Below are positions 1 to 64,000 of a DNA stretch of 64,000 bases, piece by piece. Source of the stretch: Bradyrhizobium cenepequi (lineage in GTDB: Bacteria > Pseudomonadota > Alphaproteobacteria > Rhizobiales > Xanthobacteraceae); the NCBI RefSeq assembly GCF_020329485.1, contig NZ_JAGKJI010000001.1:1-64000 (forward strand), written 5' to 3'. Numbering within the stretch: the stretch's first letter is position 1; each line of letters starts with the position of its first letter. The notes under the pieces are model-generated. The model was not told the origin of the DNA. It was given only the letters and a program-made list of their open reading frames with translations, and did not search any database. The position numbers and the translations under genes are program-made.

Positions 1-543
1 TTCCGATCGCGCTCCGAGAAAAACATTCGTCCACCTCCGAAAGCGCGTCCGGGCCTCCTCGGGCAAGCCCAGCAGCTCCGAGATCATGGTCAACGGAAGC
101 GGAAGGGCGAAATCCTCAATAATATCGGGCTTCAATTTTGCGCGCATCCGATCGACGAGATCCTCAGCCAGCACTTCGGCGCGGTTTCGTAACTGCTCGA
201 TGCGTGCACGACTAAACGCCTTGTTGATCAGGACCCGCAGCCTTCGATGTGCGGGGTCGTCCAGGTCCAGCATGTTTTCTGACAGCGTCCTAAGGCTCGC
301 TGGTGTCCACCACGGAACAGACTTGGGCGAGCTCAGCCCTGCATTGCGCGGGTTCTTGACGAACCTGTCGCTGTCTTGCAGGCACAAGACTACGTTATCG
401 TAACGTGTAATCAGCCACGCTCGCTTCAGGACGGGTACGCGAACTTCGAAGACCGGCGCCTCGCCGCGAAGAAACGCATAGAGCGGAAACGGGTCACGCT
501 TGTGGGCGGCTGAGTAGATATCGACTTTTCGGGGGTCATTCAT
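1..543 (-). CDS. Cytochrome P450, N-terminal part (runs off the left edge)
   Basis: Only the first 181 codons are inside the window; the gene continues past base 1. The frame opens at the ATG at 543 (MNDPRKVDIYSAAHKRDPFP); the next in-frame upstream stop is at 610-612 with no better start between. Residues 91-111 contain DDPAHRRLRVLINKAFS, the bacterial P450 helix-C segment whose His and Arg contact the haem propionates, and residues near 160 contain MISELLGLPEEAR, typical of soluble bacterial class I enzymes. The oxygen-binding I-helix and the Cys-haem loop lie outside, so substrate and integrity cannot be judged. No ferredoxin partner is visible on this side. Confidence 0.85.
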   Translation of the reverse strand, partial: MNDPRKVDIYSAAHKRDPFPLYAFLRGEAPVFEVRVPVLKRAWLITRYDNVVLCLQDSDRFVKNPRNAGLSSPKSVPWWTPASLRTLSENMLDLDDPAHRRLRVLINKAFSRARIEQLRNRAEVLAEDLVDRMRAKLKPDIIEDFALPLPLTMISELLGLPEEARTRFRRWTNVFLGARSE

Positions 544-1029
544 GGCGCTTAAAATCGGCAGGTCGTAGATGCTTAGTTCTTCCAGCCGTGCTACCAGTTC
601 CCAGCACCCCTAGATACAAACCAAAGCAAGAATGTATTGCGTCGCAGTGCCCGTTCAACGATGAACGGTACGGGTCATTCGCGTCGTTTTGGCCGAACGT
701 CAGCTATTTCCGGCGTAACCCCGCTAACTGACCCAGGGATGAGAATTGAGTGTGGGCGCAAAGGGCCAAGAGGCGACGTAACGCGTCCGGGTCAGCTCGG
801 ATCGAGTGGCCGGTCGGGGGACTTGGCTTCGTGCCACCACGCGCAACCTCGATTGGTCCAAGGGCGGCAACGGGAGTCTCTGCAGATGCGGCTGGTGCAT
901 TCCTCGCTACGGCACCACGCGGCGCGGTGGCAATAACGATCGTCTATCGACTCTATTTCCCGCGCCGGCGTTGCAAGGTCAATCTCGTTGGGTGATGATT
1001 AGTCATCTTTAACACGAACAGGAGCCACC
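544..1029. other. Gene-free interval between the P450 start and the decayed small gene
   Basis: About 490 bases with no convincing gene. Three overlapping open frames of 68-99 codons occur here, but they lack ribosome binding sites, read as low-complexity Arg/Ser/Gly translations and resemble no family I know. The promoter of the P450 gene must lie at its left end. I see no tRNA, strong hairpin or repeat. Confidence 0.5.
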
Positions 1030-1258
1030 ATAAAGATTCAAGTCCGCAGCCTCGCGATGGCTGTTCCTATCGCAGTGGCCGCCACGGCCGAATCGTCTGC
1101 TGCGCCGATCAATGGCACGTTGATCAAGGCGGCGGTACCAGCCCGTGACGACGAACATGCGCTATCGAGTGCGGCGGGGCAGTCCACCTATAATGCGTAC
1201 CGGGGGCTATCCCGTCTATAGTTCGTATTGGGGCTATCCGACCTATAATTCATATTAG
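1030..1258 (+). pseudogene. Decayed small secreted Tyr/Gly-rich protein gene
   Basis: A good Shine-Dalgarno (AGGAG) at 1020-1024 is followed 5 nt later by ATA instead of ATG. Read from there, the frame gives a signal-peptide-like N-terminus (KIQVRSLAMAVPIAVAATAE, then SSAAPINGT) and stops at 1219-1221. The end of the family's expected Tyr/Gly/Pro-rich tail (GYPVYSSYWGYPTYNSY, stop 1256-1258) continues in another frame from about 1155. Lost start plus frameshift suggests a dead copy of a small exported protein of the kind common in Bradyrhizobium. The family assignment is from memory; the lost start and frame change are visible. It could also be a genuine gene with an unusual start and a short product. 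Confidence 0.42.
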
Positions 1259-1378
1259 GCCATTAGCAGACAAACGCAGGCGCAGCTGGATGTCCGCTAA
1301 GTGCAATCTTCCGGTTCGGCTGATTGGTTCAGCACAAGCCGCGCATAACGGCAGCAAAAGAATTGAGGAGAATGCACC

Positions 1379-1768
1379 ATGGACAATCTCAAAACCTACT
1401 TGCCTCCGCTCGGACGTTTGTTGATGTCGAGCCTTTTTATCTGGGACGGCATCCGTCAGCTGCGCAGTCCGAGCATCTTCGCGCAGTATTTCGCGAGCGT
1501 ACACGTGCCGCTACCCGCTATGGCAATTTGGATCTCGGTCATTATCCATCTTCTCGGGGGCATGGCTCTGCTAGTGGGTTTCAAGACTCGGTGGGCAGCT
1601 GCTCTACTCGCCCTATTATGTGTTGGCACTGGCTTTGGCGTGCATCTGCCGATCGGAGACCAAGACAACATGATCCATTTCTACAAGAATCTGGTGATGA
1701 CGGGTGGGTTCCTCTACGTGATAGCCTTCGGGGCTGGTGCCGTCAGCATCGACGGCAAGGCCGGGTAG
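1379..1768 (+). CDS. DoxX-family small membrane protein
   Basis: 129 residues with four hydrophobic segments (about 10-26, 47-66, 72-92 and 104-122), matching the four-helix DoxX family. The first helix carries the usual pattern of a Gly-Arg-Leu start followed by an acidic residue (FIWDGIRQL, residues 20-28), and the second loop has GFKTRWAA before helix 3. GAGGAG lies 10 nt before the ATG. DoxX proteins are inner-membrane proteins linked in various bacteria to redox stress or quinone-coupled oxidation; no partner gene is adjacent, so a specific role is not assigned. Confidence 0.85.
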   Translation: MDNLKTYLPPLGRLLMSSLFIWDGIRQLRSPSIFAQYFASVHVPLPAMAIWISVIIHLLGGMALLVGFKTRWAAALLALLCVGTGFGVHLPIGDQDNMIHFYKNLVMTGGFLYVIAFGAGAVSIDGKAG

Positions 1769-1979
1769 TGTATTCGCGCTCTTTGCCGTCATGTCGGAGA
1801 TGGGTCATAGCTTTGATAATCGACCTGAACTCCGTCGTCGGTCAGGGTCATGTCATCGAGCGTAAAGGCGGATGCTGACTTGCTTCCGAGCTTCGACTTC
1901 CAATAGGCCGCGATGGACAGGCGTCCCGTTAGGCTTACGTGTTCGCAATCGCATACCAACGTCGAATTTCTACAGCGAT

Positions 1980-2460
1980 TTCAACCTGATTTGCCCTGTC
2001 CAGCCTTGCCGCAAAAAACATTCCGCTTCCGCCGTCGGGCAAATCAGCACTATGACTCCGCGCATCTCACCCGAAATGAGGGGCGGATCGCGATCGTCAC
2101 GAACGTTGCGGTGAGATGCGGTGGACGTGAAGCGTGTGACTGACGAGCACGCGCGTCACGGACGGCGAAGTCGTGTGGTCCTGGCGCCCCGACGCTGGCG
2201 CTAAGCTTTTTGCGCGAACAAAATTCGCACGAGAGGCGACGGTGGCAAGAAAGCCCGGTCACCGAGGAGAGCACGAAGTAAGCTGTAAAACCATCGCGCA
2301 GGGAATGCTGGAATGCTCCGGCTGTACCTGTGGTCCTACCCCCGTGCTTTTTGTTGCACGGGGCCCACGGGTGCGACCGGCACCCAGCATTCCCTGCGCC
2401 CTTGTTCGATTAGAGGGTGGAAAGTAGCGCAAACCTTGGACGCAATGCGCCGCGAGAATG
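1980..2460. repeat. Roughly 0.5-kb interspersed repeat of the Bradyrhizobium type
   Basis: The internal landmark is a perfect 16-bp inverted repeat, GCGCAGGGAATGCTGG at 2296-2311 and its complement at 2384-2399. It encloses a hairpin with CCCCGTGC/GCACGGGG arms around a T-rich loop near 2340-2362. From memory, the whole arrangement (a block reading GATTTGCC...CGCATCTCACC, a block reading GGTCCTGGCGCCC...GCGCTAAGC, then the CTGCGC hairpin) recurs many times in Bradyrhizobium and Rhodopseudomonas genomes, where its translation is often mis-annotated as a hypothetical protein. Only one copy is in this window, so the boundaries are approximate. Confidence 0.55.
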
Positions 2461-2490
2461 CGGATTCATATCCGCTCATCACACTCCATC

Positions 2491-2628
2491 GTCATGCCCG
2501 CGAAGGCGGGCATCCAGTAACCCGCGGCGTCTGAGCGTAAGCACCACCGCCTCCGGATACTGGATCGTCCGCCTGAGCCTGTCATCGGGCGGCGCTTCGC
2601 GCCGACCCGGTGGCGGACGATGACAGCG
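2491..2628. repeat. Palindromic intergenic repeat, copy 1
   Basis: It begins GTCATGCCCGCGAAGGCGGG with ATCCAGTA and ends TACTGGAT...GCCTGTCATCGGGC...GACCCGGTGGCGGACGATGAC, so the two ends can pair over a long imperfect stem. A second copy with the same ordered blocks lies at 20795-20929 downstream of boxB. The two copies share the outer palindrome and the GAGCCTGTCATCGGGC block but differ in the loop, as expected for mobile REP-like elements. Confidence 0.8.
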
Positions 2629-2667
2629 GAGAAGCTGTTTGACAATTGAATCAGAAACCCCAGGCCA

Positions 2668-2710
2668 TCCCGGCCTTCAGCCGGGACCCGCCCTTCTGCG
2701 GGACGACGCC
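2668..2710. repeat. Tandem hairpins of the CCCGGC...GCCGGG type
   Basis: Two short adjacent inverted repeats, TCCCGG-ccttcag-CCGGGA and CCCG-cccttct-GCGGG, close to the 3' end of the reverse-strand SGNH gene. The same TCCCGGCCTTC core occurs at 21837-21955 and 33202-33228. It may also help end transcription, but there is no T-run. Confidence 0.5.
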
Positions 2711-2812
2711 CTAGGTCGTTATTGTGAGCGCCAGCGACTTGTCCGCCGTAGCTCACGAGCGAAGGCGGAAGAAAACCGTTTCTCCGCTTGCTGAGGCATG
2801 GATTGCTTCGTG

Positions 2813-4033
2813 CTAGCTCAGGCTGCGCGCGGACGGATCGAGAATGGCAGTGCTCGTATAACCGGCGATAAGCGCGTAGCCGCTCTGGTTGGGATGCAAT
2901 GAATCGTTCATCGCGAACGAATTCCAGGTCCCGCCGAAGAGTCCCCAGATGTCGATGAAGGGCACATTGGCGGCGTAAGCGAGCGATTTCATATTGGCCA
3001 CATAGGCCGCCTGCGTCGGGTAGGACGCATAAACGCCTGCCTCGGATGGAGCGCCGCTCATCAGGATCACGTCGCAGTTCACTGACTTGAGCGCATTGAT
3101 CACCTTCGTCATGTTGGAGGTGACCGTCGAAAGCGGAATGCGATCGTCCCAATCGTTGATGATGCCGGCCTGGAATATCACCAGGTTCGGCGCTATCGCG
3201 GCGATAGCCGGCAACGTATTCCATGGGTAGCTGTCGATCACGAAATCGGCGCTGCCCCAGCGGCAGCCGCCGAGATTATAGACAGACACTTCCTTGATCG
3301 CCGAGTTGAAGCATCTCAGGCCGGTCAAATAGACGTCGTTTGCGTCGGCCTTCGGCAGATTGATGGTGTGGTGACCGGGCGTGCAGCTCGCGGTCGCCTT
3401 CATGAAGGCGTTAGCACCTGCGCAATCGATCACAGCCAGCGACGGCCCTCCGTCAACATCGATCGTGAAACGCCCGCTTCCCGGCGAGCGAGCGTACCAG
3501 ACTTCAATGGTGTCTACCGGGTTCGTCGGCGTGAACGAATGTGAAGTCGCGCTTGGCTGGCCGTGGAAAAATCCTCCGCACAGCGTTCCGGAAGCACGTG
3601 TATTGCTGACCGCCCAACCGGCACGATGAAGCCGCGCATCGAAGGCATGAAGATCGCCGGCGGCCGCGCTGACATTGTTGTCACCCCATACGCTTGACCA
3701 GCTCCCGTTCGGGATCAGTCTTGCCAGTTGCGTTGGCCACGACAAGCTCTTGGCGTTGGAGGCGAGCTCATTGCTGGCGGCACCCTGGCCGGCCACCGTT
3801 GAATCGCCGAGGCAGCCGATGATCGCATCGGCCTCTCCGCGCTGTTGCGCCGCCGATGCTCTCTGCCAATTGATCAGGTTGGAGCCGGTAAAATTGTAAA
3901 AACCGGTGGGCAGCGGATTGCCGCCGCCGGGCAATACCTCGCCATAGGCCGCCGCCAGCACGCCACTTTGCTTTGGTAGTTGCATATAGGCCGCCAACGC
4001 CGCAGCGCCTGCGATGAATTCGCGTCGCCGCAT
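2813..4033 (-). CDS. Exported SGNH/GDSL-hydrolase-like protein
   Basis: 406 residues from the ATG at 4033. The N-terminus MRRREFIAGAAALAAYMQLP is a Tat-like signal. The SGNH blocks are present: GDST with the nucleophile Ser near residue 78 (CLGDSTVAGQG), the block III region GIINDWDD around 290, and the catalytic Asp-x-x-His pair in DSLHPNQSGY near 377-380. The ~180-residue insert between blocks I and III looks like an accessory beta-sandwich. The family includes acetyl-esterases and polysaccharide deacylases; the substrate is unknown. The gene is divergent from the GH17-like gene. A GTG three bases upstream (4036) would fuse with the RBS hairpin, so ATG is preferred. Confidence 0.8.
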   Translation of the reverse strand: MRRREFIAGAAALAAYMQLPKQSGVLAAAYGEVLPGGGNPLPTGFYNFTGSNLINWQRASAAQQRGEADAIIGCLGDSTVAGQGAASNELASNAKSLSWPTQLARLIPNGSWSSVWGDNNVSAAAGDLHAFDARLHRAGWAVSNTRASGTLCGGFFHGQPSATSHSFTPTNPVDTIEVWYARSPGSGRFTIDVDGGPSLAVIDCAGANAFMKATASCTPGHHTINLPKADANDVYLTGLRCFNSAIKEVSVYNLGGCRWGSADFVIDSYPWNTLPAIAAIAPNLVIFQAGIINDWDDRIPLSTVTSNMTKVINALKSVNCDVILMSGAPSEAGVYASYPTQAAYVANMKSLAYAANVPFIDIWGLFGGTWNSFAMNDSLHPNQSGYALIAGYTSTAILDPSARSLS

Positions 4034-4064
4034 CACGAGCCCCCCTGCATAATTGCAGGGGCTC
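4034..4064 (-). promoter_or_regulatory. Hairpin that buries the ribosome binding site of the SGNH gene
   Basis: In the reverse-strand transcript, GAGCCCCTGCA, a 4-base loop ATTA, and TGCAGGGGGGCTC form a nearly perfect stem (two unpaired G) immediately followed by GTG ATG. The only purine-rich ribosome binding site, GGGGGG, lies in the 3' arm. Translation would need the stem to open, which suggests post-transcriptional control. Confidence 0.5.
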
Positions 4065-4323
4065 TCATCAAAAACGCGCGCAGCTTGCCCATTGCCATTC
4101 CTGTGTTTGTAGGCAAATGAAAGACGCTGCTATACTTCTTCCGTAAACCTACGGATGTGGTCTTTCGTAGTTCCTACGGTCGGTTTGGGAATTTAGCCTT
4201 GGCTTGACCGAGCTAGGCTAGAGCATTTGAAACAATGTCTTCAATCGCTTTCTTCAGCGACTTGGATGGTTTTTCGCACTCCGCTGCGGTCGTCGGTTCG
4301 GATGCAGCCCGGAGCGTTGCCTG
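4065..4323. other. Divergent promoter region between SGNH and GH17-like genes
   Basis: Gene-free. Around 4140-4190 three short related blocks occur, CGTAAACCTACGG, CGTAG-tt-CCTACGG and CGGTTTGGG, which read as partly overlapping inverted and direct copies of CCGTAGG. They could be a regulator site, but no matching known operator comes to mind. No strong sigma70 promoter is evident. Confidence 0.35.
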
Positions 4324-6060
4324 ATGCAGCTCGATGTTCCCGCCGGATTAAGCCCCAACCGTGGGGGCCGATCGGTCGGTGACGCTGCCACGAGGGCGCC
4401 GTTTAAGGTCGCTGCGCCGCTGTGGCTGTTCTTGCTGTCCGTGAGCATCATCGTCGCAGCGTGGTGCTGGTTGGCGACCCCGGTCCCACTGGGACATGCG
4501 CCTGCCGATCTCGCGAAAAGGCTCGATTGTGTTTCCTACGCGCCATTTCGTGGCCACCAGACGCCGTGGAATTCTTCCGTCGTCATCAGCCCGGACCAGA
4601 TCGCGCAGGATATCGCCGATCTTGCCAGGATCACCAATTGCATCCGCATCTACTCGGTCGAGAATGGCTTGGACAAGGTGCCGGAGCTCGCGTCAAAGGT
4701 GGGGCTGAAGGTGATCCTCGGTGTCTGGATCGGACGTGATCGCCTGAAGAATGCCAGCCTCATCGAAACCGCGGTGTCGCTCGCCAACCAATTTACCGAC
4801 GTGGTCAGCGCCGTCATCGTCGGCAATGAGGTGCTGCTGCGGGGTGAATTGCCCGAGGCGGGCCTTCGCGAAGCCATTCGCTCCGCCAAAGGCCGTGTCA
4901 ATGTCCCGGTGAGTTACGCCGACACCTGGGATTTCTGGCTGCGCTACCCGGAGCTCGGCCATGAGGTCGATTTCGTGACGATCCACGTCCTGCCCTATTG
5001 GGAGGACGTTCCGCCTCGCGCCGAGGACGCTCCCCTGCACGTGCTCGACGCGCGCAGCAAGGTCGCCCTCGCCTTTCCGGGAAAGGAGATCTTCATCGGC
5101 GAGGCCGGCTGGCCGAGCGGAGGACGCATGCGCAACGGTGCGCTGCCATCGCGCATCAATCAGGCGCGCTTCACCTTTGATCTTCTTGACCAGGCCAGTC
5201 GGGACAACGTTCGCATCAATTTGTTCGAAGCCTATGATGAGCCATGGAAGCGTCAGTGGGAAGGGACAGTAGGCGCGCATTGGGGCTGGCTCGATGGAGA
5301 AAGCCGCCAACTGAAATACCCAGCTGGATCCGCCGTCAGCAACTATCCGTTCTGGAAGATGCAGCTTGGCGCCGGGCTGGGTTTCTGCGTTGTCGTGTTC
5401 GCAACGGCATTGTTGACGCGCTGGCGCTCGGCTGCGCCAATGGCAATGCTGCGGTGGCTTGCAGTTGCGGCATCCGCCACCGTCGGCGGAGTCCTGCTAG
5501 GTGTGAGCGTCGAGAATGCGCTCTATGAAAGCTACGGCTTTGCCGGACTCATTCGGCAAGGATCGCTGTTGATTGGAGCAACGCTACTGCCGCTCCTATG
5601 CACGAACGCCTTGATGGCGGACCGCACACTCCCGGCCTTTGTGGAATTGATCGGACCACGCGAGATGCGAACACGATCCCTGCCGGCCCTGCTGCTCGGC
5701 GTTGTGCTTCTTGTCACTATTCTGGTCGCGGCGGAAAGCGCGCAGGGCCTTGTGTTCGATCCGCGTTCGCGCGACTTCCCATTTGCCAGCCTGACCATGG
5801 CGGCGGTGCCGATCTGGACGGTGACGCTGCTGAGCCGCCGAAAATTGCCGGTCTGCGCAACGTCCGAGGCGGTATTCGCAGGCCTGTTCGCGGCTGCCGC
5901 GCTCTATGTGCTGCTGAGTGAAGGCATTCAAAATTGGCAGTCCTTATGGTCCGCGGCTGCGTTCTTCCTGCTTGGCGGCGCGCTCTGGCGGTCGCGCTCG
6001 GCAGTCTTGAGCGGCATATCGGGCACGCCCCGTGCCGCCCAGCTTCTGACGCAAGTTTGA
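4324..6060 (+). CDS. GH17-like membrane protein, probable beta-glucan transglycosylase/synthase
   Basis: 578 residues. One N-terminal helix (31-51) anchors a glycoside hydrolase family 17-like domain (about 66-335). The presumed acid/base Glu is in VGNEVLLRG (E169) and the nucleophile in FIGEAGWPSG (E260). Eight or so hydrophobic segments follow from about 345 to 565. This GH17-plus-membrane layout is annotated in rhizobia as beta-(1,6)-glucan synthase and is thought to act on periplasmic beta-glucans by transfer rather than by nucleotide-sugar synthesis; activity here is inferred. A GH1 gene follows 15 bp later and is surely co-transcribed. The start has a modest CGGAG 9 nt upstream. Confidence 0.78.
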   Translation: MQLDVPAGLSPNRGGRSVGDAATRAPFKVAAPLWLFLLSVSIIVAAWCWLATPVPLGHAPADLAKRLDCVSYAPFRGHQTPWNSSVVISPDQIAQDIADLARITNCIRIYSVENGLDKVPELASKVGLKVILGVWIGRDRLKNASLIETAVSLANQFTDVVSAVIVGNEVLLRGELPEAGLREAIRSAKGRVNVPVSYADTWDFWLRYPELGHEVDFVTIHVLPYWEDVPPRAEDAPLHVLDARSKVALAFPGKEIFIGEAGWPSGGRMRNGALPSRINQARFTFDLLDQASRDNVRINLFEAYDEPWKRQWEGTVGAHWGWLDGESRQLKYPAGSAVSNYPFWKMQLGAGLGFCVVVFATALLTRWRSAAPMAMLRWLAVAASATVGGVLLGVSVENALYESYGFAGLIRQGSLLIGATLLPLLCTNALMADRTLPAFVELIGPREMRTRSLPALLLGVVLLVTILVAAESAQGLVFDPRSRDFPFASLTMAAVPIWTVTLLSRRKLPVCATSEAVFAGLFAAAALYVLLSEGIQNWQSLWSAAAFFLLGGALWRSRSAVLSGISGTPRAAQLLTQV

Positions 6061-6075
6061 TCCGGGAGTATACCG

Positions 6076-7527
6076 ATGTCGTTCGGCAGACTTTCACGGC
6101 GTCATTTCGCCAGGCTCGCCGGAGGGGCGGTTCTCGGATTGTCGGCCACGCCGACCCATTCAGCCGATGCCGGCGGGACGCAGCAAGGCTTTCCGGCCGG
6201 CTTTCGCTGGGGCACGGCGACCTCGGCCTATCAGATCGAAGGTGCCGTCAACGAAGACGGACGCGGTCCGGCGATCTGGGATCGTTTTGCCCACATGCCT
6301 GGGACCATTATCGATCGCAGCAATGCAGATGTCGCGTGCGATCATTATCGTTTGTACAGGGACGACATCCAATTGATGAAGGGGCTGGGAGCCACGGCGT
6401 ATCGTTTCTCGATCGCGTGGCCGCGAGTGTTCCCGGATGGATTGGGCACGCCAAATCCGAAAGGGCTGGACTTCTACGACCGGCTCATCGACGAACTTCT
6501 AGCGAACGGCATCGAGCCATTTGCTACGCTCTATCATTGGGATTTGCCCCAGGCACTGCAGGATCAATCCGGCGGCTGGATGTCTCGCGACACCGCGCGG
6601 GCCTTTGCGGATTACGCGGCTTATGTCGCGGAACGCCTGACCGATCGCGTCAGCCACGTCTTCACGATCAACGAATGTTCGAGGCTCGTGCATCTCGGCC
6701 ATGGTCTTGGGATTGACGCCCCCGGTTTGAAACTGCCGCAAGCCGAGTTGAATCAGGTCCGTCACAACGTCGCGCTGGGGCATGGTCTTTCGGTGCAGGC
6801 GATCCGCGCGCGTGGCCGGCCGGGAACCAAGGTCGGACCCGCGGAGAACCTGGTCGTCTGCGTACCCGCAATCGATACACCCGCCAACGTCCGCGCTGCA
6901 GAAATGGCGACCCGCGAACTCAACGGCGGCTATCTGACCGTGATGCTCGAAGGACAGTACATCGACGGCTTTCTGGCTCAGGCCGGAAAGGATGCCCCAA
7001 AGTACACGGCCGAGGATCTCCGCATCATCTCGTCGCCGATCGATTTTCTCGGGCTGAACATCTACAAGCCCGACCATTACGTTCTGGCGGCCGACAATGA
7101 ACGCGGCTTCACCTTGGCGCCGTTTCCCGCATCGTTTCCGCACATGGATGCGGATTGGTTGAGGTTCGGGCCCGAGGCGATGTATTGGGCGCCGCGTCAC
7201 GCGGCGAAGCTGTGGGACCTGCGGTCGATCTATATCACCGAGAACGGGACATCGGCGACAGACGAACCCGCAGCGGACGGCAATGTCCACGACCTGGACC
7301 GGGTGATGTACCTTCGCAACTATTTGCAGCAGCTGCAGCGCGCGACATCACAGGGAGTGCCCGTGGCCGGGTACTTCCTGTGGAGCCTGATCGACAATTT
7401 TGAATGGGCGGATGGCTACCAGAAAAGATTCGGAATTTACCGCGTCGACTTCAGGACGCAACGCCGCACGCCGAAATTGAGCGCCTCATTCTATCGTGAG
7501 GTCATCAAGCAAAACGCGGTCGTCTGA
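6076..7527 (+). CDS. GH1 beta-glucosidase with Tat signal
   Basis: 483 residues. MSFGRLSRRHFARLAGGAVL is a twin-arginine signal, so the enzyme is exported folded. The GH1 start FRWGTATSAYQIEGA is at 43-57, the acid/base Glu in FTINEC (E200), and the nucleophile in YITENG (E389), followed by the conserved WSLIDNFEWADGY. The acid/base motif ends in Cys where almost all GH1 enzymes have Pro (NEP). The position next to the GH17-like gene suggests trimming of beta-glucan or glucan-derived oligosaccharides in the periplasm. Length is normal for the family. Confidence 0.88.
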   Translation: MSFGRLSRRHFARLAGGAVLGLSATPTHSADAGGTQQGFPAGFRWGTATSAYQIEGAVNEDGRGPAIWDRFAHMPGTIIDRSNADVACDHYRLYRDDIQLMKGLGATAYRFSIAWPRVFPDGLGTPNPKGLDFYDRLIDELLANGIEPFATLYHWDLPQALQDQSGGWMSRDTARAFADYAAYVAERLTDRVSHVFTINECSRLVHLGHGLGIDAPGLKLPQAELNQVRHNVALGHGLSVQAIRARGRPGTKVGPAENLVVCVPAIDTPANVRAAEMATRELNGGYLTVMLEGQYIDGFLAQAGKDAPKYTAEDLRIISSPIDFLGLNIYKPDHYVLAADNERGFTLAPFPASFPHMDADWLRFGPEAMYWAPRHAAKLWDLRSIYITENGTSATDEPAADGNVHDLDRVMYLRNYLQQLQRATSQGVPVAGYFLWSLIDNFEWADGYQKRFGIYRVDFRTQRRTPKLSASFYREVIKQNAVV

Positions 7528-7576
7528 TACGGCGTCGTTCAGTGAGGGCTATTGTCCTTCTCGGGGGCATCCCCGT

Positions 7577-9013
7577 TCAAAACATTTCAAAATATTCGCG
7601 ATGCTCCCAGTCCGACACTTCGGCCTGGAAGCGTTCGATCTCGGCGTTCTTGATATGCACGTAGTAGTCGACGAACTCGGCGCCGAGCGCCTTGCGGAAG
7701 AACGGATCGTCGCTCAGCGCGAACACCGCCTCGCGCAGGCTCTGCGGCAATAGCGCCGCCTTGGCCTCATAAGGCGTGTCGGCCGACGGGCCCGGGTCGA
7801 GCTTGCGGTCGATGCCGTCGAGGCCCGACAGGATCTGCGAGGCCATGTAGAGATAGGGGTTGGCGGCCGGCTCCCCGATCCGGTTCTCCAGCCGCGTCGC
7901 AGGATCGCCCGCGCCGCCGAGCACACGGATCATCGCGCCGCGATTGTCGCAGCCCCAGATCGCGCGGTCCGGCGCCAGCGAATAGGAGCGGTAGCGCTTG
8001 TAGCCGTTGATCGTCGGCGTGGTGAACACGGTCGAGGCGCGCGCATGCTCCAACAGCCCGGCGAGGTAGCAAGACCCGAACGGGCTCAAGGCCTGGTCGG
8101 TTTCCTTTGCCATGAACGCATTCTCGCCGCTTGCGCGCGACACCAGCGACTGATGCAGGTGCCAGCCCGAGGCAAAGACGTTCGGCAGCTTCGGCCGGCA
8201 CATGAAAGTCGCGTGATAGCCATGCCGCCGCGCGATCTGCTTCACCGCCGCTCGGAACAGCACCATGGTGTCGGCAGGCTCGATCCCTGCCGTCGGCTGG
8301 AAGGTGAATTCGCACTGGCTCGGGCCGAACTCGACCTCGACCGAGCGCAGCGGCAAGCCGAGCGCGAGGACGTCGCGGCGGATGATCTCCAGCGCCGGCT
8401 CCATCTGGTCGTAGCGTTGCTCGGTCAGGTATTGATAGCCGTGCGAGAGCAGGCTGACCGAGGGCGGGCGGCCCGGTTGTCCCGCGTCCTCCGGCGCCAT
8501 ATGCGCGTCGTCGAGCTTGAAGAGATGGAATTCGACCTCGAGCCCGGCAACGAAGTCATAGCCGCGCGCGCCGAGCTGCTCGAGCACCCGGCGATAGAGA
8601 TTGCGCGTCGCGAACGGCACCGGCCGGCCGTCGTTGAAATAGATGTCGCAGAGCAGCCAGCCCGTCGTGGGCGCCCACGGCAGTATCCGGAACGTGGTGG
8701 GGTCGGCCACCATCAATACGTCGGCGGCGCCTTCCATCTCCTTCATGCCGAAGCCGCCGCCGGCGGTGAACACCGGGAACACCGTCTTGTGCGAAGTGTC
8801 CTTTGCCAGCATGGTCGTGGTGATGGAGCAGCCGCTTTCGAGCCCGCGCACCGCTTCGCTTGCGATCAGCGTCTTGCCGCGCAGAATCCCGTGCTGGTCC
8901 GGAAACGACAGCCTGATGACCTCGAGGTTTTTCTCTTCGACCATGCGGCGGACGCGCGCCGCCGCCTCCTTCTGCTCATCCGACCACAGGCCGTGACGCT
9001 GGACAAAGCTCAA
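7577..9013 (-). CDS. Glutamine-synthetase-family ligase
   Basis: 478 residues from a TTG at 9013, with AAGGGGG about 12 nt upstream. The only nearby ATG is out of frame. Conserved GS segments are present: the beta-grasp start (EVIRLSFPDQHGILRGKTL), the metal-binding EVEFHLF near 162, EFGPSQCEFTF near 228, SGWHLHQSL near 285, and NRGAMIRVLG with Arg for ATP/glutamate near 364. The sequence belongs with GlnA-like gamma-glutamyl ligases (GSIII/PuuA-type) rather than nitrogen-assimilatory GlnA; no adenylylation-site motif is evident. It lies 31 bp after a Rieske oxygenase gene on the same strand, so it probably glutamylates an amine substrate or intermediate for that oxygenase. The substrate is unknown. 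Confidence 0.8.
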   Translation of the reverse strand: MSFVQRHGLWSDEQKEAAARVRRMVEEKNLEVIRLSFPDQHGILRGKTLIASEAVRGLESGCSITTTMLAKDTSHKTVFPVFTAGGGFGMKEMEGAADVLMVADPTTFRILPWAPTTGWLLCDIYFNDGRPVPFATRNLYRRVLEQLGARGYDFVAGLEVEFHLFKLDDAHMAPEDAGQPGRPPSVSLLSHGYQYLTEQRYDQMEPALEIIRRDVLALGLPLRSVEVEFGPSQCEFTFQPTAGIEPADTMVLFRAAVKQIARRHGYHATFMCRPKLPNVFASGWHLHQSLVSRASGENAFMAKETDQALSPFGSCYLAGLLEHARASTVFTTPTINGYKRYRSYSLAPDRAIWGCDNRGAMIRVLGGAGDPATRLENRIGEPAANPYLYMASQILSGLDGIDRKLDPGPSADTPYEAKAALLPQSLREAVFALSDDPFFRKALGAEFVDYYVHIKNAEIERFQAEVSDWEHREYFEMF

Positions 9014-9044
9014 CGCGTCATTCCCCCTTGCTGAGGCCGCCCGC

Positions 9045-10403
9045 TCACTCGGCCGCCGAAAGATGCCGCACCTTGCCGGCGATTTCGCTCGGCACCGGCG
9101 CGGCCCACGGTGCGCCGCGGCGTCGTTTCACGTCGACTTCCATCCAGTAGAGCTCCCAGCCCTGGGTCGGCCCGATGCCGTCCATGGTCGCGGGGCCCTG
9201 GATGCTGCGGGACGTCGCCTTATCGAGGAACAGCATCGGCTTCTCGCCGCCAGAAACCTTTTCGATCTCCTGCCGCAGCAGCCGGCGATACTGCACGATC
9301 GCCTTGTCGCTTTGGCCGAGATGCTCCCTGGTGCGGTCCTGGATCGCGCCCATCGATTCCACTGCCCACTGGTCGTGGACGTTGATGTCGTTGCCCATGC
9401 CGGTATAGGTCGCGGTCATCTGCTCGTGTGGGTCGAAGCCGTAATCGTTCGACCTGTTCTTGCGCGACTTGTAGTCGGGCAGCTCGTAGAGCTGGAGCCG
9501 CTGGTCGCGCATCTTCTTCTTGTCGACCGGCGCCGTGTAGCTGGTGAAGATCGCGTACCAGTAGCAGTTCTCGTCATCGACAGGCACATGCCACTGCGTG
9601 ATCGTCATCTCCGTGCTCATCGGGATGACGAAGCCGTGCGGGAAAAGCTGGTTGGTCACCCGCACATGCGTGCGCTCTTCGTCGAGTTCGCGCAGCGCGA
9701 TCAGCCGCAGGCCATATTCGGTGCGCTCGACATTGATGATCGGACGGTCGTATTCGCGCAGGATCTTGGTCATCGGCATCTCGGACCCCGCGGATGCGCC
9801 GCGGAACTGTTTGCCATAGGCGGTCGAGGTATCCTCGTCCTCGAAGAAGCGGTGCAGATAGGAGGCGTGCGAGGGATCGATGCCGACTTCGAGCGCCTGC
9901 AGCCAGTTGCAGTTCATGTGGCCCTTGAACGCGAAGGTGTGGCTATCGGGCGCCACGAAGCAGTCGATCTCCGGAAAGGCCGGTGGCTCGCCCTCTCCGA
10001 GATAGGCCCAGAGGATGCCGCTCTTCTCCACCACGGGATAAGAGCGCTGCCTGATGCCCTTGCAGAACTGCGAGCTCTTCGGCTCGGCCGGTGTCTCCAG
10101 GCATTGACCGGTGATGTCGAACAGCCAGCCGTGGAAAGCGCAACGCAGCCCGCCATGTTCCAGCCGGCCGAAGGCGAGATCGGCACCGCGATGCGCGCAA
10201 TGGCGGTCGATCAGGCCATAACGGCCCTGCTCGTCGCGAAACAGCACGAGGTTCTCGCCAAGCAGCCTGACCGGCCGGATCGGTCGTGGCCCGTCAAGCT
10301 CATCCACCAGCGCCGCCGGCTGCCAGTACATCCGCATCAATTTCCCGCAGGGGTCCTTCGGCCCGGTGCGGGTGATCAGGTCGTTCTGCTCCTGGCTCAT
10401 CAT
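9045..10403 (-). CDS. Rieske non-haem iron oxygenase, alpha subunit, phthalate-dioxygenase-like
   Basis: 452 residues. The Rieske [2Fe-2S] ligands are C69-x-H71 and C88-x2-H91 (CAHRGAD ... CAFHGW). The mononuclear iron site is seen as GIDPSHASYLHR, giving D176, H179 and H184. The length and the GID-SH-LH pattern match the phthalate dioxygenase/O-demethylase (homo-oligomeric) branch, which uses a separate reductase. No reductase or ferredoxin gene is adjacent. First gene of an operon with the GS-like gene; AGGGAGGA precedes the start by about 10 nt. Substrate is not predictable; aromatic amines or ethers are possible. Confidence 0.88.
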   Translation of the reverse strand: MMSQEQNDLITRTGPKDPCGKLMRMYWQPAALVDELDGPRPIRPVRLLGENLVLFRDEQGRYGLIDRHCAHRGADLAFGRLEHGGLRCAFHGWLFDITGQCLETPAEPKSSQFCKGIRQRSYPVVEKSGILWAYLGEGEPPAFPEIDCFVAPDSHTFAFKGHMNCNWLQALEVGIDPSHASYLHRFFEDEDTSTAYGKQFRGASAGSEMPMTKILREYDRPIINVERTEYGLRLIALRELDEERTHVRVTNQLFPHGFVIPMSTEMTITQWHVPVDDENCYWYAIFTSYTAPVDKKKMRDQRLQLYELPDYKSRKNRSNDYGFDPHEQMTATYTGMGNDINVHDQWAVESMGAIQDRTREHLGQSDKAIVQYRRLLRQEIEKVSGGEKPMLFLDKATSRSIQGPATMDGIGPTQGWELYWMEVDVKRRRGAPWAAPVPSEIAGKVRHLSAAE

Positions 10404-10434
10404 GGCGGCGATCCTCCCTGGACGCTCGGATTTG

Positions 10435-10459
10435 TTCGCCTATTGAACGAATGGGCGAA
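10435..10459. promoter_or_regulatory. 25-bp palindrome, probable IclR-family operator
   Basis: The arms TTCGCC and GGCGAA, with inner arms ATT and AAT around GAACG, form an almost perfect 25-bp inverted repeat between the divergent Rieske and IclR genes. IclR-family regulators bind such short palindromes between their own gene and the target operon. The site ends 2 bp before an upstream ATG at 10462, which favours the later start of the regulator gene. Confidence 0.65.
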
Positions 10460-10521
10460 TTATGACATGGCTTAATGGAGCGGCAAGCACAATTTTTGAT
10501 CTGCGCCACCGGGACGGGCCT

Positions 10522-11307
10522 ATGCCGAAGCTGAAGCGAGAGGATCGGGAAGAGCGCGCCACCGATTTCGTCGAAAGCCTCGACCGGGGCCTGCGCCTGC
10601 TCCAGATCTTCGGCACCATCGCTGGCCCCACCACGCTGAGCGATCTCGCGCGCGCCGCTGATCTGCCGCGCGCCACGGCGCGGCGTATCCTGTTCACGCT
10701 GGAGCGCGGCGGGTTCGTTGCCACCGACGGCAGGCTGTTCACGCTCACACCGCATGTGCTGACGCTCGCGGGATCATATCTGCGCTCGAACCAGGTGATC
10801 GCAGTGCTGCAGCCGGTGCTCGATCGCATCGCGAGCGCGGCGCAGGAGATCAGCTCGCTTGCCTTGCTTGATGGCGATGACGTGGTGTTCGTCGCGCGCG
10901 GCAGCCCGGCGCGGATGTTCTCCAGCGGGCTCGATATCGGCTATCGCCTGCCGGCTTTCTGCACGTCGGTCGGCCGCGCCATGCTCGGCCGCTTCAGCGA
11001 CGAAGAACTGGCGATACGATTGAAGGCTATGCGCCGCGAGGCCCTGACGCCACAGACGGTGACCGACCCGAAGCGGCTGCTCGCCGCCATCATCGCCGAT
11101 CGCGAAAAGGGCTTCTCACTTGTGGACCGCGAAGCCGAGCCGCATTTCCGCTCGATCTCGGTGCCGGTCCGCCGCTACGACGACACCATTGTCGCCGCCA
11201 TCAACATGGGCGCCCATGTCGACCGCGTGCCGACGGAAGAACTGATCGAGCGATTCCTGCCGCTGCTGCGTGAGGGAGCGGAGGATGCAAAGGACAAGCT
11301 TCTCTGA
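10522..11307 (+). CDS. IclR-family transcriptional regulator
   Basis: 261 residues from the ATG at 10522 (MPKLKREDREERATDFVESL). An earlier ATG at 10462 gives 20 extra residues without family resemblance and abuts the operator, so it is less likely. The N-terminal winged helix (about 15-75: GLRLLQIFG ... LSDLARAADLPRATARRIL) and the C-terminal ligand domain (about 90-255: SLALLDGDDVVFVAR, GFSLVDREAEPHFRSISVPV) are typical of PcaR/PobR-type IclR proteins that sense aromatic compounds. It faces the Rieske/GS operon and most likely controls it. Confidence 0.88.
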   Translation: MPKLKREDREERATDFVESLDRGLRLLQIFGTIAGPTTLSDLARAADLPRATARRILFTLERGGFVATDGRLFTLTPHVLTLAGSYLRSNQVIAVLQPVLDRIASAAQEISSLALLDGDDVVFVARGSPARMFSSGLDIGYRLPAFCTSVGRAMLGRFSDEELAIRLKAMRREALTPQTVTDPKRLLAAIIADREKGFSLVDREAEPHFRSISVPVRRYDDTIVAAINMGAHVDRVPTEELIERFLPLLREGAEDAKDKLL

Positions 11308-11323
11308 GGCGCCTGTTGTCCTG

Positions 11324-12232
11324 TTACATCGCCACGCTGCGCAATCCGAAATTGCGTGCCTGGTTCTGCAGCACGGGCGTCACCGCTTCGATCAGCCGTG
11401 CGGCGGCGGCATCCACGGAAAGTCCGGCGGTATCGACCACGGCGGAAGCACGCGAATAGAGCGGCTCGCGGCTGAGCAAAATGTTGCGCAGTTCCGCCAT
11501 CGCCGAGCGATCGTCGGCCATCGGCCGCAGGTCGCCTTGGCGGCGCACCCGCGCCATATGCTCCTCCGGCTCGGCCTTCAGCCAGATCGTGTAGAACGAC
11601 GACAGGATCAGGTCGAAGGTCAGGGGCTCGGAGACGATGCCACCGCCGGTCGCCAGCACCATCAGCTCGTTCCGCGCCAGCAATTGCTTCAGCGCGGCCT
11701 GCTCCATGCGCCGGAAACCTTCCAGGCCGTAAAGCGCGATGATCTCGGCGATCGAGAGGCCGTTCTCGCGCTCGACTTCCTTGTTGAGCTCGACAAAGCT
11801 CCAGCCGATCCGCTTAGCCAGCATCTTGCCGAGCGTGGATTTGCCGGCGCCGCGCAGCCCGATCAGGGCAATGCCAGAGAATGAGGAGCGCCGCGGCGCG
11901 GATGCGCTGCCATCGACGAGGATGTCCTTGGCGTGGGCGATCTGCTCCGGCGTTGCCTTGCGCAGGAGGTCGCGGATCACGGCCCAGTCCGGCGCCGGCT
12001 CGGTGGAGGGAATCAGGTCTTCCAGATGCGCGCCCATCGCGTGCGACACCCGGCGCAGCAGCACGATCGAGACATTGCCCTTGCCGCTTTCGAGCTGCGC
12101 GATATAGCGTTCCGAAATTCCCGAAACCTTGGCGAGCACTTTCCGCGACATGCCGCGCAACGCGCGCATTGTGCGCACGCGCTGGCCGAGCTGTTCCAGG
12201 AAGTCGGTTTCGGGATCGCCTTGGTCTGTCAT
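11324..12232 (-). CDS. boxR: BoxR-type benzoyl-CoA-responsive regulator (XRE plus shikimate-kinase-like domain)
   Basis: 302 residues from the ATG at 12232. A TTG at 12286 would add 18 residues not related to the family. An XRE helix-turn-helix (about 14-70: LGQRVRTMRALRGMSRKVLA, SGISERYIAQLESGKGNVS) is followed by a shikimate-kinase-like P-loop domain (GLRGAGKST near 126-134). This fusion is diagnostic of BoxR/BzdR, repressors released by benzoyl-CoA bound in the kinase-like domain. It is divergent from the benzoate-CoA ligase gene. Two TGCA-N6-TGCA motifs of the type known for BzdR/BoxR lie before boxC, not in the boxR-bclA gap. Confidence 0.93.
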   Translation of the reverse strand: MTDQGDPETDFLEQLGQRVRTMRALRGMSRKVLAKVSGISERYIAQLESGKGNVSIVLLRRVSHAMGAHLEDLIPSTEPAPDWAVIRDLLRKATPEQIAHAKDILVDGSASAPRRSSFSGIALIGLRGAGKSTLGKMLAKRIGWSFVELNKEVERENGLSIAEIIALYGLEGFRRMEQAALKQLLARNELMVLATGGGIVSEPLTFDLILSSFYTIWLKAEPEEHMARVRRQGDLRPMADDRSAMAELRNILLSREPLYSRASAVVDTAGLSVDAAAARLIEAVTPVLQNQARNFGLRSVAM

Positions 12233-12369
12233 GTCCCCCCGCAAAGGAGTCGCAGGAAGAATAGTGCCGACGAGGATTGACAGCAAGCCGCTCCGGTGGC
12301 CTTCTATGAATTATAATTCTTAAAATCTGGGAGAGACGTCGTGACGCGCATGGGCGTGAGGAGCGGGGC
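12233..12369. promoter_or_regulatory. boxR/bclA divergent control region
   Basis: This 137-bp gap holds a perfect 12-bp palindrome GAATTATAATTC (12308-12319) that contains TATAAT on both strands. It is the only AT-rich stretch here and probably carries the -10 of one or both genes. No TGCA tetranucleotide is present, so the operator motif seen before boxC is absent. A TTGACA at 12277-12282 is too far (29 bp) from TATAAT to pair with it. Confidence 0.45.
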
Positions 12370-13902
12370 ATGAGCGGCACCTCCTACAATGCGGTGACCT
12401 GGCTGCTGGACCGCAATGTCGACGAGGGCCGCGGCGACAAGCTCGTGTTCGACGATACGGTCTCGCAACTCACCTATGGTGAGTTGCAGCGACAGACGCG
12501 GTGTCTTGGCAATCTGCTGCGCCGGCTCGGCGTCCGCCGCGAGGAGCGTGTGGCGATGATCATGCTCGACACGGTCGATTTCCCGATCGTGTTTTTGGGT
12601 GCGATCCGTGCCGGCGTGGTGCCGGTGCCGCTGAACACGCTGCTCACCGCAGATCAATATGCCTATGTGCTCGCCGACTGTCGCGCGCGGGTGCTGTTCA
12701 TCTCCGAAGCGCTGCTGCCGGTCGTCAAAGACATCGTCGGGCGGATGCCCGACCTCGAGCATGTCGTCATCTCGGGTGCGGACGCGCACGGCCACAAGAA
12801 GTTTTCCGAGGAACTGGCGCGCGAGGGCGATGACTTCATGACCGCCGTGACCCATGCGGACGAGCCCGCGTTCTGGCTCTATTCCTCAGGCTCGACCGGC
12901 ATGCCGAAGGGCGTGCGCCATCTACACTCTAATCTCGCGGCCACGGCGGATACCTACGCCAAGCAGGTGCTCGGCATCCAGGAGAACGACGTTTGCCTGT
13001 CCGCGGCAAAGCTGTTCTTTGCTTATGGCCTTGGCAATGCGCTCACTTTCCCGATGTCGGTCGGCGCCAGCACGATCCTCAATTCCGAGCGGCCGACGCC
13101 CGCGGTGATGTTCGCGCTGATGAACAGGTATCACCCCACCATCTTCTACGGCGTGCCGACACTGTTCGCCTCGATGCTGAACGATGAGGCGTCGAAGGCG
13201 ACGCCCGCCGGCAAGCGGCTGCGCATCTGCACCTCCGCCGGCGAGGCGCTGCCGGAATCGGTCGGCAATGCCTGGAAGGCGCGCTTCGGCGTCGACATCC
13301 TCGACGGCGTCGGCTCGACCGAGCTATTGCACATCTTCCTGTCGAATGCGCCCGGCGACATCAAATACGGCTCGTCCGGCCGGCCCGTTCCTGGCTACAA
13401 GGTGCGCCTCGTCAACGAGGCCTCCGCCGATGTGCCGGATGGCGAAGTCGGTGAACTCCTGGTCGATGCGCCCTCCGCCGGCGAGGGTTACTGGAACCAG
13501 CGCAGCAAGAGCCGGCAGACCTTTGAGGGCCACTGGACCCGCACCGGCGACAAATACATCCGCGATGCCGAGGGCCGTTACACCTTCTGTGGCCGTAGCG
13601 ACGACATGTTCAAGGTCTCCGGCATCTGGGTCTCGCCGTTCGAGGTCGAGAGCGCGCTGATCACCCATCCCGCCGTGCTGGAGGCCGCCGTCGTGCCGGA
13701 AGCCGATCGGGAAGGATTGCTCAAGCCGAAGGCCTTCGTGGTGCTTCGCGCGGATGCGAAGATTGATGGCCTGAACGAGGCGCTGAAGGAATACGTCAAG
13801 CAGAAGATCGGCCCGTGGAAATATCCGCGCTGGATCGACGTGGTCGAGAGCCTGCCCAAGACCGCGACGGGAAAGATCCAGCGCTTCAAGCTGCGCCAGT
13901 GA
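12370..13902 (+). CDS. bclA: Benzoate-CoA ligase
   Basis: 510 residues; converts benzoate, CoA and ATP to benzoyl-CoA, AMP and pyrophosphate in the cytoplasm. The adenylate-forming signatures are the P-loop YSSGSTGMPKGVRH (171-184), DGVGSTELLH near 316-325, TGDKY near 394, and the catalytic C-terminal Lys in KTATGKIQ (K502). The sequence (for example FFAYGLGNALTFPMSVGAS) is that of the BclA/BadA benzoate-CoA ligase clade, and the box genes next to it support the assignment. GAGGAG lies 6 nt before the start. It is the first gene of the forward-strand box group. Confidence 0.93.
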   Translation: MSGTSYNAVTWLLDRNVDEGRGDKLVFDDTVSQLTYGELQRQTRCLGNLLRRLGVRREERVAMIMLDTVDFPIVFLGAIRAGVVPVPLNTLLTADQYAYVLADCRARVLFISEALLPVVKDIVGRMPDLEHVVISGADAHGHKKFSEELAREGDDFMTAVTHADEPAFWLYSSGSTGMPKGVRHLHSNLAATADTYAKQVLGIQENDVCLSAAKLFFAYGLGNALTFPMSVGASTILNSERPTPAVMFALMNRYHPTIFYGVPTLFASMLNDEASKATPAGKRLRICTSAGEALPESVGNAWKARFGVDILDGVGSTELLHIFLSNAPGDIKYGSSGRPVPGYKVRLVNEASADVPDGEVGELLVDAPSAGEGYWNQRSKSRQTFEGHWTRTGDKYIRDAEGRYTFCGRSDDMFKVSGIWVSPFEVESALITHPAVLEAAVVPEADREGLLKPKAFVVLRADAKIDGLNEALKEYVKQKIGPWKYPRWIDVVESLPKTATGKIQRFKLRQ

Positions 13903-13918
13903 GCGCGCGCCAATTACG

Positions 13919-14021
13919 CCGTCATTCCGGGGCGCGCGAAGCGCGAGCTACGATGCGCAATTGCGCATCGGAGAATCTCGAGATTCCGGATCGGCTCGCT
14001 TCGCGATCCGTCCGGAATGAC
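13919..14021. repeat. Palindromic repeat between bclA and the hydrolase gene
   Basis: The ends GTCATTCCGG...and...CCGGAATGAC pair, with inner palindromes GATGCGCAATTGCGCATC (13951-13968) and GATCGGCTCGCTTCGCGATC. It is a dispersed Bradyrhizobium-type intergenic palindrome inserted within the box transcription unit, leaving 16 bp before the next start. Confidence 0.7.
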
Positions 14022-14037
14022 TGAGCAGGAACACACT

Positions 14038-14847
14038 ATGGCAAACCTCGCACCATCCGGCTTCCTCCACATCGGCAGCTCCGATCTCGAATACCGCATG
14101 ATCGGTCCGGCTCCCGACAGCGCGCCGACCATCGTGATGCTGCATGAAGGCCTGGGTTCGGTCGGGCTGTGGGGCGACTTCCCGGAAAGACTTCAGGCCG
14201 CAACCGGCGCCGGCGTGTTCGCCTATTCGCGCGCCGGCTATGGCGGCTCGAGCCCGGCGAAGCTGCCGCGGCCGCTCGACTATATGCACATCGAGGCGCA
14301 GGAGGTGCTGCCGAAGCTGCTGGATGCCATCGGCTTCCGCTGCGGGCTCCTGGTCGGGCATTCCGACGGCGCGTCGATCGCCGCGATCTATGCCGGCTCG
14401 CACCAGGATCATCGTCTGCAGGGTATTGCACTGATCGCGCCGCACTTCATCGTCGAGGACATCTCGGTGAACTCGATCGCGGAAATCAAGACGACCTATG
14501 AGACCACGAACCTGAAGGAGAAGCTGGCGCGCTGGCACAAGGACGTCGACAACGCCTTCTACGGCTGGAACGGCGCCTGGCTCGATCCGAAATTCCGCGA
14601 TTGGGATATTTCCGAATTCCTTGCCTACATCCGCGTGCCCATCGCGATCCTGCAGGGCGAGGCCGATCAGTACGGCACGCTGCGCCAGGTCGAGATCGCC
14701 AAGGAGGAGTGCTACTGCCCGGTCGATGTCACGGTCATCCCCGGCGCGGGACATTCGCCGCACCGCGAGGCGCCGGAGGCAACACTCCGGGCAATCGCGG
14801 ATTTCGCCGAGGCAACCTTACGAACCGATCAGCCGCAGATGGCCTAG
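14038..14847 (+). CDS. Alpha/beta hydrolase of the box cluster
   Basis: 269 residues from the ATG at 14038; an ATG at 14017 lies in the repeat and adds 7 unrelated residues. Alpha/beta fold features: oxyanion-loop segment MLHEGLGSVG near 41, nucleophile Ser in VGHSDGASIA near 111, Asp in LQGEADQYG near 213, and His in PGAGHSPHREAP near 242. A hydrolase of this kind sits in many aerobic benzoyl-CoA clusters and has been proposed to act on a lactone or CoA-thioester by-product; the exact substrate is not established. It ends just before the IS1595 insertion. Confidence 0.82.
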   Translation: MANLAPSGFLHIGSSDLEYRMIGPAPDSAPTIVMLHEGLGSVGLWGDFPERLQAATGAGVFAYSRAGYGGSSPAKLPRPLDYMHIEAQEVLPKLLDAIGFRCGLLVGHSDGASIAAIYAGSHQDHRLQGIALIAPHFIVEDISVNSIAEIKTTYETTNLKEKLARWHKDVDNAFYGWNGAWLDPKFRDWDISEFLAYIRVPIAILQGEADQYGTLRQVEIAKEECYCPVDVTVIPGAGHSPHREAPEATLRAIADFAEATLRTDQPQMA

Positions 14848-14882
14848 ATTACTGACCCGCCGAGCGATCTTCACGAACATGA

Positions 14883-14890
14883 AACAAAGT
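14883..14890 (+). repeat. Left copy of the 8-bp target-site duplication
   Basis: AACAAAGT directly precedes the left end of the insertion element and is repeated exactly at 17412-17419. Eight base pairs is the duplication length known for IS1595-family elements. Confidence 0.9.
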
Positions 14891-14953
14891 GCACATTATA
14901 ACCTTGACAAAGCAGGCGGACCATAGGTAGGGTTCCAGCATTGGAGCAACCCT

Positions 14954-15904
14954 ATGACCGACCTTCTCAAAAACCCGATCTTCCAAGACGAAACCGCCGC
15001 CCGCGAATGGCTTGAAGCCCGCGTCTGGGCGAACGGTCGGGTTTGCCCGCATTGCGGCAACGCGGATCAGGAGAAGATCACCAAGCTTGAGGGCAAGGCG
15101 CATCGCCCCGGCGTGTACCAGTGCAACGAACCGGACTGCCGCCAGCAGTTCACAGTAACCGTGAATACGGTGTTCGAGCGCTCCAAAATCCCGCTCACGA
15201 AGTGGCTCGCCGCGCTGTTCCTGATGACGGCTTCCAAAAAGGGAATTAGCGCCCATCAGGTGCACCGCATGCTCGGTATCAGCTACAAATCGACTTGGTT
15301 CATGATGCATCGCCTGCGTGAAGCGATGCGCGTTGGCGGACTGATGCCACCCATGGGCGAAGAAGGCGGCGCGGTAGAAGTTGACGAAACCTACATTGGC
15401 CGCCTGCAAGGCGTTAAGAAGAAGCGCGCGGGCGCGGCTCATAAGAACACCGTGCTTTCGCTGCTTGACCGCAAGACCGGCAAGGTCCGCAGCTTCCACG
15501 TTGCCAACGCGACCGTGAACGAAGTTGCTCCCATCGTGCGCGCCAACATCTCGAAAGAAGCGCACCTGATGACGGATCAGGCCAAGATTTATCTAAGGCT
15601 TGGCGCTGAGTTCTCGCGCCATGATAGCGTCAACCATCAGGAGGACGAATACGTTCGCCGCGATGGTGATACCGTGATCACAACCAACACCATTGAAAGC
15701 TACTCAGTGTTCAAGCGCGGCATGCTCGGCACCTACCAGCACTGCGCCGAAAAGCATCTGCATCGCTATCTGGCCGAATTTGATTTCCGCCATAATAACC
15801 GCATCGCGCTAGGTGTTGATGATACGGACCGCGCTAACGAACTCGCCAAAGGCATCGTTGGCAAGCGCCTTACCTATCGACGGCCTAACCGCTCCGACAT
15901 TTAA
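14954..15904 (+). CDS. IS1595-family (ISXO2-like) transposase
   Basis: 316 residues. An N-terminal zinc ribbon (CPHCG at 31-35 and CNEPDC near 58-63) is followed by the DDE-type catalytic domain: VEVDETYIG (first Asp near 141), LMTDQAKIYLRLG (second Asp near 203) and TNTIESYSVFKRGMLGTYQ (N/E-containing third block near 242). The frame is intact. TTGACA in the left terminal repeat (14903-14908) probably serves as -35 of its promoter. The reading after the stop (LNAKRFLRWKRKQPKPKPKF) looks like a basic tail, so a shortened C-terminus is possible. Confidence 0.93.
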   Translation: MTDLLKNPIFQDETAAREWLEARVWANGRVCPHCGNADQEKITKLEGKAHRPGVYQCNEPDCRQQFTVTVNTVFERSKIPLTKWLAALFLMTASKKGISAHQVHRMLGISYKSTWFMMHRLREAMRVGGLMPPMGEEGGAVEVDETYIGRLQGVKKKRAGAAHKNTVLSLLDRKTGKVRSFHVANATVNEVAPIVRANISKEAHLMTDQAKIYLRLGAEFSRHDSVNHQEDEYVRRDGDTVITTNTIESYSVFKRGMLGTYQHCAEKHLHRYLAEFDFRHNNRIALGVDDTDRANELAKGIVGKRLTYRRPNRSDI

Positions 15905-16209
15905 ACTTAACGCCAAACGCTTCCTGCGCTGGAAGCGCAAGCAGCCGAAACCGAAGCCCAAATTCGTCAAATACTGGCGCACCCGCTGAACCTGTTCATA
16001 AGTATACAGAACAGGGACGGCGACTCGACTCCAGAATGTGAAGGTTTCACTCTCGGAAGTTGATTCGGACGCCGCCCTTCGCGGGAGCGGCGTCCGATCC
16101 TGCAATCAACCTTGGAGCCGGTCGCAGGATGAAGGGTGGTAACAGTCAGGACATTGAGTCCTAACTTTCCTTTAGTCAATACCGGCTCCGTATCACAGAG
16201 GAGCCGAAA
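15905..16209 (+). other. Internal non-coding stretch of the IS element
   Basis: About 300 bases between transposase and the Cas2-like gene. It begins with a short basic reading frame (to about 15989) that may be the lost transposase tail, then holds a strong hairpin (16066-16096). The last part carries the ribosome binding site AGAGGAG for the next gene. No other gene is visible. Confidence 0.5.
16066..16096 (+). terminator. Strong hairpin after the transposase gene
   Basis: Perfect 10-bp arms CGGACGCCGC (16066-16075) and GCGGCGTCCG (16087-16096) with an 11-base loop. No T-run follows, so termination is not certain; it could instead insulate the passenger genes or be a structured RNA of the element. 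Confidence 0.4.
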
Positions 16210-16491
16210 ATGGCTTTCAACTTGTTTATCTCTTACGATCTCGACAAACCGGGTCAGTCCTATGACGCGGTGCATGAACGCATCAAATCACTTGGCCGCT
16301 GGTACCACGCTCAGCAATCGTTGTTTTACGTCCATACTGAATTCACCCCCGAGCAAGCCCATCGGCATGTGTTCGCGGTTATGGACCGCAACGATAGGCT
16401 GATCGTGGTTGATGCTACTGGGGCTTGGATGTATCCGGCCCCGCCCAGCGATGTCGAAGCCATCAATCGCGTTTGGTTCGAGATGGCATAA
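16210..16491 (+). CDS. Cas2-like / SinR-type small protein carried by the IS element
   Basis: 93 residues, MAFNLFISYDLDKPGQSYDA. The pattern beta strand ending in YDL, a helix containing IKSLGRWYHAQQ, a strand SLFYVHTEF, a helix TPEQAHRHVFAVMD, then NDRLIVVDATG fits the ferredoxin-like fold of the Cas2 group, including the strand-1 Asp. Annotated relatives are usually called SinR-family or Cas2-like. There is no CRISPR array, cas1 or other cas gene in the window, so this is an orphan. The ribosome binding site GAGGAG is well placed. Function is unknown; a nuclease or dimeric scaffold role is only inferred from the fold. Confidence 0.72.
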   Translation: MAFNLFISYDLDKPGQSYDAVHERIKSLGRWYHAQQSLFYVHTEFTPEQAHRHVFAVMDRNDRLIVVDATGAWMYPAPPSDVEAINRVWFEMA

Positions 16492-16538
16492 GCCGCCTGA
16501 TCCTATCGATTCAAACATTTGAGCCTCCGAAGCCCGGC

Positions 16539-16703
16539 TCACTTGCCGGGCTTCTTCTTCGTTCTGCGTTTCTTTGTCGCCGTCTTTTTCGTTACCCGAT
16601 GCTGCGGCGGGCTCTTCGCGACCACCTTCACGGCACGCTCAAAGCGCTCCATCGCGTCGGGATGAAACTCGATCTCTTTCTCTGACGAGGATTTTGCAAT
16701 CAT
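16539..16703 (-). CDS. Small basic protein of unknown function
   Basis: 54 residues if started at the ATG at 16703 (MIAKSSSEKEIEFHPDAMER). The first half is an acidic helix with EIEFHPDAMERFERAVKVVA and the second half a Lys/Arg-rich tail (KKTATKKRRTKKKPGK). Short proteins of this EFHPDA-ERF type are common in Bradyrhizobium and not characterised. Its ATG overlaps the start codon of the divergent 208-residue gene by 2 bases (sequence CATG). A longer frame to 16778 runs inside that gene and is rejected. Confidence 0.6.
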   Translation of the reverse strand: MIAKSSSEKEIEFHPDAMERFERAVKVVAKSPPQHRVTKKTATKKRRTKKKPGK

Positions 16704-17328
16704 GCGCGCGGCGCCTCGGTACCTAAGACCAAAAACCAGGTTCGACATTCCCACGGAAATTACCCAAGAAGTGGGCAACTTGATAGTTCGATGGGCCTAT
16801 CTTGAGCACTGTCTGCAAACGATTGTCTGGAATCTCGCCCAAGTTATTCAACCAATCGGGCGGCTAGCCATTCGCGAGCCGAGGGCAGAAGAGCGTGTAC
16901 GCTTAATTAAGGACCTAGCCGAATTGCGAGGCATCGAAATTGACGAAACCGCCGCGAGAGCGATTGCCTCCCAATCGCGGGAACTTGCCCTGCATCGCGA
17001 CGTTCTTGCCCATGGGCACTGGTTCTACGATGACGAAACCAAAAACTGGTGTGTTGTACTTTCGCGCGGCAAGTGGTCAGACGATGAGCCTCATCATCGC
17101 TCCCGCAGCGCGGTGCCCGAGGCTCTAAACGTCACAGACGTTGCTCTTCAAGGTATCGTAAAACAGCTAGAAGCAGTCATAAAACTTGCCGAGTTACTCT
17201 CTCAGCAGGTTGAGCAACAGATCGAGCCGCCGCCAGAAGTACCTCCCTCGCAATTTCCTCGTAGGAAACCCAAGCGAGGTCCAAATCCATCACAGCCGAA
17301 GCACCCGCGGAAATCATCGCAGGAGTAA
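16702..17328 (+). CDS. Unknown protein associated with IS1595 passenger modules
   Basis: 208 residues. Residues 1-150 are mostly helical (VGNLIVRWAYLEHCLQTIVW ... ERVRLIKDLAEL ... REL-LHRDVLAHGHWFYDD), and the C-terminus is Pro/Lys-rich (PRRKPKRGPNPSQPKHPRKS). I recognise no catalytic motif; the RD-LAHG-W segment is reminiscent of a HEPN-like R-x4-H motif (R117 to H122), which would fit an RNase-type fold, but this is a weak match. It begins head-to-head with the small basic gene and ends 83 bp before the right end of the element. Confidence 0.6.
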   Translation: MRAAPRYLRPKTRFDIPTEITQEVGNLIVRWAYLEHCLQTIVWNLAQVIQPIGRLAIREPRAEERVRLIKDLAELRGIEIDETAARAIASQSRELALHRDVLAHGHWFYDDETKNWCVVLSRGKWSDDEPHHRSRSAVPEALNVTDVALQGIVKQLEAVIKLAELLSQQVEQQIEPPPEVPPSQFPRRKPKRGPNPSQPKHPRKSSQE

Positions 17329-17379
17329 CCTGAATCTCGGGCGCGCCATCCCCTTGCGGGGCAGCGCTTGGACTAGATG

Positions 17380-17407
17380 TTGCCATGTGCTTTGTCAAGG
17401 TTATAAT
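17380..17407 (+). promoter_or_regulatory. Outward promoter at the right end of the IS element, reading into boxC
   Basis: TTGCCA (17380-17385) and a perfect TATAAT (17402-17407) are separated by 16 bp; the -10 is inside the terminal inverted repeat. The predicted start of transcription (about 17414) falls inside the first TGCA-N6-TGCA motif. The left end has the same -10 facing outward toward the hydrolase gene, but there it lacks the TTGCCA partner. Confidence 0.65.
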
Positions 17408-17408
17408 G

Positions 17409-17422
17409 TGCAACAAAGTGCA
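17409..17422 (+). promoter_or_regulatory. TGCA-N6-TGCA motif 1, probable BoxR operator, straddling the IS junction
   Basis: TGCA-ACAAAG-TGCA. The first TGCA is made by the last bases of the element plus one base of the target duplication; the second is host sequence. In the uninterrupted target (left flank joined to 17420) the motif would read TGAA-ACAAAG-TGCA. TGCA-N6-TGCA is the operator unit established for BzdR and recognised by BoxR. Confidence 0.65.
17412..17419 (+). repeat. Right copy of the 8-bp target-site duplication
   Basis: AACAAAGT immediately follows the right terminal repeat and equals 14883-14890. Confidence 0.9.
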
Positions 17423-17458
17423 TGTTCCCGCGTTTCCAGCTAGACCAATTCAAAAACA

Positions 17459-17472
17459 TGCATTATTGTGCA
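17459..17472 (+). promoter_or_regulatory. TGCA-N6-TGCA motif 2, probable BoxR operator
   Basis: TGCA-TTATTG-TGCA inside the near-palindrome CATGCATTATTGTGCATG. It is spaced 50 bp (about five helical turns) from motif 1 and overlaps a GTG at 17468 that could be read as an early boxC start, which argues for the ATG at 17507 as the true start. Confidence 0.65.
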
Positions 17473-17506
17473 TGTCAAGATAACCAATAACGCACAAGGG
17501 TGGCTC

Positions 17507-19195
17507 ATGGCCGGTGAGGATCGCGTGCTCGCAAACGGCGCGACATACATCGATTTTCAGACCGACCCGTCCCGTTATCGGCATTGGAAGCTCGATGTCG
17601 ACGGCGCGGTCGCGACGCTGACCATGGATGTCGACGAGAATGCCGGCCTGTTCGAAGGCTACCAGCTCAAGCTCAATTCCTACGATCTCGGCGTCGATAT
17701 CGAACTCGCCGATGCCGTCCAGCGGCTGCGCTTCGAGCATCCCGAGGTGAAGGTCGTCGTGATGCGCTCGGGCAAGAACCGCGTGTTCTGCGCCGGCGCC
17801 AACATCCGCATGCTTGCGGGCTCGACCCACGCGCACAAGGTCAATTTCTGCAAATTCACCAACGAGACCCGCAACGGCATCGAGGATTCCTCGGAGAATT
17901 CCGGCCAGCGCTTCATCACCGTCGTCAACGGCACCGCGGCCGGCGGCGGCTACGAGCTCGCGCTCGCGACCGACCACATCATCCTCGCCGACGACGGTTC
18001 GGCCGCCGTGGCGCTGCCGGAAGTGCCGCTGCTTGCGGTGCTGCCGGGGACCGGCGGGCTGACGCGCGTCGTAGACAAAAGAAAAGTGCGCCGCGACCAT
18101 GCCGACTTCTTCTGCACCATCGAGGAAGGCATCAAGGGCAAGCGCGCCGTGCAGTGGCGCCTCGTCGACGAGATTGCGCCGAACAGCAAGCTCGAGGGCA
18201 AGCTCGCCGAGCGCGTCAAGGAATTCGCCGCCAGATCGACCCGCAACGGCAGCGGCAAGGGCATTGCGCTCTCGCCGCTCAACCGCGTGATCGACGACAA
18301 CGGCATCCGCTATGGCTTCGTCAGCGTCGATATCGATCGCGCCGCACGGATCGCGACGATCTCGATTCAGGCGCCGGAGGCCGCGCCGCCTGCCGATATC
18401 CACGGCCTGATCGCGCAGGGCGCCGCGTTCTGGCCGCTGCAGGTCGCGCGCGAGCTCGATGATGCGATCCTGCATCTGCGCATCAACGAGCTCGAGGTCG
18501 CGATGCTGGTCTTCAAGAGCCACGGCGATTCCGCTCATGTCGTGGCCTATGACGACTTCCTCGAGGCCAACAAGGCGCATTGGCTGGTCAACGAAATCAG
18601 GCATTATTGGAAGCGCGTTCTGAAGCGCATCGACGTCACCTCGCGCACGCTGGTGACGCTGGTCGAGCCTGGCTCCTGTTTCGTCGGCACGCTCGCCGAA
18701 CTCGTGTTCGCCGCCGACCGCTCCTACATGCTGATCGGCTCGCGCGACGGCGACAACCGCCCGCCGCCCGCGATCCAGCTCACCGCGATGAATTTTGGTC
18801 CCTATCCGATGAGCCACGGGCTCACCCGGCTGCAATCGCGCTTCCAGGCCGATCCGTCCGATCTGGAGCGTGCGCGCCGCGCAATCGGCAAGGCGCTCGA
18901 TGCGGAGGAGGCTGAAGAACTCGGTCTCGTCACCTTCGCGCTCGACGATATCGACTGGGACGACGAGGTGCGCGTGTTCCTGGAGGAGCGCACCAGCTTC
19001 TCGCCCGACGGCCTGACCGGCATGGAAGCGAACCTGCGCTTCGTCGGCCCCGAGACCATGGAATCGAAAATCTTTGCTCGTTTGACCGCCTGGCAGAACT
19101 GGATCTTCCAGCGCCCCAATGCGGTCGGCGAGGAGGGCGCGCTGCGCCGCTACGGCACCGGCCAGAAGGCGCAGTTCGATATGACACGGGTTTAG
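17507..19195 (+). CDS. boxC: Benzoyl-CoA-dihydrodiol lyase (ring-cleaving 2,3-epoxybenzoyl-CoA dihydrolase)
   Basis: 562 residues from the ATG at 17507 (MAGEDRVLANGATYIDFQTD), with AAGGG upstream. It has two crotonase-type halves. The first has RSGKNRVFCAGANIRML near 82-98 and the oxyanion segment NGTAAGGGYELALATDHIIL near 142-161, unusually followed by PLLAVLPGTGGLTRV. Length and sequence match BoxC, which opens 2,3-epoxybenzoyl-CoA with two waters to 3,4-dehydroadipyl-CoA semialdehyde and formate in the cytoplasm. boxB follows 115 bp downstream. Promoter and operators come from the IS end and the adjoining host sequence. Confidence 0.95.
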   Translation: MAGEDRVLANGATYIDFQTDPSRYRHWKLDVDGAVATLTMDVDENAGLFEGYQLKLNSYDLGVDIELADAVQRLRFEHPEVKVVVMRSGKNRVFCAGANIRMLAGSTHAHKVNFCKFTNETRNGIEDSSENSGQRFITVVNGTAAGGGYELALATDHIILADDGSAAVALPEVPLLAVLPGTGGLTRVVDKRKVRRDHADFFCTIEEGIKGKRAVQWRLVDEIAPNSKLEGKLAERVKEFAARSTRNGSGKGIALSPLNRVIDDNGIRYGFVSVDIDRAARIATISIQAPEAAPPADIHGLIAQGAAFWPLQVARELDDAILHLRINELEVAMLVFKSHGDSAHVVAYDDFLEANKAHWLVNEIRHYWKRVLKRIDVTSRTLVTLVEPGSCFVGTLAELVFAADRSYMLIGSRDGDNRPPPAIQLTAMNFGPYPMSHGLTRLQSRFQADPSDLERARRAIGKALDAEEAEELGLVTFALDDIDWDDEVRVFLEERTSFSPDGLTGMEANLRFVGPETMESKIFARLTAWQNWIFQRPNAVGEEGALRRYGTGQKAQFDMTRV

Positions 19196-19290
19196 AGCAT
19201 GATCCGGAAAAGTGGAAACCGGTTTTCCGCAAAGATCATGCTCAAGCAAAAGAGATGAGATCGTGATCCGATTTTCTCTAATCGGATCAT
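19193..19290. repeat. Two palindromic repeats between boxC and boxB
   Basis: The first (19195-19244) is GAGCATGATCCGGAAAAGTG...GTTTTCCGCAAAGATCATGCTC, a widespread alphaproteobacterial repeat; a diverged copy lies at 32352-32400 after phoU and a fragment after 58583. The second (19264-19289) is TGATCCGATTT...AATCGGATCA. Both could form mRNA hairpins in a boxC-boxB transcript. The GGAGG site for boxB follows. Confidence 0.75.
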
Positions 19291-19310
19291 GATCGAGACC
19301 GGAGGTCCCC

Positions 19311-20762
19311 ATGAACGTCAACATCATGAACGTCGACTACTCGACCAAGATTCCCAACAATGTGAACCTCTCGTCCGACCGCCAGGTCCTGAAGGCGCTC
19401 GAGGGCTGGCATCCCGGCTACATGGACTGGTGGAGCGACATGGGGCCAGAAGGCTTCCAGCAGTCGCTGGTCTATTTGCGCACCGCCTATTCGGTCGATC
19501 CGCGCGGCTGGGCCAAGTTCGACTATGTCAAGATGCCCGAATATCGCTGGGGCATCCTGCTGGCGCCGGAGGAGGAGAATCGCGTGGTGCCGTTCGGCGC
19601 GCATTATGGCGAGCCTGCCTGGCAGGAGGTGCCGGGCGAGCATCGCGCCATGCTGCGGCGGCTGATCGTGATCCAGGGCGACACCGAGCCTGCCTCCGTC
19701 GAGCAGCAGCGCCACCTCGGCAAGACCGCGCCCTCGCTCTACGACATGCGCAACCTGTTCCAAGTCAATGTCGAGGAAGGCCGCCATCTCTGGGCGATGG
19801 TCTATCTCTTGCAGAAATATTTTGGCCGCGACGGCCGCGAGGAGGCGGATGATTTGTTGCGTCGCCGCTCCGGCGACGTGGATAGTCCGCGCATGCTCGG
19901 CGCCTTCAACGAGGCGACGCCGGACTGGCTCTCCTTCTTCATGTTCACCTATTTCACCGACCGCGACGGCAAGATGCAGCTGCATTCGCTGGCGCAGTCA
20001 GGATTTGACCCGCTGTCGCGCACCTGCCGCTTCATGCTGACGGAAGAAGCGCACCACATGTTCGTCGGCGAGACCGGCATCAGCCGCGTCGTGCAGCGGA
20101 CCTGCGAGGCGATGCGTGAAGCCGGCATCGAGGATCCGACCGATATCGCGAAAGTGCGGGCGCTCGGCGTGATCGACCTGCCGACCATCCAGAAGAAGCT
20201 GAACCTGCACTATTCGCTGTCGCTCGACCTGTTCGGCTCCGAGGTCTCGACCAACGCAGCCAACGCCTTCAACGCAGGCATCAAGGGGCGCTACAAGGAG
20301 ACGACGATCGAGGACGATCATCAGCTGCAGAACTCGACCTATCCGGTGCTGAAGCTGATCGACGGCGAACTCAAGCTGGTCGACGAGCCGGCGCTGACCG
20401 CGCTCAACATGCGCCTGCGCGACGACTACACCCAGGACTGCGTCAAGGGCATGCTGCGCTGGAACAAGGTGATCTCGACCGCCGGCTACGACTACAAGCT
20501 CGCGGTGCCGCATGTTGCCTTCCACCGCGCCATCGGCGAGTTCAAGGACGTCGAGGCGACGCCCGAAGGCATTCTGATCGGCGACGCCACCTGGGAGAAG
20601 CGCAAGAACGAATGGCTGCCGTCGACGGAAGACGGCGAGTTCATCGTCTCCCTGATGAAGCCCGTCACCGAGATCGGCAAGTTCGCCTCCTGGATCGCGC
20701 CGCCGAAAGTAGGTATCGACAACAAGCCCGGCGATTTCGAGTATGTGAAGATCGAGTCGTGA
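19311..20762 (+). CDS. boxB: Benzoyl-CoA 2,3-epoxidase, oxygenase component BoxB
   Basis: 483 residues; the diiron component that, with reductase BoxA, epoxidises benzoyl-CoA using O2 and NADPH. The carboxylate-bridged diiron ligands can be placed by the family pattern: E126 (GDTEPAS), E156 and H159 (NVEEGRH), D217 (FTDRDG), E246 and H249 (TEEAHHMF). No residue is missing. Length matches characterised BoxB. GGAGG is 5 nt before the ATG. The reductase gene boxA, often adjacent in other bacteria, is absent from the window. Confidence 0.96.
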   Translation: MNVNIMNVDYSTKIPNNVNLSSDRQVLKALEGWHPGYMDWWSDMGPEGFQQSLVYLRTAYSVDPRGWAKFDYVKMPEYRWGILLAPEEENRVVPFGAHYGEPAWQEVPGEHRAMLRRLIVIQGDTEPASVEQQRHLGKTAPSLYDMRNLFQVNVEEGRHLWAMVYLLQKYFGRDGREEADDLLRRRSGDVDSPRMLGAFNEATPDWLSFFMFTYFTDRDGKMQLHSLAQSGFDPLSRTCRFMLTEEAHHMFVGETGISRVVQRTCEAMREAGIEDPTDIAKVRALGVIDLPTIQKKLNLHYSLSLDLFGSEVSTNAANAFNAGIKGRYKETTIEDDHQLQNSTYPVLKLIDGELKLVDEPALTALNMRLRDDYTQDCVKGMLRWNKVISTAGYDYKLAVPHVAFHRAIGEFKDVEATPEGILIGDATWEKRKNEWLPSTEDGEFIVSLMKPVTEIGKFASWIAPPKVGIDNKPGDFEYVKIES

Positions 20763-20778
20763 GGCGTTACTGAGCTGT

Positions 20779-20930
20779 CATCACCCGCACTGAGCTGTCA
20801 TCACCCGCGAAGGCGGGTGATCCAGTAATCACCGGCATCTCGAATCTCACAGACGTCACGGCGTACTGGATGCCCCGCCGGAGCCTGTCATCGGGCTCGC
20901 CGAAGGCGCGACCCGGTGGCGGGCATGACG
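20779..20930. repeat. Palindromic intergenic repeat, copy 2, after boxB
   Basis: Same ordered blocks as 2491-2628: CATCACCCGCGAAGGCGGGTG with ATCCAGTA, then GTACTGGATGCCCCGCC, GAGCCTGTCATCGGGC and GACCCGGTGGCGGGCATGAC. The first 18 bases (CTGAGCTGTCATCACCCGC) occur twice in tandem at the left edge (about 20770 and 20790), a sign of slippage or a partial second insertion. It lies between convergent boxB and the SDR gene. Confidence 0.8.
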
Positions 20931-20965
20931 TGCTGGTGTGGAGCGGCGACCGCGTGTCCTTGCCC

Positions 20966-21775
20966 TCAGCTGTCCCACCCGCTGCCCTTGATCCCGGCAT
21001 TCGCATAGACGATGCCGCCGTCCACCGTGATGGTCGCGCCGACCACATAATCGCCGGCGCGGGAGGCGAGATAGATCGCAGCACCGGCCATGTCCTCGTC
21101 GGTGCCGACCCGGCCCAACGGCACGCGCGTCGCCACTTCGTCGGCATGGTCGCGCGCGGCGCGGTTCATGTCGGACTTGAACGGTCCCGGCGCAATTGCG
21201 GTGACCGCCACATGGTCCTTGATCAGCTTGACCGCCATCCGCCGCGTCAGGTGGATCAGGCCCGCCTTGCTCGCGGCATAGGAATAGCTCTCCATCGGGT
21301 TGACGAAGATGCCGTCGATGGAAGCGATATTGATCACCTTCGCCGGCCGCTCGGCGCTTGCGGCTGCGCGCAACGGCGCGGCCAGCGCCTTGGTCAGGAA
21401 GAACGGCGTCTTGATGTTGAGGTTCATCACCTTGTCCCAGCCGCTTTCCGGAAACTCGTCGAAGTCCGCGCCCCACGCGGCTCCCGCATTGTTGACGAGG
21501 ATGTCGAGCTTCGGTTCGCGCTTCTTGATCTCGGCGGCCAGCATCTCGATGCCGGCGAGACTGGAGATGTCGATCGGCAGCGCGATGCACTCGCCCTCAT
21601 ATTCGGCTGAAAGCTCCTTTGCCGTTTCTTCGCAGGGCCCGGCCTTTCGCGCGGTGATGTAGACTTTGGCCGCGCCTTGGGCGAGGAAGCCCGCGGCGAT
21701 CATCCTGCCGATGCCGCGCGAGCCACCCGTCACCAGTGCGATGCGGCCCTTGAGCGAAAACAGATCCTTGAACAT
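20966..21775 (-). CDS. Short-chain dehydrogenase/reductase
   Basis: 269 residues from the ATG at 21775 (MFKDLFSLKGRIALVTGG), which has GGAGGG 5 nt upstream; a TTG at 21787 is inside that site. Classical SDR features: cofactor-binding TGGSRGIGR near 16-24, NNAG near 94, catalytic Ser in INIASIDG near 147, Tyr/Lys in YSYAASKAG near 162-170, and IAPGPFKSDMN. The sequence resembles rhizobial 3-oxoacyl-ACP-reductase-like SDRs with unknown substrate. It is convergent with boxB and not obviously part of the box pathway. Confidence 0.85.
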   Translation of the reverse strand: MFKDLFSLKGRIALVTGGSRGIGRMIAAGFLAQGAAKVYITARKAGPCEETAKELSAEYEGECIALPIDISSLAGIEMLAAEIKKREPKLDILVNNAGAAWGADFDEFPESGWDKVMNLNIKTPFFLTKALAAPLRAAASAERPAKVINIASIDGIFVNPMESYSYAASKAGLIHLTRRMAVKLIKDHVAVTAIAPGPFKSDMNRAARDHADEVATRVPLGRVGTDEDMAGAAIYLASRAGDYVVGATITVDGGIVYANAGIKGSGWDS

Positions 21776-21836
21776 GCGTCCCTCCAAATGCGTTGCCCGC
21801 GGTTGTGAAAGGAGCCTCGAGACGAGTCAACCATCG

Positions 21837-21955
21837 CGTCGTCCCGGCGAAGGCCGGGACCCATACCGCGAAATCTATCGATGAAGCGATCTGGCAGACG
21901 CCTGCGTTACACAACCGCGCCCTGGGGTTATGGGTCCCGGCCTTCGCCGGGACGA
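21837..21955. repeat. Long inverted repeat with CCCGGCGAAGGCCGGG ends
   Basis: The left arm CGTCGTCCCGGCGAAGGCCG with GGACCCATA is repeated as the complement TATGGGTCCCGGCCTTCGCC with GGGACGACG about 70 bp later. The arms match over nearly 30 bp, so the whole can fold as one cruciform. It is a member of the dispersed Bradyrhizobium palindrome family, between two reverse-strand genes. Confidence 0.8.
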
Positions 21956-21972
21956 CGGCTACGACGGCGGAG

Positions 21973-23034
21973 CTACGCCGCGTCGATGCGGCGGAAGCCG
22001 TTCCAGACGGCGGTGGCAGCGCCGGAGGTCAGGACGGGGATCATGCGTGCTTCCTGGTAATTACCATTGAGCGAGACGCGTTGCAGCGCGGTCAGGTGAT
22101 CGGCGCTTTCCGGGAAGATCATGCCGGGCCGCGTCGTCACCGCTGTCTTGAAGCCTGCGGCCCTGGCGAGCGCGAATTCGCGCTGGCCGGCGGCGATCTT
22201 GTCGCCATAGGGATAGGCGAGATGCAGCACCGGCCGCGCCAACGCCGCTTCGATCCGCTCCCGGCTCGCCGTCATCTCGAACGCCGCCATTTCCTCGGGC
22301 TGCCGTGCGAGATTGCAATGGGTGACGGTATGCGCGCCGATCGTCACCAGCGGATCGTCGGCGAACGCCTTCAGTTCGTCCCAGGACATGCAGAACTCGC
22401 GCGCGATCGTCGTCTCGTCGACATCATGGCGCGCGCACAGCGCCGAGACCTCGCGCTCGACATCGTGCTCGTCCGGCAAGCTGCGCAACCAACCGTGCAG
22501 CCGCTCGAAGGCGGCGTGTTTCGCCTCCGCTGTCGAGGTATCGATCGGTGTCATCGTTCCGCCGATCGGCGCCTCGATCGCGGCCACCTTGGAGATCACC
22601 TGCTCCAGCGCGATCCACCACAGCCGCCCGGTCCCTGCGGCGAAATCGCTGGCGACATAGACAGTGAACGGCGCGTCGAACTCGCGCATGACAGGCAGTG
22701 CATGGTCGCGGTTGTCGCGATACCCGTCATCGAAGGTGAAGCACGCAAAGCGCCGCGCGAAATCGCGTTCGACTATCCGCCGGTGCATTTCGTCCATGGT
22801 AACGATGTCGATATCGAGCGAGCGCAGATGCTCCAGCATCGCGCGCAGGAACTCCGGTTCGACTTCGAGGTGATAGTTCGGCTGGAACTCGTCATTGCGG
22901 CGAGGCCGGACATGGTGCAGCATGAAGATCGCGCCGACGCCTGCGAAGATTGGTCGCAGCAGGAAATGGGCTCCCGAAAAATACAGCGCTTCGAGTCCGG
23001 CGCGGATAACGGTTTTTCTGAGCTGTTTTTTCAT
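21973..23034 (-). CDS. Polysaccharide deacetylase (NodB-homology) family protein
   Basis: 353 residues from the ATG at 23034 (MKKQLRKTVIRAGLEALYFS). The longer frame to 23208 would overlap the promoter of the divergent gene. The NodB domain starts at GAIFMLHHVRP near 31 and contains the metal/catalytic Asp pair FTFDDGYRDN near 95-104, with the His-containing GAHTVTHCNL motif near 229-238 and the barrel end LAYPYGDK near 270. Enzymes of the family remove N- or O-acyl groups from surface polysaccharide or chitooligomers. No nod genes are nearby, so a capsule or exopolysaccharide role is more likely. Confidence 0.85.
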   Translation of the reverse strand: MKKQLRKTVIRAGLEALYFSGAHFLLRPIFAGVGAIFMLHHVRPRRNDEFQPNYHLEVEPEFLRAMLEHLRSLDIDIVTMDEMHRRIVERDFARRFACFTFDDGYRDNRDHALPVMREFDAPFTVYVASDFAAGTGRLWWIALEQVISKVAAIEAPIGGTMTPIDTSTAEAKHAAFERLHGWLRSLPDEHDVEREVSALCARHDVDETTIAREFCMSWDELKAFADDPLVTIGAHTVTHCNLARQPEEMAAFEMTASRERIEAALARPVLHLAYPYGDKIAAGQREFALARAAGFKTAVTTRPGMIFPESADHLTALQRVSLNGNYQEARMIPVLTSGAATAVWNGFRRIDAA

Positions 23035-23202
23035 CCGCGAAATTGGCCGGCCGGTTGCATTACGGGTCGAAATTAGCGAACCACCGCTGAACAAACGGTT
23101 AGCCCTCCCGATTATACGCCGCTCTTCACCAGGCGCAGTATTTCGGGTTTGACAGTCAGCCAAGGGTTTGTTTTCTCTCTGGTTCTGGAGCCAGGACCCC
23201 GA

Positions 23203-24597
23203 ATGCACGAACTTTTCAAGTGGAGTCGCAAGTGGTGGCCGGGCGTGATTCCGCTGGTCATCTGTTGGGGTATCGCGGCCTGGACCTCGACCGCAACCGT
23301 GGAGGCTGATCTCGCCGCGCGATCAAATGCCGCGCTCAAGGACACCATCCTTGACAAGCGCAGGATCGTGGTCGCCGGCCGGGACGTGACATTTGCGGCG
23401 GAAGCCTTCTCGGAGGAGGGCCGTCAGAGCGCGGTGGCCTCCGTTGAGGCGGTGCCTGGCGTGCGCCTTGTCAATGACGAGACGCGGCTCGTTCCCGAAG
23501 CAAAGCCATTTGTCTGGTCGGCCGATCGCGACGTCGTGCGGGTGACGCTCACAGGCAGTGCGCCGCTACCGTCGAGCAAGGGCAAGCTCCTCGAAGCCGC
23601 GCGCAGCGCGCTTGGTGGCGTGGAAGTTGCCGACCAGATGTCGCTCGCGCGCGGCGCGCCGCCACGCTTTGACAGCGCGGCGCTGCTGCTGCTCGACCAG
23701 ATCGGCAAGTTGAAGGATGGCAAGATCACGCTGACCGACACCAAGGTCAACCTGTCGGGCATGGCGCGCGAGCTCGGCGGGCGGGAGGCAATTGCGGCGG
23801 CGATGCGGAATCTGCCCGAGGGCTATTCGGTTGCAGCCAATGACATCAAGGCGCCGCCTTACATTTTCCAGGCTTACAAGGACCCGGTCGCGGTGACGCT
23901 GACGCTCACCGGCAACGTGCCCGACAACAACGTTCACGCCGCACTCGTCGCGGCCGCCGGACGCAAGTTCTTCTCGGAGAAGGTTGTCGACAACCTCAAG
24001 GCGAGTGTGGGCGCTCCTTCCAGTTTTGCGAACGCTGTGGTGCCGGCGCTCGGCGCCTTGTCGCGGCTGTCGACCGGCACGCTCGTGGTGACCGATCGTG
24101 AGGTGAAGCTGTCGGGCGACGCGTTCTATGACGCCGCCGCCAACCAGATCCGCGCCGGCCTCGGCCGCGATTTTCCGCAAGGCTGGCAGTACAAGGCCGA
24201 TATTTCGGTGAAGCCGGCCGCGTCCCCGGTGGACGCGACCGTGTGCCAGCAGCTTTTCGCCGAGCTCCTGTCGAAGGCGAGGATTCGGTTTGAATCGGGC
24301 AAGGCCGATATCTCCGCGGACTCCGCCGGCCTGCTCGACCGCCTCACCGAGACAGCGCTGCGCTGCCCGAATGCCACCATCGAGATCGCGGGCCACACCG
24401 ACAGCGACGGCGAGGAGAGCGCCAACCAGGCGCTTTCGGAGCGGCGCGCGGAAGCGGTGATGGACTATCTGGTCAAGGCCGGCCTGCCGGCGACGCGCTT
24501 CCAGGCGGTCGGCTATGGCAGTACGCAGCCGCTCGCCGGCAACGACAGCGAGGAAGGCAAGGCGCAGAACCGCCGCATCGATTTCGTGGTGAAGTGA
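23203..24597 (+). CDS. OmpA-family protein with BON-type repeats
   Basis: 464 residues from the ATG at 23203 (MHELFKWSRKWWPGVIPLVI); upstream in-frame GTG/ATG codons give an extra 18 residues without a ribosome site. One N-terminal transmembrane helix (about 12-30) is followed by several BON-like modules (about 35-100, 110-170, 175-240, 250-345) and an OmpA/MotB peptidoglycan-binding domain at about 355-464 (RIRFESGKADISADS ... IEIAGHTDSDGEES ... RRAEAVMDYL ... NRRIDFVVK). The layout resembles ArfA-like envelope proteins. It overlaps by one base the small membrane gene that follows (TGATG). Confidence 0.85.
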   Translation: MHELFKWSRKWWPGVIPLVICWGIAAWTSTATVEADLAARSNAALKDTILDKRRIVVAGRDVTFAAEAFSEEGRQSAVASVEAVPGVRLVNDETRLVPEAKPFVWSADRDVVRVTLTGSAPLPSSKGKLLEAARSALGGVEVADQMSLARGAPPRFDSAALLLLDQIGKLKDGKITLTDTKVNLSGMARELGGREAIAAAMRNLPEGYSVAANDIKAPPYIFQAYKDPVAVTLTLTGNVPDNNVHAALVAAAGRKFFSEKVVDNLKASVGAPSSFANAVVPALGALSRLSTGTLVVTDREVKLSGDAFYDAAANQIRAGLGRDFPQGWQYKADISVKPAASPVDATVCQQLFAELLSKARIRFESGKADISADSAGLLDRLTETALRCPNATIEIAGHTDSDGEESANQALSERRAEAVMDYLVKAGLPATRFQAVGYGSTQPLAGNDSEEGKAQNRRIDFVVK

Positions 24598-24902
24598 TGG
24601 CCCATCTGGCGACATTCTTCTGGGGTTGGCTGCTCGCGGCGCTGTTGATCGGCTTTGCGATGGGCTGGATATCGGTGGTGCAGCGCGGGGAGGGCGTGTC
24701 ACGAAAGCTAGCGCGATGGCTGGCGCTGCTTGCGGTGATCCTGATCGGGCTTGCGCTCGGCCACGTCGTTCCCGGCCGCTTCGGCTATTGGCTCGACCTG
24801 TTCCTGATCATGTTCGCGCTCTACCTCGCCGGCTGCTTGGTGGGATCGCGCCTGCGTGACTGGGTGGTGTCGCGCAGCCAGCCCGTCAGGTCAGGCGGCT
24901 AG
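24597..24902 (+). CDS. Small inner-membrane protein co-transcribed with the OmpA-like gene
   Basis: 101 residues from the ATG overlapping the upstream stop (TGATG), a translational-coupling arrangement. Three hydrophobic segments (about 5-24, 39-56 and 62-81). No family recognised beyond small membrane partner proteins of OmpA/BON genes in Rhizobiales. Envelope role inferred from coupling only. Confidence 0.75.
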   Translation: MAHLATFFWGWLLAALLIGFAMGWISVVQRGEGVSRKLARWLALLAVILIGLALGHVVPGRFGYWLDLFLIMFALYLAGCLVGSRLRDWVVSRSQPVRSGG

Positions 24903-25220
24903 GAGAGGCTACCAAGTTGCGGCTGCCAAACGAGGTTTTCGTGATCCCGATGGCCGCCGCCGGGACGTTCGGTCGCATCGGCGCTGACTGGCCGCGGCGA
25001 GCGCCAACGTGTCAAAGCCTTGTCGGATCGACGGGAATGCAGCAAAACTGTGCATCCGCTGTCATGAACTCCCCCTAATGTGTTGAAGATGCGCGTTTTA
25101 TCGTCGCTAGACGAATTCCACTTCGACCCGAAACGCGCTACGACAGGCGGGAGGGAGCAGCGGAGCGTCGGCGGGGTTCGCCCGGTAGCCGTCGTCGCGG
25201 GATCGCAATTCGAGGTCTAG
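24903..25220. other. Gene-free interval before the flippase-like gene
   Basis: About 320 bases. I see no gene, tRNA or strong palindrome. The promoter of the following gene must be here; no clear sigma70 hexamers stand out. The ATG at 25221 is preceded by CGAGG at close spacing. Confidence 0.45.
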
Positions 25221-26276
25221 ATGCTGGAAGCAATCCGCAGGGCGATCGCGTTTCTGCGCCAGAAGCAGGTCCTGCACAAATTGGGCGTTGCGATCAGCAT
25301 CACCGTCATCGCGATCGCCTGCTATGTGCTCTATCACATGCTGCGCGGCATCGACACCAACGAGGTGCTCGAGGCCATCAAAGGCACCGAGCCGCGCCAG
25401 ATCGCCCTGGCGGCGCTGTTCGTGACGGCCGGCTACTTCACGCTGACGTTCTACGACCTGTTCGCGGTACGCGCGATCGGGCACCGCCACGTCCCCTACC
25501 GCATCAACGCGCTCGCCGCCTTCACCTCCTATTCGATCGGTCACAATGTCGGCGCCAGCGTCTTCACCGGCGGGGCGGTGCGCTACCGCATCTATTCGGC
25601 CTGGGGACTGAACGCGATCGATGTCGCCAAGATCTGTTTCCTGGCCGGGCTGACCTTCTGGCTCGGCAATGCCGCGGTGCTCGGCATCGGGATTGCCTAT
25701 CATCCGGAAGCCGCCGCTTCGATCGACCAGCTTCCGCCCTGGCTCAATCGCGTCGCGGCGTTCGCCATCATCGTCGCGCTGGTGGCCTATGTGGTCTGGG
25801 TCTGGACCCAGCCGCGGGTGGTCGGGCGTGGGCCGTGGACGGTGACGCTGCCGGGCGGGCCGCTGACGCTCTTGCAGATTTGCATCGGCATCGTCGACCT
25901 CGGGTTCTGCGCGCTGGCGATGTACGTGCTGGTGCCCGACGAGCCCAACCTCGGCTTCATCGTGGTGGCCGTCATCTTCGTCTCGTCGACGCTGCTGGGC
26001 TTTGCCAGCCACTCGCCCGGCGGTCTCGGCGTGTTCGACGCCGCCATGCTGGTCGGCCTCTGGCAGATGGACCGCGAGGATCTGCTCGGTGGCATGCTTT
26101 TGTTTCGGATGCTCTACTATATTTCACCCTTTGTCATATCTGTAATCTTGCTGACGCTTCGGGAGGTTATCCTGGGAGCCCGAATCAAGCGCCTGCGCCA
26201 CTTGGCGGCTGGCCCCGATGCCGAACCGCGACATGAGGCTGTTTATGTCCGCGAGCGCGGAGACACCAGCGCCTGA
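25221..26276 (+). CDS. Lysylphosphatidylglycerol synthase-like membrane protein (flippase-domain only)
   Basis: 351 residues with seven to eight transmembrane helices (about 20-40, 55-75, 88-106, 135-155, 170-192, 215-235, 240-262, 283-305). The family motif near the seventh helix, FASHSPGGLGVFDAAML (about 266-282), matches the MprF/AglD flippase domain; the GNAT-like aminoacyl-transferase domain of full MprF is absent. It may move a lipid or lipid-linked sugar across the inner membrane. It lies 44 bp before phoR and could be co-transcribed with it. Confidence 0.8.
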   Translation: MLEAIRRAIAFLRQKQVLHKLGVAISITVIAIACYVLYHMLRGIDTNEVLEAIKGTEPRQIALAALFVTAGYFTLTFYDLFAVRAIGHRHVPYRINALAAFTSYSIGHNVGASVFTGGAVRYRIYSAWGLNAIDVAKICFLAGLTFWLGNAAVLGIGIAYHPEAAASIDQLPPWLNRVAAFAIIVALVAYVVWVWTQPRVVGRGPWTVTLPGGPLTLLQICIGIVDLGFCALAMYVLVPDEPNLGFIVVAVIFVSSTLLGFASHSPGGLGVFDAAMLVGLWQMDREDLLGGMLLFRMLYYISPFVISVILLTLREVILGARIKRLRHLAAGPDAEPRHEAVYVRERGDTSA

Positions 26277-26320
26277 CGCCGTCGCCTGAACAGTCGCCTG
26301 AACAGGAAGAAGCCGGCTCA

Positions 26321-27619
26321 ATGGCACTTCACGAATCCTCTTCCTCCTTCTTCTCGCCGTGGCCTGACCGGTTGCGCCATTCGGCTATTGTCCTGCTTGC
26401 CGCGGGGCTGGCGCTCAGCGTGCTGGTCGCGTTCGATGAACTCTCGCTGATCCGGGCGCTTGCGGTGTTTCTCTGCATCGCTGCCGCGGCGCTAGTGCCC
26501 TGGCGTCTGCACGATCCGGCGGCCTCGCGCGAGGATACCCGTAGCGTCAACCCCGTCGAGGCCGGGGCGGTTGCCGCCCTCGTTGCCGGCATGCCGGACC
26601 CGGCGGTGCTGCTCGACCGCGCCGGCCGCGTCATCCATCTCAATGCCGCGGCTGCCCAGCTTGCACCGGCGCTGCGCAAGAACGAGCTGGCCCAGTTCGC
26701 GCTGCGCTCGCCGGAGATCATCACCGCGCTGCGCGAGGCGATCGCCACCACCGAGCCGCGGCGCGCCGCCTATCTCGACCATGTCCCGGTCGACCGTTGG
26801 ATGGAGCTGGTGATCACGCCGGTGCCGGTGCCGACCCTGTTTGGCGGCACCGACAAATGCATGCTGATGACCTTCCACGATCTGACGCCGCTGCGCCGGG
26901 TCGAGGAAATGCGCGCCGACTTCGTCGCCAATGCCAGTCATGAATTGCGGACGCCGCTCGCGGCGTTGTCGGGTTTCATCGACACCCTGCAAGGGCCGGC
27001 CAGGGACGATCCACGGGCGCGGGAGCGCTTCCTCGGCATCATGCATACCCAGGCCACCCGCATGGCGCGCCTGATCGACGATCTGTTGTCGCTGTCGCGG
27101 GTCGAACTCTCGGCCCATGTTCGCCCCGACACCTGCGTCGATCTGATCCCGATCATCCGCCAGGTCGCCGACGGCCTCGAGCCGTTGGCGCGCGAGCGGC
27201 AGGTCGTGATCGAGATCGAGTTGCCGGAGACGCCGGTGATGATCGCCGGAGACCGCGAGGAGCTGTTGCGGCTGTTCGAGAACCTGATCGAGAACGCCCT
27301 GAAATACGGCGCCTCGGGCGGCAGGGTGATCGTCTCGCTGAAGGAGGCCACCTCCGGCGAGGGCGCCCCGGAGATCCGGATCATGGTGCGGGATTTCGGT
27401 CCTGGCATCTCCCCAGAACACCTGCCGCGGCTGACCGAGCGCTTCTACCGGGTCGACGTCGGCGACAGTCGGGCCCAGGGCGGAACCGGGCTCGGATTAT
27501 CGTTGGTTAAACATATTCTTAACCGTCATCGCGGCCGTCTCTTGATCGAAAGCGTGCCAAAAAACGGCGCTACTTTTACCGCCTGCTTTCCCCAGGTGAA
27601 GGCTGCTGCGGCGGCATAA
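26321..27619 (+). CDS. phoR: Phosphate-regulon sensor histidine kinase PhoR
   Basis: 432 residues. Two N-terminal transmembrane helices (about 20-37 and 43-60) with almost no periplasmic loop, then a PAS-like domain (about 82-185, starting VAGMPDPAVLLDRAGRVIHL), the dimerisation domain with phospho-acceptor H207 (SHELRTPLAAL), and the ATPase domain with N-box ENLIENALKYG, DFGPGISPEH and GTGLGLSLVKHI. PhoR phosphorylates PhoB when phosphate is scarce, signalled through PstSCAB and PhoU. The order phoR-pstSCAB-phoU-phoB is the usual one in Rhizobiales. Confidence 0.93.
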   Translation: MALHESSSSFFSPWPDRLRHSAIVLLAAGLALSVLVAFDELSLIRALAVFLCIAAAALVPWRLHDPAASREDTRSVNPVEAGAVAALVAGMPDPAVLLDRAGRVIHLNAAAAQLAPALRKNELAQFALRSPEIITALREAIATTEPRRAAYLDHVPVDRWMELVITPVPVPTLFGGTDKCMLMTFHDLTPLRRVEEMRADFVANASHELRTPLAALSGFIDTLQGPARDDPRARERFLGIMHTQATRMARLIDDLLSLSRVELSAHVRPDTCVDLIPIIRQVADGLEPLARERQVVIEIELPETPVMIAGDREELLRLFENLIENALKYGASGGRVIVSLKEATSGEGAPEIRIMVRDFGPGISPEHLPRLTERFYRVDVGDSRAQGGTGLGLSLVKHILNRHRGRLLIESVPKNGATFTACFPQVKAAAAA

Positions 27620-27645
27620 AGTCAAGCAATTTCAATTGCTTGAAT

Positions 27646-27677
27646 ATGTCATCCAACTGTCATCCAACCTTTATAAA
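27646..27677 (+). promoter_or_regulatory. PHO box and -10 of the pst operon
   Basis: ATGTCAT (27646-27652), CCAA, CTGTCAT (27657-27663), CCAA, CCTTTAT (27668-27674): 7-bp direct repeats at 11-bp spacing as in the PhoB consensus, two strong and one weak. TATAAA (27672-27677) provides the -10, so PhoB replaces the -35. Transcription would begin near 27684, about 78 bases before pstS. Confidence 0.85.
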
Positions 27678-27761
27678 ACGAGCATCGACCGCTCCTAAAC
27701 GGACCGGCGTGAGCGCGATCGGGCGCATCCGGCGCTTCGCTCACAGGATGGAGACCACCCT

Positions 27762-28772
27762 ATGAATTTCTTTAGGACAATCGTCGCTGCCGGCCTGGTC
27801 GCCGTGTCGACGTCGGCCTTCGCAGCCGATATCACAGGGGCGGGTGCGACATTTCCGTTCCCGATCTACTCCAAATGGGCGGACGCCTATAAGAAGGAGA
27901 CGGGCAACGGCCTGAACTATCAATCGATCGGTTCGGGTGCCGGCATCAAGCAGATCCAGGCCAAGACCGTGACCTTCGGCGCCAGCGACGCTCCGCTCAA
28001 GCCCGAGCAGCTCGAAAAGGATGGCCTCGTCCAATGGCCGATGGTCATGGGTGCGATCGTGCCGGTGGTGAACCTCGAAGGCGTGAAGCCGGGCGAGCTC
28101 GTGCTGTCGGGCGAAGTGCTCGGCAACATCTATCTCGGCAAGATCACCAAGTGGGACGATCCGGCCATCGCCAAGCTCAATCCGAAGGTTAAGCTGCCGT
28201 CGGATGCCATCACCGTGGTCCGCCGGTCCGATGGCTCCGGCACCACCTTCAACTTCACCGACTACCTCTCCAAGGCCAACCCGGATTGGAAGTCCAAGGT
28301 CGGCTCGGGCACCGCGGTCGAGTGGCCGGTTGGCGTTGGCGCCAAGGGTAACGAAGGCGTTGCCGGCAACATCAGCCAGACCAAGAACGCGATCGGCTAT
28401 GTCGAATATGCCTACGCCAAGCAGAACAAGCTGACCTACGCCGCCATGATCAACAAGGTCGGCAAGACCGTGCAACCGACCATGGCAGCCTTCCAGGCAG
28501 CCGCCTCCAATGCCGACTGGTCCAAGGCTCCGGGCTACTACGTGATCCTGACCGACCAGCCGGGCGACGCCTCCTGGCCGATCACGGCGGCGACCTTCAT
28601 CCTGATGCACAAGCAGCCCGCGGACAAGGCGGCTTCGGCCGAAGCCCTCAAGTTCTTCAAGTGGTCTTTCGAGAAGGGCGACAAGGCGGCCGAAGAGCTC
28701 GACTACATTCCGATGCCGGAAGCGGTCGTCAAGCTGATCGAAAAGACCTGGGCGTCGGACATCAAGAGCTGA
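27762..28772 (+). CDS. pstS: Periplasmic phosphate-binding protein PstS
   Basis: 336 residues. Signal peptide [21 protein letters not shown] is cleaved before [20 protein letters not shown]. Phosphate-site segments are visible: GAGATFP near 25, [13 protein letters not shown] near 54, FGASDAPL near 75, and the [15 protein letters not shown] loop near 155-169. It delivers phosphate to PstCA. A PHO box precedes it, and a stem-loop region follows before pstC, which would let pstS mRNA exceed that of the rest. Confidence 0.95.
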
Positions 28773-28957
28773 GCCTTGCATCGCGCCCCTCGCGCCCCAT
28801 CATCTTCCGGGGCGCGAGTACGGCAGGTGATCCCGGAATCCCAAGGGGTTCCGGGTCTGGTCCTCGGACCCAAGAGTGACGCTGGATAAAGTCGTCAGCA
28901 AGATCGCTCGGGAAGAAGCGAGCGTTTTTCCGTATCAGGTCAACACAGGGGATTGGC
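28773..28957 (+). other. Hairpin region between pstS and pstC
   Basis: CGCGCCCC (28791-28798) pairs with GGGGCGCG (28809-28816) around a 10-base loop, and GATCCCGGAA pairs imperfectly with TTCCGGGTC (about 28830-28860). There is no T-run. Such intercistronic stems usually stabilise the upstream pstS message or partly terminate transcription. Confidence 0.55.
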
Positions 28958-29956
28958 GTGGCAGACATGGCCGTTCAAAGCGACGTATTGGCAGCGGCTG
29001 GACCTTACGATCGTGCCAAGGCCCTCAGCGCTTTCAAACTCGGTGACATCACCTTCTACTGGATCACCCGCGCCTGCGCGATTTCGGTGCTCCTGATCCT
29101 TGGCGGCATCATTCTTTCACTGATCGCCGGCGCCTGGCCGGCAATCAAGGAATATGGCCTCCCGTTCCTGTGGACGCAGCGCTGGGCGCCCTCGGCCGAT
29201 CCGCCGGTGCTCGGTGCGCTCGGCCCGGTCTACGGCACGCTGATCACCTCGGTGATCGCAATGATGATCGCCATTCCCGTCGGCATCGGTATCGCCGTGT
29301 TCCTCACTGAGCTTTGTCCGCAATGGCTGCGCCGCCCGATCGGCATCGCGATTGAACTCCTGGCCGGCATCCCCTCGATCATCTACGGCATGTGGGGCTT
29401 CTTCGTGCTCGGCCCGTTCCTCGCAAACACCTTCCAGCCGTTCATGATCCGGTTGTTCGACGGTGTGCCGGTGCTGGGCGCGGTGTTCGCAGGCCCGCCG
29501 TCCTATCTCAGCCTGTTCAATGCCTCGCTGATCCTCGCGATCATGGTGCTGCCTTTCATCACGGCGATTTCGGTCGACGTGTTCAAGACGGTGCCGCCGG
29601 TCTTGAAGGAGGCGGCCTACGGGGTCGGTTGCACCACTTGGGAGGTCGTCCGCAATGTCGTGATCCCGTATACCCGCGTCGGCGTGATCGGCGGCATTAT
29701 GCTGGCGCTCGGCCGCGCCCTCGGCGAAACCATGGCTGTGACCTTCATCATCGGCAACTCGTTCCGCATCTCTTCCTCGATCTTCGCGCCCGGCACCACG
29801 ATCTCGGCGGCGATCGCGAGTGAATTCGCCGAGAGCGACGGATTGCACCAGTCGGGCCTGATCCTGCTTGGCCTCTTGCTGTTCGTGCTGACGTTCATCG
29901 TTCTCGCCTGCGCGCGACTGATGCTGATGCGCCTGGAAAAGAAGGCGGGGAACTAA
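28958..29956 (+). CDS. pstC: Phosphate ABC transporter permease PstC
   Basis: 332 residues starting at GTG (28958), with AGGGG about 7 nt upstream; an ATG three codons later is possible. Six transmembrane helices; the permease coupling (EAA) loop reads VLKEAAYGVGCTTWEVVRNV near 213-232 and ALGRALGETMAVTFIIG follows near 247. Forms the inner-membrane channel with PstA. Three bases separate it from pstA. Confidence 0.95.
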   Translation: MADMAVQSDVLAAAGPYDRAKALSAFKLGDITFYWITRACAISVLLILGGIILSLIAGAWPAIKEYGLPFLWTQRWAPSADPPVLGALGPVYGTLITSVIAMMIAIPVGIGIAVFLTELCPQWLRRPIGIAIELLAGIPSIIYGMWGFFVLGPFLANTFQPFMIRLFDGVPVLGAVFAGPPSYLSLFNASLILAIMVLPFITAISVDVFKTVPPVLKEAAYGVGCTTWEVVRNVVIPYTRVGVIGGIMLALGRALGETMAVTFIIGNSFRISSSIFAPGTTISAAIASEFAESDGLHQSGLILLGLLLFVLTFIVLACARLMLMRLEKKAGN

Positions 29957-29959
29957 GCC

Positions 29960-30805
29960 ATGAACCCAATTTACAGGTCCCGTCGCCGCAACGACATCAT
30001 CATCCGCGGGCTTTGCTTCGCCGCTGCCCTGTTCGGCGTCACTTGGCTGGCGCTGATCCTCTTCACGCTGTTCTACAACGGTCTCGCCGGCCTTACCCTC
30101 GACGTCTTCACCAAGAACACGCCTCCGCCCGGCTCCACCGACGGCGGTCTCTGGAACGCGATCGTCGGTTCGGTGATCATGACCTTCATCGGCGTCGGCA
30201 TCGGCGCGCCGCTCGGTCTGTTTGCCGGCACCTATCTCGCCGAATACGGCAGGCATGACCGGCTCACCTCGGTGATCCGCTTCATCAACGACATCCTCTT
30301 GAGCGCGCCGTCGATCATCATAGGCCTGTTCATCTATGGTGCCGTCGTGGTGCCGATGGGCGGCTTCTCCGCGCTGGCCGGCTCGCTGGCGCTGGCGGTG
30401 ATCGTCATTCCCGTCGTGCTGCGCACCACCGAGGACATGCTGCTGCTCGTCCCCAGCCCGCTGCGAGAGGCGGCTTCCGCACTTGGCCTTCCGCGCTCGC
30501 TGGTGATCAAGAGGATCGCCTATCGTGCGGCGCGTTCCGGCCTGATCACGGGTGTGCTGCTGGCGACCGCCCGTGTCGCCGGCGAAACCGCGCCGCTGCT
30601 GTTCACCGCGCTGTCCAACCAGTTCTTCAGCCTGGATCTGACAAGGACGATGGCGAACCTGCCGGTGACCATCAACAACTTCGTGCAGAGCCCCTACGAA
30701 TATTGGAAGCAGCTTGCCTGGAGCGGGGCTCTGCTCATCACCTTGACCGTGCTCGCGCTGAACATCAGCGCGCGCATCCTCGGCGCCGAAAGGAGCGCAA
30801 AATGA
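29960..30805 (+). CDS. pstA: Phosphate ABC transporter permease PstA
   Basis: 281 residues, six transmembrane helices. The EAA loop reads [20 protein letters not shown] near 171-190, followed by [14 protein letters not shown] near 209. Partner of PstC. Its stop overlaps the pstB start (ATGA), indicating coupled translation. Confidence 0.95.
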
Positions 30806-31623
30806 CCGATCTCTCCATATCGACGACCAGCCCGAGCGCGGCCATTCCCCAGAAGTCGCTGCCGGAAGCGGCGCCGAAGGTGACCGCACGCAGCCTCAAC
30901 TTCTATTACGGCGAGCACCACGCGCTGAAGGACATCAACCTGACGCTCGGCACCAACCGAGTCACCGCCTTCATCGGTCCGTCTGGTTGTGGCAAGTCGA
31001 CGCTGCTGCGGATCTTCAACCGGATGTACGATCTCTATCCGGGCCAGCGCGCCACCGGCCAACTGATGCTGGACCAGACCAACATCCTCGACCCCAAACT
31101 CGACCTGAACCTGCTGCGGGCACGGATCGGAATGGTGTTCCAGAAGCCGACGCCGTTCCCGATGACGATCTATGAGAACATCGCCTTCGGCATCCGCTTG
31201 TACGAGAAGATCTCGAAATCCGAAATGGACGGCCGCGTCGAGAAGGCGCTGCGCGGCGGGGCGCTGTGGAACGAGGTCAAGGACAAGCTCAACGCGTCGG
31301 GCCTCAGCCTCTCCGGCGGTCAGCAGCAACGTCTTTGCATCGCCCGTACGGTTGCCGTGCGGCCCGAAGTGATCCTGTTCGACGAGCCCTGCTCGGCGCT
31401 CGATCCGATCTCGACCGCCAAGGTCGAGGAGCTGATCCAGGAGCTGTCGGAGGACTACACGATCGCGATCGTCACGCATAACATGCAGCAGGCGGCGCGC
31501 GTCTCCGACAAGACCGCCTTCATGTATCTGGGCGAACTGATCGAGTTCGACGACACCAGCAAGATATTCACCTCGCCGAGCGATCGACGCACCCAGGACT
31601 ACATCACCGGCCGGTTCGGCTGA
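30802..31623 (+). CDS. pstB: Phosphate ABC transporter ATPase PstB
   Basis: 273 residues from the ATG overlapping the pstA stop ([20 protein letters not shown]); a longer frame from 30703 lies inside pstA. Walker [10 protein letters not shown] at 59-67, signature LSGGQQQRL, Walker [14 protein letters not shown], and the switch His in IVTHNMQQ are all present. Energises phosphate import and takes part in PhoR control. Confidence 0.96.
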
Positions 31624-31634
31624 GGAGAGACATC

Positions 31635-32351
31635 ATGGTTTCTGAACATACCGCCAAGGCATTCGATAGCGATCTTCAGGAATTGACTCGCCTCGTCGCG
31701 GAAATGGGCGGGCTGGTCGAGCGGATGATTACCGAATCCGTCGATGCGCTGATCCGCCGCGACATCGCGCTCGGCAAGCGTGTCGTCGCGTCGGATATCG
31801 AGATCGACAGCCTGCAGCGCGTGATCGAGGAGCGCGCCGTGCTGACGATCGCCCGCCGTCAGCCGATGGCCATCGATCTGCGCGAGATCGTCGGCGCGAT
31901 GCGGGTGGCGACCGACCTCGAGCGGATCGGCGATCTCGCAAAGAACATCGGCAAGCGGGTCGCTGCGCTCGAGAACGACTTCCAGCCGCTGAAGCTGATC
32001 CGCGGCCTGGAGCACATGACCGACCTCGTGCTGTCGCAGGTCAAGTCCGTGCTCGATGCCTATGCCGCGCACGATCTGCCGGCGGCGATGAACGTCTGGA
32101 AGGGCGACGAGGAGGTGGACGCGATCTGCACCTCGCTGTTCCGCGAACTCCTCACCTACATGATGGAAGATCCGCGCAATATCTCGTTCTGCATCCACCT
32201 GATGTTCTGCGCCAAGAATATCGAGCGGATCGGCGACCACGCCACCAACATTGCGGAGACGGTCTTCTACATGATCGAGGGTCAGCAGATCACCGACAAG
32301 CGACCGAAAGGGGACATGACGACGTTCGCCACGACCGTTCCCGGCAACTAG
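31635..32351 (+). CDS. phoU: Phosphate-signalling regulator PhoU
   Basis: 238 residues, all-helical with two PhoU repeats; the metal-binding motif E/D-x-x-x-D is visible twice, in MRVATDLERIGDLAKNI near 89-105 and MFCAKNIERIGDHATNI near 194-210. It connects PstB to PhoR and keeps the kinase off in phosphate-rich cells. Eleven bases after pstB. Confidence 0.95.
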   Translation: MVSEHTAKAFDSDLQELTRLVAEMGGLVERMITESVDALIRRDIALGKRVVASDIEIDSLQRVIEERAVLTIARRQPMAIDLREIVGAMRVATDLERIGDLAKNIGKRVAALENDFQPLKLIRGLEHMTDLVLSQVKSVLDAYAAHDLPAAMNVWKGDEEVDAICTSLFRELLTYMMEDPRNISFCIHLMFCAKNIERIGDHATNIAETVFYMIEGQQITDKRPKGDMTTFATTVPGN

Positions 32352-32400
32352 AGCATCATCCGGGAAAGTCGACGCCGGTTTTCCGAAAAGATCCTGCTCA
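32351..32400. repeat. Palindromic repeat between phoU and phoB
   Basis: AGAGCATCATCCGGGAAAGT...GGTTTTCCGAAAAGATCCTGCTC, a diverged copy of the palindrome at 19195-19244. It separates phoB from the pst operon and may weaken read-through. Confidence 0.7.
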
Positions 32401-32469
32401 AAACATCAAAGGAAGAGTGGGGTGACGATACAAGAAGAGAGTCATCCCACTATAGGAGAAGCCAAGCCG

Positions 32470-33177
32470 ATGAGCGCACGCATTCTGGTGGTCGAAGACG
32501 AAGAAGCGCTGACGACGCTGTTGCGCTACAATCTCGATGCAGAAGGCTATGATGTCGAAACGGTCGCCCGTGGAGACGATGCGGACACAAGGCTCAAGGA
32601 ACGCATTCCCGACCTTGTGGTGCTCGACTGGATGCTGCCGGGGCTGTCCGGCATCGAGTTGTGCCGCCGTCTGCGGGCGCGGCCCGAGACCAAGCAGCTC
32701 CCGATCATCATGCTGACCGCGCGCGGCGAGGAAAGCGAGCGCGTGAGGGGACTGGCAACCGGCGCCGACGACTACATCGTCAAGCCGTTCTCGGTGCCCG
32801 AACTGCTTGCGCGGGTGAAGGGCCTGTTGCGCCGGGCAAGTCCGGAGCGGCTTGCCACCGTGCTCACCTATGGTGACATCGAGCTCGACCGCGAGAAGCG
32901 TCGCGTCGCGCGTTCGGGCCGGCCCATCGATCTCGGCCCGACCGAATATCGCCTGCTGGAGTTCTTCCTGGAGCATCCGGGCCGCGTGTTCAGCCGCGAG
33001 CAATTGCTCGACAGCGTCTGGGGCCGCGACATCTATATCGACGAGCGCACCGTCGACGTCCACATCGGCCGCCTGCGCAAATTGCTCAATCCCGGCCGCG
33101 AGCAGGACCCGATTCGCACCGTCCGCGGTGCCGGCTACGCGCTGGACGATCGCTTCGCGAAGGCCGAGCAGTCGTAA
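32470..33177 (+). CDS. phoB: Phosphate response regulator PhoB
   Basis: 235 residues from the ATG at 32470 (MSARILVVEDEEALTTLLRY), with AGGAG 11 nt upstream; a GTG at 32422 adds 16 unrelated residues. Receiver domain with phospho-acceptor D53 (VLDWMLPG) and Lys in KPFSVPE near 106, and an OmpR-type winged helix at about 130-228 (LGPTEYRLLEFFLEHPGRVF ... DERTVDVHIGRLRKLL). Activates pst and other PHO-box genes. Confidence 0.95.
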   Translation: MSARILVVEDEEALTTLLRYNLDAEGYDVETVARGDDADTRLKERIPDLVVLDWMLPGLSGIELCRRLRARPETKQLPIIMLTARGEESERVRGLATGADDYIVKPFSVPELLARVKGLLRRASPERLATVLTYGDIELDREKRRVARSGRPIDLGPTEYRLLEFFLEHPGRVFSREQLLDSVWGRDIYIDERTVDVHIGRLRKLLNPGREQDPIRTVRGAGYALDDRFAKAEQS

Positions 33178-33201
33178 GTCCGCGCGCTCATGATCTGAGC
33201 T

Positions 33202-33228
33202 GTCGTCCCGGCTCAAGGCCGGGACGAC
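33202..33228. terminator. Bidirectional hairpin between phoB and gcrA
   Basis: Perfect 10-bp arms GTCGTCCCGG (33202-33211) and CCGGGACGAC (33219-33228) with a 7-base loop between the convergent genes phoB and gcrA. The same core occurs in the dispersed palindrome family. Only TTCGTT follows on the + strand, so Rho-independent activity is uncertain. Confidence 0.5.
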
Positions 33229-33250
33229 TTCGTTGAAGCAGCAAATATTG

Positions 33251-33766
33251 TTACTTGCCGTGTGACGGCTTTACCGTCGGACGGCGACGGTCACCCACCG
33301 GCTGGTAGGCGATGCGCGAGTGGTGCGCGCAATAGGGCAGGCCGGGAAGCGCCTTGCCGCCGCAGAAGAAGAACTCCGGGGTCGAGGGATCGCCGACCGG
33401 CCAGTGGCAGGTAGCCTCGTTCAATTCGAGCAGCGACAGTCGTTGGCTCATCGGCACCACATTGTCGTAGGCCACGGGGTCCGCTTCCACCTCCACTTCG
33501 AAGGCGTGGGCGAGCGCGGTATTGCCGCGCGAGACCGGTCGCGCCACGCGCATCATCGGCTGTGCGGGACGCGCCTTGCGCTGCCGCGGCGCGGCTGCAG
33601 CCGGGCTCTTGGCGCGGCCGGACAGGCCCAAACGATGGACCTTGCCGATCACCGCATTGCGGGTCACGTTGCCGAGTTCCGCAGCGATCTGGCTGGCCGA
33701 GAGCCCGGCTTCCCAGAGCTTCTTCAACTGCTCGACGCGTTCGTCGGACCAGGTCAATACCGTCAT
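33251..33766 (-). CDS. gcrA: Cell-cycle regulator GcrA
   Basis: 171 residues from the ATG at 33766 (MTVLTWSDERVEQLKKLWEA); a longer frame to 33901 has no ribosome site. The N-terminal helix-turn-helix (about 5-45, ending RNAVIGKVHRLGLSGR) and the C-terminal sigma70-binding segment with CHWPVGDPSTPEFFFCGG near 117-134 and YCAHHSRIAYQP are the GcrA signature. GcrA binds sigma70 holoenzyme at promoters carrying CcrM-methylated GANTC. Three GANTC sites lie upstream (33845, 33973, 33986). Confidence 0.95.
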   Translation of the reverse strand: MTVLTWSDERVEQLKKLWEAGLSASQIAAELGNVTRNAVIGKVHRLGLSGRAKSPAAAAPRQRKARPAQPMMRVARPVSRGNTALAHAFEVEVEADPVAYDNVVPMSQRLSLLELNEATCHWPVGDPSTPEFFFCGGKALPGLPYCAHHSRIAYQPVGDRRRPTVKPSHGK

Positions 33767-34106
33767 CGCATGTTTCCCTTCGCGTTGCGCCGGCCGATCC
33801 TGGGACAGCGCTGCGATGCCAAATCTCAAAAATCCCAGCGGGCAGAATCCCTTAAGGCTCGCCGGACGCGAAAAGCGCGCCCGAACGTGTACGCCGCACA
33901 CAAAAGACTCTTGGGATCAAAACTGCCGCACGAGATGTCGTACCCGACAGGCAGAACGCTACAATATGGCGTGACTCTGGCGCAAGAGTCCGCGCCTATG
34001 CGTCCACATGTTCCGACATTTAGGGATTGCAATCGGGGTTTTCCACCACACCGGAAAGCTACGGATTACCGGTAACTTACAGCGCAGCTTGGCGGCTTCG
34101 TGGCGA

Positions 34107-34134
34107 TTGACAGCACCCGCCGCGCGCATAGAAT
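34107..34134 (+). promoter_or_regulatory. Strong sigma70-type promoter upstream of argD
   Basis: TTGACA (34107-34112), 16-bp spacer, TAGAAT (34129-34134). This is the best consensus promoter I found in the window. Expected start of transcription is about 34141, the first base of the hairpin that follows. Confidence 0.75.
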
Positions 34135-34140
34135 GCCTCC

Positions 34141-34175
34141 ACGTGCCGCCCTGCAAAGGCGGCACGTTTTGTTTT
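34141..34175 (+). terminator. Terminator-like hairpin at the predicted +1 of the argD promoter
   Basis: ACGTGCCGCC (34141-34150), loop CTGCAAA, GGCGGCACGT (34158-34167), then a T-rich tail TTTTGTTTT (to 34175, sharing its first T with the stem). By itself this is a textbook Rho-independent terminator, but it begins exactly where transcription should start, so it would either give a roughly 35-nt RNA or serve as a 5' cap-like stem on argD mRNA. Confidence 0.7.
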
Positions 34176-34264
34176 CGCTGGATGAGCCTCGAGCCGCGTG
34201 TCGCATCGCTGCACGCCGCCAAGGCTTATCTGAAAGGCTTGTCTGAAACCCCTCAGTGATTGCC

Positions 34265-35476
34265 ATGATCGACAGCGCCACGTCGCATCTGCTTCCCGTT
34301 TTTGCTAGGGCCGATCTCGGCTTCGAGCGCGGCGAAGGCTGTTGGCTGATCTCGACCAATGGCGAGCGTTATCTCGACTTCACCTCCGGCGTCGCGGTGA
34401 ATGCGCTCGGCCATGCCCATCCGCATCTGGTGAAGGCGCTGCAGGACCAGGCGACAAAGCTCTGGCACATGTCGAACCTGTTCAAGAGCCCGGACGGCGA
34501 GAAGCTTGCCGCGCGGCTGTGCGAGCAGAGCTTCGCGGACCTCGTGTTCTTCTGCAATTCCGGCGCGGAAGCAATGGAAGGCGTGATCAAGATCGTGCGC
34601 CATTATCACTTCTCGAAAGGACATCCGGAACGCTATCGCATCATCACCTTCGAAGGCGCCTTCCACGGCCGCACGCTCGCGACACTCGCCGCGACCGGCG
34701 CCGCCAAATACCTCGAGGGTTTCGGCCCGCCGATGGACGGCTTCGACCAGGTGCCGCATGGCGACCTCGACGCAGTGAAACGCGCGATTGGTCCAGAGAC
34801 TGCCGGCATCCTGATCGAGCCGGTGCAGGGCGAAGGCGGCGTGCGTTCCGCGCCGCCGGTCTTCTTCAAGGCGCTGCGCCAGCTCTGCGACGAGCACGGC
34901 CTCCTGCTCGCCTTCGACGAAGTGCAGACCGGCATGGGCCGCACCGGCGATCTTTTCGCCTACAAGCGCGTCGGGGTCACCCCTGATGTGATGTCGCTGG
35001 CCAAGGCGCTCGGCGGCGGCTTTCCGATCGGCGCCTTCCTGGCGACGGCGGAAGCCGCGTCCGGCATGACGCCGGGCTCGCACGGCTCGACCTTCGGCGG
35101 CAATCCGCTTGCGGTCGCGGCCGCCGGCGCCGTGCTCGATGTGATGCTGGAGCCCGGCTTCTTCGATCGCGTGCAGAAGATGTCGCTCCTGCTCAAGCAG
35201 AAGCTTGCCTCTGTGGTCGACCGCTATCCGGCCATTCTCGCCGAAGTGCGGGGCGAGGGGCTTCTGATCGGCGTCAAGGCCGTGGTGCCATCGGGCGACC
35301 TCGTCAACGCGCTACGCGAGCAGAAGCTGCTTACGGTCGGCGCCGGCGAGAACGTGGTGCGCTTTCTCGCACCATTGATCGTCAGCGAGGCCGAAATCGA
35401 GCACGCCATCGCGTGCCTGGAACGCGCCTGCACCGCGCTCTCCAGCGCCTCCACAAAGAAGGCAGCGGGGCAATGA
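34265..35476 (+). CDS. argD: Acetylornithine aminotransferase
   Basis: 403 residues from the ATG at 34265 ([20 protein letters not shown]); a GTG three codons earlier lacks better spacing. Class III PLP aminotransferase: [14 protein letters not shown] near 98-111, [13 protein letters not shown] near 134, [12 protein letters not shown] near 218-229, and the PLP-binding Lys in SLAKALGGG (K247). Converts N-acetylglutamate semialdehyde to N-acetylornithine in arginine synthesis. Its stop overlaps the argF start. Confidence 0.94.
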
Positions 35477-36396
35477 GCAAGACGCCTCGTCACTTCCTCG
35501 ACATCAATGAGCTGCCGCTGAAGGAGCTGCGCACCATCCTCGCCGCCGGCGCGGCCATGAAGGCGAAGCTGAAGGCGCATGAGAGGAGCGCGCCGCTCGA
35601 GGGCAAGACCCTGGCGATGATCTTCGAGCGCCCCTCCACCCGCACGCGGGTGTCTTTCGACGTCGGCATGCGCCAGCTTGGCGGTGAATCGATCATGCTC
35701 ACCGGTGCCGAGATGCAGCTCGGCCGTGGCGAGACCATTGCCGATACCGCGCGCGTGCTGTCACGCTATGTCGATGCGATCATGATCCGCATCCTCAACC
35801 ACGAGGCGCTGTTGGAGCTTGCCGCGCATGCCACCGTCCCCGTGATCAACGGGCTGACGCGCCGCTCGCATCCCTGCCAGGTGATGGCCGACCTGATGAC
35901 GTTCGAGGAACGTCGCGGTTCGATCGAGGGCAAGACCGTGGCCTGGACCGGTGACGACAACAATGTGCTGGCGTCCTGGGCGCATGCCGCCGAGCGCTTC
36001 AAGTTCAGGCTCAACATCGCGACGCCACCGCAGCTCGCGCCGAACAAGGCGATGCGCGACTGGATCAAGGCAACCCAGGCGCCGATCGTGCTTGGCAACG
36101 ATCCCGAAGCGGCTGTACGTGGCGCCGACTGCGTCGTCACCGACACCTGGGTGTCGATGGGCGACAAGGACGGAGAGCACCGGCACAATGTACTGCGGCC
36201 CTATCAGGTCAATGCCAAGTTGATGTCGCTGGCAAAGCCCGATGCACTGTTCATGCATTGCCTGCCCGCGCATCGCGGCGAGGAAGTCACCGACGAGGTG
36301 ATCGATGGTCCGCAATCGGTGGTGTTCGACGAAGCCGAGAACCGCCTGCATGCGCAAAAGGGTATTCTGGCCTGGTGTTTTGACGCGGCGGCGTAG
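35473..36396 (+). CDS. argF: Ornithine carbamoyltransferase
   Basis: 307 residues from the ATG overlapping argD (ATGA). Carbamoyl-phosphate motif [12 protein letters not shown] near 51-62, [11 protein letters not shown] near 135, ornithine-binding DTWVSMGD near 228, and [12 protein letters not shown] near 262-273 are all intact. Makes citrulline from ornithine and carbamoyl phosphate. Coupled to argD. Confidence 0.95.
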
Positions 36397-36410
36397 CGCG
36401 TCGTCAACAT

Positions 36411-36546
36411 AGCTGTCGTCCCGGCCAAGCGAAGCGCGAGCCGGGACCCATAACCACCGATGTGAGTTGTTGCATCAGGCTGCGGCCCCAGCCTTTCGCA
36501 ATATTGACATCAGTGGTTATGGATCCCCGCTTTCGCAGGGATGACA
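36411..36546. repeat. Long inverted repeat between argF and hslO
   Basis: The ends AGCTGTCGTCCCGGC...ACCCATAACCACCGATGT and ACATCAGTGGTTATGGATCC...GGGATGACAGC are mutually complementary with a few mismatches, so the 135-bp unit folds back on itself. Same palindrome family as 21837-21955. Confidence 0.75.
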
Positions 36547-36607
36547 GCTAACAACGATAGATGTGAACCCCTTTCGTTTCGCCTCTCGAGACCCCAGATA
36601 AAGCGCC

Positions 36608-37606
36608 ATGGTTTCACAATCTCCCGACATCAAGATCACGGAAACGCCGACCCGCGCACCATCAGCTGTGCCGGTCGACGACGCGGTGCTGCCGTTCGAG
36701 ATCGATGCGCTCGATCTGCGCGGCCGGCTGACGCGGCTCGGTCCCACCCTCGACGACATCCTGCACAAGCACGATTATCCGCCTGCCGTTGGCAAATTAC
36801 TCGGCGAGGCGATTGTGCTGACCACGCTGCTCGGTTCATCCCTGAAGTTCGACGGGCGTTTCATCCTGCAGACCCGGACCGACGGCCCGGTCTCATTCCT
36901 GATCGTCGACTTCAGGGCGCCGGACCGGCTGCGCGCCTATGCGCGCTACGATGCAGCGCGGCTGCACGAGGGACTCGATTCCGGCGCGCTGCTCGGCAAG
37001 GGCCATCTCGCGATGACCATTGACCAGGGTCCGGACATGAGCCGTTACCAGGGCCTGGTCGCGCTCCATGGCGGCAGCCTCGAAGATGCCGCCCATGAAT
37101 ATTTCCTGCGCTCGGAACAGATTCCGACGCGGGTGCGGCTTGCGGTCGGCGAGGAATGGCGCGGCGGCGATGGCGGCAAGCATCGCTGGCGCGCCGGCGG
37201 CATGCTGCTGCAGTTCCTGCCGAAGGCGCCGGAGCGCGCGCGGCAAGCCGATCTGCATCCCGGTGATGCGCCCGAGGGCACCGTCGCTCATGAGGTCCCG
37301 GAAGACGACGCCTGGGTCGAGGGTCAGTCGCTGATCGGAACGGTCGAAGACGTCGAACTGCTCGACCCCGATCTTTCGGGCGAGCGGCTGTTGTACCGCT
37401 TGTTCCACGAGCGCGGCGTGCGTGTGTTCGCGCCTTTGCCGCTGCGCGCGCAATGCTCCTGCTCGCGCGAGGCCGTGTCCTCGATGCTGAAAAGCTTTAC
37501 GCCGAAGGACCGCGCCGACATGGTGAAGAACGGCAAGGTCGTCGTCACCTGCGAGTTCTGCTCGTCGGTCTACGAATTCACCCCGGATGAAGCGGGGGTG
37601 GAATAA
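36608..37606 (+). CDS. hslO: Hsp33 redox-regulated chaperone
   Basis: 332 residues. The zinc-binding redox switch is at the C-terminus as C283-x-C285 (CSCSRE) and C315-x2-C318 (CEFC), the pattern of Hsp33. The N-terminal domain contains GRFILQTRTDGPVSFLIVDF near 79-98. Cytosolic holdase activated by oxidative unfolding. An Asp/Pro-rich N-terminal extension of about 25 residues is normal in rhizobia. Lies downstream of argDF in a common arrangement (argD-argF-hslO-apaG). Confidence 0.94.
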   Translation: MVSQSPDIKITETPTRAPSAVPVDDAVLPFEIDALDLRGRLTRLGPTLDDILHKHDYPPAVGKLLGEAIVLTTLLGSSLKFDGRFILQTRTDGPVSFLIVDFRAPDRLRAYARYDAARLHEGLDSGALLGKGHLAMTIDQGPDMSRYQGLVALHGGSLEDAAHEYFLRSEQIPTRVRLAVGEEWRGGDGGKHRWRAGGMLLQFLPKAPERARQADLHPGDAPEGTVAHEVPEDDAWVEGQSLIGTVEDVELLDPDLSGERLLYRLFHERGVRVFAPLPLRAQCSCSREAVSSMLKSFTPKDRADMVKNGKVVVTCEFCSSVYEFTPDEAGVE

Positions 37607-37613
37607 ACTCTCT

Positions 37614-37716
37614 CAAATGTGGGGTGGGGCAAAGCGAAGCGTGCCCACCATTTGCGAGCGGAGTGCTGATGGTGGGCACGGCGCGAAGGGCGCCTTTGCC
37701 CACCCTACGATTCCTG
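37614..37716. repeat. GTGGGCAAAGC-type hairpin repeat, copy 1
   Basis: GTGGGGCAAAGCGAAGCGTG with CCCACCAT and its complement ATGGTGGGCACG...GCCTTTGCCCACCCTAC form a long stem. A second copy is at 50161-50243. A dispersed intergenic repeat, here between the convergent genes hslO and apaG. Confidence 0.8.
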
Positions 37717-37782
37717 CAAAATTCCTTTGAAGAGATGGATCACCGGGTCAAGCCCGGTGATGACGAGCAGCACATGCGCTCG

Positions 37783-38178
37783 TCAATTCAACACCCTTTT
37801 CCCGTCCGCCGGGCTGTCGAGCGAAAACGTCGGCACGTCGATCTCGAACCGTTCGCCGCTTTCGCTCACCATCTGGTAGCGCCCGCTCATGAAGCCGGAG
37901 GCGGTCGGCAGCGGCACGCCGGAGGTGTATTCGAAGCGCTCGCCCGGCGCGAGCACCGGCTGCTCGCCGACCACGCCTTCGCCGCGCACTTCCTGCTGGC
38001 GGCCGGTGGCGTCGGTGATGATCCAGTGCCGGGTGTGCAGTTGCACCGTCTCGGTGCCGGAATTGGTGATGACGATGGTATAGGACCAGAAATATTGCCG
38101 GTTCTCGATCGACGAACGTTCCGGCAGGAAGTTCGGCTCGACGGTGACTTCGATATCGCGGGTGGTGGCGCGGTACAC
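37783..38178 (-). CDS. apaG: ApaG (DUF525) protein
   Basis: 131 residues from the GTG at 38178 (VYRATTRDIEVTVEPNFLPE), with a perfect GAGGAG 9 nt upstream. ATG codons at 38202-38205 lie before that ribosome site and would add residues not found in the family. The fibronectin-III-like ApaG fold is shown by YFWSYTIVITNSG, LHTRHWIITDATG, VGEQPVLAPGERFEYTSGVPL and FMSGRYQMV. The family has no proven enzymatic activity; it is thought to bind pyrophosphate-type ligands. Confidence 0.93.
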   Translation of the reverse strand: MYRATTRDIEVTVEPNFLPERSSIENRQYFWSYTIVITNSGTETVQLHTRHWIITDATGRQQEVRGEGVVGEQPVLAPGERFEYTSGVPLPTASGFMSGRYQMVSESGERFEIDVPTFSLDSPADGKRVLN

Positions 38179-38407
38179 TTTTGCAGTCTCCTCAGATCGC
38201 ATCATAGCCAATAAGTCCGGAGGAACCAATCGTCAGGCCCGGCGAGGAAAGTTTGCTCGGCCGGCATTCTTCATCGCCGTTTGACCATAGTTCCGCTCTA
38301 AAGGCGCGAGCGTCCGCGTCAATCCCGTATCTTGTCCGCAACTCGCGAGCGGATATTATCTTTTTCAAGTCGGGGCGGCGCAAAACTTCGCACGGTCATG
38401 GTGCCTG

Positions 38408-39658
38408 ATGCCGTCGATTGCCGATCCAATTTCCGGGATGCGTCTTGCTGATGCCAAGGACGCGAGTGCAGCGGCCGCCGCCGCGCCTGCGGTCACGCCG
38501 CAGGCCACCTCGGAGCGCGAATTGCGGCTCGACCTGTTCCGCGGGCTCGCGCTATGGCTGATCTTCATCGATCATTTGCCAACGAACATCCTGACTTGGC
38601 TCACGATCCGCAACTACGGCTTCTCCGACGCGACCGAGATCTTCATCTTCATCTCCGGCTACACCGCGGCCTTCGTCTATGGCCGCGCGATGCTTCAGGT
38701 TGGCGTCGTGGTCGCGACCGCACGCATCCTGCGCCGCGTCTGGCAGATCTACGTCGCGCACGTTTTCCTGTTCACGATCTTCCTTGCGGAAATCTCCTAC
38801 GTCGCCACCCGCTTCGAGAACCCGCTCTACACCGAAGAGATGGGGATCATGGATTTCCTCAAGCAGCCTGATGTCACCATCGTCCAGGCGCTCTTGCTCC
38901 GCTTCCGTCCCGTCAACATGGACGTGCTGCCGCTGTACATCGTGCTGATGCTGTTCCTGCCCTTGATCCTGTGGCTGATGAAATGGCGGACCGACGTGAC
39001 GCTGGCGCTCTCGGCCGCCCTCTACGTCCTGACCTGGCACTTCGATCTTTATCTCAGCGCCTATCCGAACGGCGTCTGGGCGTTCAATCCGTTTGCCTGG
39101 CAATTGCTGTTCGTGTTCGGCGCCTGGTGCGCGCTCGGCGGAGCAAGGAGGATGTCGCGCATCCTGGCCCCTCCGATCACATTCTGGATCTGCATCGCCT
39201 ATCTGTTCGCGGCGTTCCTGGTCACGCTGTCCTGGTACCTGCCGCAGCTCGGCCACATCGTGCCGCGCCGCATCGAGCAGTGGATGTACCCGATCAACAA
39301 GACCGATCTGGACGTCTTGCGGTTTGCTCATTTCCTGGCGCTGGCGGCGATTACAGTTCGCGTCCTCCCGAAGGATTGGCCTGGCCTGAAATCGCCGTGG
39401 CTGCGACCTTTGATCCTCTGCGGTCAGCACTCCCTTGAGATATTCTGCCTCGGCGTGTTCCTGGCGTTTGCCGGGCACTTCATCTTGGCCGAGGTGTCCG
39501 GCGGCGCCGGGATGCACTTCCTGGTCAGCGTCACCGGGATTGTCATCATGTGCGCCATGGCGTGGGTGATTTCGTGGTACAAACACTCCGCCGACAAAGG
39601 CGCCTCGCGATACAAGAGCGCCGGCGGCAATGCCGACTTGGCGGGAGGGGCGGTATGA
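38408..39658 (+). CDS. opgC: OpgC-family membrane acyltransferase
   Basis: 416 residues with about ten transmembrane helices. After a Pro/Ala-rich cytoplasmic start, RELRLDLFRGLALWLIFIDH (38-57) and the FSDATEIFIFISGYTAAF segment near 72-89 are the OpgC hallmarks. OpgC proteins succinylate osmoregulated periplasmic glucans using cytoplasmic succinyl-CoA. The start ATG has only a weak ribosome site. It is translationally coupled to an SGNH gene (ATGA overlap) followed by a second SGNH gene. Confidence 0.88.
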   Translation: MPSIADPISGMRLADAKDASAAAAAAPAVTPQATSERELRLDLFRGLALWLIFIDHLPTNILTWLTIRNYGFSDATEIFIFISGYTAAFVYGRAMLQVGVVVATARILRRVWQIYVAHVFLFTIFLAEISYVATRFENPLYTEEMGIMDFLKQPDVTIVQALLLRFRPVNMDVLPLYIVLMLFLPLILWLMKWRTDVTLALSAALYVLTWHFDLYLSAYPNGVWAFNPFAWQLLFVFGAWCALGGARRMSRILAPPITFWICIAYLFAAFLVTLSWYLPQLGHIVPRRIEQWMYPINKTDLDVLRFAHFLALAAITVRVLPKDWPGLKSPWLRPLILCGQHSLEIFCLGVFLAFAGHFILAEVSGGAGMHFLVSVTGIVIMCAMAWVISWYKHSADKGASRYKSAGGNADLAGGAV

Positions 39659-40413
39659 AGTCCGGCTTCGGGACTGTGCTGGGCCTGACACTGCTGGCCG
39701 GCTATCTGGCCGCTGCCCCGGCGCGCGCCGGCGACCCCGAGCAGATCTGCGACGTCCCATCCAATCTGCTATCCACCGAAAGCAAGTTGCCCAAAGTGGC
39801 CGAGGCGGTAAGGAGCGGCCAACCCCTGAACGTGCTCGTGGTCGGCAGCCGCTCCTCCACCATTCCCTCCTCGGAAGGAAGCGCCTACCCGGCAAAGTTG
39901 CAGGCCGCGCTCAAGGAAAGCCTGCCCTCGACGGCCGTGAACCTGTCCGTGGAAGTGCAGGGTGCCAGGACCACGGAGGACATGGGGGGCGGCCTTGTTA
40001 AGCTGGTGGAAGAAAAAAGGCCTACTTTGGTCATCTGGCAGACGGGAACCGTCGATGCTATCCGATCGACCGATCTTGACGATTTTCGTAACGCCGTCGA
40101 TGCGGGGATTGGTGCGTTGCAGCAGGCGGGAACCGACGTGGTCCTGGTCAATCTTCAGTACAGCCCCCGCACCGAAAGCATGATTTCCGGCTCACCATAC
40201 CTAGATAATATGCGGGTGTCGGCACAAGAACATGATGTTCCGCTGTTTGATCGTTTCGCCATCATGCATCACTGGAACGATGCCGGCGATTTCGACCTGT
40301 TCAGCCCCGCCCATGGCGTCGAACTGGCCAAGCGGGTGCATGCCTGCCTCGGCCGTGCGCTGTCGAAATTCGTGATCGACGCGGCCCATCTCGGACCGGC
40401 GCAGCAGAACTAG
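39655..40413 (+). CDS. Exported SGNH-like protein with degenerate catalytic motifs
   Basis: 252 residues. The ATG overlaps the opgC stop. Signal peptide MKSGFGTVLGLTLLAGYLAA ending PARA. The fold is SGNH (VLVVGSRSSTIPSSEGSAYP near 57-76; LVIWQTGTVDA near 121), but block I has GSRSS where active enzymes have GDS, and the C-terminal Asp-x-x-His pair is not evident (SPAHGVELAKRVHACLG). It may bind glucan or acyl groups without hydrolysis. It precedes an intact-looking paralogue. Confidence 0.75.
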   Translation: MKSGFGTVLGLTLLAGYLAAAPARAGDPEQICDVPSNLLSTESKLPKVAEAVRSGQPLNVLVVGSRSSTIPSSEGSAYPAKLQAALKESLPSTAVNLSVEVQGARTTEDMGGGLVKLVEEKRPTLVIWQTGTVDAIRSTDLDDFRNAVDAGIGALQQAGTDVVLVNLQYSPRTESMISGSPYLDNMRVSAQEHDVPLFDRFAIMHHWNDAGDFDLFSPAHGVELAKRVHACLGRALSKFVIDAAHLGPAQQN

Positions 40414-40428
40414 AGGGAAGCAGCGTTA

Positions 40429-41457
40429 ATGAGTGCCTACCGCCCTTTTTGTCGAAGCACATGGCTGGTCGCAGCTGCCGCCGTCACGGCATCCATGCTC
40501 GTGACCTCGCCGCTGCGCGCGCAAGTTGCGCAAGGCGACCACCATGCGGCGCTTTCTGAGGGCGCGAAATCCCACCCCTCATCCGACAAACCATCCGACA
40601 AACCGGGACCATCCACGGCGGCTGCGGCCAATATGGCCGGTGCTGCTCAGCATGATGTCGCGCATAGGGGCCTCGCGGGCAAGGCGATCGACAAGGTGAA
40701 GGAAGTCGCAAAGTCCGCCGGCGACATTTTCCGTCGCGTCCCCTGCCTGCCGCCGAAGGGCGTATCGAAGACGATGGGCTCGCTGCCTCATGTCGCGAGC
40801 AAGCTTGCCGCGGGCCAACCGGTCACGATCGTCGCCTTCGGCTCGTCCTCGACCCAGGGCTATGGCTCGTCGGCGCCGGAATTCACCTATCCGAACCGGC
40901 TCGCGGCGCAACTGCACCGGCAATATCCCGGCTCCGACATCCGTGTCGTCAATCGCGGCCGGGGCGGCGAAGACGCGCCCGAAATGATGCGGCGCCTGCA
41001 GACCGAGGTGATCGATGTGCATCCGGACCTCGTGATCTGGCAGGTCGGCACCAATGCGGTGTTGCGCGACCTCGACCCCAGCGAGACCGGAAAGATGGTC
41101 GAGGACGGCGTGGCGCGCATCCAAGCGGCCGGCGCCGACGTCGTGCTGGTCGATCCCCAATACTCGCCGCGCGTCACCGAGCGCGCCGCCAACGCCAACA
41201 AGATCATCCGTCTGCTCAACCGGGTGGCCGAACTCCGCCATGTCAGCATCTTCCCGCGCTTTGAGGTGATGCGCGAGTGGCACGAGAAGCAGTCGATCCC
41301 GATCGACAGCTTCGTGATCGCCGATGGACTGCACATGAACGACTGGGGCTATGCCTGCTTCGCCCAGTTACTCGGCGACGACATCATCAAGTCGGTCGGC
41401 CAGATCAAGCTCGGCGTCAATGTGCCCGCCGACGTGCGGACGTACAGGCCGATGTGA
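40429..41457 (+). CDS. Exported SGNH/GDSL-like protein
   Basis: 342 residues. Signal peptide to about residue 31 (ending LRAQ), a low-complexity linker (about 32-90, Ala/Pro/Ser/Lys-rich), then the SGNH domain: TIVAFGSSSTQGYGSSAPEF near 125-144, NRGRGGEDAPEM near 165, LVIWQVGTNAVLRD near 200-213, and the Asp-x-x-His pair in IADGLHMNDWGYACFA near 300. Related to the preceding protein (shared C-[LP]-P/S start of the domain, IWQ-GT, Q-A/G-A-DVVLV-QYSPR). With OpgC it probably modifies or tailors acylated periplasmic glucan; this is inferred from the operon. Confidence 0.8.
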   Translation: MSAYRPFCRSTWLVAAAAVTASMLVTSPLRAQVAQGDHHAALSEGAKSHPSSDKPSDKPGPSTAAAANMAGAAQHDVAHRGLAGKAIDKVKEVAKSAGDIFRRVPCLPPKGVSKTMGSLPHVASKLAAGQPVTIVAFGSSSTQGYGSSAPEFTYPNRLAAQLHRQYPGSDIRVVNRGRGGEDAPEMMRRLQTEVIDVHPDLVIWQVGTNAVLRDLDPSETGKMVEDGVARIQAAGADVVLVDPQYSPRVTERAANANKIIRLLNRVAELRHVSIFPRFEVMREWHEKQSIPIDSFVIADGLHMNDWGYACFAQLLGDDIIKSVGQIKLGVNVPADVRTYRPM

Positions 41458-41460
41458 ATC

Positions 41461-41648
41461 TCACCCTCCCCTGAAAGGGTCGAGACGAGCGAAGCTCGCT
41501 CTGGGGGTCGACGCGAATGAAATGAGCGGCGGGGAGGGGTCAAGTCTCTCCGCGAAGACGCTGCCCGTGTTGAGAGAGATGACCCCTCCCCGGATCGCAT
41601 TCCGCTTCGCTACATGCGATCCGACCCTCCCCTTTCAGGCGAGGGTGA
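41461..41648. repeat. Nested inverted repeat between convergent SGNH and metZ genes
   Basis: CTCACCCTCCCCTGAAAGGG is complementary to CCCTTTCAGGCGAGGGTGA, and GGGGAGGGGTCAAGTCTCTC to GAGAGAGATGACCCCTCCCC inside it. The whole can fold as a large cruciform. Confidence 0.75.
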
Positions 41649-41654
41649 AGGCCA

Positions 41655-42848
41655 TCACACCCTCTCCAGCGCTTGGACAAAATCCTCGATCAGATCATCC
41701 GCATGCTCGAGGCCGGCGGAGAAGCGGATGAAGCCTTCGCTGATGCCGAGCTCGGCGCGCGCTTCTGGCGCGAGGCGCTGATGCGTCGTGGTGGCGGGGT
41801 GGGTGACGAGACTCTTGGCGTCGCCGAGATTATTGGAGATGCGCGCGATCTTGAGGGCGTTGAGGCAGCGGAACGCGCCGGCCTTGCCGCCCTTCACCTC
41901 GAATCCAATCAGGGTCGATCCCGAACGCATCTGCTTTTTCACCGTGGCCGCCTGCGGATGGTCGGTGCGGCCGGGATAGATCAACCGCGTGATCTTCGGA
42001 TGACTTGCCAGCACATCGGCGATCTTCGCGGCCGTCTCGGTCTGCGCGCGGACACGCACCGCGAGCGTCTCCAGTCCCTTCAGCAATATCCATGCGTTGA
42101 ACGGCGACATCGACGGCCCGGTCTGGCGCAGGAAATTATGGATGTGCTCGCTGATGAAGGCTTCGGAGGAGAGGATGATGCCGCCGAGGCAGCGCCCCTG
42201 GCCGTCGATATGCTTGGTCGCCGAATAGACCACGACGTCGGCGCCGAGCGACAGCGGGCTCTGCCAGATCGGGGTGGCGAACACATTGTCGACGATCAGC
42301 CGCGCGCCGCCCTGGTGCGCGATCTCGGCGATCGCGCCGATGTCGAGTACGTCGAGCGTCGGGTTGGTCGGGCTCTCCAGGAAGCAGGTCTTGGTGTTCG
42401 GCCGGATCGCCTTTTTCCACTGGTCGAGGTCGAGCCCGTCGACCAGGGTCGACTGGATGCCGTAGCGCGGCAACAGATCCTCCACCACGTAGCGGCACGA
42501 GCCGAACATCGCCTTGGAGGCCACCACGTGATCGCCGGCCTTCAGCGGCGCCAGGATCGCGGTCGTCACCGCCGCCATGCCGGTCGCGGTGGCGCGCGCG
42601 GATTCCGCGCCTTCAAGCTCGATCATGCGCCGCTCGAACATCGAGATGTCGGGATTGGAGAAGCGCGAATAGAGGAAGCCGGGATCCTCGCCCTTGAACC
42701 GCGCCTCGCACTCCTCGGCGGTCGCGTAGACAAACCCTTGGGTCAGGAACAGCGCCTCGGACGTCTCGCCGAATTGTGAACGTAGCGTTCCGGAATGAAC
42801 CAGCCGGGTTTCAGGACGGTGGCGCGTAGCCGATTTTGACTCAGACAT
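41655..42848 (-). CDS. metZ: O-succinylhomoserine sulfhydrylase
   Basis: 397 residues from the ATG at 42848 (MSESKSATRHRPETRLVHSG) with GGAGG 4 nt upstream. Cys/Met-metabolism PLP enzyme: YSRFSNPDISMFERRM, ATATGMAAVTTAIL, ESPTNPTLDVLDI, and the PLP Lys in YSATKHIDGQGRCLGG near 205. Sequence and context (SAM-II riboswitch) favour MetZ over cystathionine gamma-synthase; it makes homocysteine directly from O-succinylhomoserine and sulfide. Confidence 0.92.
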   Translation of the reverse strand: MSESKSATRHRPETRLVHSGTLRSQFGETSEALFLTQGFVYATAEECEARFKGEDPGFLYSRFSNPDISMFERRMIELEGAESARATATGMAAVTTAILAPLKAGDHVVASKAMFGSCRYVVEDLLPRYGIQSTLVDGLDLDQWKKAIRPNTKTCFLESPTNPTLDVLDIGAIAEIAHQGGARLIVDNVFATPIWQSPLSLGADVVVYSATKHIDGQGRCLGGIILSSEAFISEHIHNFLRQTGPSMSPFNAWILLKGLETLAVRVRAQTETAAKIADVLASHPKITRLIYPGRTDHPQAATVKKQMRSGSTLIGFEVKGGKAGAFRCLNALKIARISNNLGDAKSLVTHPATTTHQRLAPEARAELGISEGFIRFSAGLEHADDLIEDFVQALERV

Positions 42849-42892
42849 AGGACCTCCAACGTGACCCATCATTTTCGAAAATGGTCACAAAA

Positions 42893-42992
42893 AAACCGGC
42901 CTAAAGAGCCGGGATCGCTGAGGTCCCCGGCCTGTTTAGCGATTTATTTAACGTGGCTGCAAGCCGGCCGGCTCAAATCACCACGGGATAAG
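42893..42992 (-). promoter_or_regulatory. SAM-II riboswitch with terminator, controlling metZ
   Basis: In the reverse-strand RNA the aptamer reads CGTGGTGATTTGAGCCGGCC then GGCTTGCAGCCACGTTAAAT, and AATCGCTAAACA, the conserved SAM-II pseudoknot (stem CGTGG/CCACG, and the AAACAxxTCGCTAAA-like tail). Downstream CCGGC-tctttag-GCCGG-TTTTTTT (ending near 42893) is a terminator that competes with a GGCCGGG/CCCGGC pairing. High SAM should lower metZ expression. Confidence 0.9.
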
Positions 42993-43104
42993 TGGTGCTG
43001 ATATTCGTTCCCGCCCTTTCCGTCAAGCCACGCTTCGGTTAACCGATGAAATCCGATAATTTGGGGCCGCAAATGGCCGTGAACCGTCTTGAGGGATTGC
43101 GTCC

Positions 43105-44211
43105 GTGTCGTTCGTGCTGCAAGACGATGCCAATGGGATCCTGCCCGACCGCATGATCGCGGCGATGGCGGATGCGGGCCTGATCCTGCCGGCCTATCCC
43201 TTTGTCGAGAGCCAGATCCAGCCTGCGAGCCTCGACCTTCGCCTCGGCGACATCGCCTATCGCGTGCGCGCGAGCTTCCTCCCCGGTCCGGATGCCACCG
43301 TCGCAGAGCGCATCGACGAGCTGAAGCTGCACGAAATCGATCTGTCCGATGATGCGGTACTCGAGACTAACTGCGTCTATATCGTGCCGCTCCTGGAAAG
43401 CCTCGCGCTGCCGCCGGAGATCGTAGCCAGCGCGAACCCCAAGAGTTCGACCGGACGGCTCGACGTCTTCACTCGCGTGATCGCTGACGGCACGCGTCGT
43501 TTCGACATGATCGGTGCCGGCTATCACGGCCCGCTCTATGCCGAGATCAGCCCCAAGACGTTTCCGATCCTGGTGCGCGAGGGCTCGCGGCTGTCCCAGG
43601 TGCGCTTCCGCACCGGCGATGCCATCCTCAACGCCGACGAACTCGACACGCTGCATGCTCTCGAGCGCCTGGTCGATATCGACGATGCCGATCTCACCAA
43701 TGGCGTTGCGGTCTCGGTTGATCTCTCGGGCGAGAATTCCGGCGGCTTCGTCGGCTATCGTGCCAAGCGCCACACCGGCGTGGTCGATGTCGATCGCCGT
43801 GGCGGCTATGCGGTCGATGATTTCTGGGAGCCGATCCGCGCGCGCCCCGACGGCAGCCTGATCCTCGATCCCGGTGAGTTCTATATCCTCGCCTCAAAGG
43901 AAGCCGTGCAGGTGCCGCCGGACTACGCCGCCGAGATGGTGCCGTTCGATCCTCTGGTCGGTGAATTCCGCGTGCACTATGCCGGTTTCTTCGATCCCGG
44001 CTTCGGCTATGCCGGCGCCGGCGGGCAGGGCGCACGCGCCGTGCTGGAAGTGCGCTCGCGCGAGGTGCCGTTCATCCTCGAGCACGGTCAGATCGTCGGC
44101 CGCCTGGTCTACGAGAAAATGCTCGCCCGGCCCGACGCGCTATACGGTCAGCGCATCGGCTCGAACTATCAGGCCCAGGGCCTGAAGCTCTCCAAGCATT
44201 TCCGGGTGTGA
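43105..44211 (+). CDS. dcd: 2'-deoxycytidine 5'-triphosphate deaminase, two-domain alphaproteobacterial form
   Basis: 368 residues from the GTG at 43105 with GAGGG 8 nt upstream; an in-frame TGA lies 15 bp upstream, so no earlier start exists. The trimeric dUTPase/dCTP-deaminase fold occurs twice: first half with NPKSSTGRLDVFTRVIADG near 112-130, second half with VPPDYAAEMVPFDP near 270 and GQGARAVLEVRSREVPFILEHGQ near 308. About twice the length of E. coli Dcd, as in other alphaproteobacteria. Produces dUTP for dTMP synthesis. Confidence 0.9.
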   Translation: MSFVLQDDANGILPDRMIAAMADAGLILPAYPFVESQIQPASLDLRLGDIAYRVRASFLPGPDATVAERIDELKLHEIDLSDDAVLETNCVYIVPLLESLALPPEIVASANPKSSTGRLDVFTRVIADGTRRFDMIGAGYHGPLYAEISPKTFPILVREGSRLSQVRFRTGDAILNADELDTLHALERLVDIDDADLTNGVAVSVDLSGENSGGFVGYRAKRHTGVVDVDRRGGYAVDDFWEPIRARPDGSLILDPGEFYILASKEAVQVPPDYAAEMVPFDPLVGEFRVHYAGFFDPGFGYAGAGGQGARAVLEVRSREVPFILEHGQIVGRLVYEKMLARPDALYGQRIGSNYQAQGLKLSKHFRV

Positions 44212-44255
44212 TTGATCGCGCTCATCTGTAGCGCGCTGCGATAACCATGGCAAAA

Positions 44256-44278
44256 CGCCGGGGCATGGCGCCCCGGCG
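44256..44278. terminator. Hairpin between convergent dcd and SDR genes
   Basis: Perfect 9-bp arms CGCCGGGGC (44256-44264) and GCCCCGGCG (44270-44278) with a 5-base loop and an AAAA run on the left, which becomes a T-run for reverse-strand transcripts from the SDR gene. Confidence 0.65.
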
Positions 44279-44303
44279 CGCATGACGGGTATAGCCCGGC
44301 CGC

Positions 44304-45044
44304 TCACGCGTTGGCGCCGCCGTCGATGGTAAGTTCAGTGCCATTCATCGAGTGCGCTTGTGGTCCAGCCACGAATGCGACCAGCGCTGCGACGTCCTCC
44401 GCGTTGCCGTAGCGGGGGATCGCCATCCGCGCCCGCTGGGCGACCGCCTGCTCGCCTTCAGCGGGATTCATGTCGGTGTCGGTCGAGCCCGGATGCACGA
44501 TGTTGACCGTGATGCCGCGGCCGCCGAGATCGCGCGCCAGGCCCTTGGTCCAGGCGATCAGCGCGGACTTGCTCATGGAGTAGAGGCTGATGCCGGAATC
44601 GGGTACGCGGGTCGCGAGATTGCTGCCGATCGAGATGATACGGCCACCCTCGCCCATGTGCGCTGCGGCTGCCTGCGATCCGACCACCACCGCCCGGACG
44701 TTGATCGCGAGCGTCGCGTCGATGTCTTCGAGGCTTAGTTCCTCGATTGGTCCGCCCCTGAGGATGCCGGCATTGTTGACGAGAATATCGAGGCCGCCGA
44801 AGGCCTTCGCGGCCTGATCCACGGCTGCTTTGACCGCGGCGGCATCAGCGCTGTCGGCCTTGATCGCAAGTCCCCGTCGGCCCAATCGCTCGATCTCGGC
44901 CACCACCGCCTGCGCCTTGTCGGCCGAACGTTCATAGGTGATCGCAACGTTCGCGCCATCGGCCGCGAGCCTTCTTGCGATCGCAGCGCCAATCCCGCGG
45001 CTCGCGCCCGTCACCAACGCCCGCTTTCCCTGCAATGCGCTCAT
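44304..45044 (-). CDS. Short-chain dehydrogenase controlled by the adjacent TetR
   Basis: 246 residues. Classical SDR: TGASRGIGAAIAR near 12-24, NNAG near 89, catalytic ISIGSNLATR near 136, YSMSKSAL near 153-160, and HPGSTDTDMNP near 184. Of the type that reduces quinones or small carbonyls (often annotated 3-oxoacyl-ACP reductase). Divergent from a TetR gene with two shared operator-like sites between them, a usual arrangement for a repressor-controlled detoxifying reductase. Substrate unknown. Confidence 0.86.
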   Translation of the reverse strand: MSALQGKRALVTGASRGIGAAIARRLAADGANVAITYERSADKAQAVVAEIERLGRRGLAIKADSADAAAVKAAVDQAAKAFGGLDILVNNAGILRGGPIEELSLEDIDATLAINVRAVVVGSQAAAAHMGEGGRIISIGSNLATRVPDSGISLYSMSKSALIAWTKGLARDLGGRGITVNIVHPGSTDTDMNPAEGEQAVAQRARMAIPRYGNAEDVAALVAFVAGPQAHSMNGTELTIDGGANA

Positions 45045-45060
45045 GATGTATCTCCATTTA

Positions 45061-45129
45061 TGTGTCGATTGATACAGAAATAGGTCGGTTGCACCGGATG
45101 GTCAAGCTGATTATGCATTGAACGACACA
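45061..45129. promoter_or_regulatory. Paired operator-like sites between SDR and TetR genes
   Basis: TGTGTCGATTGATACA (45061-45076) and, inverted, TGCATTGAACGACACA (45114-45129) match at 12 of 16 positions, each containing a partial palindrome. They also carry the shared extension ACAGAAAT[A/C]GG. Their placement next to both start codons is what an autoregulating TetR repressor would need. Confidence 0.55.
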
Positions 45130-45145
45130 GAAATCGGGAGGACGG

Positions 45146-45757
45146 ATGGTTGAACGCGGTCGCCCCAGAGGCTTCGACAAGAATGCGGCGCTGGCGCGCG
45201 CCATGGAGGTGTTTTGGGTCAAGGGCTATGAAGGAGCCTCGATGACCGATCTCACCACGGCGATGGGGATCGCTTCGCCGAGCCTTTATGCGGCCTTCGG
45301 CTGCAAGGAAGAACTGTTCCGGCAAGCGCTGCAACTCTATAGCGCGACCGAGGGGCCCGAGATCTGGGCTGGCACGGCCACCGCGCATACCGCCTATGAA
45401 GCGGTCGAAAGCTATCTCATGCAGACGGCGAGGGCGTTCACGCGACGGAACCGGCCGCTGGGTTGCCTGGTGGTGCTGTCGGCGCTGCATGCGACCGAGC
45501 AGTCCGAAACGGTCCGGCGTGAGCTGATTGCGATGCGTGCGCAGAACGTCGAGGATCTGCGGCGGCGTCTGCAGGATGGCGTGGCGTCCGGCGAGATATC
45601 AGCAGAGGCCGATCTCGCCGCGATCGCCCGATACTACGTCACCGTGCAACAGGGCATGTCGATCCAGGCGCGCGACGGCGCGACTCGGCGAGAGCTGGAA
45701 CACGTTGCGCGCGCGGCGCTCGCTGCATGGAGGCCCCTGACCAGCGCGCCCGGCTGA
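45146..45757 (+). CDS. TetR-family transcriptional regulator
   Basis: 203 residues. N-terminal helix-turn-helix at about 8-55 (GFDKNAALARAMEVFWVKGY, SMTDLTTAMGIASPSLYAAF, KEELFRQAL), of the AcrR/YcdC subgroup with MGIASPSLYAAFG. The C-terminal helical domain contains a single Cys in PLGCLVVLSALH near 110, a pattern found in reductase-controlling TetR proteins. Probably represses the divergent SDR. Confidence 0.88.
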   Translation: MVERGRPRGFDKNAALARAMEVFWVKGYEGASMTDLTTAMGIASPSLYAAFGCKEELFRQALQLYSATEGPEIWAGTATAHTAYEAVESYLMQTARAFTRRNRPLGCLVVLSALHATEQSETVRRELIAMRAQNVEDLRRRLQDGVASGEISAEADLAAIARYYVTVQQGMSIQARDGATRRELEHVARAALAAWRPLTSAPG

Positions 45758-45801
45758 CCCGCGGGAAGATTGTCCCCGATGTTCTTCCGCGGTCCCGCGA
45801 C

Positions 45802-46035
45802 CTACTTGGCGAGCAGCTCGGTCAAGTCGGTTGAGTTCGGACAGCGCAGCTCATCGATTCGTCGGGCCAGCAGCAACGCGCTCGCCTTCAGCGCCTCCAG
45901 CTTTGAAGCCTCGGGATGCTGTCTTTCGAGTTCCGTGATTCGTTCGTTGTACGAGGTAAGCTCACTTTGAAGCCGCTCAATTTCTACCGTGGCATGGCTG
46001 GACACCACCGGCGCAGATAGTCTGGTCGCCCGCAT
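45802..46035 (-). CDS. Small coiled-coil hypothetical protein
   Basis: 77 residues from the ATG at 46035 (MRATRLSAPVVSSHATVEIE); GGGGAG lies 6 nt upstream, whereas the ATG at 46041 directly abuts it. Residues 18-60 form an amphipathic helix with heptads (IERLQSELTSYNERITELER ... LEALKASALLLARRIDEL). No known domain; probably real because of the ribosome site and regular helix, but not certain. Confidence 0.55.
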   Translation of the reverse strand: MRATRLSAPVVSSHATVEIERLQSELTSYNERITELERQHPEASKLEALKASALLLARRIDELRCPNSTDLTELLAK

Positions 46036-46203
46036 AACCATCTCCCCAAGTATGGTCGATGCTTCGTGAACCGAATTCGTGGCGAGACCGAGAAGCGATT
46101 TGGGCGAGGATGCGACCTCCGCGGGTAATGTTTGCGTTCGCGTGCAGCGAAGCCACAGTAGGAACTTTGGCCGCTGTGCAGCGCGCCTGGTTGATCCGAT
46201 CGC

Positions 46204-47541
46204 TTATTTCGCCGCCGAATGCGTCGCCGGCGTCACGCGCCAGATGGTGTTGCCGAGGTCATCGGCCACCAGCAGCGCGCCGTCCTTGGCCATGCGCACG
46301 CCGACAGGACGGCCCTGTGCCTCGCCCTTGTCGTTGAGGAAGCCGGTCAGAATGTCCCGCGGCGGGCCGGAAGGCTTGCCATTGGCGAACGGCACAAAGA
46401 TCACCTTGTAGCCGGAGCGTGGCTTGCGATTCCACGAGCCGTGCTGGCCGATGAAGGCGCCGCCGGCCATGTCCTGCGGAAAAAGATTCCCAGTGTTGAA
46501 CGTGAGCCCGAGGGAAGCGGTATGCGCGCCGAGCGCATAATCCGGCACGATCGCCTTTGCGACCAGCTCCGGCCGCTGCGGATCGATGCGGCTGTCGACG
46601 TGCTGGCCGAAATAGCTGTAGGGCCAGCCGTAGAAGCCGCCATCCTTCACCGAGGTCATGTAGTCAGGCACCAGATCGTTGCCGATCTCGTCGCGCTCGT
46701 TGACGACGACCCAGAGCTCGCCGGTTTGCGGATTCCACGAGGGCCCGTTCGGGTTGCGCAGGCCCGAGGCGAAGACACGCCACTTCCCGCTCTGACGATC
46801 GACCTCCAGCACTGCGGCGCGGTTGGCCTCGGCCTCGATGCCGTTCTCGCCGACATTGCTGTTGGAGCCGACGGTCGCATAGAGCTTGCTGCCGTCGGGG
46901 CTCGCGGTCAGGTCCTTGGTCCAGTGATGATTGATGGTGCCCGCGGGCAGGTCGGTGAGCTTCACGCCGGCCGCGTCGATCTTGGTGTCTCCCTCATGAT
47001 AGGGGAAACGCATGATCGCGTCGGAGTTGGCGACGTAGAAATCATTGCCGACCAGCACCATGCCGAATGGGGAGTTCAAGTCTTTCAGGAAAATGCTGCG
47101 GGTTTCGGCGACACCATCACCGTCGGCATCGCGCAGCAGCGTAATGCGGTTGGCGCTCGGCACACCGGCGCCGGCCCATTTCTGCGCCTGCCTGTAGACG
47201 AAACCCTTGATGCCTTTGCCGTCGTCCGGTTTCGGCGGCGCGTTGCTTTCGGCCACGAGTACATCGCCGTTCGGCAATACATAGATGGTGCGTGGATGAT
47301 CGAGCCCGGTCGCGAACGCGTTGACCGCCATTCCGTTTCCGGCGGTCGGCTTGGTGCCGGCTGGCCACGGATTCGGCGTGGCGATGCCGATGGTCGGGAT
47401 CAGCGAATGTTCGGGCGGCGGCAGCGCTGGCGAGGCCCCGTAGCTCTGCGCAACGGTCTTGGTGTCCTCTGGGTCGGAGCAGGCGGAAAGCGACAGCGCC
47501 AGCGCGCCGATCGACATTGCCAACAGCAGATTCTTGCGCAT
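46204..47541 (-). CDS. PQQ-dependent sugar dehydrogenase-like lipoprotein (sorbosone dehydrogenase family)
   Basis: 445 residues from the ATG at 47541 with AGGGAG 6 nt upstream. Lipoprotein signal [20 protein letters not shown]-Cys20. The six-bladed propeller of the GdhB/sorbosone dehydrogenase family is shown by [105 protein letters not shown] and [19 protein letters not shown]. Expected to oxidise a sugar aldehyde or aldose in the periplasm with PQQ. The open frame continues upstream to 49050 but that part is antisense to the MATE gene and is not coding. Confidence 0.88.
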
Positions 47542-47745
47542 GTTGGGCTCCCTGAAAGATGGCCCAAGGACAATGCGGCAGGAGCGCGAACGTTCGTACC
47601 GTTTGGCGAGAATTTCGTGGCGCCACTCGTCTGGTGACCGCCAATCACGCAGGGGGCCTCTGCGCCGGACGCACGTGGAATTGACCGCGGCCGTGGTAGG
47701 GAAGCACCGCGCCGCGGCAACCAGACCGCGTGCGTGGGAGTGGAA

Positions 47746-49191
47746 ATGCCTGATATTGCGGTTGCCGAGATACCTGTCGACGAGGAAGAGCGCCCGCTGC
47801 CGCCGCCGGTGACCGTGCCGGCGCGAAACCGCCTCCTGGACGGGCCGATCCTGCGCACGCTGTTGTGGCTCGCCTGGCCCAACGTGATCGCGCTCTCGGC
47901 CGGCACCTGCGTGGTGATCGCGGAGACCTCTTATATCGGCCGGCTCGGCGTGGAATCGCTGGCCGCGATGGCGCTGGTGTTTCCCTGCGTGATCCTGACC
48001 ATGACCATGTCGGGTGGCGCGATGGGCGGCGGGGTGGCGTCCGCGATCGCGCGGGCGCTCGGCGCCGGCGAGATCGAGCGCGCCTCCACGCTTGCGGCGC
48101 ATGCGCTTCTGATCGGCATCACCTTCGGGCTCGTCTTCATGCTGGGCATGCTGATCTTCGGTCCGCGCCTTCTGGAATTGCTCGGCGGCCGCGGCAATGT
48201 GCTGGCGCAGGCGATTGCCTACAGCCAGATCTTCTTCGGCGGCGCCGTGCTGCCGTGGCTGATGAACACCATGGCGGGCGTGTTGCGCGGCACCGGCAAC
48301 ATGAAGCTGCCGTCGACCATGATCCTTTCCTCCGCGATCTGGCAGATCATTTTGGGCGGCACGCTCGGCCTCGGGCTCGGACCGATCCCGCAATTCGGTA
48401 TGCGCGGCGTCGCGGCGGGCTCGCTGATCGCCTATTCGATCAGCATTGCCGTGATGGGTTGGTACCTGTTCTCGGGCCGGGCACGTGTCGTGCCGAAGCT
48501 GATGGGATTGCGCGTGCAATGGGCGATGTTCATCGACATCCTCAAGGTCGGCGCCATCTCCTGCTTCTCGCCGCTGCAATCGGTTTTGACCATCAGCATC
48601 TTCACCCACATGCTGGCGAATTTCGGCACCGCGATCCTTGCCGGCTACGGCATCGGCGCGCGGCTCGAATTCATGCTGACGTCGCTCGCGTTTGCGACCG
48701 GCATCGCCTCGGTGCCGATGATTGGCATGGCCGTCGGGGCCGACCGCATTGCGCGGGCGCGGCGGATCGCCTGGACCGCGGGCACGCTGTCGTTCGTCTC
48801 GGTCGGCATGATCGGCACCTTCCTCGCCATCTTTCCCGATCTCTGGGTCAACATCTTCACCGATGATCCGGCCGTGCGTCTGGCCAGCCATCAATATCTG
48901 TCGACGGCGGCGCCGATGTACGCCTTCATTGGGCTGGCGATGTCGATGTACTTCTCCTCGCAAGGTGCGGCGAAGGTGCTCGGCCCGGTGCTGGCGCAGA
49001 CCGCGCGCCTGCTGTTCATCGCCGCCGGCGGCTGGTGGCTGTCGACGCATGGGGCGACCGCGCAGAACTTCTTCATGCTCGCAGCCGCCTCGATGGTCGT
49101 GCTCGGCGTGCTCTCATGCTTAAGCGTGGTGCTGACGCATTGGGGGCCGAAGCGCGCGCCGATCGCGAAGGTGCGGCCGGCGTTGTCCTGA
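47746..49191 (+). CDS. MATE-family efflux transporter
   Basis: 481 residues from the ATG at 47746 ([20 protein letters not shown]), with GGGAG 5 nt upstream; a GTG at 47734 precedes that site. Twelve hydrophobic segments from about 37 onward in two related halves ([20 protein letters not shown] ... and [20 protein letters not shown] ...), the MATE topology. Exports cationic or hydrophobic compounds using Na+ or H+. Divergent from the sugar dehydrogenase; substrate unknown. Confidence 0.88.
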
Positions 49192-49198
49192 CGCCCCG

Positions 49199-49729
49199 TC
49201 ACGAAGGGGCGACCCGGCGGGCCGTGAACTCCACGTTGAGACGCCATGTCGCGCCCTGGTCGGCGGAGACTTCGCCGCGCCAGAGGAAGGAATTCGACGT
49301 GATTTGCGAAAAGCTCCAGCGTATCAATTGTCCGTCCGGGCGCGTGCCCAACTGCACGATGTCGTCGCGCTCGGCGCGGCCGATCATCTGCAGGAACGTG
49401 CGCGTAACCGGATCGGTCCACTGGATCCGCCAGGCGTCGAGCTCGCCATCGTAGATCCTGAGCGTGGTGCCGTAGGAATTGGCGTTGGCGGTGGCATCGG
49501 CCTGGCGCAACGCGCCGCGCGGCGGCACGATCCAGACATCCTGGATCGCGCGTCCCTCCAGCGCCCAGCCGAAGTGCCACTCGCCTTTTCGCTGTCGCTT
49601 CGTGCCGTCCTCGGCGATATGGGTGACATCGAGATCCCAGGAGCCGACGAAGCGGCCGTAGAGATCCATCTTGCCGGCGCGGTCGGTTGCAGCACCGTGC
49701 GCGCCGAGCGCTTCGAGGAACGGATTCAT
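49199..49729 (-). CDS. Unknown protein coupled to an SRPBCC gene
   Basis: 176 residues from the ATG that overlaps the upstream stop by one base (TGATG). It has a lipocalin- or DUF1579-like pattern: LYGRFVGSWDLDVTHIAEDG near 22-41, KGEWHFGWALEGRAIQDVWI, YGTTLRIYDGELDAWRIQWT and FSQITSNSFLWRGEVSADQG near 142-161. Probably a beta-barrel that binds a small hydrophobic ligand; no enzymatic motif recognised. Confidence 0.75.
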   Translation of the reverse strand: MNPFLEALGAHGAATDRAGKMDLYGRFVGSWDLDVTHIAEDGTKRQRKGEWHFGWALEGRAIQDVWIVPPRGALRQADATANANSYGTTLRIYDGELDAWRIQWTDPVTRTFLQMIGRAERDDIVQLGTRPDGQLIRWSFSQITSNSFLWRGEVSADQGATWRLNVEFTARRVAPS

Positions 49730-50130
49730 CACGCCGTTTCCCGCTCGAACTTGTTCCGCATCGCGCTCACGCCGAGGTCCATCTGCGAGGAGATGTAGGG
49801 CGCGATATCGTTCGGCAGCACATCGGCGATCCACGTCACGCGGCAGCCGGAGTCGCCGTCGGCAAATACCTGGATCGATGCGCTGTGCTGCTTCAGCCGC
49901 TCGCTTGCGACAGCATAGACCAGCCGACGCCTTGCGTCGTCGCAGTCGACCAGCAGCTCACGCGCGACCGTGCCGTTGGCGAAGGTCACGATGCGGGCAT
50001 CACCGTCGAGCTTGGTGTCGAGCACGAAGCCCGGCACCAGCCGCGTATGCAGCGCGCCGAAATCGCGCAAGGCATCCCAGACCTGGTCGGGACGCGCTTC
50101 GACGATGAATTCCTTATGGATGGAAGCCAT
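49729..50130 (-). CDS. SRPBCC (START-like) domain protein
   Basis: 133 residues from the ATG at 50130 (MASIHKEFIVEARPDQVWDA), with AAGGA upstream; the longer frame to 50220 runs into the repeat at 50161-50243. The helix-grip fold of polyketide-cyclase/START-like proteins is shown by HKEFIVEARPDQVWDALRDF, TFANGTVARELLVDCDDARR and CRVTWIADVLP. It fills one domain only; binds a hydrophobic ligand by family inference. Coupled to the following lipocalin-like gene. Confidence 0.85.
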   Translation of the reverse strand: MASIHKEFIVEARPDQVWDALRDFGALHTRLVPGFVLDTKLDGDARIVTFANGTVARELLVDCDDARRRLVYAVASERLKQHSASIQVFADGDSGCRVTWIADVLPNDIAPYISSQMDLGVSAMRNKFERETA

Positions 50131-50160
50131 GGGTGAGTCCTTTGTTCTAATGAAGGTCGC

Positions 50161-50243
50161 GTAGGGTGGGCAAAGCGCAGCGGGCCCACCGTCACGAGCA
50201 GAGTGTTTGATGGTGGGCACGCTTTCGCTTTGCCCACCCTACG
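50161..50243. repeat. GTGGGCAAAGC-type hairpin repeat, copy 2
   Basis: GCGTAGGGTGGGCAAAGC...GGGCCCACC and GGTGGGCACGCTTTCGCTTT...GCCCACCCTACG are complementary and resemble 37614-37716. Upstream of the SRPBCC gene. Confidence 0.8.
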
Positions 50244-50268
50244 GCCGCGCATTGATGAGGGCGGCGTC

Positions 50269-50628
50269 TCACGTACACACCGCCTCCACATTGTTGCCGT
50301 CGGGATCGATCAGGAACGCCGCGTAATAGGTCGGGCTGTAATCCTTGCGATGGCCGGCCGCGCCATTGTCGCGGCCGCCGGCCTTCAATCCTTCGCTGTG
50401 GAATTTCTTGATTGCGTCGTGGTCCGGAGCGCGGAACGCGACATGGGCGCCGCTGTTGCTCTTGCCCTTGCGCAGATGCAGCCACAGCGCCGGTTCGCCC
50501 TTCGGACCGAAGCCGGCGCCTCCGTCATCGCGCGAGCACAGGACATAGCCGAGCGGGGCAAGCGCTGCGGTGTAGAAATGCACGCTGGCGTCGAGATCGC
50601 CGACGCGCAGGCCGATATGGTCGTACAT
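50269..50628 (-). CDS. VOC-family (glyoxalase-like) protein
   Basis: 119 residues. One vicinal-oxygen-chelate unit: MYDHIGLRVGDLDASVHFYT (metal His near 4), GFGPKGEPALWLHL, AHVAFRAPDHDAIKKFHSEG near 65-84, and YYAAFLIDPDGNNVEAVC with the C-terminal Glu. Similar proteins act as glyoxalases, dioxygenases or drug-binding proteins; no specific function is assigned. Confidence 0.87.
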   Translation of the reverse strand: MYDHIGLRVGDLDASVHFYTAALAPLGYVLCSRDDGGAGFGPKGEPALWLHLRKGKSNSGAHVAFRAPDHDAIKKFHSEGLKAGGRDNGAAGHRKDYSPTYYAAFLIDPDGNNVEAVCT

Positions 50629-50686
50629 GGTTTTTCTCCAGTGCTTTAAGCGCGCCTGATGACGCGCTGGACTGGAGGAAGGCTAG

Positions 50687-51526
50687 CTAATGCAGCGCCA
50701 GCCGTTCTTGGAAAATCTTGCGGTCGCCGCGCGAAGCTTTCCGGAACGCGTGCGGCGAGACGCCGGCAGCGCGTCGGAACGTGCGCACGAAATTGGAGAG
50801 ATCGCCGAAGCCGACATCGTAGGCGATCTCGGTGATCGGGCTGTCGTCATCGGCCAGCCGCCGCGCCGCGTGGCGCAGCCGCGATCGCACCAGATATTGA
50901 TGCGGCGTCACGCCGACGACGTCCGAGAACAGCCTGAGGAAATGGAACGTGCTGATGCCGGCCTGATCCGCCGCATCATCCAGGCCGATATCTCCTTGCG
51001 AATGTGCGTCGATCCACAGCGCAGCCTCGACCGCGCGGCGGCGGTCGCGCAGGCTTGCCGTCACCGGCCTCGCCGCGCGGCCCGAGACCACCGCGATGAA
51101 GCGGCTGGCCAGGAGGTGGCCGGCCTCGTCGAGGCCGATGTCGCTGTTGCCATCTGCTGCCGTCTGCGCGAGTTCGCCCAGCACCATCAATTCCGGCAGC
51201 GGCGGCACCGATCCGATCTGCCAGACCGCGCGGCTGTCGCCGATCGCCTGCACCAGTTCCGGATGCAGGTAGAACGACAGGCAGACGTCGCCGCCGACAT
51301 GGTCATGGGTGCAGGTGTATTCATCACCGGGATGGCCGACCAGGATTGCGCCGGTCACCAGTTCATGGAAACGGCCGCGGCAATGGCAGCCGAAGCTGCC
51401 CTCGCGGACGTAGGAAATCGAGTGCGCATGATATTGTTCAGCAAACGGTTTCTCGCTGGGCACCGCGGTGCAGCGGAACTCGTTCACGGACATGCGCTCA
51501 CGCTGCAACAGCGGCTTTCGGATCAT
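50687..51526 (-). CDS. AraC-family transcriptional regulator
   Basis: 279 residues from the ATG at 51526; the ATG at 51493 ([10 protein letters not shown]) is an alternative, and neither has a strong ribosome site. N-terminal cupin-like sensor (about 20-110: [33 protein letters not shown]) and a C-terminal double helix-turn-helix at about 175-270 ([20 protein letters not shown] ... [20 protein letters not shown]). It is downstream of and on the same strand as no obvious target; the VOC gene 58 bp further along may be co-transcribed. Confidence 0.88.
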
Positions 51527-51667
51527 GCATGAGATTTAGCGACGCGCCCGGGACGGCGCAACGCCCCAAACGGGGCATCCGGAATCCTGGTGTTTCCGTT
51601 AAGGAGAACGCGAGAGGCGACTTGGCGAACGCCCCGGTCTCGGCTAATCAGGAGGGGAGCGCGATCC

Positions 51668-51741
51668 GCGGGCGTAGTTCAATGGTAGAACGGCAGCTTC
51701 CCAAGCTGCATACGAGGGTTCGATTCCCTTCGCCCGCTCCA
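51668..51741 (+). tRNA. tRNA-Gly (anticodon CCC)
   Basis: Cloverleaf: acceptor GCGGGCG/CGCCCGC, D-stem GTTC/GAAC, anticodon stem GCAGC/GCTGC with loop TTCCCAA (anticodon CCC), T-loop TTCGATT, discriminator T and encoded CCA (51739-51741). All stems pair perfectly. No integrase or duplicated 3' end follows, so there is no sign that it has served as an attachment site. Confidence 0.96.
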
Positions 51742-52019
51742 GCCCAGCAAATCTTCATCGGCCGTTATCAGGTCGTCGGTGTCGGCGTGCTCACAGAGGA
51801 GCAGGCCGAACGTCTCGCCCAGCGCCGTCCAGCGAGTCGAGGCGCTTGGTGCCCGGCCGCGTCAGGCTGACATGCATAGGCCTCACGCCGCGCCTGACGA
51901 GACGCTGGTCCGCGTGGAAGCCGCTCTATTGCAATTGAAACCAAGATCTTCGGGACCCGAAACACTCCCGTAGCGCGACTGCGACCAGATGGCAGGGAAG
52001 CAGATCGTGAGGAGTGAAC

Positions 52020-53363
52020 ATGAGTCGCCATGTGGGTCAGCGTGCCGTCGTGATCGGGGCTGGAATTGGCGGCTTGTCTGCCGCCGGAGCGCTTTCGTCC
52101 TATTTCAGGGAGATCGTCGTTCTCGAGCGCGACACGCTTCCGTCCTCAGCTATCTCGCGTGCAGGCACTCCGCAGGATCGGCATCCCCATCTTCTCTTGG
52201 CCGGCGGACTGCAGGCGCTCGGGGACATCTTTCCGGGCTTCGAGAGGGATCTTGCCAATCGCGGCGCTGTTTCAATCAACGTGTTTGGAGACGTCCGGTA
52301 CGAGCGACCGGACGTCGGCGCTCTGCCGCAGCGTGATTGTGGCGCGTCGATTCTCTGCGCCTCGCGGCCGCTGATCGAGGACGTGCTGCGGCGTAAGGTG
52401 GCCGCAATCGCCAACGTCACGTTGCGATCGCAATGTCGCGTGATGGACATCGTGCCGGACGCGATCCTGCCGTCGGTCAGGTACGAGAGCGGTGCAAGAG
52501 AGCTTGTCGCAGTCGAGGCGGATCTCGTGGTGGACGCATCCGGTCGCGGTGCGCCGACGCTCGGCTTGTTCGACTCGCTCGGCTGGGAACGGCCGCTCGA
52601 TACCGTCGTCGGCGTCGACATCAGCTACACGACCGTTGTTGTTCGGCCTGTGGGTACGCCGCCGGATGGGCAAATCCTGGTCACATTGCCCGATCCGCGC
52701 ACCTCGGTGCTGGCCGGCTTGATAATGCCCATGGAAGGGGGAGGCTGCTTCGTCTCGCTTTCTCAGCACGGCGCGACGGAGCGCCCGGAGACGTGGGAGG
52801 ACTTTCTCGCTCTCTCGCGCCAACTGAATACGCCGACGATCTACAACGCAATTTGCAAGCTCCCGCCACCCGATGGCTTGAGACACTTCGTATTTGATGA
52901 GAGTCGGTGGCGACATTTCGAGCGACTCCAGAAGCTACCGCGCGGGGTTCTGCCGGTGGCCGACGCGCTCTGCCGGTTCAATCCGGTCTACGGGCAGGGC
53001 ATGTCTGTCGCGGCGCGGCAGGCAAAGCTGTTGTACGGGGTCCTGGATCGCGTGGCCGGCGAGGCGGACCCGATCGCGGCACTCCAAACTGAGTTCATGT
53101 CCGAAGTAGGCTCGCTGCTTCAAGCGCCTTGGAACATGGGCGTGAACGCCGATTTCGCTTATCCCGGTACACGGGGGGAACGCCCGGAGCGGTACGAGGA
53201 GAGCAGGCAGTTCGAAGCCGCCCTTTTCCGAGCTGTCGTGGCGGATCCGGTGGTCCAGAGGGCGTTCTCGGACGTCCTGCAGCTCATGAAGCCGTTCGAT
53301 CTTCTTCAGGACGCTGACATCCGGCACCGGATCGAGGCCTATGCCACGGCGGAAGACGCGTGA
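52020..53363 (+). CDS. FAD-dependent monooxygenase/epoxidase-like protein
   Basis: 447 residues from the ATG at 52020 with GAGGAG 5 nt upstream. Rossmann FAD motif VIGAGIGGLSAAGAL near 10-24, followed by VLERDTLPSS and the GTPQDRHPHLLLAGGLQAL segment near 48-66, and the second FAD motif GVLPVADALCRFNPVYGQGM near 308-327. This pattern is that of the group of flavoprotein epoxidases related to LasC/MonCI and geranylgeranyl-reductase-like enzymes. Substrate unknown; the neighbouring aldehyde dehydrogenase is convergent and not obviously linked. Confidence 0.82.
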   Translation: MSRHVGQRAVVIGAGIGGLSAAGALSSYFREIVVLERDTLPSSAISRAGTPQDRHPHLLLAGGLQALGDIFPGFERDLANRGAVSINVFGDVRYERPDVGALPQRDCGASILCASRPLIEDVLRRKVAAIANVTLRSQCRVMDIVPDAILPSVRYESGARELVAVEADLVVDASGRGAPTLGLFDSLGWERPLDTVVGVDISYTTVVVRPVGTPPDGQILVTLPDPRTSVLAGLIMPMEGGGCFVSLSQHGATERPETWEDFLALSRQLNTPTIYNAICKLPPPDGLRHFVFDESRWRHFERLQKLPRGVLPVADALCRFNPVYGQGMSVAARQAKLLYGVLDRVAGEADPIAALQTEFMSEVGSLLQAPWNMGVNADFAYPGTRGERPERYEESRQFEAALFRAVVADPVVQRAFSDVLQLMKPFDLLQDADIRHRIEAYATAEDA

Positions 53364-53393
53364 TCGGGCCTCGTGGCACCGCCAATGACCTTT

Positions 53394-54926
53394 TCACCCG
53401 ACGTCGAACTTGACGCCCTGCGCCAGTGGCAGTTCGCGCGAGTAGTTGATGGTGTTGGTCGCCCGTCTCATGTAGGCGCGCCAGGCGTCGGATCCGGATT
53501 CCCGGCCGCCGCCGGTTTCCTTCTCGCCGCCGAATGCGCCGCCGATTTCCGCGCCCGACGGGCCGATATTGACGTTGGCGATGCCGCAATCCGAGCCGAC
53601 CGCCGACATGAAGGTCTCTGCCTCCCGGATGTCGGTCGTGAAGATCGACGATGCGAGCCCCTGGGGCACCGCATTATGGCTGGCGATCGCCTCGGCAAGA
53701 TCGCGGTAGCGCATCACGTACAGGATCGGCGCGAACGTCTCGCGCAGCACCGGACCCATTTGCGAGGGCATCTCGACCAGGGCGGGCGCGACGTAATAGG
53801 CGCTAGGGGATTGCTGATCCACACGCGTCCCGCCATGCACTTTGCCGCCGAGCGAGGTTGCTTCATCGAGCGCGCGGCCCATCGCCTCGAAAGCGGCCGC
53901 ATCGATCAGCGGGCCGACCAGGGTGGCCGGCTCGCGCGGGTCGCCGATGGCAACGGAACGATAGACGCGGCCGAGCCTCGAGACGAAATCATTGGCGATG
54001 CTCTCGTGCACGAACAGACGGCGCAGCGAGGTGCAGCGCTGGCCGGCCGTACCCATCGCGGAGAACGCGATGCTCCGCAAGGCGAGATCCTGATCGGCGG
54101 AGGGCGTGACGATCGCGGCGTTGTTGCCACCGAGTTCGAGGATCGCCCGGCCGAAGCGCGCGGCGACGCGCGGGCCCACCTGCTTGCCCATCCGCGTCGA
54201 TCCGGTGGCCGATAGGATGGCGACGTCGGGATGATCGACCAGCACTTCGCCGACGGTGCGGTCGCCCAGGACCAGTTCCGCGAGACCCTGTGGCGCATCG
54301 CCGAACCGCGCGAGCGCCCGCTCAACGATCGCCTGCACCGCACACGCAGTGAGCGGCGTTTTCTCCGAGGGCTTCCACACCACGGCGTCGCCGCACACCA
54401 GCGCGATCGCTGCGTTCCAGCACCACACGGCAACCGGGAAGTTGAAGGCCGTGATGATGCCACACACGCCGGCCGGATGCCAGGTCTCCATCATCCGATG
54501 ACCGGGACGTTCGGATGCGATCGTCAATCCATAGAGCTGGCGCGACAGCCCGACGGCGAAGTCGCAGATGTCGATCATTTCCTGCACCTCTCCGAGCCCC
54601 TCGGAGAGGATCTTGCCTGTCTCGATCGTCACCAGCCGACCGAGCAGGTCTTTCGAGCCGCGCAGCTCCTCGCCGAGCAGGCGGACCAGTTCGCCCCGGC
54701 GCGGGGCCGGAACGGACCGCCAGGTCAGGAAGGCACTGCGCGCGCGGGCAATCGCCGCGCGCATATCCTCGTCGCTTCCAGGCTTGAGGTGCCCGATGAC
54801 CTGCCCGTCGATCGGCGAGCGGGCGATCAGCCTACTATCGGCGACGAAGGCTGGCGCAGCCTGCAGCTTCGTCAGGAGATCGAGGGCTTCGTTAGCGAGA
54901 GCGGAGCGTGGCGTGGAGGTGCTCAT
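53394..54926 (-). CDS. amaB: Aldehyde dehydrogenase, ALDH7/alpha-aminoadipic semialdehyde type
   Basis: 510 residues. NAD(P)-ALDH fold: GVCGIITAFNFPVAVWCWN near 154-172, WKPSEKTPLT near 184, general base Glu in ELGGNNAAIV near 263, and nucleophile Cys in GQRCTSLRRLF (C298). The NFPVAVW, ELGGNNA and C-terminal NVNIGPSGAEIGGAFGGEKE are characteristic of the ALDH7 group (AmaB in Pseudomonas lysine catabolism; also PcD-like). Expected to oxidise L-2-aminoadipate-6-semialdehyde. No lysine-catabolic partner is adjacent, so the symbol is tentative. Confidence 0.85.
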   Translation of the reverse strand: MSTSTPRSALANEALDLLTKLQAAPAFVADSRLIARSPIDGQVIGHLKPGSDEDMRAAIARARSAFLTWRSVPAPRRGELVRLLGEELRGSKDLLGRLVTIETGKILSEGLGEVQEMIDICDFAVGLSRQLYGLTIASERPGHRMMETWHPAGVCGIITAFNFPVAVWCWNAAIALVCGDAVVWKPSEKTPLTACAVQAIVERALARFGDAPQGLAELVLGDRTVGEVLVDHPDVAILSATGSTRMGKQVGPRVAARFGRAILELGGNNAAIVTPSADQDLALRSIAFSAMGTAGQRCTSLRRLFVHESIANDFVSRLGRVYRSVAIGDPREPATLVGPLIDAAAFEAMGRALDEATSLGGKVHGGTRVDQQSPSAYYVAPALVEMPSQMGPVLRETFAPILYVMRYRDLAEAIASHNAVPQGLASSIFTTDIREAETFMSAVGSDCGIANVNIGPSGAEIGGAFGGEKETGGGRESGSDAWRAYMRRATNTINYSRELPLAQGVKFDVG

Positions 54927-55072
54927 GGCGGTTGTCCTCGGATCGGCCGCCAGGCATGCAAGCGCCCGCTCGATCCGCTACCAAGTCCCGCAAGCGCCTG
55001 TCCGCGTCAAGTCCATCCACCGCCACGCGAAGAATCTTCGCGCGGCGGTGCTGCGGTTCTAGTGCCAAGCTG

Positions 55073-56131
55073 TTATGGCCGTGCTTCCAGGATCAGGTTG
55101 AACGGCGTTTCGGTGGCGCGCCGGAACCGGGTGAAGCCGGCCTCGCGGGCAATCTCGCGGAGCCTCGCCTCGCCGGCCTGCGCGCCCAAGGCGAGCCCGA
55201 CCTCCTGATCCAGGGACGCCGGGGTGCAGACCATCGTCGAGGCCGCGTAATAGAGCCGCCCGATCGGGTTGAGATTGTCCTCCAGCCGGTCGTTGGCGAA
55301 GGGCTCGACCAGCATGCAGGTGCCGTCATCAGCCATGGTGCTGCGAGTATGCTTGAGCGCGCCGACCGGGTCGCCCATATCGTGCAGGCAATCGAAGAAG
55401 CAGACGAGATCGTAGCCGTTGGCCGGGAACGTCTTGGCAGTGTGAGTCTCGAAGCGCACGCGATCGGACAATCCCGCATCCCGTGTCTGCTCGCGTGCGG
55501 CCTGGACTGAGCCCTCGTGATAGTCGAACCCGAATAATGTGGATTTGGGGAACGCCTCGGCCATCAGGCGGGTCGATATGCCATGTCCGCAACCGACATC
55601 GGCGACCTTCGCACCCCGCTTCAGCTTGTCGACGACGCCCTCCAGCGCGGGCAGCCATTCCTGCACCAGGTGATGCTTATAGCCGGTGCGGAAGAAGCGT
55701 GCCGTGCCGCAGAACAGGCATTCGCTGCGCTTGTTCCAGCCGACCCCTTTGCCGGTCTTGAACGCGTCGGAGATCTTCGGCTCGTCGAGGAACGTAGCCG
55801 CGATCACGTTGCCGACAGCGCCCAGGAAAACCGGACTGTCGTCGTCGGCCAGCGCCAGGATTTGTTCGGGCAACATCGAGAACTTTCCCGATGCAGTGTC
55901 ATATTCGACATAGCCCGAGGCCGCTTGCGCCGACAACCACTCGCGAACATATCGTTCTGCAGTGCCTGTCGCTTTCGCCAGCTCCGCGGAGCTCATCGGT
56001 CCCTTTTCGGCCAACGCCTTGTAGAGGCCGAGCCTGTCGCCAAGCAGTATCAGCGATGCGTTCATCGCAGCGCCGACGTCGCCGATCATTTTTCCCATGA
56101 AAGAGTTCAGGCGATCATTATCAACTTCCAT
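55073..56131 (-). CDS. Class I SAM-dependent methyltransferase with winged-helix N-terminus
   Basis: 352 residues from the ATG at 56131 with GGAGG 6 nt upstream; the longer frame to 56377 is not supported. Residues 20-85 are a winged helix (ASLILLGDRLGLYKALAEKG, LAKATGTAERYVREWLSAQA), as in O-methyltransferase-like regulators, and the SAM domain has AKVADVGCGHGISTRLMAEA near 173-192, FDYHEGS near 203 and DLVCFFDCLHDM near 245. Methyl acceptor unknown. The strong ribosome site suggests high expression. Confidence 0.84.
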   Translation of the reverse strand: MEVDNDRLNSFMGKMIGDVGAAMNASLILLGDRLGLYKALAEKGPMSSAELAKATGTAERYVREWLSAQAASGYVEYDTASGKFSMLPEQILALADDDSPVFLGAVGNVIAATFLDEPKISDAFKTGKGVGWNKRSECLFCGTARFFRTGYKHHLVQEWLPALEGVVDKLKRGAKVADVGCGHGISTRLMAEAFPKSTLFGFDYHEGSVQAAREQTRDAGLSDRVRFETHTAKTFPANGYDLVCFFDCLHDMGDPVGALKHTRSTMADDGTCMLVEPFANDRLEDNLNPIGRLYYAASTMVCTPASLDQEVGLALGAQAGEARLREIAREAGFTRFRRATETPFNLILEARP

Positions 56132-56430
56132 GATATGCCTCCATTGAAATTGTCTTTGACCCAATCTGTCGCTTCTACGCCGCAGAAGCACACCTAGCAG
56201 GATACAACACCGCTTCATCGCAGCGTCCCGATGATGGTAAGGCAATTTCGGTGTGGAGAGTGAGGCGTTGCGTCTCACGACAGCGAGATCACCGTCACAA
56301 GCGCGCGAGCGATAGCACGAACTTGCTCCGCGCCGGGTCATAATGACGCGCGCCATTCTTTCGTCATGACAGTGCATGGCAGCGAGGCTGACGGATGTTC
56401 GTCAGCCACACCGCCATGTACCGTCTCTCA
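56132..56430. other. Gene-free interval between methyltransferase and SnoaL-like genes
   Basis: About 300 bases. It contains the promoter region of the methyltransferase; I see no gene, hairpin or repeat that stands out. Confidence 0.4.
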
Positions 56431-56796
56431 TCACGCGCCCTGTGGCACCTGGTCGAGAAAGCCGGTGATGCTCTTGATGCGGCCGTCCTTCAGCACCGCG
56501 AAGTCCGTGCCCTTGATCGGGCTGTCGGCGCCATCGGGACCGAGGCCCCAGGAAAAGCGGAGATGGTTGCCGAAACCGTTGGGCTCGCCGATCAATTTGA
56601 ACTTGAAGGCTGGAAATTTTTCCTGGACGCCTGCTATCAGCGCATCGACACCTTCCTGGCCGTCACCGCTCATCAGCGGATCGACATAGCGTACGTCCGC
56701 GGTCCAGTTCTCGGCCAGCATCTCCCGGCGCCGGCTCGGCGTGCGCTCGTTCCACAGTTCGATATAGCGGCTTGCGATCGTCTTATGGTCGGTCAT
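56431..56796 (-). CDS. SnoaL-like (NTF2-fold) protein
   Basis: 121 residues from the ATG at 56796 (MTDHKTIASRYIELWNERTP) with GGAG 8 nt upstream; the frame runs further up to 57006 without resemblance. The NTF2-like fold is shown by ASRYIELWNE, RREMLAENWTADVRYVDPLM near 23-42, GVDALIAGVQEKFPAFKFKL and GLGPDGADSPIKGTDFAVLK. Single-domain proteins of this type are isomerases, cyclases or ligand binders; function not assigned. Confidence 0.85.
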   Translation of the reverse strand: MTDHKTIASRYIELWNERTPSRRREMLAENWTADVRYVDPLMSGDGQEGVDALIAGVQEKFPAFKFKLIGEPNGFGNHLRFSWGLGPDGADSPIKGTDFAVLKDGRIKSITGFLDQVPQGA

Positions 56797-57042
56797 CTTG
56801 CTCTCCTTCGCTTGTCGCCGAATGCATCGGCTGCTGCGACTATCGAAGATTTGCGTGAGCTGATCGATTACCTCCGAGGTCATCACCCGCTGCTTGGGAA
56901 TCGATGGTGGCGAAATCCGATCAGGTGCTGGTCGTTGGTTTCGGGCCAGCACGGATTTCCCTCGCCAGAAGCGCGAAGCGTTCCTGCGGAGAAGATGCTT
57001 CGACATAAGGATGGAGCGGGCTGACGATGCGATCAGACGTCT

Positions 57043-57258
57043 TTAGTTGCCAGATATTGGGATCCAATGATCGCCAAGCTTCTCATAGGATCGCTTCACC
57101 GCCGCCCAGGCGGTACGGTGCGCGATCTCCTCTTGCCGGCGATCTCCCGCATGCGCGGCAAAGGAATGGTTGAAGGCTTCGCGGTAGATGTCCTGTGCAT
57201 GCGGAGGCAGGTGGCCGCGAACCGGAAATGGCAAATCCGCATTCGAGCGATAGGGCAT
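57043..57258 (-). CDS. chaB: ChaB-family protein
   Basis: 71 residues. ChaB pattern: LPFPVRGHLPPHAQDIYREA near 9-28, FNHSFAAH, then RQEEIAHRTAWAAVKRSYEK near 41-60. AAGGAG is 6 nt before the ATG. ChaB was named as a putative regulator of the ChaA cation antiporter, but in many bacteria it occurs alone or in stress operons. A perfect FixK/FNR-type box lies 108 bp upstream, shared with the divergent hydrolase gene. Confidence 0.9.
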   Translation of the reverse strand: MPYRSNADLPFPVRGHLPPHAQDIYREAFNHSFAAHAGDRRQEEIAHRTAWAAVKRSYEKLGDHWIPISGN

Positions 57259-57365
57259 GGATAACTCCTTCGGCCAGCCCGCTCGGGCCGGCGCCGCAAT
57301 TCCTTGCGCGCGTGCGTTCCTTGCCGAAATGGAGCCGATATAGCAGTCCTGCGTTTGTTTGGTGC

Positions 57366-57379
57366 TTGATCGAGGTCAA
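57366..57379. promoter_or_regulatory. FixK/FNR-type box between chaB and the PHA-synthase-like gene
   Basis: TTGATCGAGGTCAA matches TTG(A/C)-N6-(T/G)CAA perfectly. With the usual -40.5 spacing, transcripts would start near 57413 (23 bases before the hydrolase start at 57436) on the + strand and near 57332 on the reverse strand for chaB. Confidence 0.75.
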
Positions 57380-57435
57380 ACCTCCGGCCGCTGCCTGCCC
57401 GATCATGGCTCCGGCGTGCAAAAGGGGGAGTGAGC

Positions 57436-58590
57436 GTGAGCGAGAAGCCTAAACCACTGGAAAAGAAGGTGGACGCGGGCACTGATTGGGCGGTGCAGGC
57501 GCTGCTATGGCCAATGGCGGCCACCCGATTGGCGCTGGAAGCTTATCTGCATTGGTTCCCTAATGGCGAGCCCGCACTGTCCGATCAGCAGAGCGAGCCG
57601 CCCCTGTCCTGGACGACGCCGAATGTGATCGCGCTGCAGCTTGCTTCGATGCGGCTGCGGGATTTTTCACGGAGAGCCACGGGCCAGCCGCTTCTGATCT
57701 GCGCGCCCTTTTCGCTGCACAATGCCTTGATCGCCGATTTTGCACCTGGCCATAGCCTGGTGGAAGCGCTGCAACGCGCCGGCTTGGATCGCATTTACGT
57801 CACCGACTGGTGCTCGGCCACGCCGGAAATCCGCTATCTCTCGATCGACAGCTATCTGGCCGACCTCAACGTGGCGGTCGATGAAATCGGCACGCCGGTC
57901 GATCTCATCGGCTTGTGCCAGGGTGGGTGGCTGTCGTTGGTCTATGCCGCCCGTTTTCCGCACAAGGTGCGGAGGCTCGTGCTTGCCGGTGCGCCGGTCG
58001 ATGTCTCCGTGCCGTCAGATCTGTCGCGGATGGTGGCTGGGGTTCCTGAGCCAGCGTTCGACGAGCTGGTGCAGCAGGGGAAGGGCATCGTGAGCGGCAA
58101 GCACACGCTTCGCTTCTGGAGCATGCCGCTCACCCTGCATGACATCGAAGCGACATTGCAGAGAAATGTCGGCGACGGATCGGAGCAGGGCACGGCACTG
58201 GTGGCCCGATTCGAGCGCTGGGATCGCAAGGTGCTGGATCTGCCGGGAACTTTTTACCTCGAGGCGACCAACTGGATCTTCCGCGAGAATCGTATCGCCG
58301 ACGGACGCTTCATCGCGCTCGGCCGCAGGATTGATCTTGCCGAGGTGAAGGTGCCGGCTTTCCTGCTTGCAGGGGAGAGGGACAATGTTGTGCCGCTCGA
58401 CCAGGCGCTCGCCACGGCGCGCCTGCTCGGTACGCCGCCGCAATGGCTGGAGCAGGCGTCCGAGCCGTGCGGTCACCTCGGTCTCTTCATGGGGCGCGAG
58501 AGCTTGGGCCGTTCGTGGCGCCGGATCGTCCGCTGGCTTCAAGCCGGCGGTGAGGATGTTGCGGCGCTAAGGCCCAAGATTAGAGCATGA
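57436..58590 (+). CDS. PHA-synthase-like alpha/beta hydrolase
   Basis: 384 residues from the GTG at 57436 with GGGGGAG 5 nt upstream; a GTG at 57430 overlaps that site. PhaC-like catalytic triad: Cys in GLCQGGW (C161, the lipase-like box of PHA synthases), Asp in LAGERDNVVPLDQA near 313, His in CGHLGLFMGRES near 345. It lacks the N-terminal PhaC_N domain and is shorter than PHA synthase (about 590). Such proteins may polymerise or cleave hydroxyacyl chains; inferred from family. A FixK-type box is placed for low-oxygen control. Confidence 0.8.
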   Translation: MSEKPKPLEKKVDAGTDWAVQALLWPMAATRLALEAYLHWFPNGEPALSDQQSEPPLSWTTPNVIALQLASMRLRDFSRRATGQPLLICAPFSLHNALIADFAPGHSLVEALQRAGLDRIYVTDWCSATPEIRYLSIDSYLADLNVAVDEIGTPVDLIGLCQGGWLSLVYAARFPHKVRRLVLAGAPVDVSVPSDLSRMVAGVPEPAFDELVQQGKGIVSGKHTLRFWSMPLTLHDIEATLQRNVGDGSEQGTALVARFERWDRKVLDLPGTFYLEATNWIFRENRIADGRFIALGRRIDLAEVKVPAFLLAGERDNVVPLDQALATARLLGTPPQWLEQASEPCGHLGLFMGRESLGRSWRRIVRWLQAGGEDVAALRPKIRA

Positions 58591-58670
58591 TCCTGGTGCG
58601 TGAAACTGGAAGGAAATTCTTGCGCCGCGCCCGAAAATTCGGACGCGGAGCTTGACGCCAGCTCGCAACG

Positions 58671-59507
58671 TCAATGCGACATCAGCGTCGGCACGGTCAT
58701 GCTCTGGAGCATCTCGCGGGTGACGCCGCCGAGCAGCCGTTCCTGCAGGCGCGAATGCCCGTAACCGCCCATCACCAAGAGATCGAGGCTTTCGTCGGCC
58801 GCAACGGAGAGGATGGCCGGCTGGATTTCGGAGTGCCCGGCCGGAAAGGCCACAACCCTGGCCGCCATTCCAAGCCGCGCCAGATGCTGGACGAGGCGCT
58901 GCGGGCTCGCCTCGTCCGGAATCGAGCCTGGATTGCCGATGGAAATGATCGTGAGCGCCTCAGCGTGGCGCAGGAGCGGCATGGCATCCCGCAGCGCGCG
59001 GCCGGCGAGACGGCTTCCGTCCCAGCAAATCCCGATGCGCCGCGCCGCAAATGTGCCGCGGAAGGTATAGGGCATGAACAATACCGGGCCGCCCGACTGG
59101 AACAGGACCTCCGGCGGCACGTCGTTGTCGAACGTATCGCGCTCGGGTTCCGGCTGCAGGACGATGGTGAGATCATGAAGCCGCGCGCTGGCACTGGCAA
59201 TCGCGATCGCCTCGCCCGGTGTCGCGCTCATCGTGCGGCAGGTATACGATATCCCTGCGTGCTTCGCCTGGACCTCGAAAACGCACATCGCTGCCTCTGC
59301 GCGCTCGAGCGCGCGCTGCCGGGTCTCTTCGACGATCATGGCGACCGCAGCGCCGCCTGCCGCGGCGATCGGAACATTGGCGGTCTCGTACGCGACCGCC
59401 AGCGCGTCAAGGTGGGCACCGTGCGCCATGGTCAGCAGCACGGCACCGTCGATCACTGGCCGAGCCGGACGTTCGGAAGGGATAAGCACCAGCAAGTTCT
59501 TGAACAT
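58671..59507 (-). CDS. Tandem universal stress protein (UspA family)
   Basis: 278 residues from the ATG at 59507 (MFKNLLVLIPSERPARPVID) with GGGAG 9 nt upstream. Two Usp modules: residues 1-145 (first, degenerate) and about 150-278. The second ends in the ATP-binding motif VMGGYGHSRLQERLLGGVTREMLQ near 248-271 (G-x2-G-x9-G). Double-Usp proteins are strongly induced by oxygen limitation in rhizobia. A FixK-like half-perfect box lies 78 bp upstream. Confidence 0.88.
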   Translation of the reverse strand: MFKNLLVLIPSERPARPVIDGAVLLTMAHGAHLDALAVAYETANVPIAAAGGAAVAMIVEETRQRALERAEAAMCVFEVQAKHAGISYTCRTMSATPGEAIAIASASARLHDLTIVLQPEPERDTFDNDVPPEVLFQSGGPVLFMPYTFRGTFAARRIGICWDGSRLAGRALRDAMPLLRHAEALTIISIGNPGSIPDEASPQRLVQHLARLGMAARVVAFPAGHSEIQPAILSVAADESLDLLVMGGYGHSRLQERLLGGVTREMLQSMTVPTLMSH

Positions 59508-59584
59508 CGTCGTTCTCCCCCACAATTGGTAGCCATCCGCGCAAATTGAACATGGCCATAAGAGCACAGCGGCCGATCGATGAA

Positions 59585-59598
59585 TTGATCCAGGTCAG
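59585..59598 (-). promoter_or_regulatory. FixK/FNR-like box toward the usp gene
   Basis: TTGATCCAGGTCAG; the TTGA half is perfect and the other half deviates at the last base (TCAG for TCAA). At -40.5 the reverse transcript would start near 59551, 44 bases before the usp start. Confidence 0.55.
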
Positions 59599-59615
59599 AG
59601 GGCGTCGTCGTCATT

Positions 59616-59629
59616 TTGACGCATATCAA
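59616..59629 (+). promoter_or_regulatory. FixK/FNR-type box toward the CBS gene
   Basis: TTGACGCATATCAA matches TTG(A/C)-N6-(T/G)CAA perfectly. At -40.5 the forward transcript would begin near 59663, at the left edge of the repeat, giving the CBS gene a 155-base leader made mostly of repeat. Confidence 0.65.
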
Positions 59630-59656
59630 GGCCGCGTCGGCCGGGCGGTGCACGCT

Positions 59657-59789
59657 AGAGCTTCAGTTTTGGTCGAATTCAATCAGAACCGACGCTCCAG
59701 AAGATCCTTGTCTTGATGCGTTTTCTTCATGCGAACCGGTTCCCACCCTCGGATCAGGTCCGAGGGCATGCTTCGCCCGAAAACGCTCT
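59657..59789. repeat. Dispersed repeat with AAAACGCTCT end
   Basis: AGAGCTTCAGTTTTGGTCGA...GAATTCAATCAGAACCGAC...CTTGATGCGTTTTCTTCATG...GCGAACCGGTTCCCACC...CCGAAAACGCTCT. From memory a common Bradyrhizobium intergenic repeat. It lies between the FixK-type promoter and the CBS gene. Confidence 0.55.
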
Positions 59790-59817
59790 GGCGACAAAAG
59801 CTTGTTGGAGAGAAACA

Positions 59818-60273
59818 ATGCTGGCAACGGATGTCATGCGAACCTGGTTCGCCACCATAAAGCCGAACGCGCCGCTGCTCGATGCCGTCCACCTGCTGCT
59901 GGAAACCAACCAGCGTGGCTTGCCGGTGATCGACGATCGGGGATCCCTGGTCGGCATCATCTCGGAGGGTGATTTCCTGCACCGGCCCGAGCTGGGCGTG
60001 ACGGGCCCCGCAGGGTTCTTGCTGGAGTGGCTGGTCGGAAGAGCGGAGGGTCACGTCATGCGTGAACGGACGCAGGCGTTGCGGGTCGATGCCGTCATGA
60101 CGCGGAATCCCGTGCGCGTGGATGAAACTGCAACCGTCGACGATATTGTCGCGCGAATGGACGCCCACCAGATCTCGCAGGTGCTGGTGGTCCGCGGCGA
60201 GAAAGTCCTTGGACTCGTCGGCCGGACACAGTTGCTTCTCGCGCTCGAACGCTGTTTGAGCCGGCAACACTGA
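59818..60273 (+). CDS. Tandem CBS-domain protein
   Basis: 151 residues from the ATG at 59818 (MLATDVMRTWFATIKPNAPL) with GGAG upstream. Two CBS motifs: about 1-58 (VIDDRGSLVGIISEGDFLHR) and about 90-148 (AVMTRNPVRVDETATVDDIV, VRGEKVLGLVGRTQLLLAL). Stand-alone CBS pairs bind adenosine nucleotides or sense energy state. Paired head-to-head with usp under FixK-type boxes, as often in rhizobial low-oxygen regulons. Confidence 0.87.
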   Translation: MLATDVMRTWFATIKPNAPLLDAVHLLLETNQRGLPVIDDRGSLVGIISEGDFLHRPELGVTGPAGFLLEWLVGRAEGHVMRERTQALRVDAVMTRNPVRVDETATVDDIVARMDAHQISQVLVVRGEKVLGLVGRTQLLLALERCLSRQH

Positions 60274-60500
60274 CGAAAGCGCAGCCCTTAGGGCTATTCG
60301 CACCGTTTCGGCTTGCTCTATGTTGAACATGCCATGCTGCGGCGGATTCCCAAAGCCTCCGCGCGGTGGTACTCGGACCTTATCGCCGCTATCAGGCGGA
60401 CGCGGATCGGAACCGGCTGGCGGCTGACGGACGTCGCCGCGGCGAAAGGACAAAGCGGACGCCACTCGCGCACCGACGCAGCCCGACAGGAACGGAGGCA

Positions 60501-61469
60501 ATGACCGCGATTAACCAAGCATTGCTCGCCGATATCGGCGGCACCAACGCACGCTTCGCGCTCGTCAGGGGTGGTGAGATCGGCCCCATCGAACACGTCA
60601 AGGTCGCCGACTTCCCAACCTCGGCGGATGCCATAACGGCTTTCCTCAGCCGTCATGCAGCCGGCGGCGCCGCTACTGCGGCCATCTTCGGCATCGCGGG
60701 GCCAATCGAGAACAACCGCGTCGTGCTGACCAACAGTCCGTGGATGTTCGACGCGGCCGGTCTGCGCCAACAATTCGCCTTCGCGGCCGTGCATCTCCTC
60801 AATGATTTCGAGGCGCTGGCCTGGTCGCTGCCGGCATTGGGCGCTTCCGATCTGGTGTCGCTCGGCAGCCGCACTCCGGTCGCCGGCGCTCCCATGCTCG
60901 TGGTCGGTCCGGGCACCGGCTTTGGCGCGTCCTGCCTGGTTCCGTCGAGCAACCCGCCCGTGGCTGTTGTCACCGAAGCCGGCCATGCCACCTTGCCGGT
61001 GACTTCGGAACGGGAGGAACGGGTGATCGATCGCCTGCGCGGGCGCTTCGGTCATGTCTCGATCGAACGTGCGCTATCCGGGTCCGGCCTGAAGAATCTC
61101 TATGATGCCTTGAACGCCATCGACGGCGCCGGCGCGCCCGAGCGCGACGCCGCCTCGATCACGCAGGCCGCACTCGATGGCAGTTGCGGGACGAGCCGGG
61201 CGGCGCTCGATATGTTCTGCGCGATGCTCGGCATGGTTTGCGGCAATCTGGCGCTAACCTTCGGCGCGCGCGGCGGCGTCTATATCGCCGGTGGTATCGT
61301 GCCTCGTTTCGTCGATCGTCTGGCGGGATCGGATTTTGGCACTTGCTTCACGAGCAAGGGCCGGTTCGAGACCTACCTGCGGGACATTCCGGTCCACATC
61401 ATCACGAGGCCGGATGTCAGTTTCGTCGGTCTCAAGGCGTTCTTCGAGACGCACGTCACGGCCGCATAG
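60501..61469 (+). CDS. glk: Glucokinase
   Basis: 322 residues from the ATG at 60501 with GGAGG 5 nt upstream; the frame extends to 60366 without support. Hexokinase-like sugar kinase: phosphate-1 LLADIGGTNARFALV near 8-22, FGIAGPIENNRVVLTNSPW near 65-83, LLNDFEALAWSLPAL with catalytic Asp near 102, VGPGTGFGASCLV near 134 and YIAGGIVPRFVDRL near 261. ROK motifs are absent, so it is the E. coli Glk type. Phosphorylates glucose to glucose 6-phosphate. Confidence 0.92.
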   Translation: MTAINQALLADIGGTNARFALVRGGEIGPIEHVKVADFPTSADAITAFLSRHAAGGAATAAIFGIAGPIENNRVVLTNSPWMFDAAGLRQQFAFAAVHLLNDFEALAWSLPALGASDLVSLGSRTPVAGAPMLVVGPGTGFGASCLVPSSNPPVAVVTEAGHATLPVTSEREERVIDRLRGRFGHVSIERALSGSGLKNLYDALNAIDGAGAPERDAASITQAALDGSCGTSRAALDMFCAMLGMVCGNLALTFGARGGVYIAGGIVPRFVDRLAGSDFGTCFTSKGRFETYLRDIPVHIITRPDVSFVGLKAFFETHVTAA

Positions 61470-61569
61470 TCTTCGAGAGTCGCAGAGGCCGCGCGCGGCG
61501 GATTTACAACATGTGCGCGATGTCGGCCGCGCCCGACGACCGACATCGCCATTCTCGTACGATGCCCGC

Positions 61570-61920
61570 TTACTTCGCCGCGGTCACCATGATCTCGACA
61601 TTGTATTGCGGCGCCGCCAGCTTCGCCTCGACGGTGGCGCGCGCCGGCGTGCTTCCCGGCGAGACCCAGCGGTCCCACACGGCGTTCATCTCGGCGAATG
61701 TCTTCATGTCGGTGATGTAGATCGTCGTCGTCAGCAGCTTCGATTTGTCGGTGCCGGCCTTTGCCAGATGGCCATCGATGATCGAGAGGATCTCTTCGGT
61801 CTGTTTCGTCACGCTTTCACCGGCCGTCTTGTTGGCGACGATGCCGGCCAGGTAAACCGTGTTGCCATGCACGACGACCTGGCTCATCCGCGGCCCGGTT
61901 TCAAAACGCTGAATGGTCAT
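61570..61920 (-). CDS. RidA-family protein (enamine/imine deaminase)
   Basis: 116 residues. RidA fold: MSQVVVHGNTVYLAGIVANK near 12-31, QTEEILSIIDGHLAKAGTDK near 40-59, and the catalytic-Arg motif STPARATVEAKLAAPQYNVE near 89-108. Hydrolyses reactive 2-aminoacrylate or related imines in the cytosol. 84 bp downstream of the large flavoprotein and probably in the same operon. Confidence 0.9.
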   Translation of the reverse strand: MTIQRFETGPRMSQVVVHGNTVYLAGIVANKTAGESVTKQTEEILSIIDGHLAKAGTDKSKLLTTTIYITDMKTFAEMNAVWDRWVSPGSTPARATVEAKLAAPQYNVEIMVTAAK

Positions 61921-62004
61921 GTTGTTCTCCCGTTGATTGGCGGTGACTACCTAGCGCAGGAGTGCGCCATCCGCCACTCCGGTTATCGATTGCCACGGTT
62001 GCAC

Positions 62005-63663
62005 TCATCCCACCGCTTTCGCGGCGGCGCGTCCCGCATTTCGTCCCGAGAACAGGCAGCCGCCCAGAAAAGTCCCCTCCAGCGAACGATAGCCGTGCAT
62101 GCCGCCGCCACCGAAGCCCGCGGCTTCCCCGACGGCGTAGAGTCCCCTGATGATCTGGCCGTCATGGCCGAACACGCGCGAATCGAGATCGGTCTCGAAT
62201 CCGCCGAGTGTCTTGCGGGTGAGGATATTGAGCTTCACCGCGATCAGTGGTCCGTGCGCGGGATCGAGGATACGATGCGGCGCAGCGGTGCGGATCAGGC
62301 GATCGCCGATATATTTGCGCGCATTGTGCAGGTTCATCACCTGCGCATCCTTCACGTAAGCGTTGGCGATCTCCCGGTCGCGCGCCTCGATCTGCATTCG
62401 AATGTAATCGAGTTTCAGCAGATTGTCGCCGGAAAGCTGGTTCATCGCCGCGACCAGATCCTCGAGCCTGTCGCGCACGATGAAGTCGACGCCGTTTTTC
62501 TTGAACGCTTCCACCGGCGCCGGCGCGCCCTTGTTGGTGGCGCGCTTGATCGTCATGCGCCAGCTCTTGCCGGTGAGGTCAGGATTCTGCTCCGAGCCAG
62601 AGAGCGCGAACTCCTTCTTGATGATGCTTTGCGTCAGGATGAACCAGGAATAATCATAGCCAGTGCTCATGATGTATTGCAGTTGCCCGAGCGTGTCGGA
62701 GCCCGGAAACAGCGGCGCCGGCAATCGTGTGCCGGTTGCATCGAACCACATCGACGATGGCCCCGGCAGGATGCGGATGCCGTGCTTCGGCCAGATCGGC
62801 GACCAGTTCTGGATGCCCTCGACGTAATGCCACATCCGGTCGCGGTTGATCAGCCGCGCACCGATCGCCTCGGTGATGCCGATCATGCGGCCGTCGACAT
62901 GTTCGGGCACGCCGGAGATCATGCGCTGCGGCGCCTCGCCCAATCGCCTCGGCCAGTTCTGCCGCACCAGGTCATGATTGCCGCCGATGCCGCCGGACGC
63001 CACGATCACGGCTTGTGCGCGAAGCGAGAATTCGCCGACCACGTTGCGCGAGGAGCTTTTGCCGCGCTCCACATTGGTCGGCTCGAGGATCGCGCCCGTG
63101 ACGCCGTCGACGGCGCCGTCCGTCAGTGACAGCGCATCGACGCGATGGCGGAATTTAAAGATCAGCCTGCCGCTATTCTCGGCCTCCCGCGCGCGGCGCG
63201 CGAAGGGTTCGACGATGCCGGGCCCGGTGCCCCAGGTGACGTGAAAGCGCGGCACCGAATTGCCATGGCCCATCGCGTCGTAGCCGCCGCGTTCGGCCCA
63301 GCCGACGATCGGAAATAGCCGATGGCCTATCGCGCGCAGCCAATCGCGCTTCTCGGTGGCGGCGAACGCGACGTAAGCTTCCGCCCAGCGCCGCGGCCAG
63401 TGGTCTTCGTCGCGATTGAAGCCCGCCGCTCCCATCCAATCTTGCAGCGCAAGCTCGTGAGAGTCCTTGATGCCGAGCCGGCGCTGCTCGGGCGAGTCGA
63501 CCAGGAATAATCCGCCGAACGACCAGAACGCCTGGCCGCCGAGCGATTGTTCCCCTTCCTGCTCGACCACGATGACGCGTTTTCCGGCATCGGCAATCTC
63601 TGTGGCGGCAACAAGGCCCGCCAAACCCGCGCCGACCACAATGACGTCTACATCCTCAGCCAC
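62005..63663 (-). CDS. FAD-binding dehydrogenase (fumarate-reductase/KstD-like flavoprotein)
   Basis: 552 residues from the GTG at 63663 (VAEDVDVIVVGAGLAGLVAA), with GGGAGG 6 nt upstream; the frame to 63762 lacks a ribosome site. FAD motif VIVVGAGLAGLVAATEIADA near 7-26, VVEQEGEQSLGGQAFWSFGG near 34-53, a second FAD-contact VIVASGGIGGNHDLVRQNWP near 247-266, and GLYAVGEAAGFGGGGMHGYR with GSLEGTFLGG at the C-terminus. KstD-like 3-oxosteroid dehydrogenase relatives act on ketosteroids; the substrate here is not predictable. RidA follows. Confidence 0.85.
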   Translation of the reverse strand: MAEDVDVIVVGAGLAGLVAATEIADAGKRVIVVEQEGEQSLGGQAFWSFGGLFLVDSPEQRRLGIKDSHELALQDWMGAAGFNRDEDHWPRRWAEAYVAFAATEKRDWLRAIGHRLFPIVGWAERGGYDAMGHGNSVPRFHVTWGTGPGIVEPFARRAREAENSGRLIFKFRHRVDALSLTDGAVDGVTGAILEPTNVERGKSSSRNVVGEFSLRAQAVIVASGGIGGNHDLVRQNWPRRLGEAPQRMISGVPEHVDGRMIGITEAIGARLINRDRMWHYVEGIQNWSPIWPKHGIRILPGPSSMWFDATGTRLPAPLFPGSDTLGQLQYIMSTGYDYSWFILTQSIIKKEFALSGSEQNPDLTGKSWRMTIKRATNKGAPAPVEAFKKNGVDFIVRDRLEDLVAAMNQLSGDNLLKLDYIRMQIEARDREIANAYVKDAQVMNLHNARKYIGDRLIRTAAPHRILDPAHGPLIAVKLNILTRKTLGGFETDLDSRVFGHDGQIIRGLYAVGEAAGFGGGGMHGYRSLEGTFLGGCLFSGRNAGRAAAKAVG

Positions 63664-63940
63664 TTCTTTCCTCCCGCGAGTTCCCTGTGAATGACACCTG
63701 CGCGTTCGTGCGCAGTCAACGGCAATGGAGCCTGCTTGTGGGCGGCCGTCCCGCAAGGACACGGTAAGGTTGTTCCAGTTCGGGACCTTTCATCCGCAAA
63801 GTGCAGCGCGCGCGCAACACTGGATTTGAATTTGTTTTGATCGACTAACGACGGCTGGACAAAAATCGAGTCCCGCAACACGCTGGCCAAAGTCTTGCAT
63901 CACTAAGACCAACAGATTCGATATTCGACTGGGGCAGGCC

Positions 63941-64000
63941 ATGAAGTTGATGACGGGGTTGCTCGCGGCGGTTCTCCTGCTGGCGGGTATGGGGGTTTCG
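63941..64000 (+). CDS. Start of an exported protein (runs off the right edge)
   Basis: Twenty codons are visible, MKLMTGLLAAVLLLAGMGVS, a typical Sec signal peptide n- and h-region. GGGGCAGG lies just upstream. The body is outside the window, so no function is assigned. Confidence 0.6.
   Translation, partial: MKLMTGLLAAVLLLAGMGVS

Follow-up and report, generated by a model that had tools for sequence, protein, structure and literature searches.

IS1595-family elements that probably target the boxC operator of Bradyrhizobium and mend it with their ends

How can a catabolic operon keep its own switch when a transposon has landed in its operator? The question is raised by the window, the whole stretch of 64,000 nucleotides from Bradyrhizobium cenepequi analysed here, in which an IS1595-family element with cargo genes (14891..17411, plus strand; 2,521 bp) ends 95 bp before boxC (17507..19195, plus strand; TIGR03222, 3.3e-297). 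Downstream follows boxB (19311..20762, plus strand; TIGR03225, 3.6e-279). Upstream of the insertion lie genes for an alpha/beta hydrolase (14017..14847, plus strand), a benzoate-CoA ligase (12370..13902, plus strand; TIGR02262, 3.8e-270) and a BoxR-like repressor with an XRE helix-turn-helix and a shikimate kinase domain (11324..12286, minus strand; NF006015, 1.1e-131; PF01202, 5.5e-41; PF01381, 4.5e-11). The locus thus has two features of a BzdR/BoxR regulon, namely this type of repressor beside the operon and TGCA-N6-TGCA operators at the promoter. In the available excerpts of the published accounts, the Azoarcus PN promoter carries TGCA(N6)TGCA operators for BzdR/BoxR, one of the operator regions covering the promoter and the rest lying farther upstream (PMC6678401), and the repressor bound there is released by benzoyl-CoA (PMC6678401, PMC4424350). 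The boxC promoter resembles PN as described there, since one TGCA(N6)TGCA operator lies over the promoter and the other further upstream, the Bradyrhizobium sites being predicted. It has two dyads and serves an aerobic box operon, whereas PN has three operator regions and a site for an Fnr-type activator.

The element is bounded by terminal inverted repeats (14891..14914, plus strand; 17388..17411, minus strand), both with the tip GCAC and the right one with an outward TATAAT inside, and by target-site duplications AACAAAGT (14883..14890 and 17412..17419). The size, inverted ends, 8-bp duplication, TTGCCA-16 bp-TATAAT and boxC-facing TGCA-ACAAAG-TGCA described in a first-pass annotation of this DNA are all confirmed in the sequence; the inverted ends are perfect, as it had claimed, over 24 rather than 23 bp. 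An 8-bp target duplication is the figure of the IS1595 family, and the element combines it with terminal inverted repeats and an ISXO2-like transposase domain. The transposase (14954..15904, plus strand; 316 aa) matches PF12762 (1e-29), PF12760 (1.4e-9) and NF033547 (6.5e-53). The likeness to the family extends to a DDE transposase with zinc ribbon, the duplication, the repeats and the cargo genes.

What the insertion split becomes clear from the boxC upstream regions of the genus. The survey covered 85 of 86 genomes with a boxC match and 86 regions (two in G011; the boxC match of G077 lacks a start), and in the remaining genus genomes the search was for the repeat, for the transposase and for a single operator pattern. 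A native promoter, CTRGAC-N18-TATTGT, with an overlapping operator occurs in 82/86 regions, that of the window included, where it consists of CTAGAC (17440..17445, plus strand), TATTGT 18 bp after it (17464..17469, plus strand) and the operator TGCATTATTGTGCA over the -10 (17459..17472, plus strand). The downstream dyad TGCAYTATTGTGCA is exact in 78/86 regions, and in these 78 the two operators are 50-53 bp apart. The upstream operator natively reads TGAA-N6-TGCA in 80/82 readable empty sites (that of G048 is not readable). It is this upstream operator that the element entered; the pre-insertion target on the left flank is TGAAACAAAGTGCA. The left-junction copy is TGAA-ACAAAG-TGCA (14880..14893, plus strand), with the last GCA given by the element tip, and the right-junction copy, facing boxC, is TGCA-ACAAAG-TGCA (17409..17422, plus strand), with the first TGC given by the tip. 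The proposed location in a conserved BoxR-type operator and the conversion of TGAA-N6-TGCA to TGCA-N6-TGCA are thus borne out, the latter at the boxC-facing junction of 8/8 occupied genomes. The TGCA at the junction alters a conserved base, the A of TGAA that the empty operator keeps in 80/82 sites. Near boxC, exact TGCA-N6-TGCA dyads stand at 17409-17422 and 17459-17472, the second belonging to the intact native promoter; the window holds 4 such dyads vs 0.99 expected, a number reached in 0/100 shuffles. In the window and in G015 the insertion has left both the native promoter and the downstream operator intact. Contrary to the first-pass annotation, there was no need to rebuild a promoter, because the native one lies unharmed downstream of the element.

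GCAY-tipped ends are found at the boxC operator in 8/265 genus genomes (G000, G015, G225, G277, G300, G305, G316, G281), with boxC adjoining each element and the insertion base identical in all eight. boxC aligned over all 562 residues beside 7/8 elements, and in G281 the stretch ended after residue 467. The target 8-mer within the upstream BoxR-type operator is AACAAART, once AGCAAAGT. Both duplication copies match in the 7/7 genomes readable, with G at the variable position in 3 and A in 4. Six elements read whole range from 2,324 to 3,708 bp and vary in cargo, and that of G305 is reversed relative to the other box-site elements. On an 85-row host tree built with the 'quick' method, the 7 occupied rows need 7 changes, and the starred branches force a least number of 7. 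The tree comprises genomes with full flanking genes, which are wanting in G081, G049, G033, G072, G043, G007, G048, G115, G136, G125, G123, G265 and G230; G281 and G077 were not entered.

The tips of the box-site elements are GCAC or GCAT. By hand count, GCA tips occur at 15/15 box-site ends vs 1/27 other family ends, the latter sampled unevenly across genera and with L160 (Foetidibacter) excluded, since its match falls in coding sequence and is probably due to chance. When all 256 possible tips are ranked for rebuilding the half-site, GCAT comes 1st and GCAC 2nd if the matrix is built on the downstream operator, and 1st and 5th if it is built on the 82 empty upstream sites. Five tips covering 19/27 ends elsewhere rank 54th to 250th of 256; GGCG, GAGG, CGAC and CGCA (5/27 ends) were left unranked. 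Tips common to close kin possibly reflect descent and not repeated adaptation. In a longer half-site model with the downstream-operator matrix, TGTGCA at the GCAC junction scores 3.8 bits, the empty CATGAA 2.0 and the perfect CATGCA 10.3, the junction falling far below the perfect site because the outer CA is lost; with the matrix from the 82 empty upstream sites the GCAC junction scores 1.7 vs 4.0 for the empty site. Hence, of the claim that the insertion completes an operator half-site, the formation of TGCA stands, but the GCAC junction is barely above the empty site by one matrix and below it by the other. The check on empty relatives that the first-pass annotation had set gives a divided picture as well: the three nearest surveyed (G073, G037, G081) read TGAA, but at least four (G020, G026, G160, G170) have TGCA-N6-TGCA at the boxC site.

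The likely explanation is that site-targeting IS1595 elements mend, with their own ends, the boxC operator they split. Closely related transposons of this family would insert at one address, AACAAART in the upstream BoxR-type operator, and would have done so independently in the occupied genomes. Their tips would regenerate a putative BoxR half-site at either flank of the duplicated 8-mer, and because of this the boxC-facing side would keep an upstream operator at its normal spacing from the downstream one, with 50 bp between their starts. The native promoter would still drive boxCB, under control of BoxR and benzoyl-CoA, and the insertion would be tolerated because it is close to silent. As far as the sequence tells, boxC has probably kept its own switch. 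A bolder version, which we consider doubtful, is that a DDE transposon group homes on one catabolic operator and regenerates it at both junctions, with BoxR and benzoyl-CoA governing transposition or DNA-bound BoxR steering insertion. Control of transposition by the host's BoxR and benzoyl-CoA is suggested by the position of the left-junction operator, upstream of the gene for the transposase.

The address is not absolute, given a GCAT-tipped copy in G265 that sits away from boxC, in what we take to be a folE gene. In a related clade the pattern recurs at a different site, there too in either orientation. A transposase match at E up to 1e-110 was obtained in 17 genomes of the genus; at ten of their loci outside the box site, neither boxC nor the hydrolase nor the operator was found within the flanks. 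Addresses of tRNA type for other family elements were considered and dropped, as only one tRNA (at the G077 locus) occurs in 13 loci. An internal guide RNA matching the target, in the manner of a bridge RNA, was likewise rejected: the longest exact internal matches in 9 elements are 7-10 nt (exact matches only), and for each of the 9 they were equalled by at least 7% of shuffled targets.

Plain DDE insertion sequences seldom target a particular site, and repair of the target is familiar chiefly from integrases, which restore the tRNA genes they enter; the IS1595-type element described here appears to treat the operator of a transcription factor likewise. The idea is directly testable, since eight natural insertions can be set against 82 readable empty sites and the two tip variants are predicted to differ in operator strength. 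Among the literature matches listed, as far as their accessible parts go, no fixed chromosomal address of an IS1595-family element was found. A close parallel is offered by the DDE transposons TnGBS, ISLre2 and ISKra4 (p-MULT 3 and 4), which, in the excerpts available, insert just ahead of many promoters, 15-17 bp upstream of the -35 box, are tolerated since the promoter is spared, and occur in both orientations where the two repeats are alike (PMC3942029). The box-site elements share with this partial account the place upstream of a spared promoter and the two orientations. Unlike those transposons as described there, the element of the window belongs to another transposase superfamily (only IS1595 profiles match, and no Mutator-type transposase was found), and it lies inside an operator of one particular promoter, with 28 bp between its end (17411) and CTAGAC (17440). 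IS5 upstream of fucAO, according to the part of the report available, activates a silent catabolic operon through a fusion promoter (PMC11894529); both are insertion sequences upstream of a catabolic operon, but the native promoter of boxC is intact.

Third-position divergence is 0.30-0.41 for the transposases, 0.26-0.32 for boxC and 0.28-0.37 for the ligase gene; transposase divergence on this host-gene scale also fits vertical descent. The data do not demonstrate that the box-site elements spread horizontally in recent times, as their transposases diverge like host genes and the AU tests are not decisive. A protein tree made without G265 and other split transposases groups the box-site elements with G230 apart from the rest (96/95); the DNA tree does not separate them from G230, G077 and G329. 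The pair G000 and G305 (96/85 with protein) is gone with DNA, and host-like pairs are not rejected (AU p 0.10 and 0.22). Carriage on plasmids was considered and dropped, as a search at E up to 1e-80 gave 33 records, every one below 60% identity.

These data bear on an alternative that we regard as less likely than site targeting, and on the whole unlikely: a single ancestral insertion at the boxC operator, followed by vertical descent, cargo exchange, and precise loss or recombination with empty alleles in almost all lineages. The host-like transposase divergence, the AU tests and the single clade in the protein tree would all agree with it. However, it needs many precise losses, and a readable operator is kept in 82/83 empty genomes surveyed. 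Moreover, when six box-site elements were compared with the upstream regions by blastn, only 32 bp in G003 matched beyond G000 and G015. The one possible scar is in G020, whose site reads TGTGCAACAAAATGCATG, as in a GCAC junction, and may mark a lost element; a left element end was searched for there and none was found. The opposite orientation in G305, the duplications that match within a genome and differ between genomes, and the like pattern of the related clade at another site in both orientations also speak against it.

Very unlikely is the proposal of the first-pass annotation that the right end of the element supplies a working boxC promoter together with a new operator and so rescues ring cleavage. 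The predicted promoter (17380..17407, plus strand) does exist, with TTGCCA (17380-17385) matching a -35 at 5 of 6 positions, TATAAT (17402-17407) and a predicted start near 17414, within the dyad 17409-17422. Yet TATAAT is part of the terminal repeat, and TTGCCA was not found in five other box-site elements, at both ends of which the best -35 hexamers match 2-4 of 6 (G316 and G281 being outside this comparison). A conserved outward -35/-10 pair, as an outward promoter carried by an insertion sequence would have, was thus not found at the element end. Since native promoter and operator lie intact downstream, nothing was in need of rescue. Least probable of all is a chance hotspot, in which AT-rich 8-mers in a GC-rich genome draw the element and the tip matches the operator by coincidence: several other family targets are AT-rich and -10-like (ATTATATT, ACTATAAT), but eight genomes share the identical insertion base, GCAT and GCAC lead the 256 tips by the downstream-operator matrix, and G277 and G316 each hold a second GCAACAAAGTGCATG without insertion.

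Under the preferred reading of site-targeting elements with mending ends, some features of single copies can be added. The decayed G316 copy has kept both junction operators, while its left repeat and transposase are eroded. The element of the window is the only full copy in the 8.47-Mb genome; its transposase reads TIESYSVFKRG, one F being absent next to the putative catalytic E, where G015, G225, G277 and G305 carry this extra residue after Y, and the enzyme may be inactive. A hairpin near the right end that seemed by eye to covary was discarded as an RNA candidate, as small inward ORFs appear to begin there. The cargo comprises an ORF of 93 aa (16210..16491, plus strand), without a family match below E 0.001, and one of 208 aa (16702..17328, plus strand), also without a family match, in which RDVLAH presumably resembles the HEPN Rx4H motif.

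In the window, the box cluster runs from boxR (minus strand) through genes for a benzoate-CoA ligase and a hydrolase to boxC and boxB. A 2,521-bp element of the IS1595 family, with perfect 24-bp ends and the 8-bp duplication AACAAAGT, lies between the hydrolase gene and boxC. The first-pass annotation had placed the element and its motifs correctly, apart from a repeat length of 23 bp, and had proposed that the insertion both completed a BoxR-type operator and rebuilt the boxC promoter. This proposal is supported in part: TGCA-N6-TGCA is found on the boxC side in all eight occupied genomes, whereas promoter rebuilding is not supported, given the intact native promoter. Two conserved blocks stand out in 86 boxC upstream regions, which come from 85 of the 86 genomes of the genus that have a boxC match. 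One of them, CATGAARCAAARTGCATG, lies upstream and has TGAA in 80 of the 82 readable empty sites and TGCA in the other 2. The downstream block, CTRGAC or GTAGAC-18 bp-TATTGT, occurs in 82 of the 86 regions, with a spacer of 18 bp in every one and TATTAT or TATAAT replacing TATTGT in two. Its -10 sits within TGCAYTATTGTGCA, which is exact in 78 regions, and in these the two blocks are 50-53 bp apart. Judged from sequence, the blocks are the native boxC promoter, with one predicted operator over the -10 and another upstream. At the Azoarcus PN promoter, release by benzoyl-CoA requires upstream operators of this type, whereas the proximal operator alone is enough for repression (PMC6678401). The downstream block is complete in the window, so the promoter survived the insertion.

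A search for the element ends (repeat plus tip, the outermost four bases, with at most 2 mismatches) found them in 10 of 265 genus genomes, and in 8 of these they lie at the same base of the upstream boxC operator. Of the other two, G230 has its ends (tips GCGT and GCCA) at a different site, and G265 has an end (tip GCAT) away from the boxC operator in what is presumably a folE gene; the right end of the G265 element was looked for and not found. The box-site elements vary in length and cargo. That of G305 is reversed, that of G316 is decayed yet retains both junctions, and that of G281 extends past the contig end. The duplication pair is identical within each of seven genomes, and its G or A form varies between genomes. 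The 7 occupied rows need 7 changes on an 85-row host tree built from two flanking genes by a quick method, and the protein tree groups the box-site transposases with that of G230 in one clade (96/95). Repeated insertion at the boxC operator appears clearly more likely, but is not proven, because the transposases have diverged as much as the host genes, and the transposase DNA tree, in which host-like pairs are not rejected, does not separate the box-site elements from G230, G077, and G329. The window's element has only one full copy in its own genome and may now be immobile, since its transposase is missing, beside the putative catalytic glutamate, a residue that those of G015, G225, G277, and G305 have. 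A broken IS1595 relative elsewhere in this genome (L060, G000:C3:170670-171744) has 70% DNA identity, and its transposase matches as two pieces.

In the window, where the element has the tip GCAC, the left junction reads TGAA-ACAAAG-TGCA and the boxC-side junction TGCA-ACAAAG-TGCA. All 256 possible 4-base tips were scored against half-site matrices built from the downstream operators (matrix 1) or from the right-hand half-sites of the empty upstream operators (matrix 2). GCAT ranks first in both, and GCAC ranks second and fifth, respectively. The G230 tips rank 7 to 15. Of 27 ends of related elements at other sites, 19 carry the tip GGGG, GGGA, CAGC, GAGC, or GAGT, and these five tips rank between 54 and 250; the ranking leaves out GGCG, GAGG, CGAC, and CGCA. 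With matrix 1, the score is 3.8 bits for the GCAC junction, 2.0 for the empty left half, and 10.3 for a perfect half; the matrix 2 scores are, in the same order, 1.7, 4.0, and 11.4. As the matrices order the GCAC junction and the empty half oppositely, an upstream operator kept after insertion is better supported than an improved one, and the conserved A to C change could alter the tightness of predicted binding there. The empty boxC site of G020 (L198 8861) reads AATGTGCAACAAAATGCATG, and the 7 bases before its 8-mer equal the GCAC right junction; this site is possibly the scar of a lost element.

Sites of the CATGCAACAAAGTGCATG type are also found naturally away from boxC. Counting those at the boxC site, GCAACAAARTGCATR is present in 137 of the 265 genomes, and in 38 genomes for which positions were compared by hand, its distance from boxC is 11-22 kb. 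At the one such locus read for genes, a perfect CATGCAACAAAGTGCATG predicted operator (L225 1501-1515) precedes an ORF that we take to encode a branched-chain-type ABC permease, adjoined by one presumably encoding an acyl-homoserine-lactone synthase. In a related clade, three IS1595 elements share another insertion site (G088, L056; G011, L057; G060, L058), with tips GGGG/GGGA/GGCG and the G088 element reversed relative to the others. This site adjoins a presumed ComEC-like gene and a GTTCN7GTAC motif, which in our reading resembles an alphaproteobacterial LexA box. Because this clade, too, has a common site, used in both orientations, one address per clade may be a habit of this IS1595 subfamily. 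Other family members are inserted in 8-mers that are AT-rich and in some cases resemble a -10 region. IS1595 is a known family, and operator targeting with ends that mend the operator is apparently a new behavior. Among the matches listed in the open-licence literature, as far as their text is accessible, nothing describes fixed-site targeting by IS1595, whose founding description lies outside that literature, or recurrent insertion or operator repair of this kind.

The cargo proteins differ among the box-site elements (window 16702-17328; L054; L190; L191; L192), and several contain an RxxxxH stretch, which we take to resemble HEPN. In the G015 element, the cargo also includes a HigB-like toxin (PF05015, 2.3e-16) and its HTH partner. 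The cargo possibly consists of defence genes; PADLOC returned weak HTH matches and nothing else for six cargo proteins. Small inward ORFs lie immediately internal to the right repeat in several family elements, for example at 17300-17380 on the minus strand of the window. They share a common start (..APQGDGAPEI.. or similar) followed by differing continuations.
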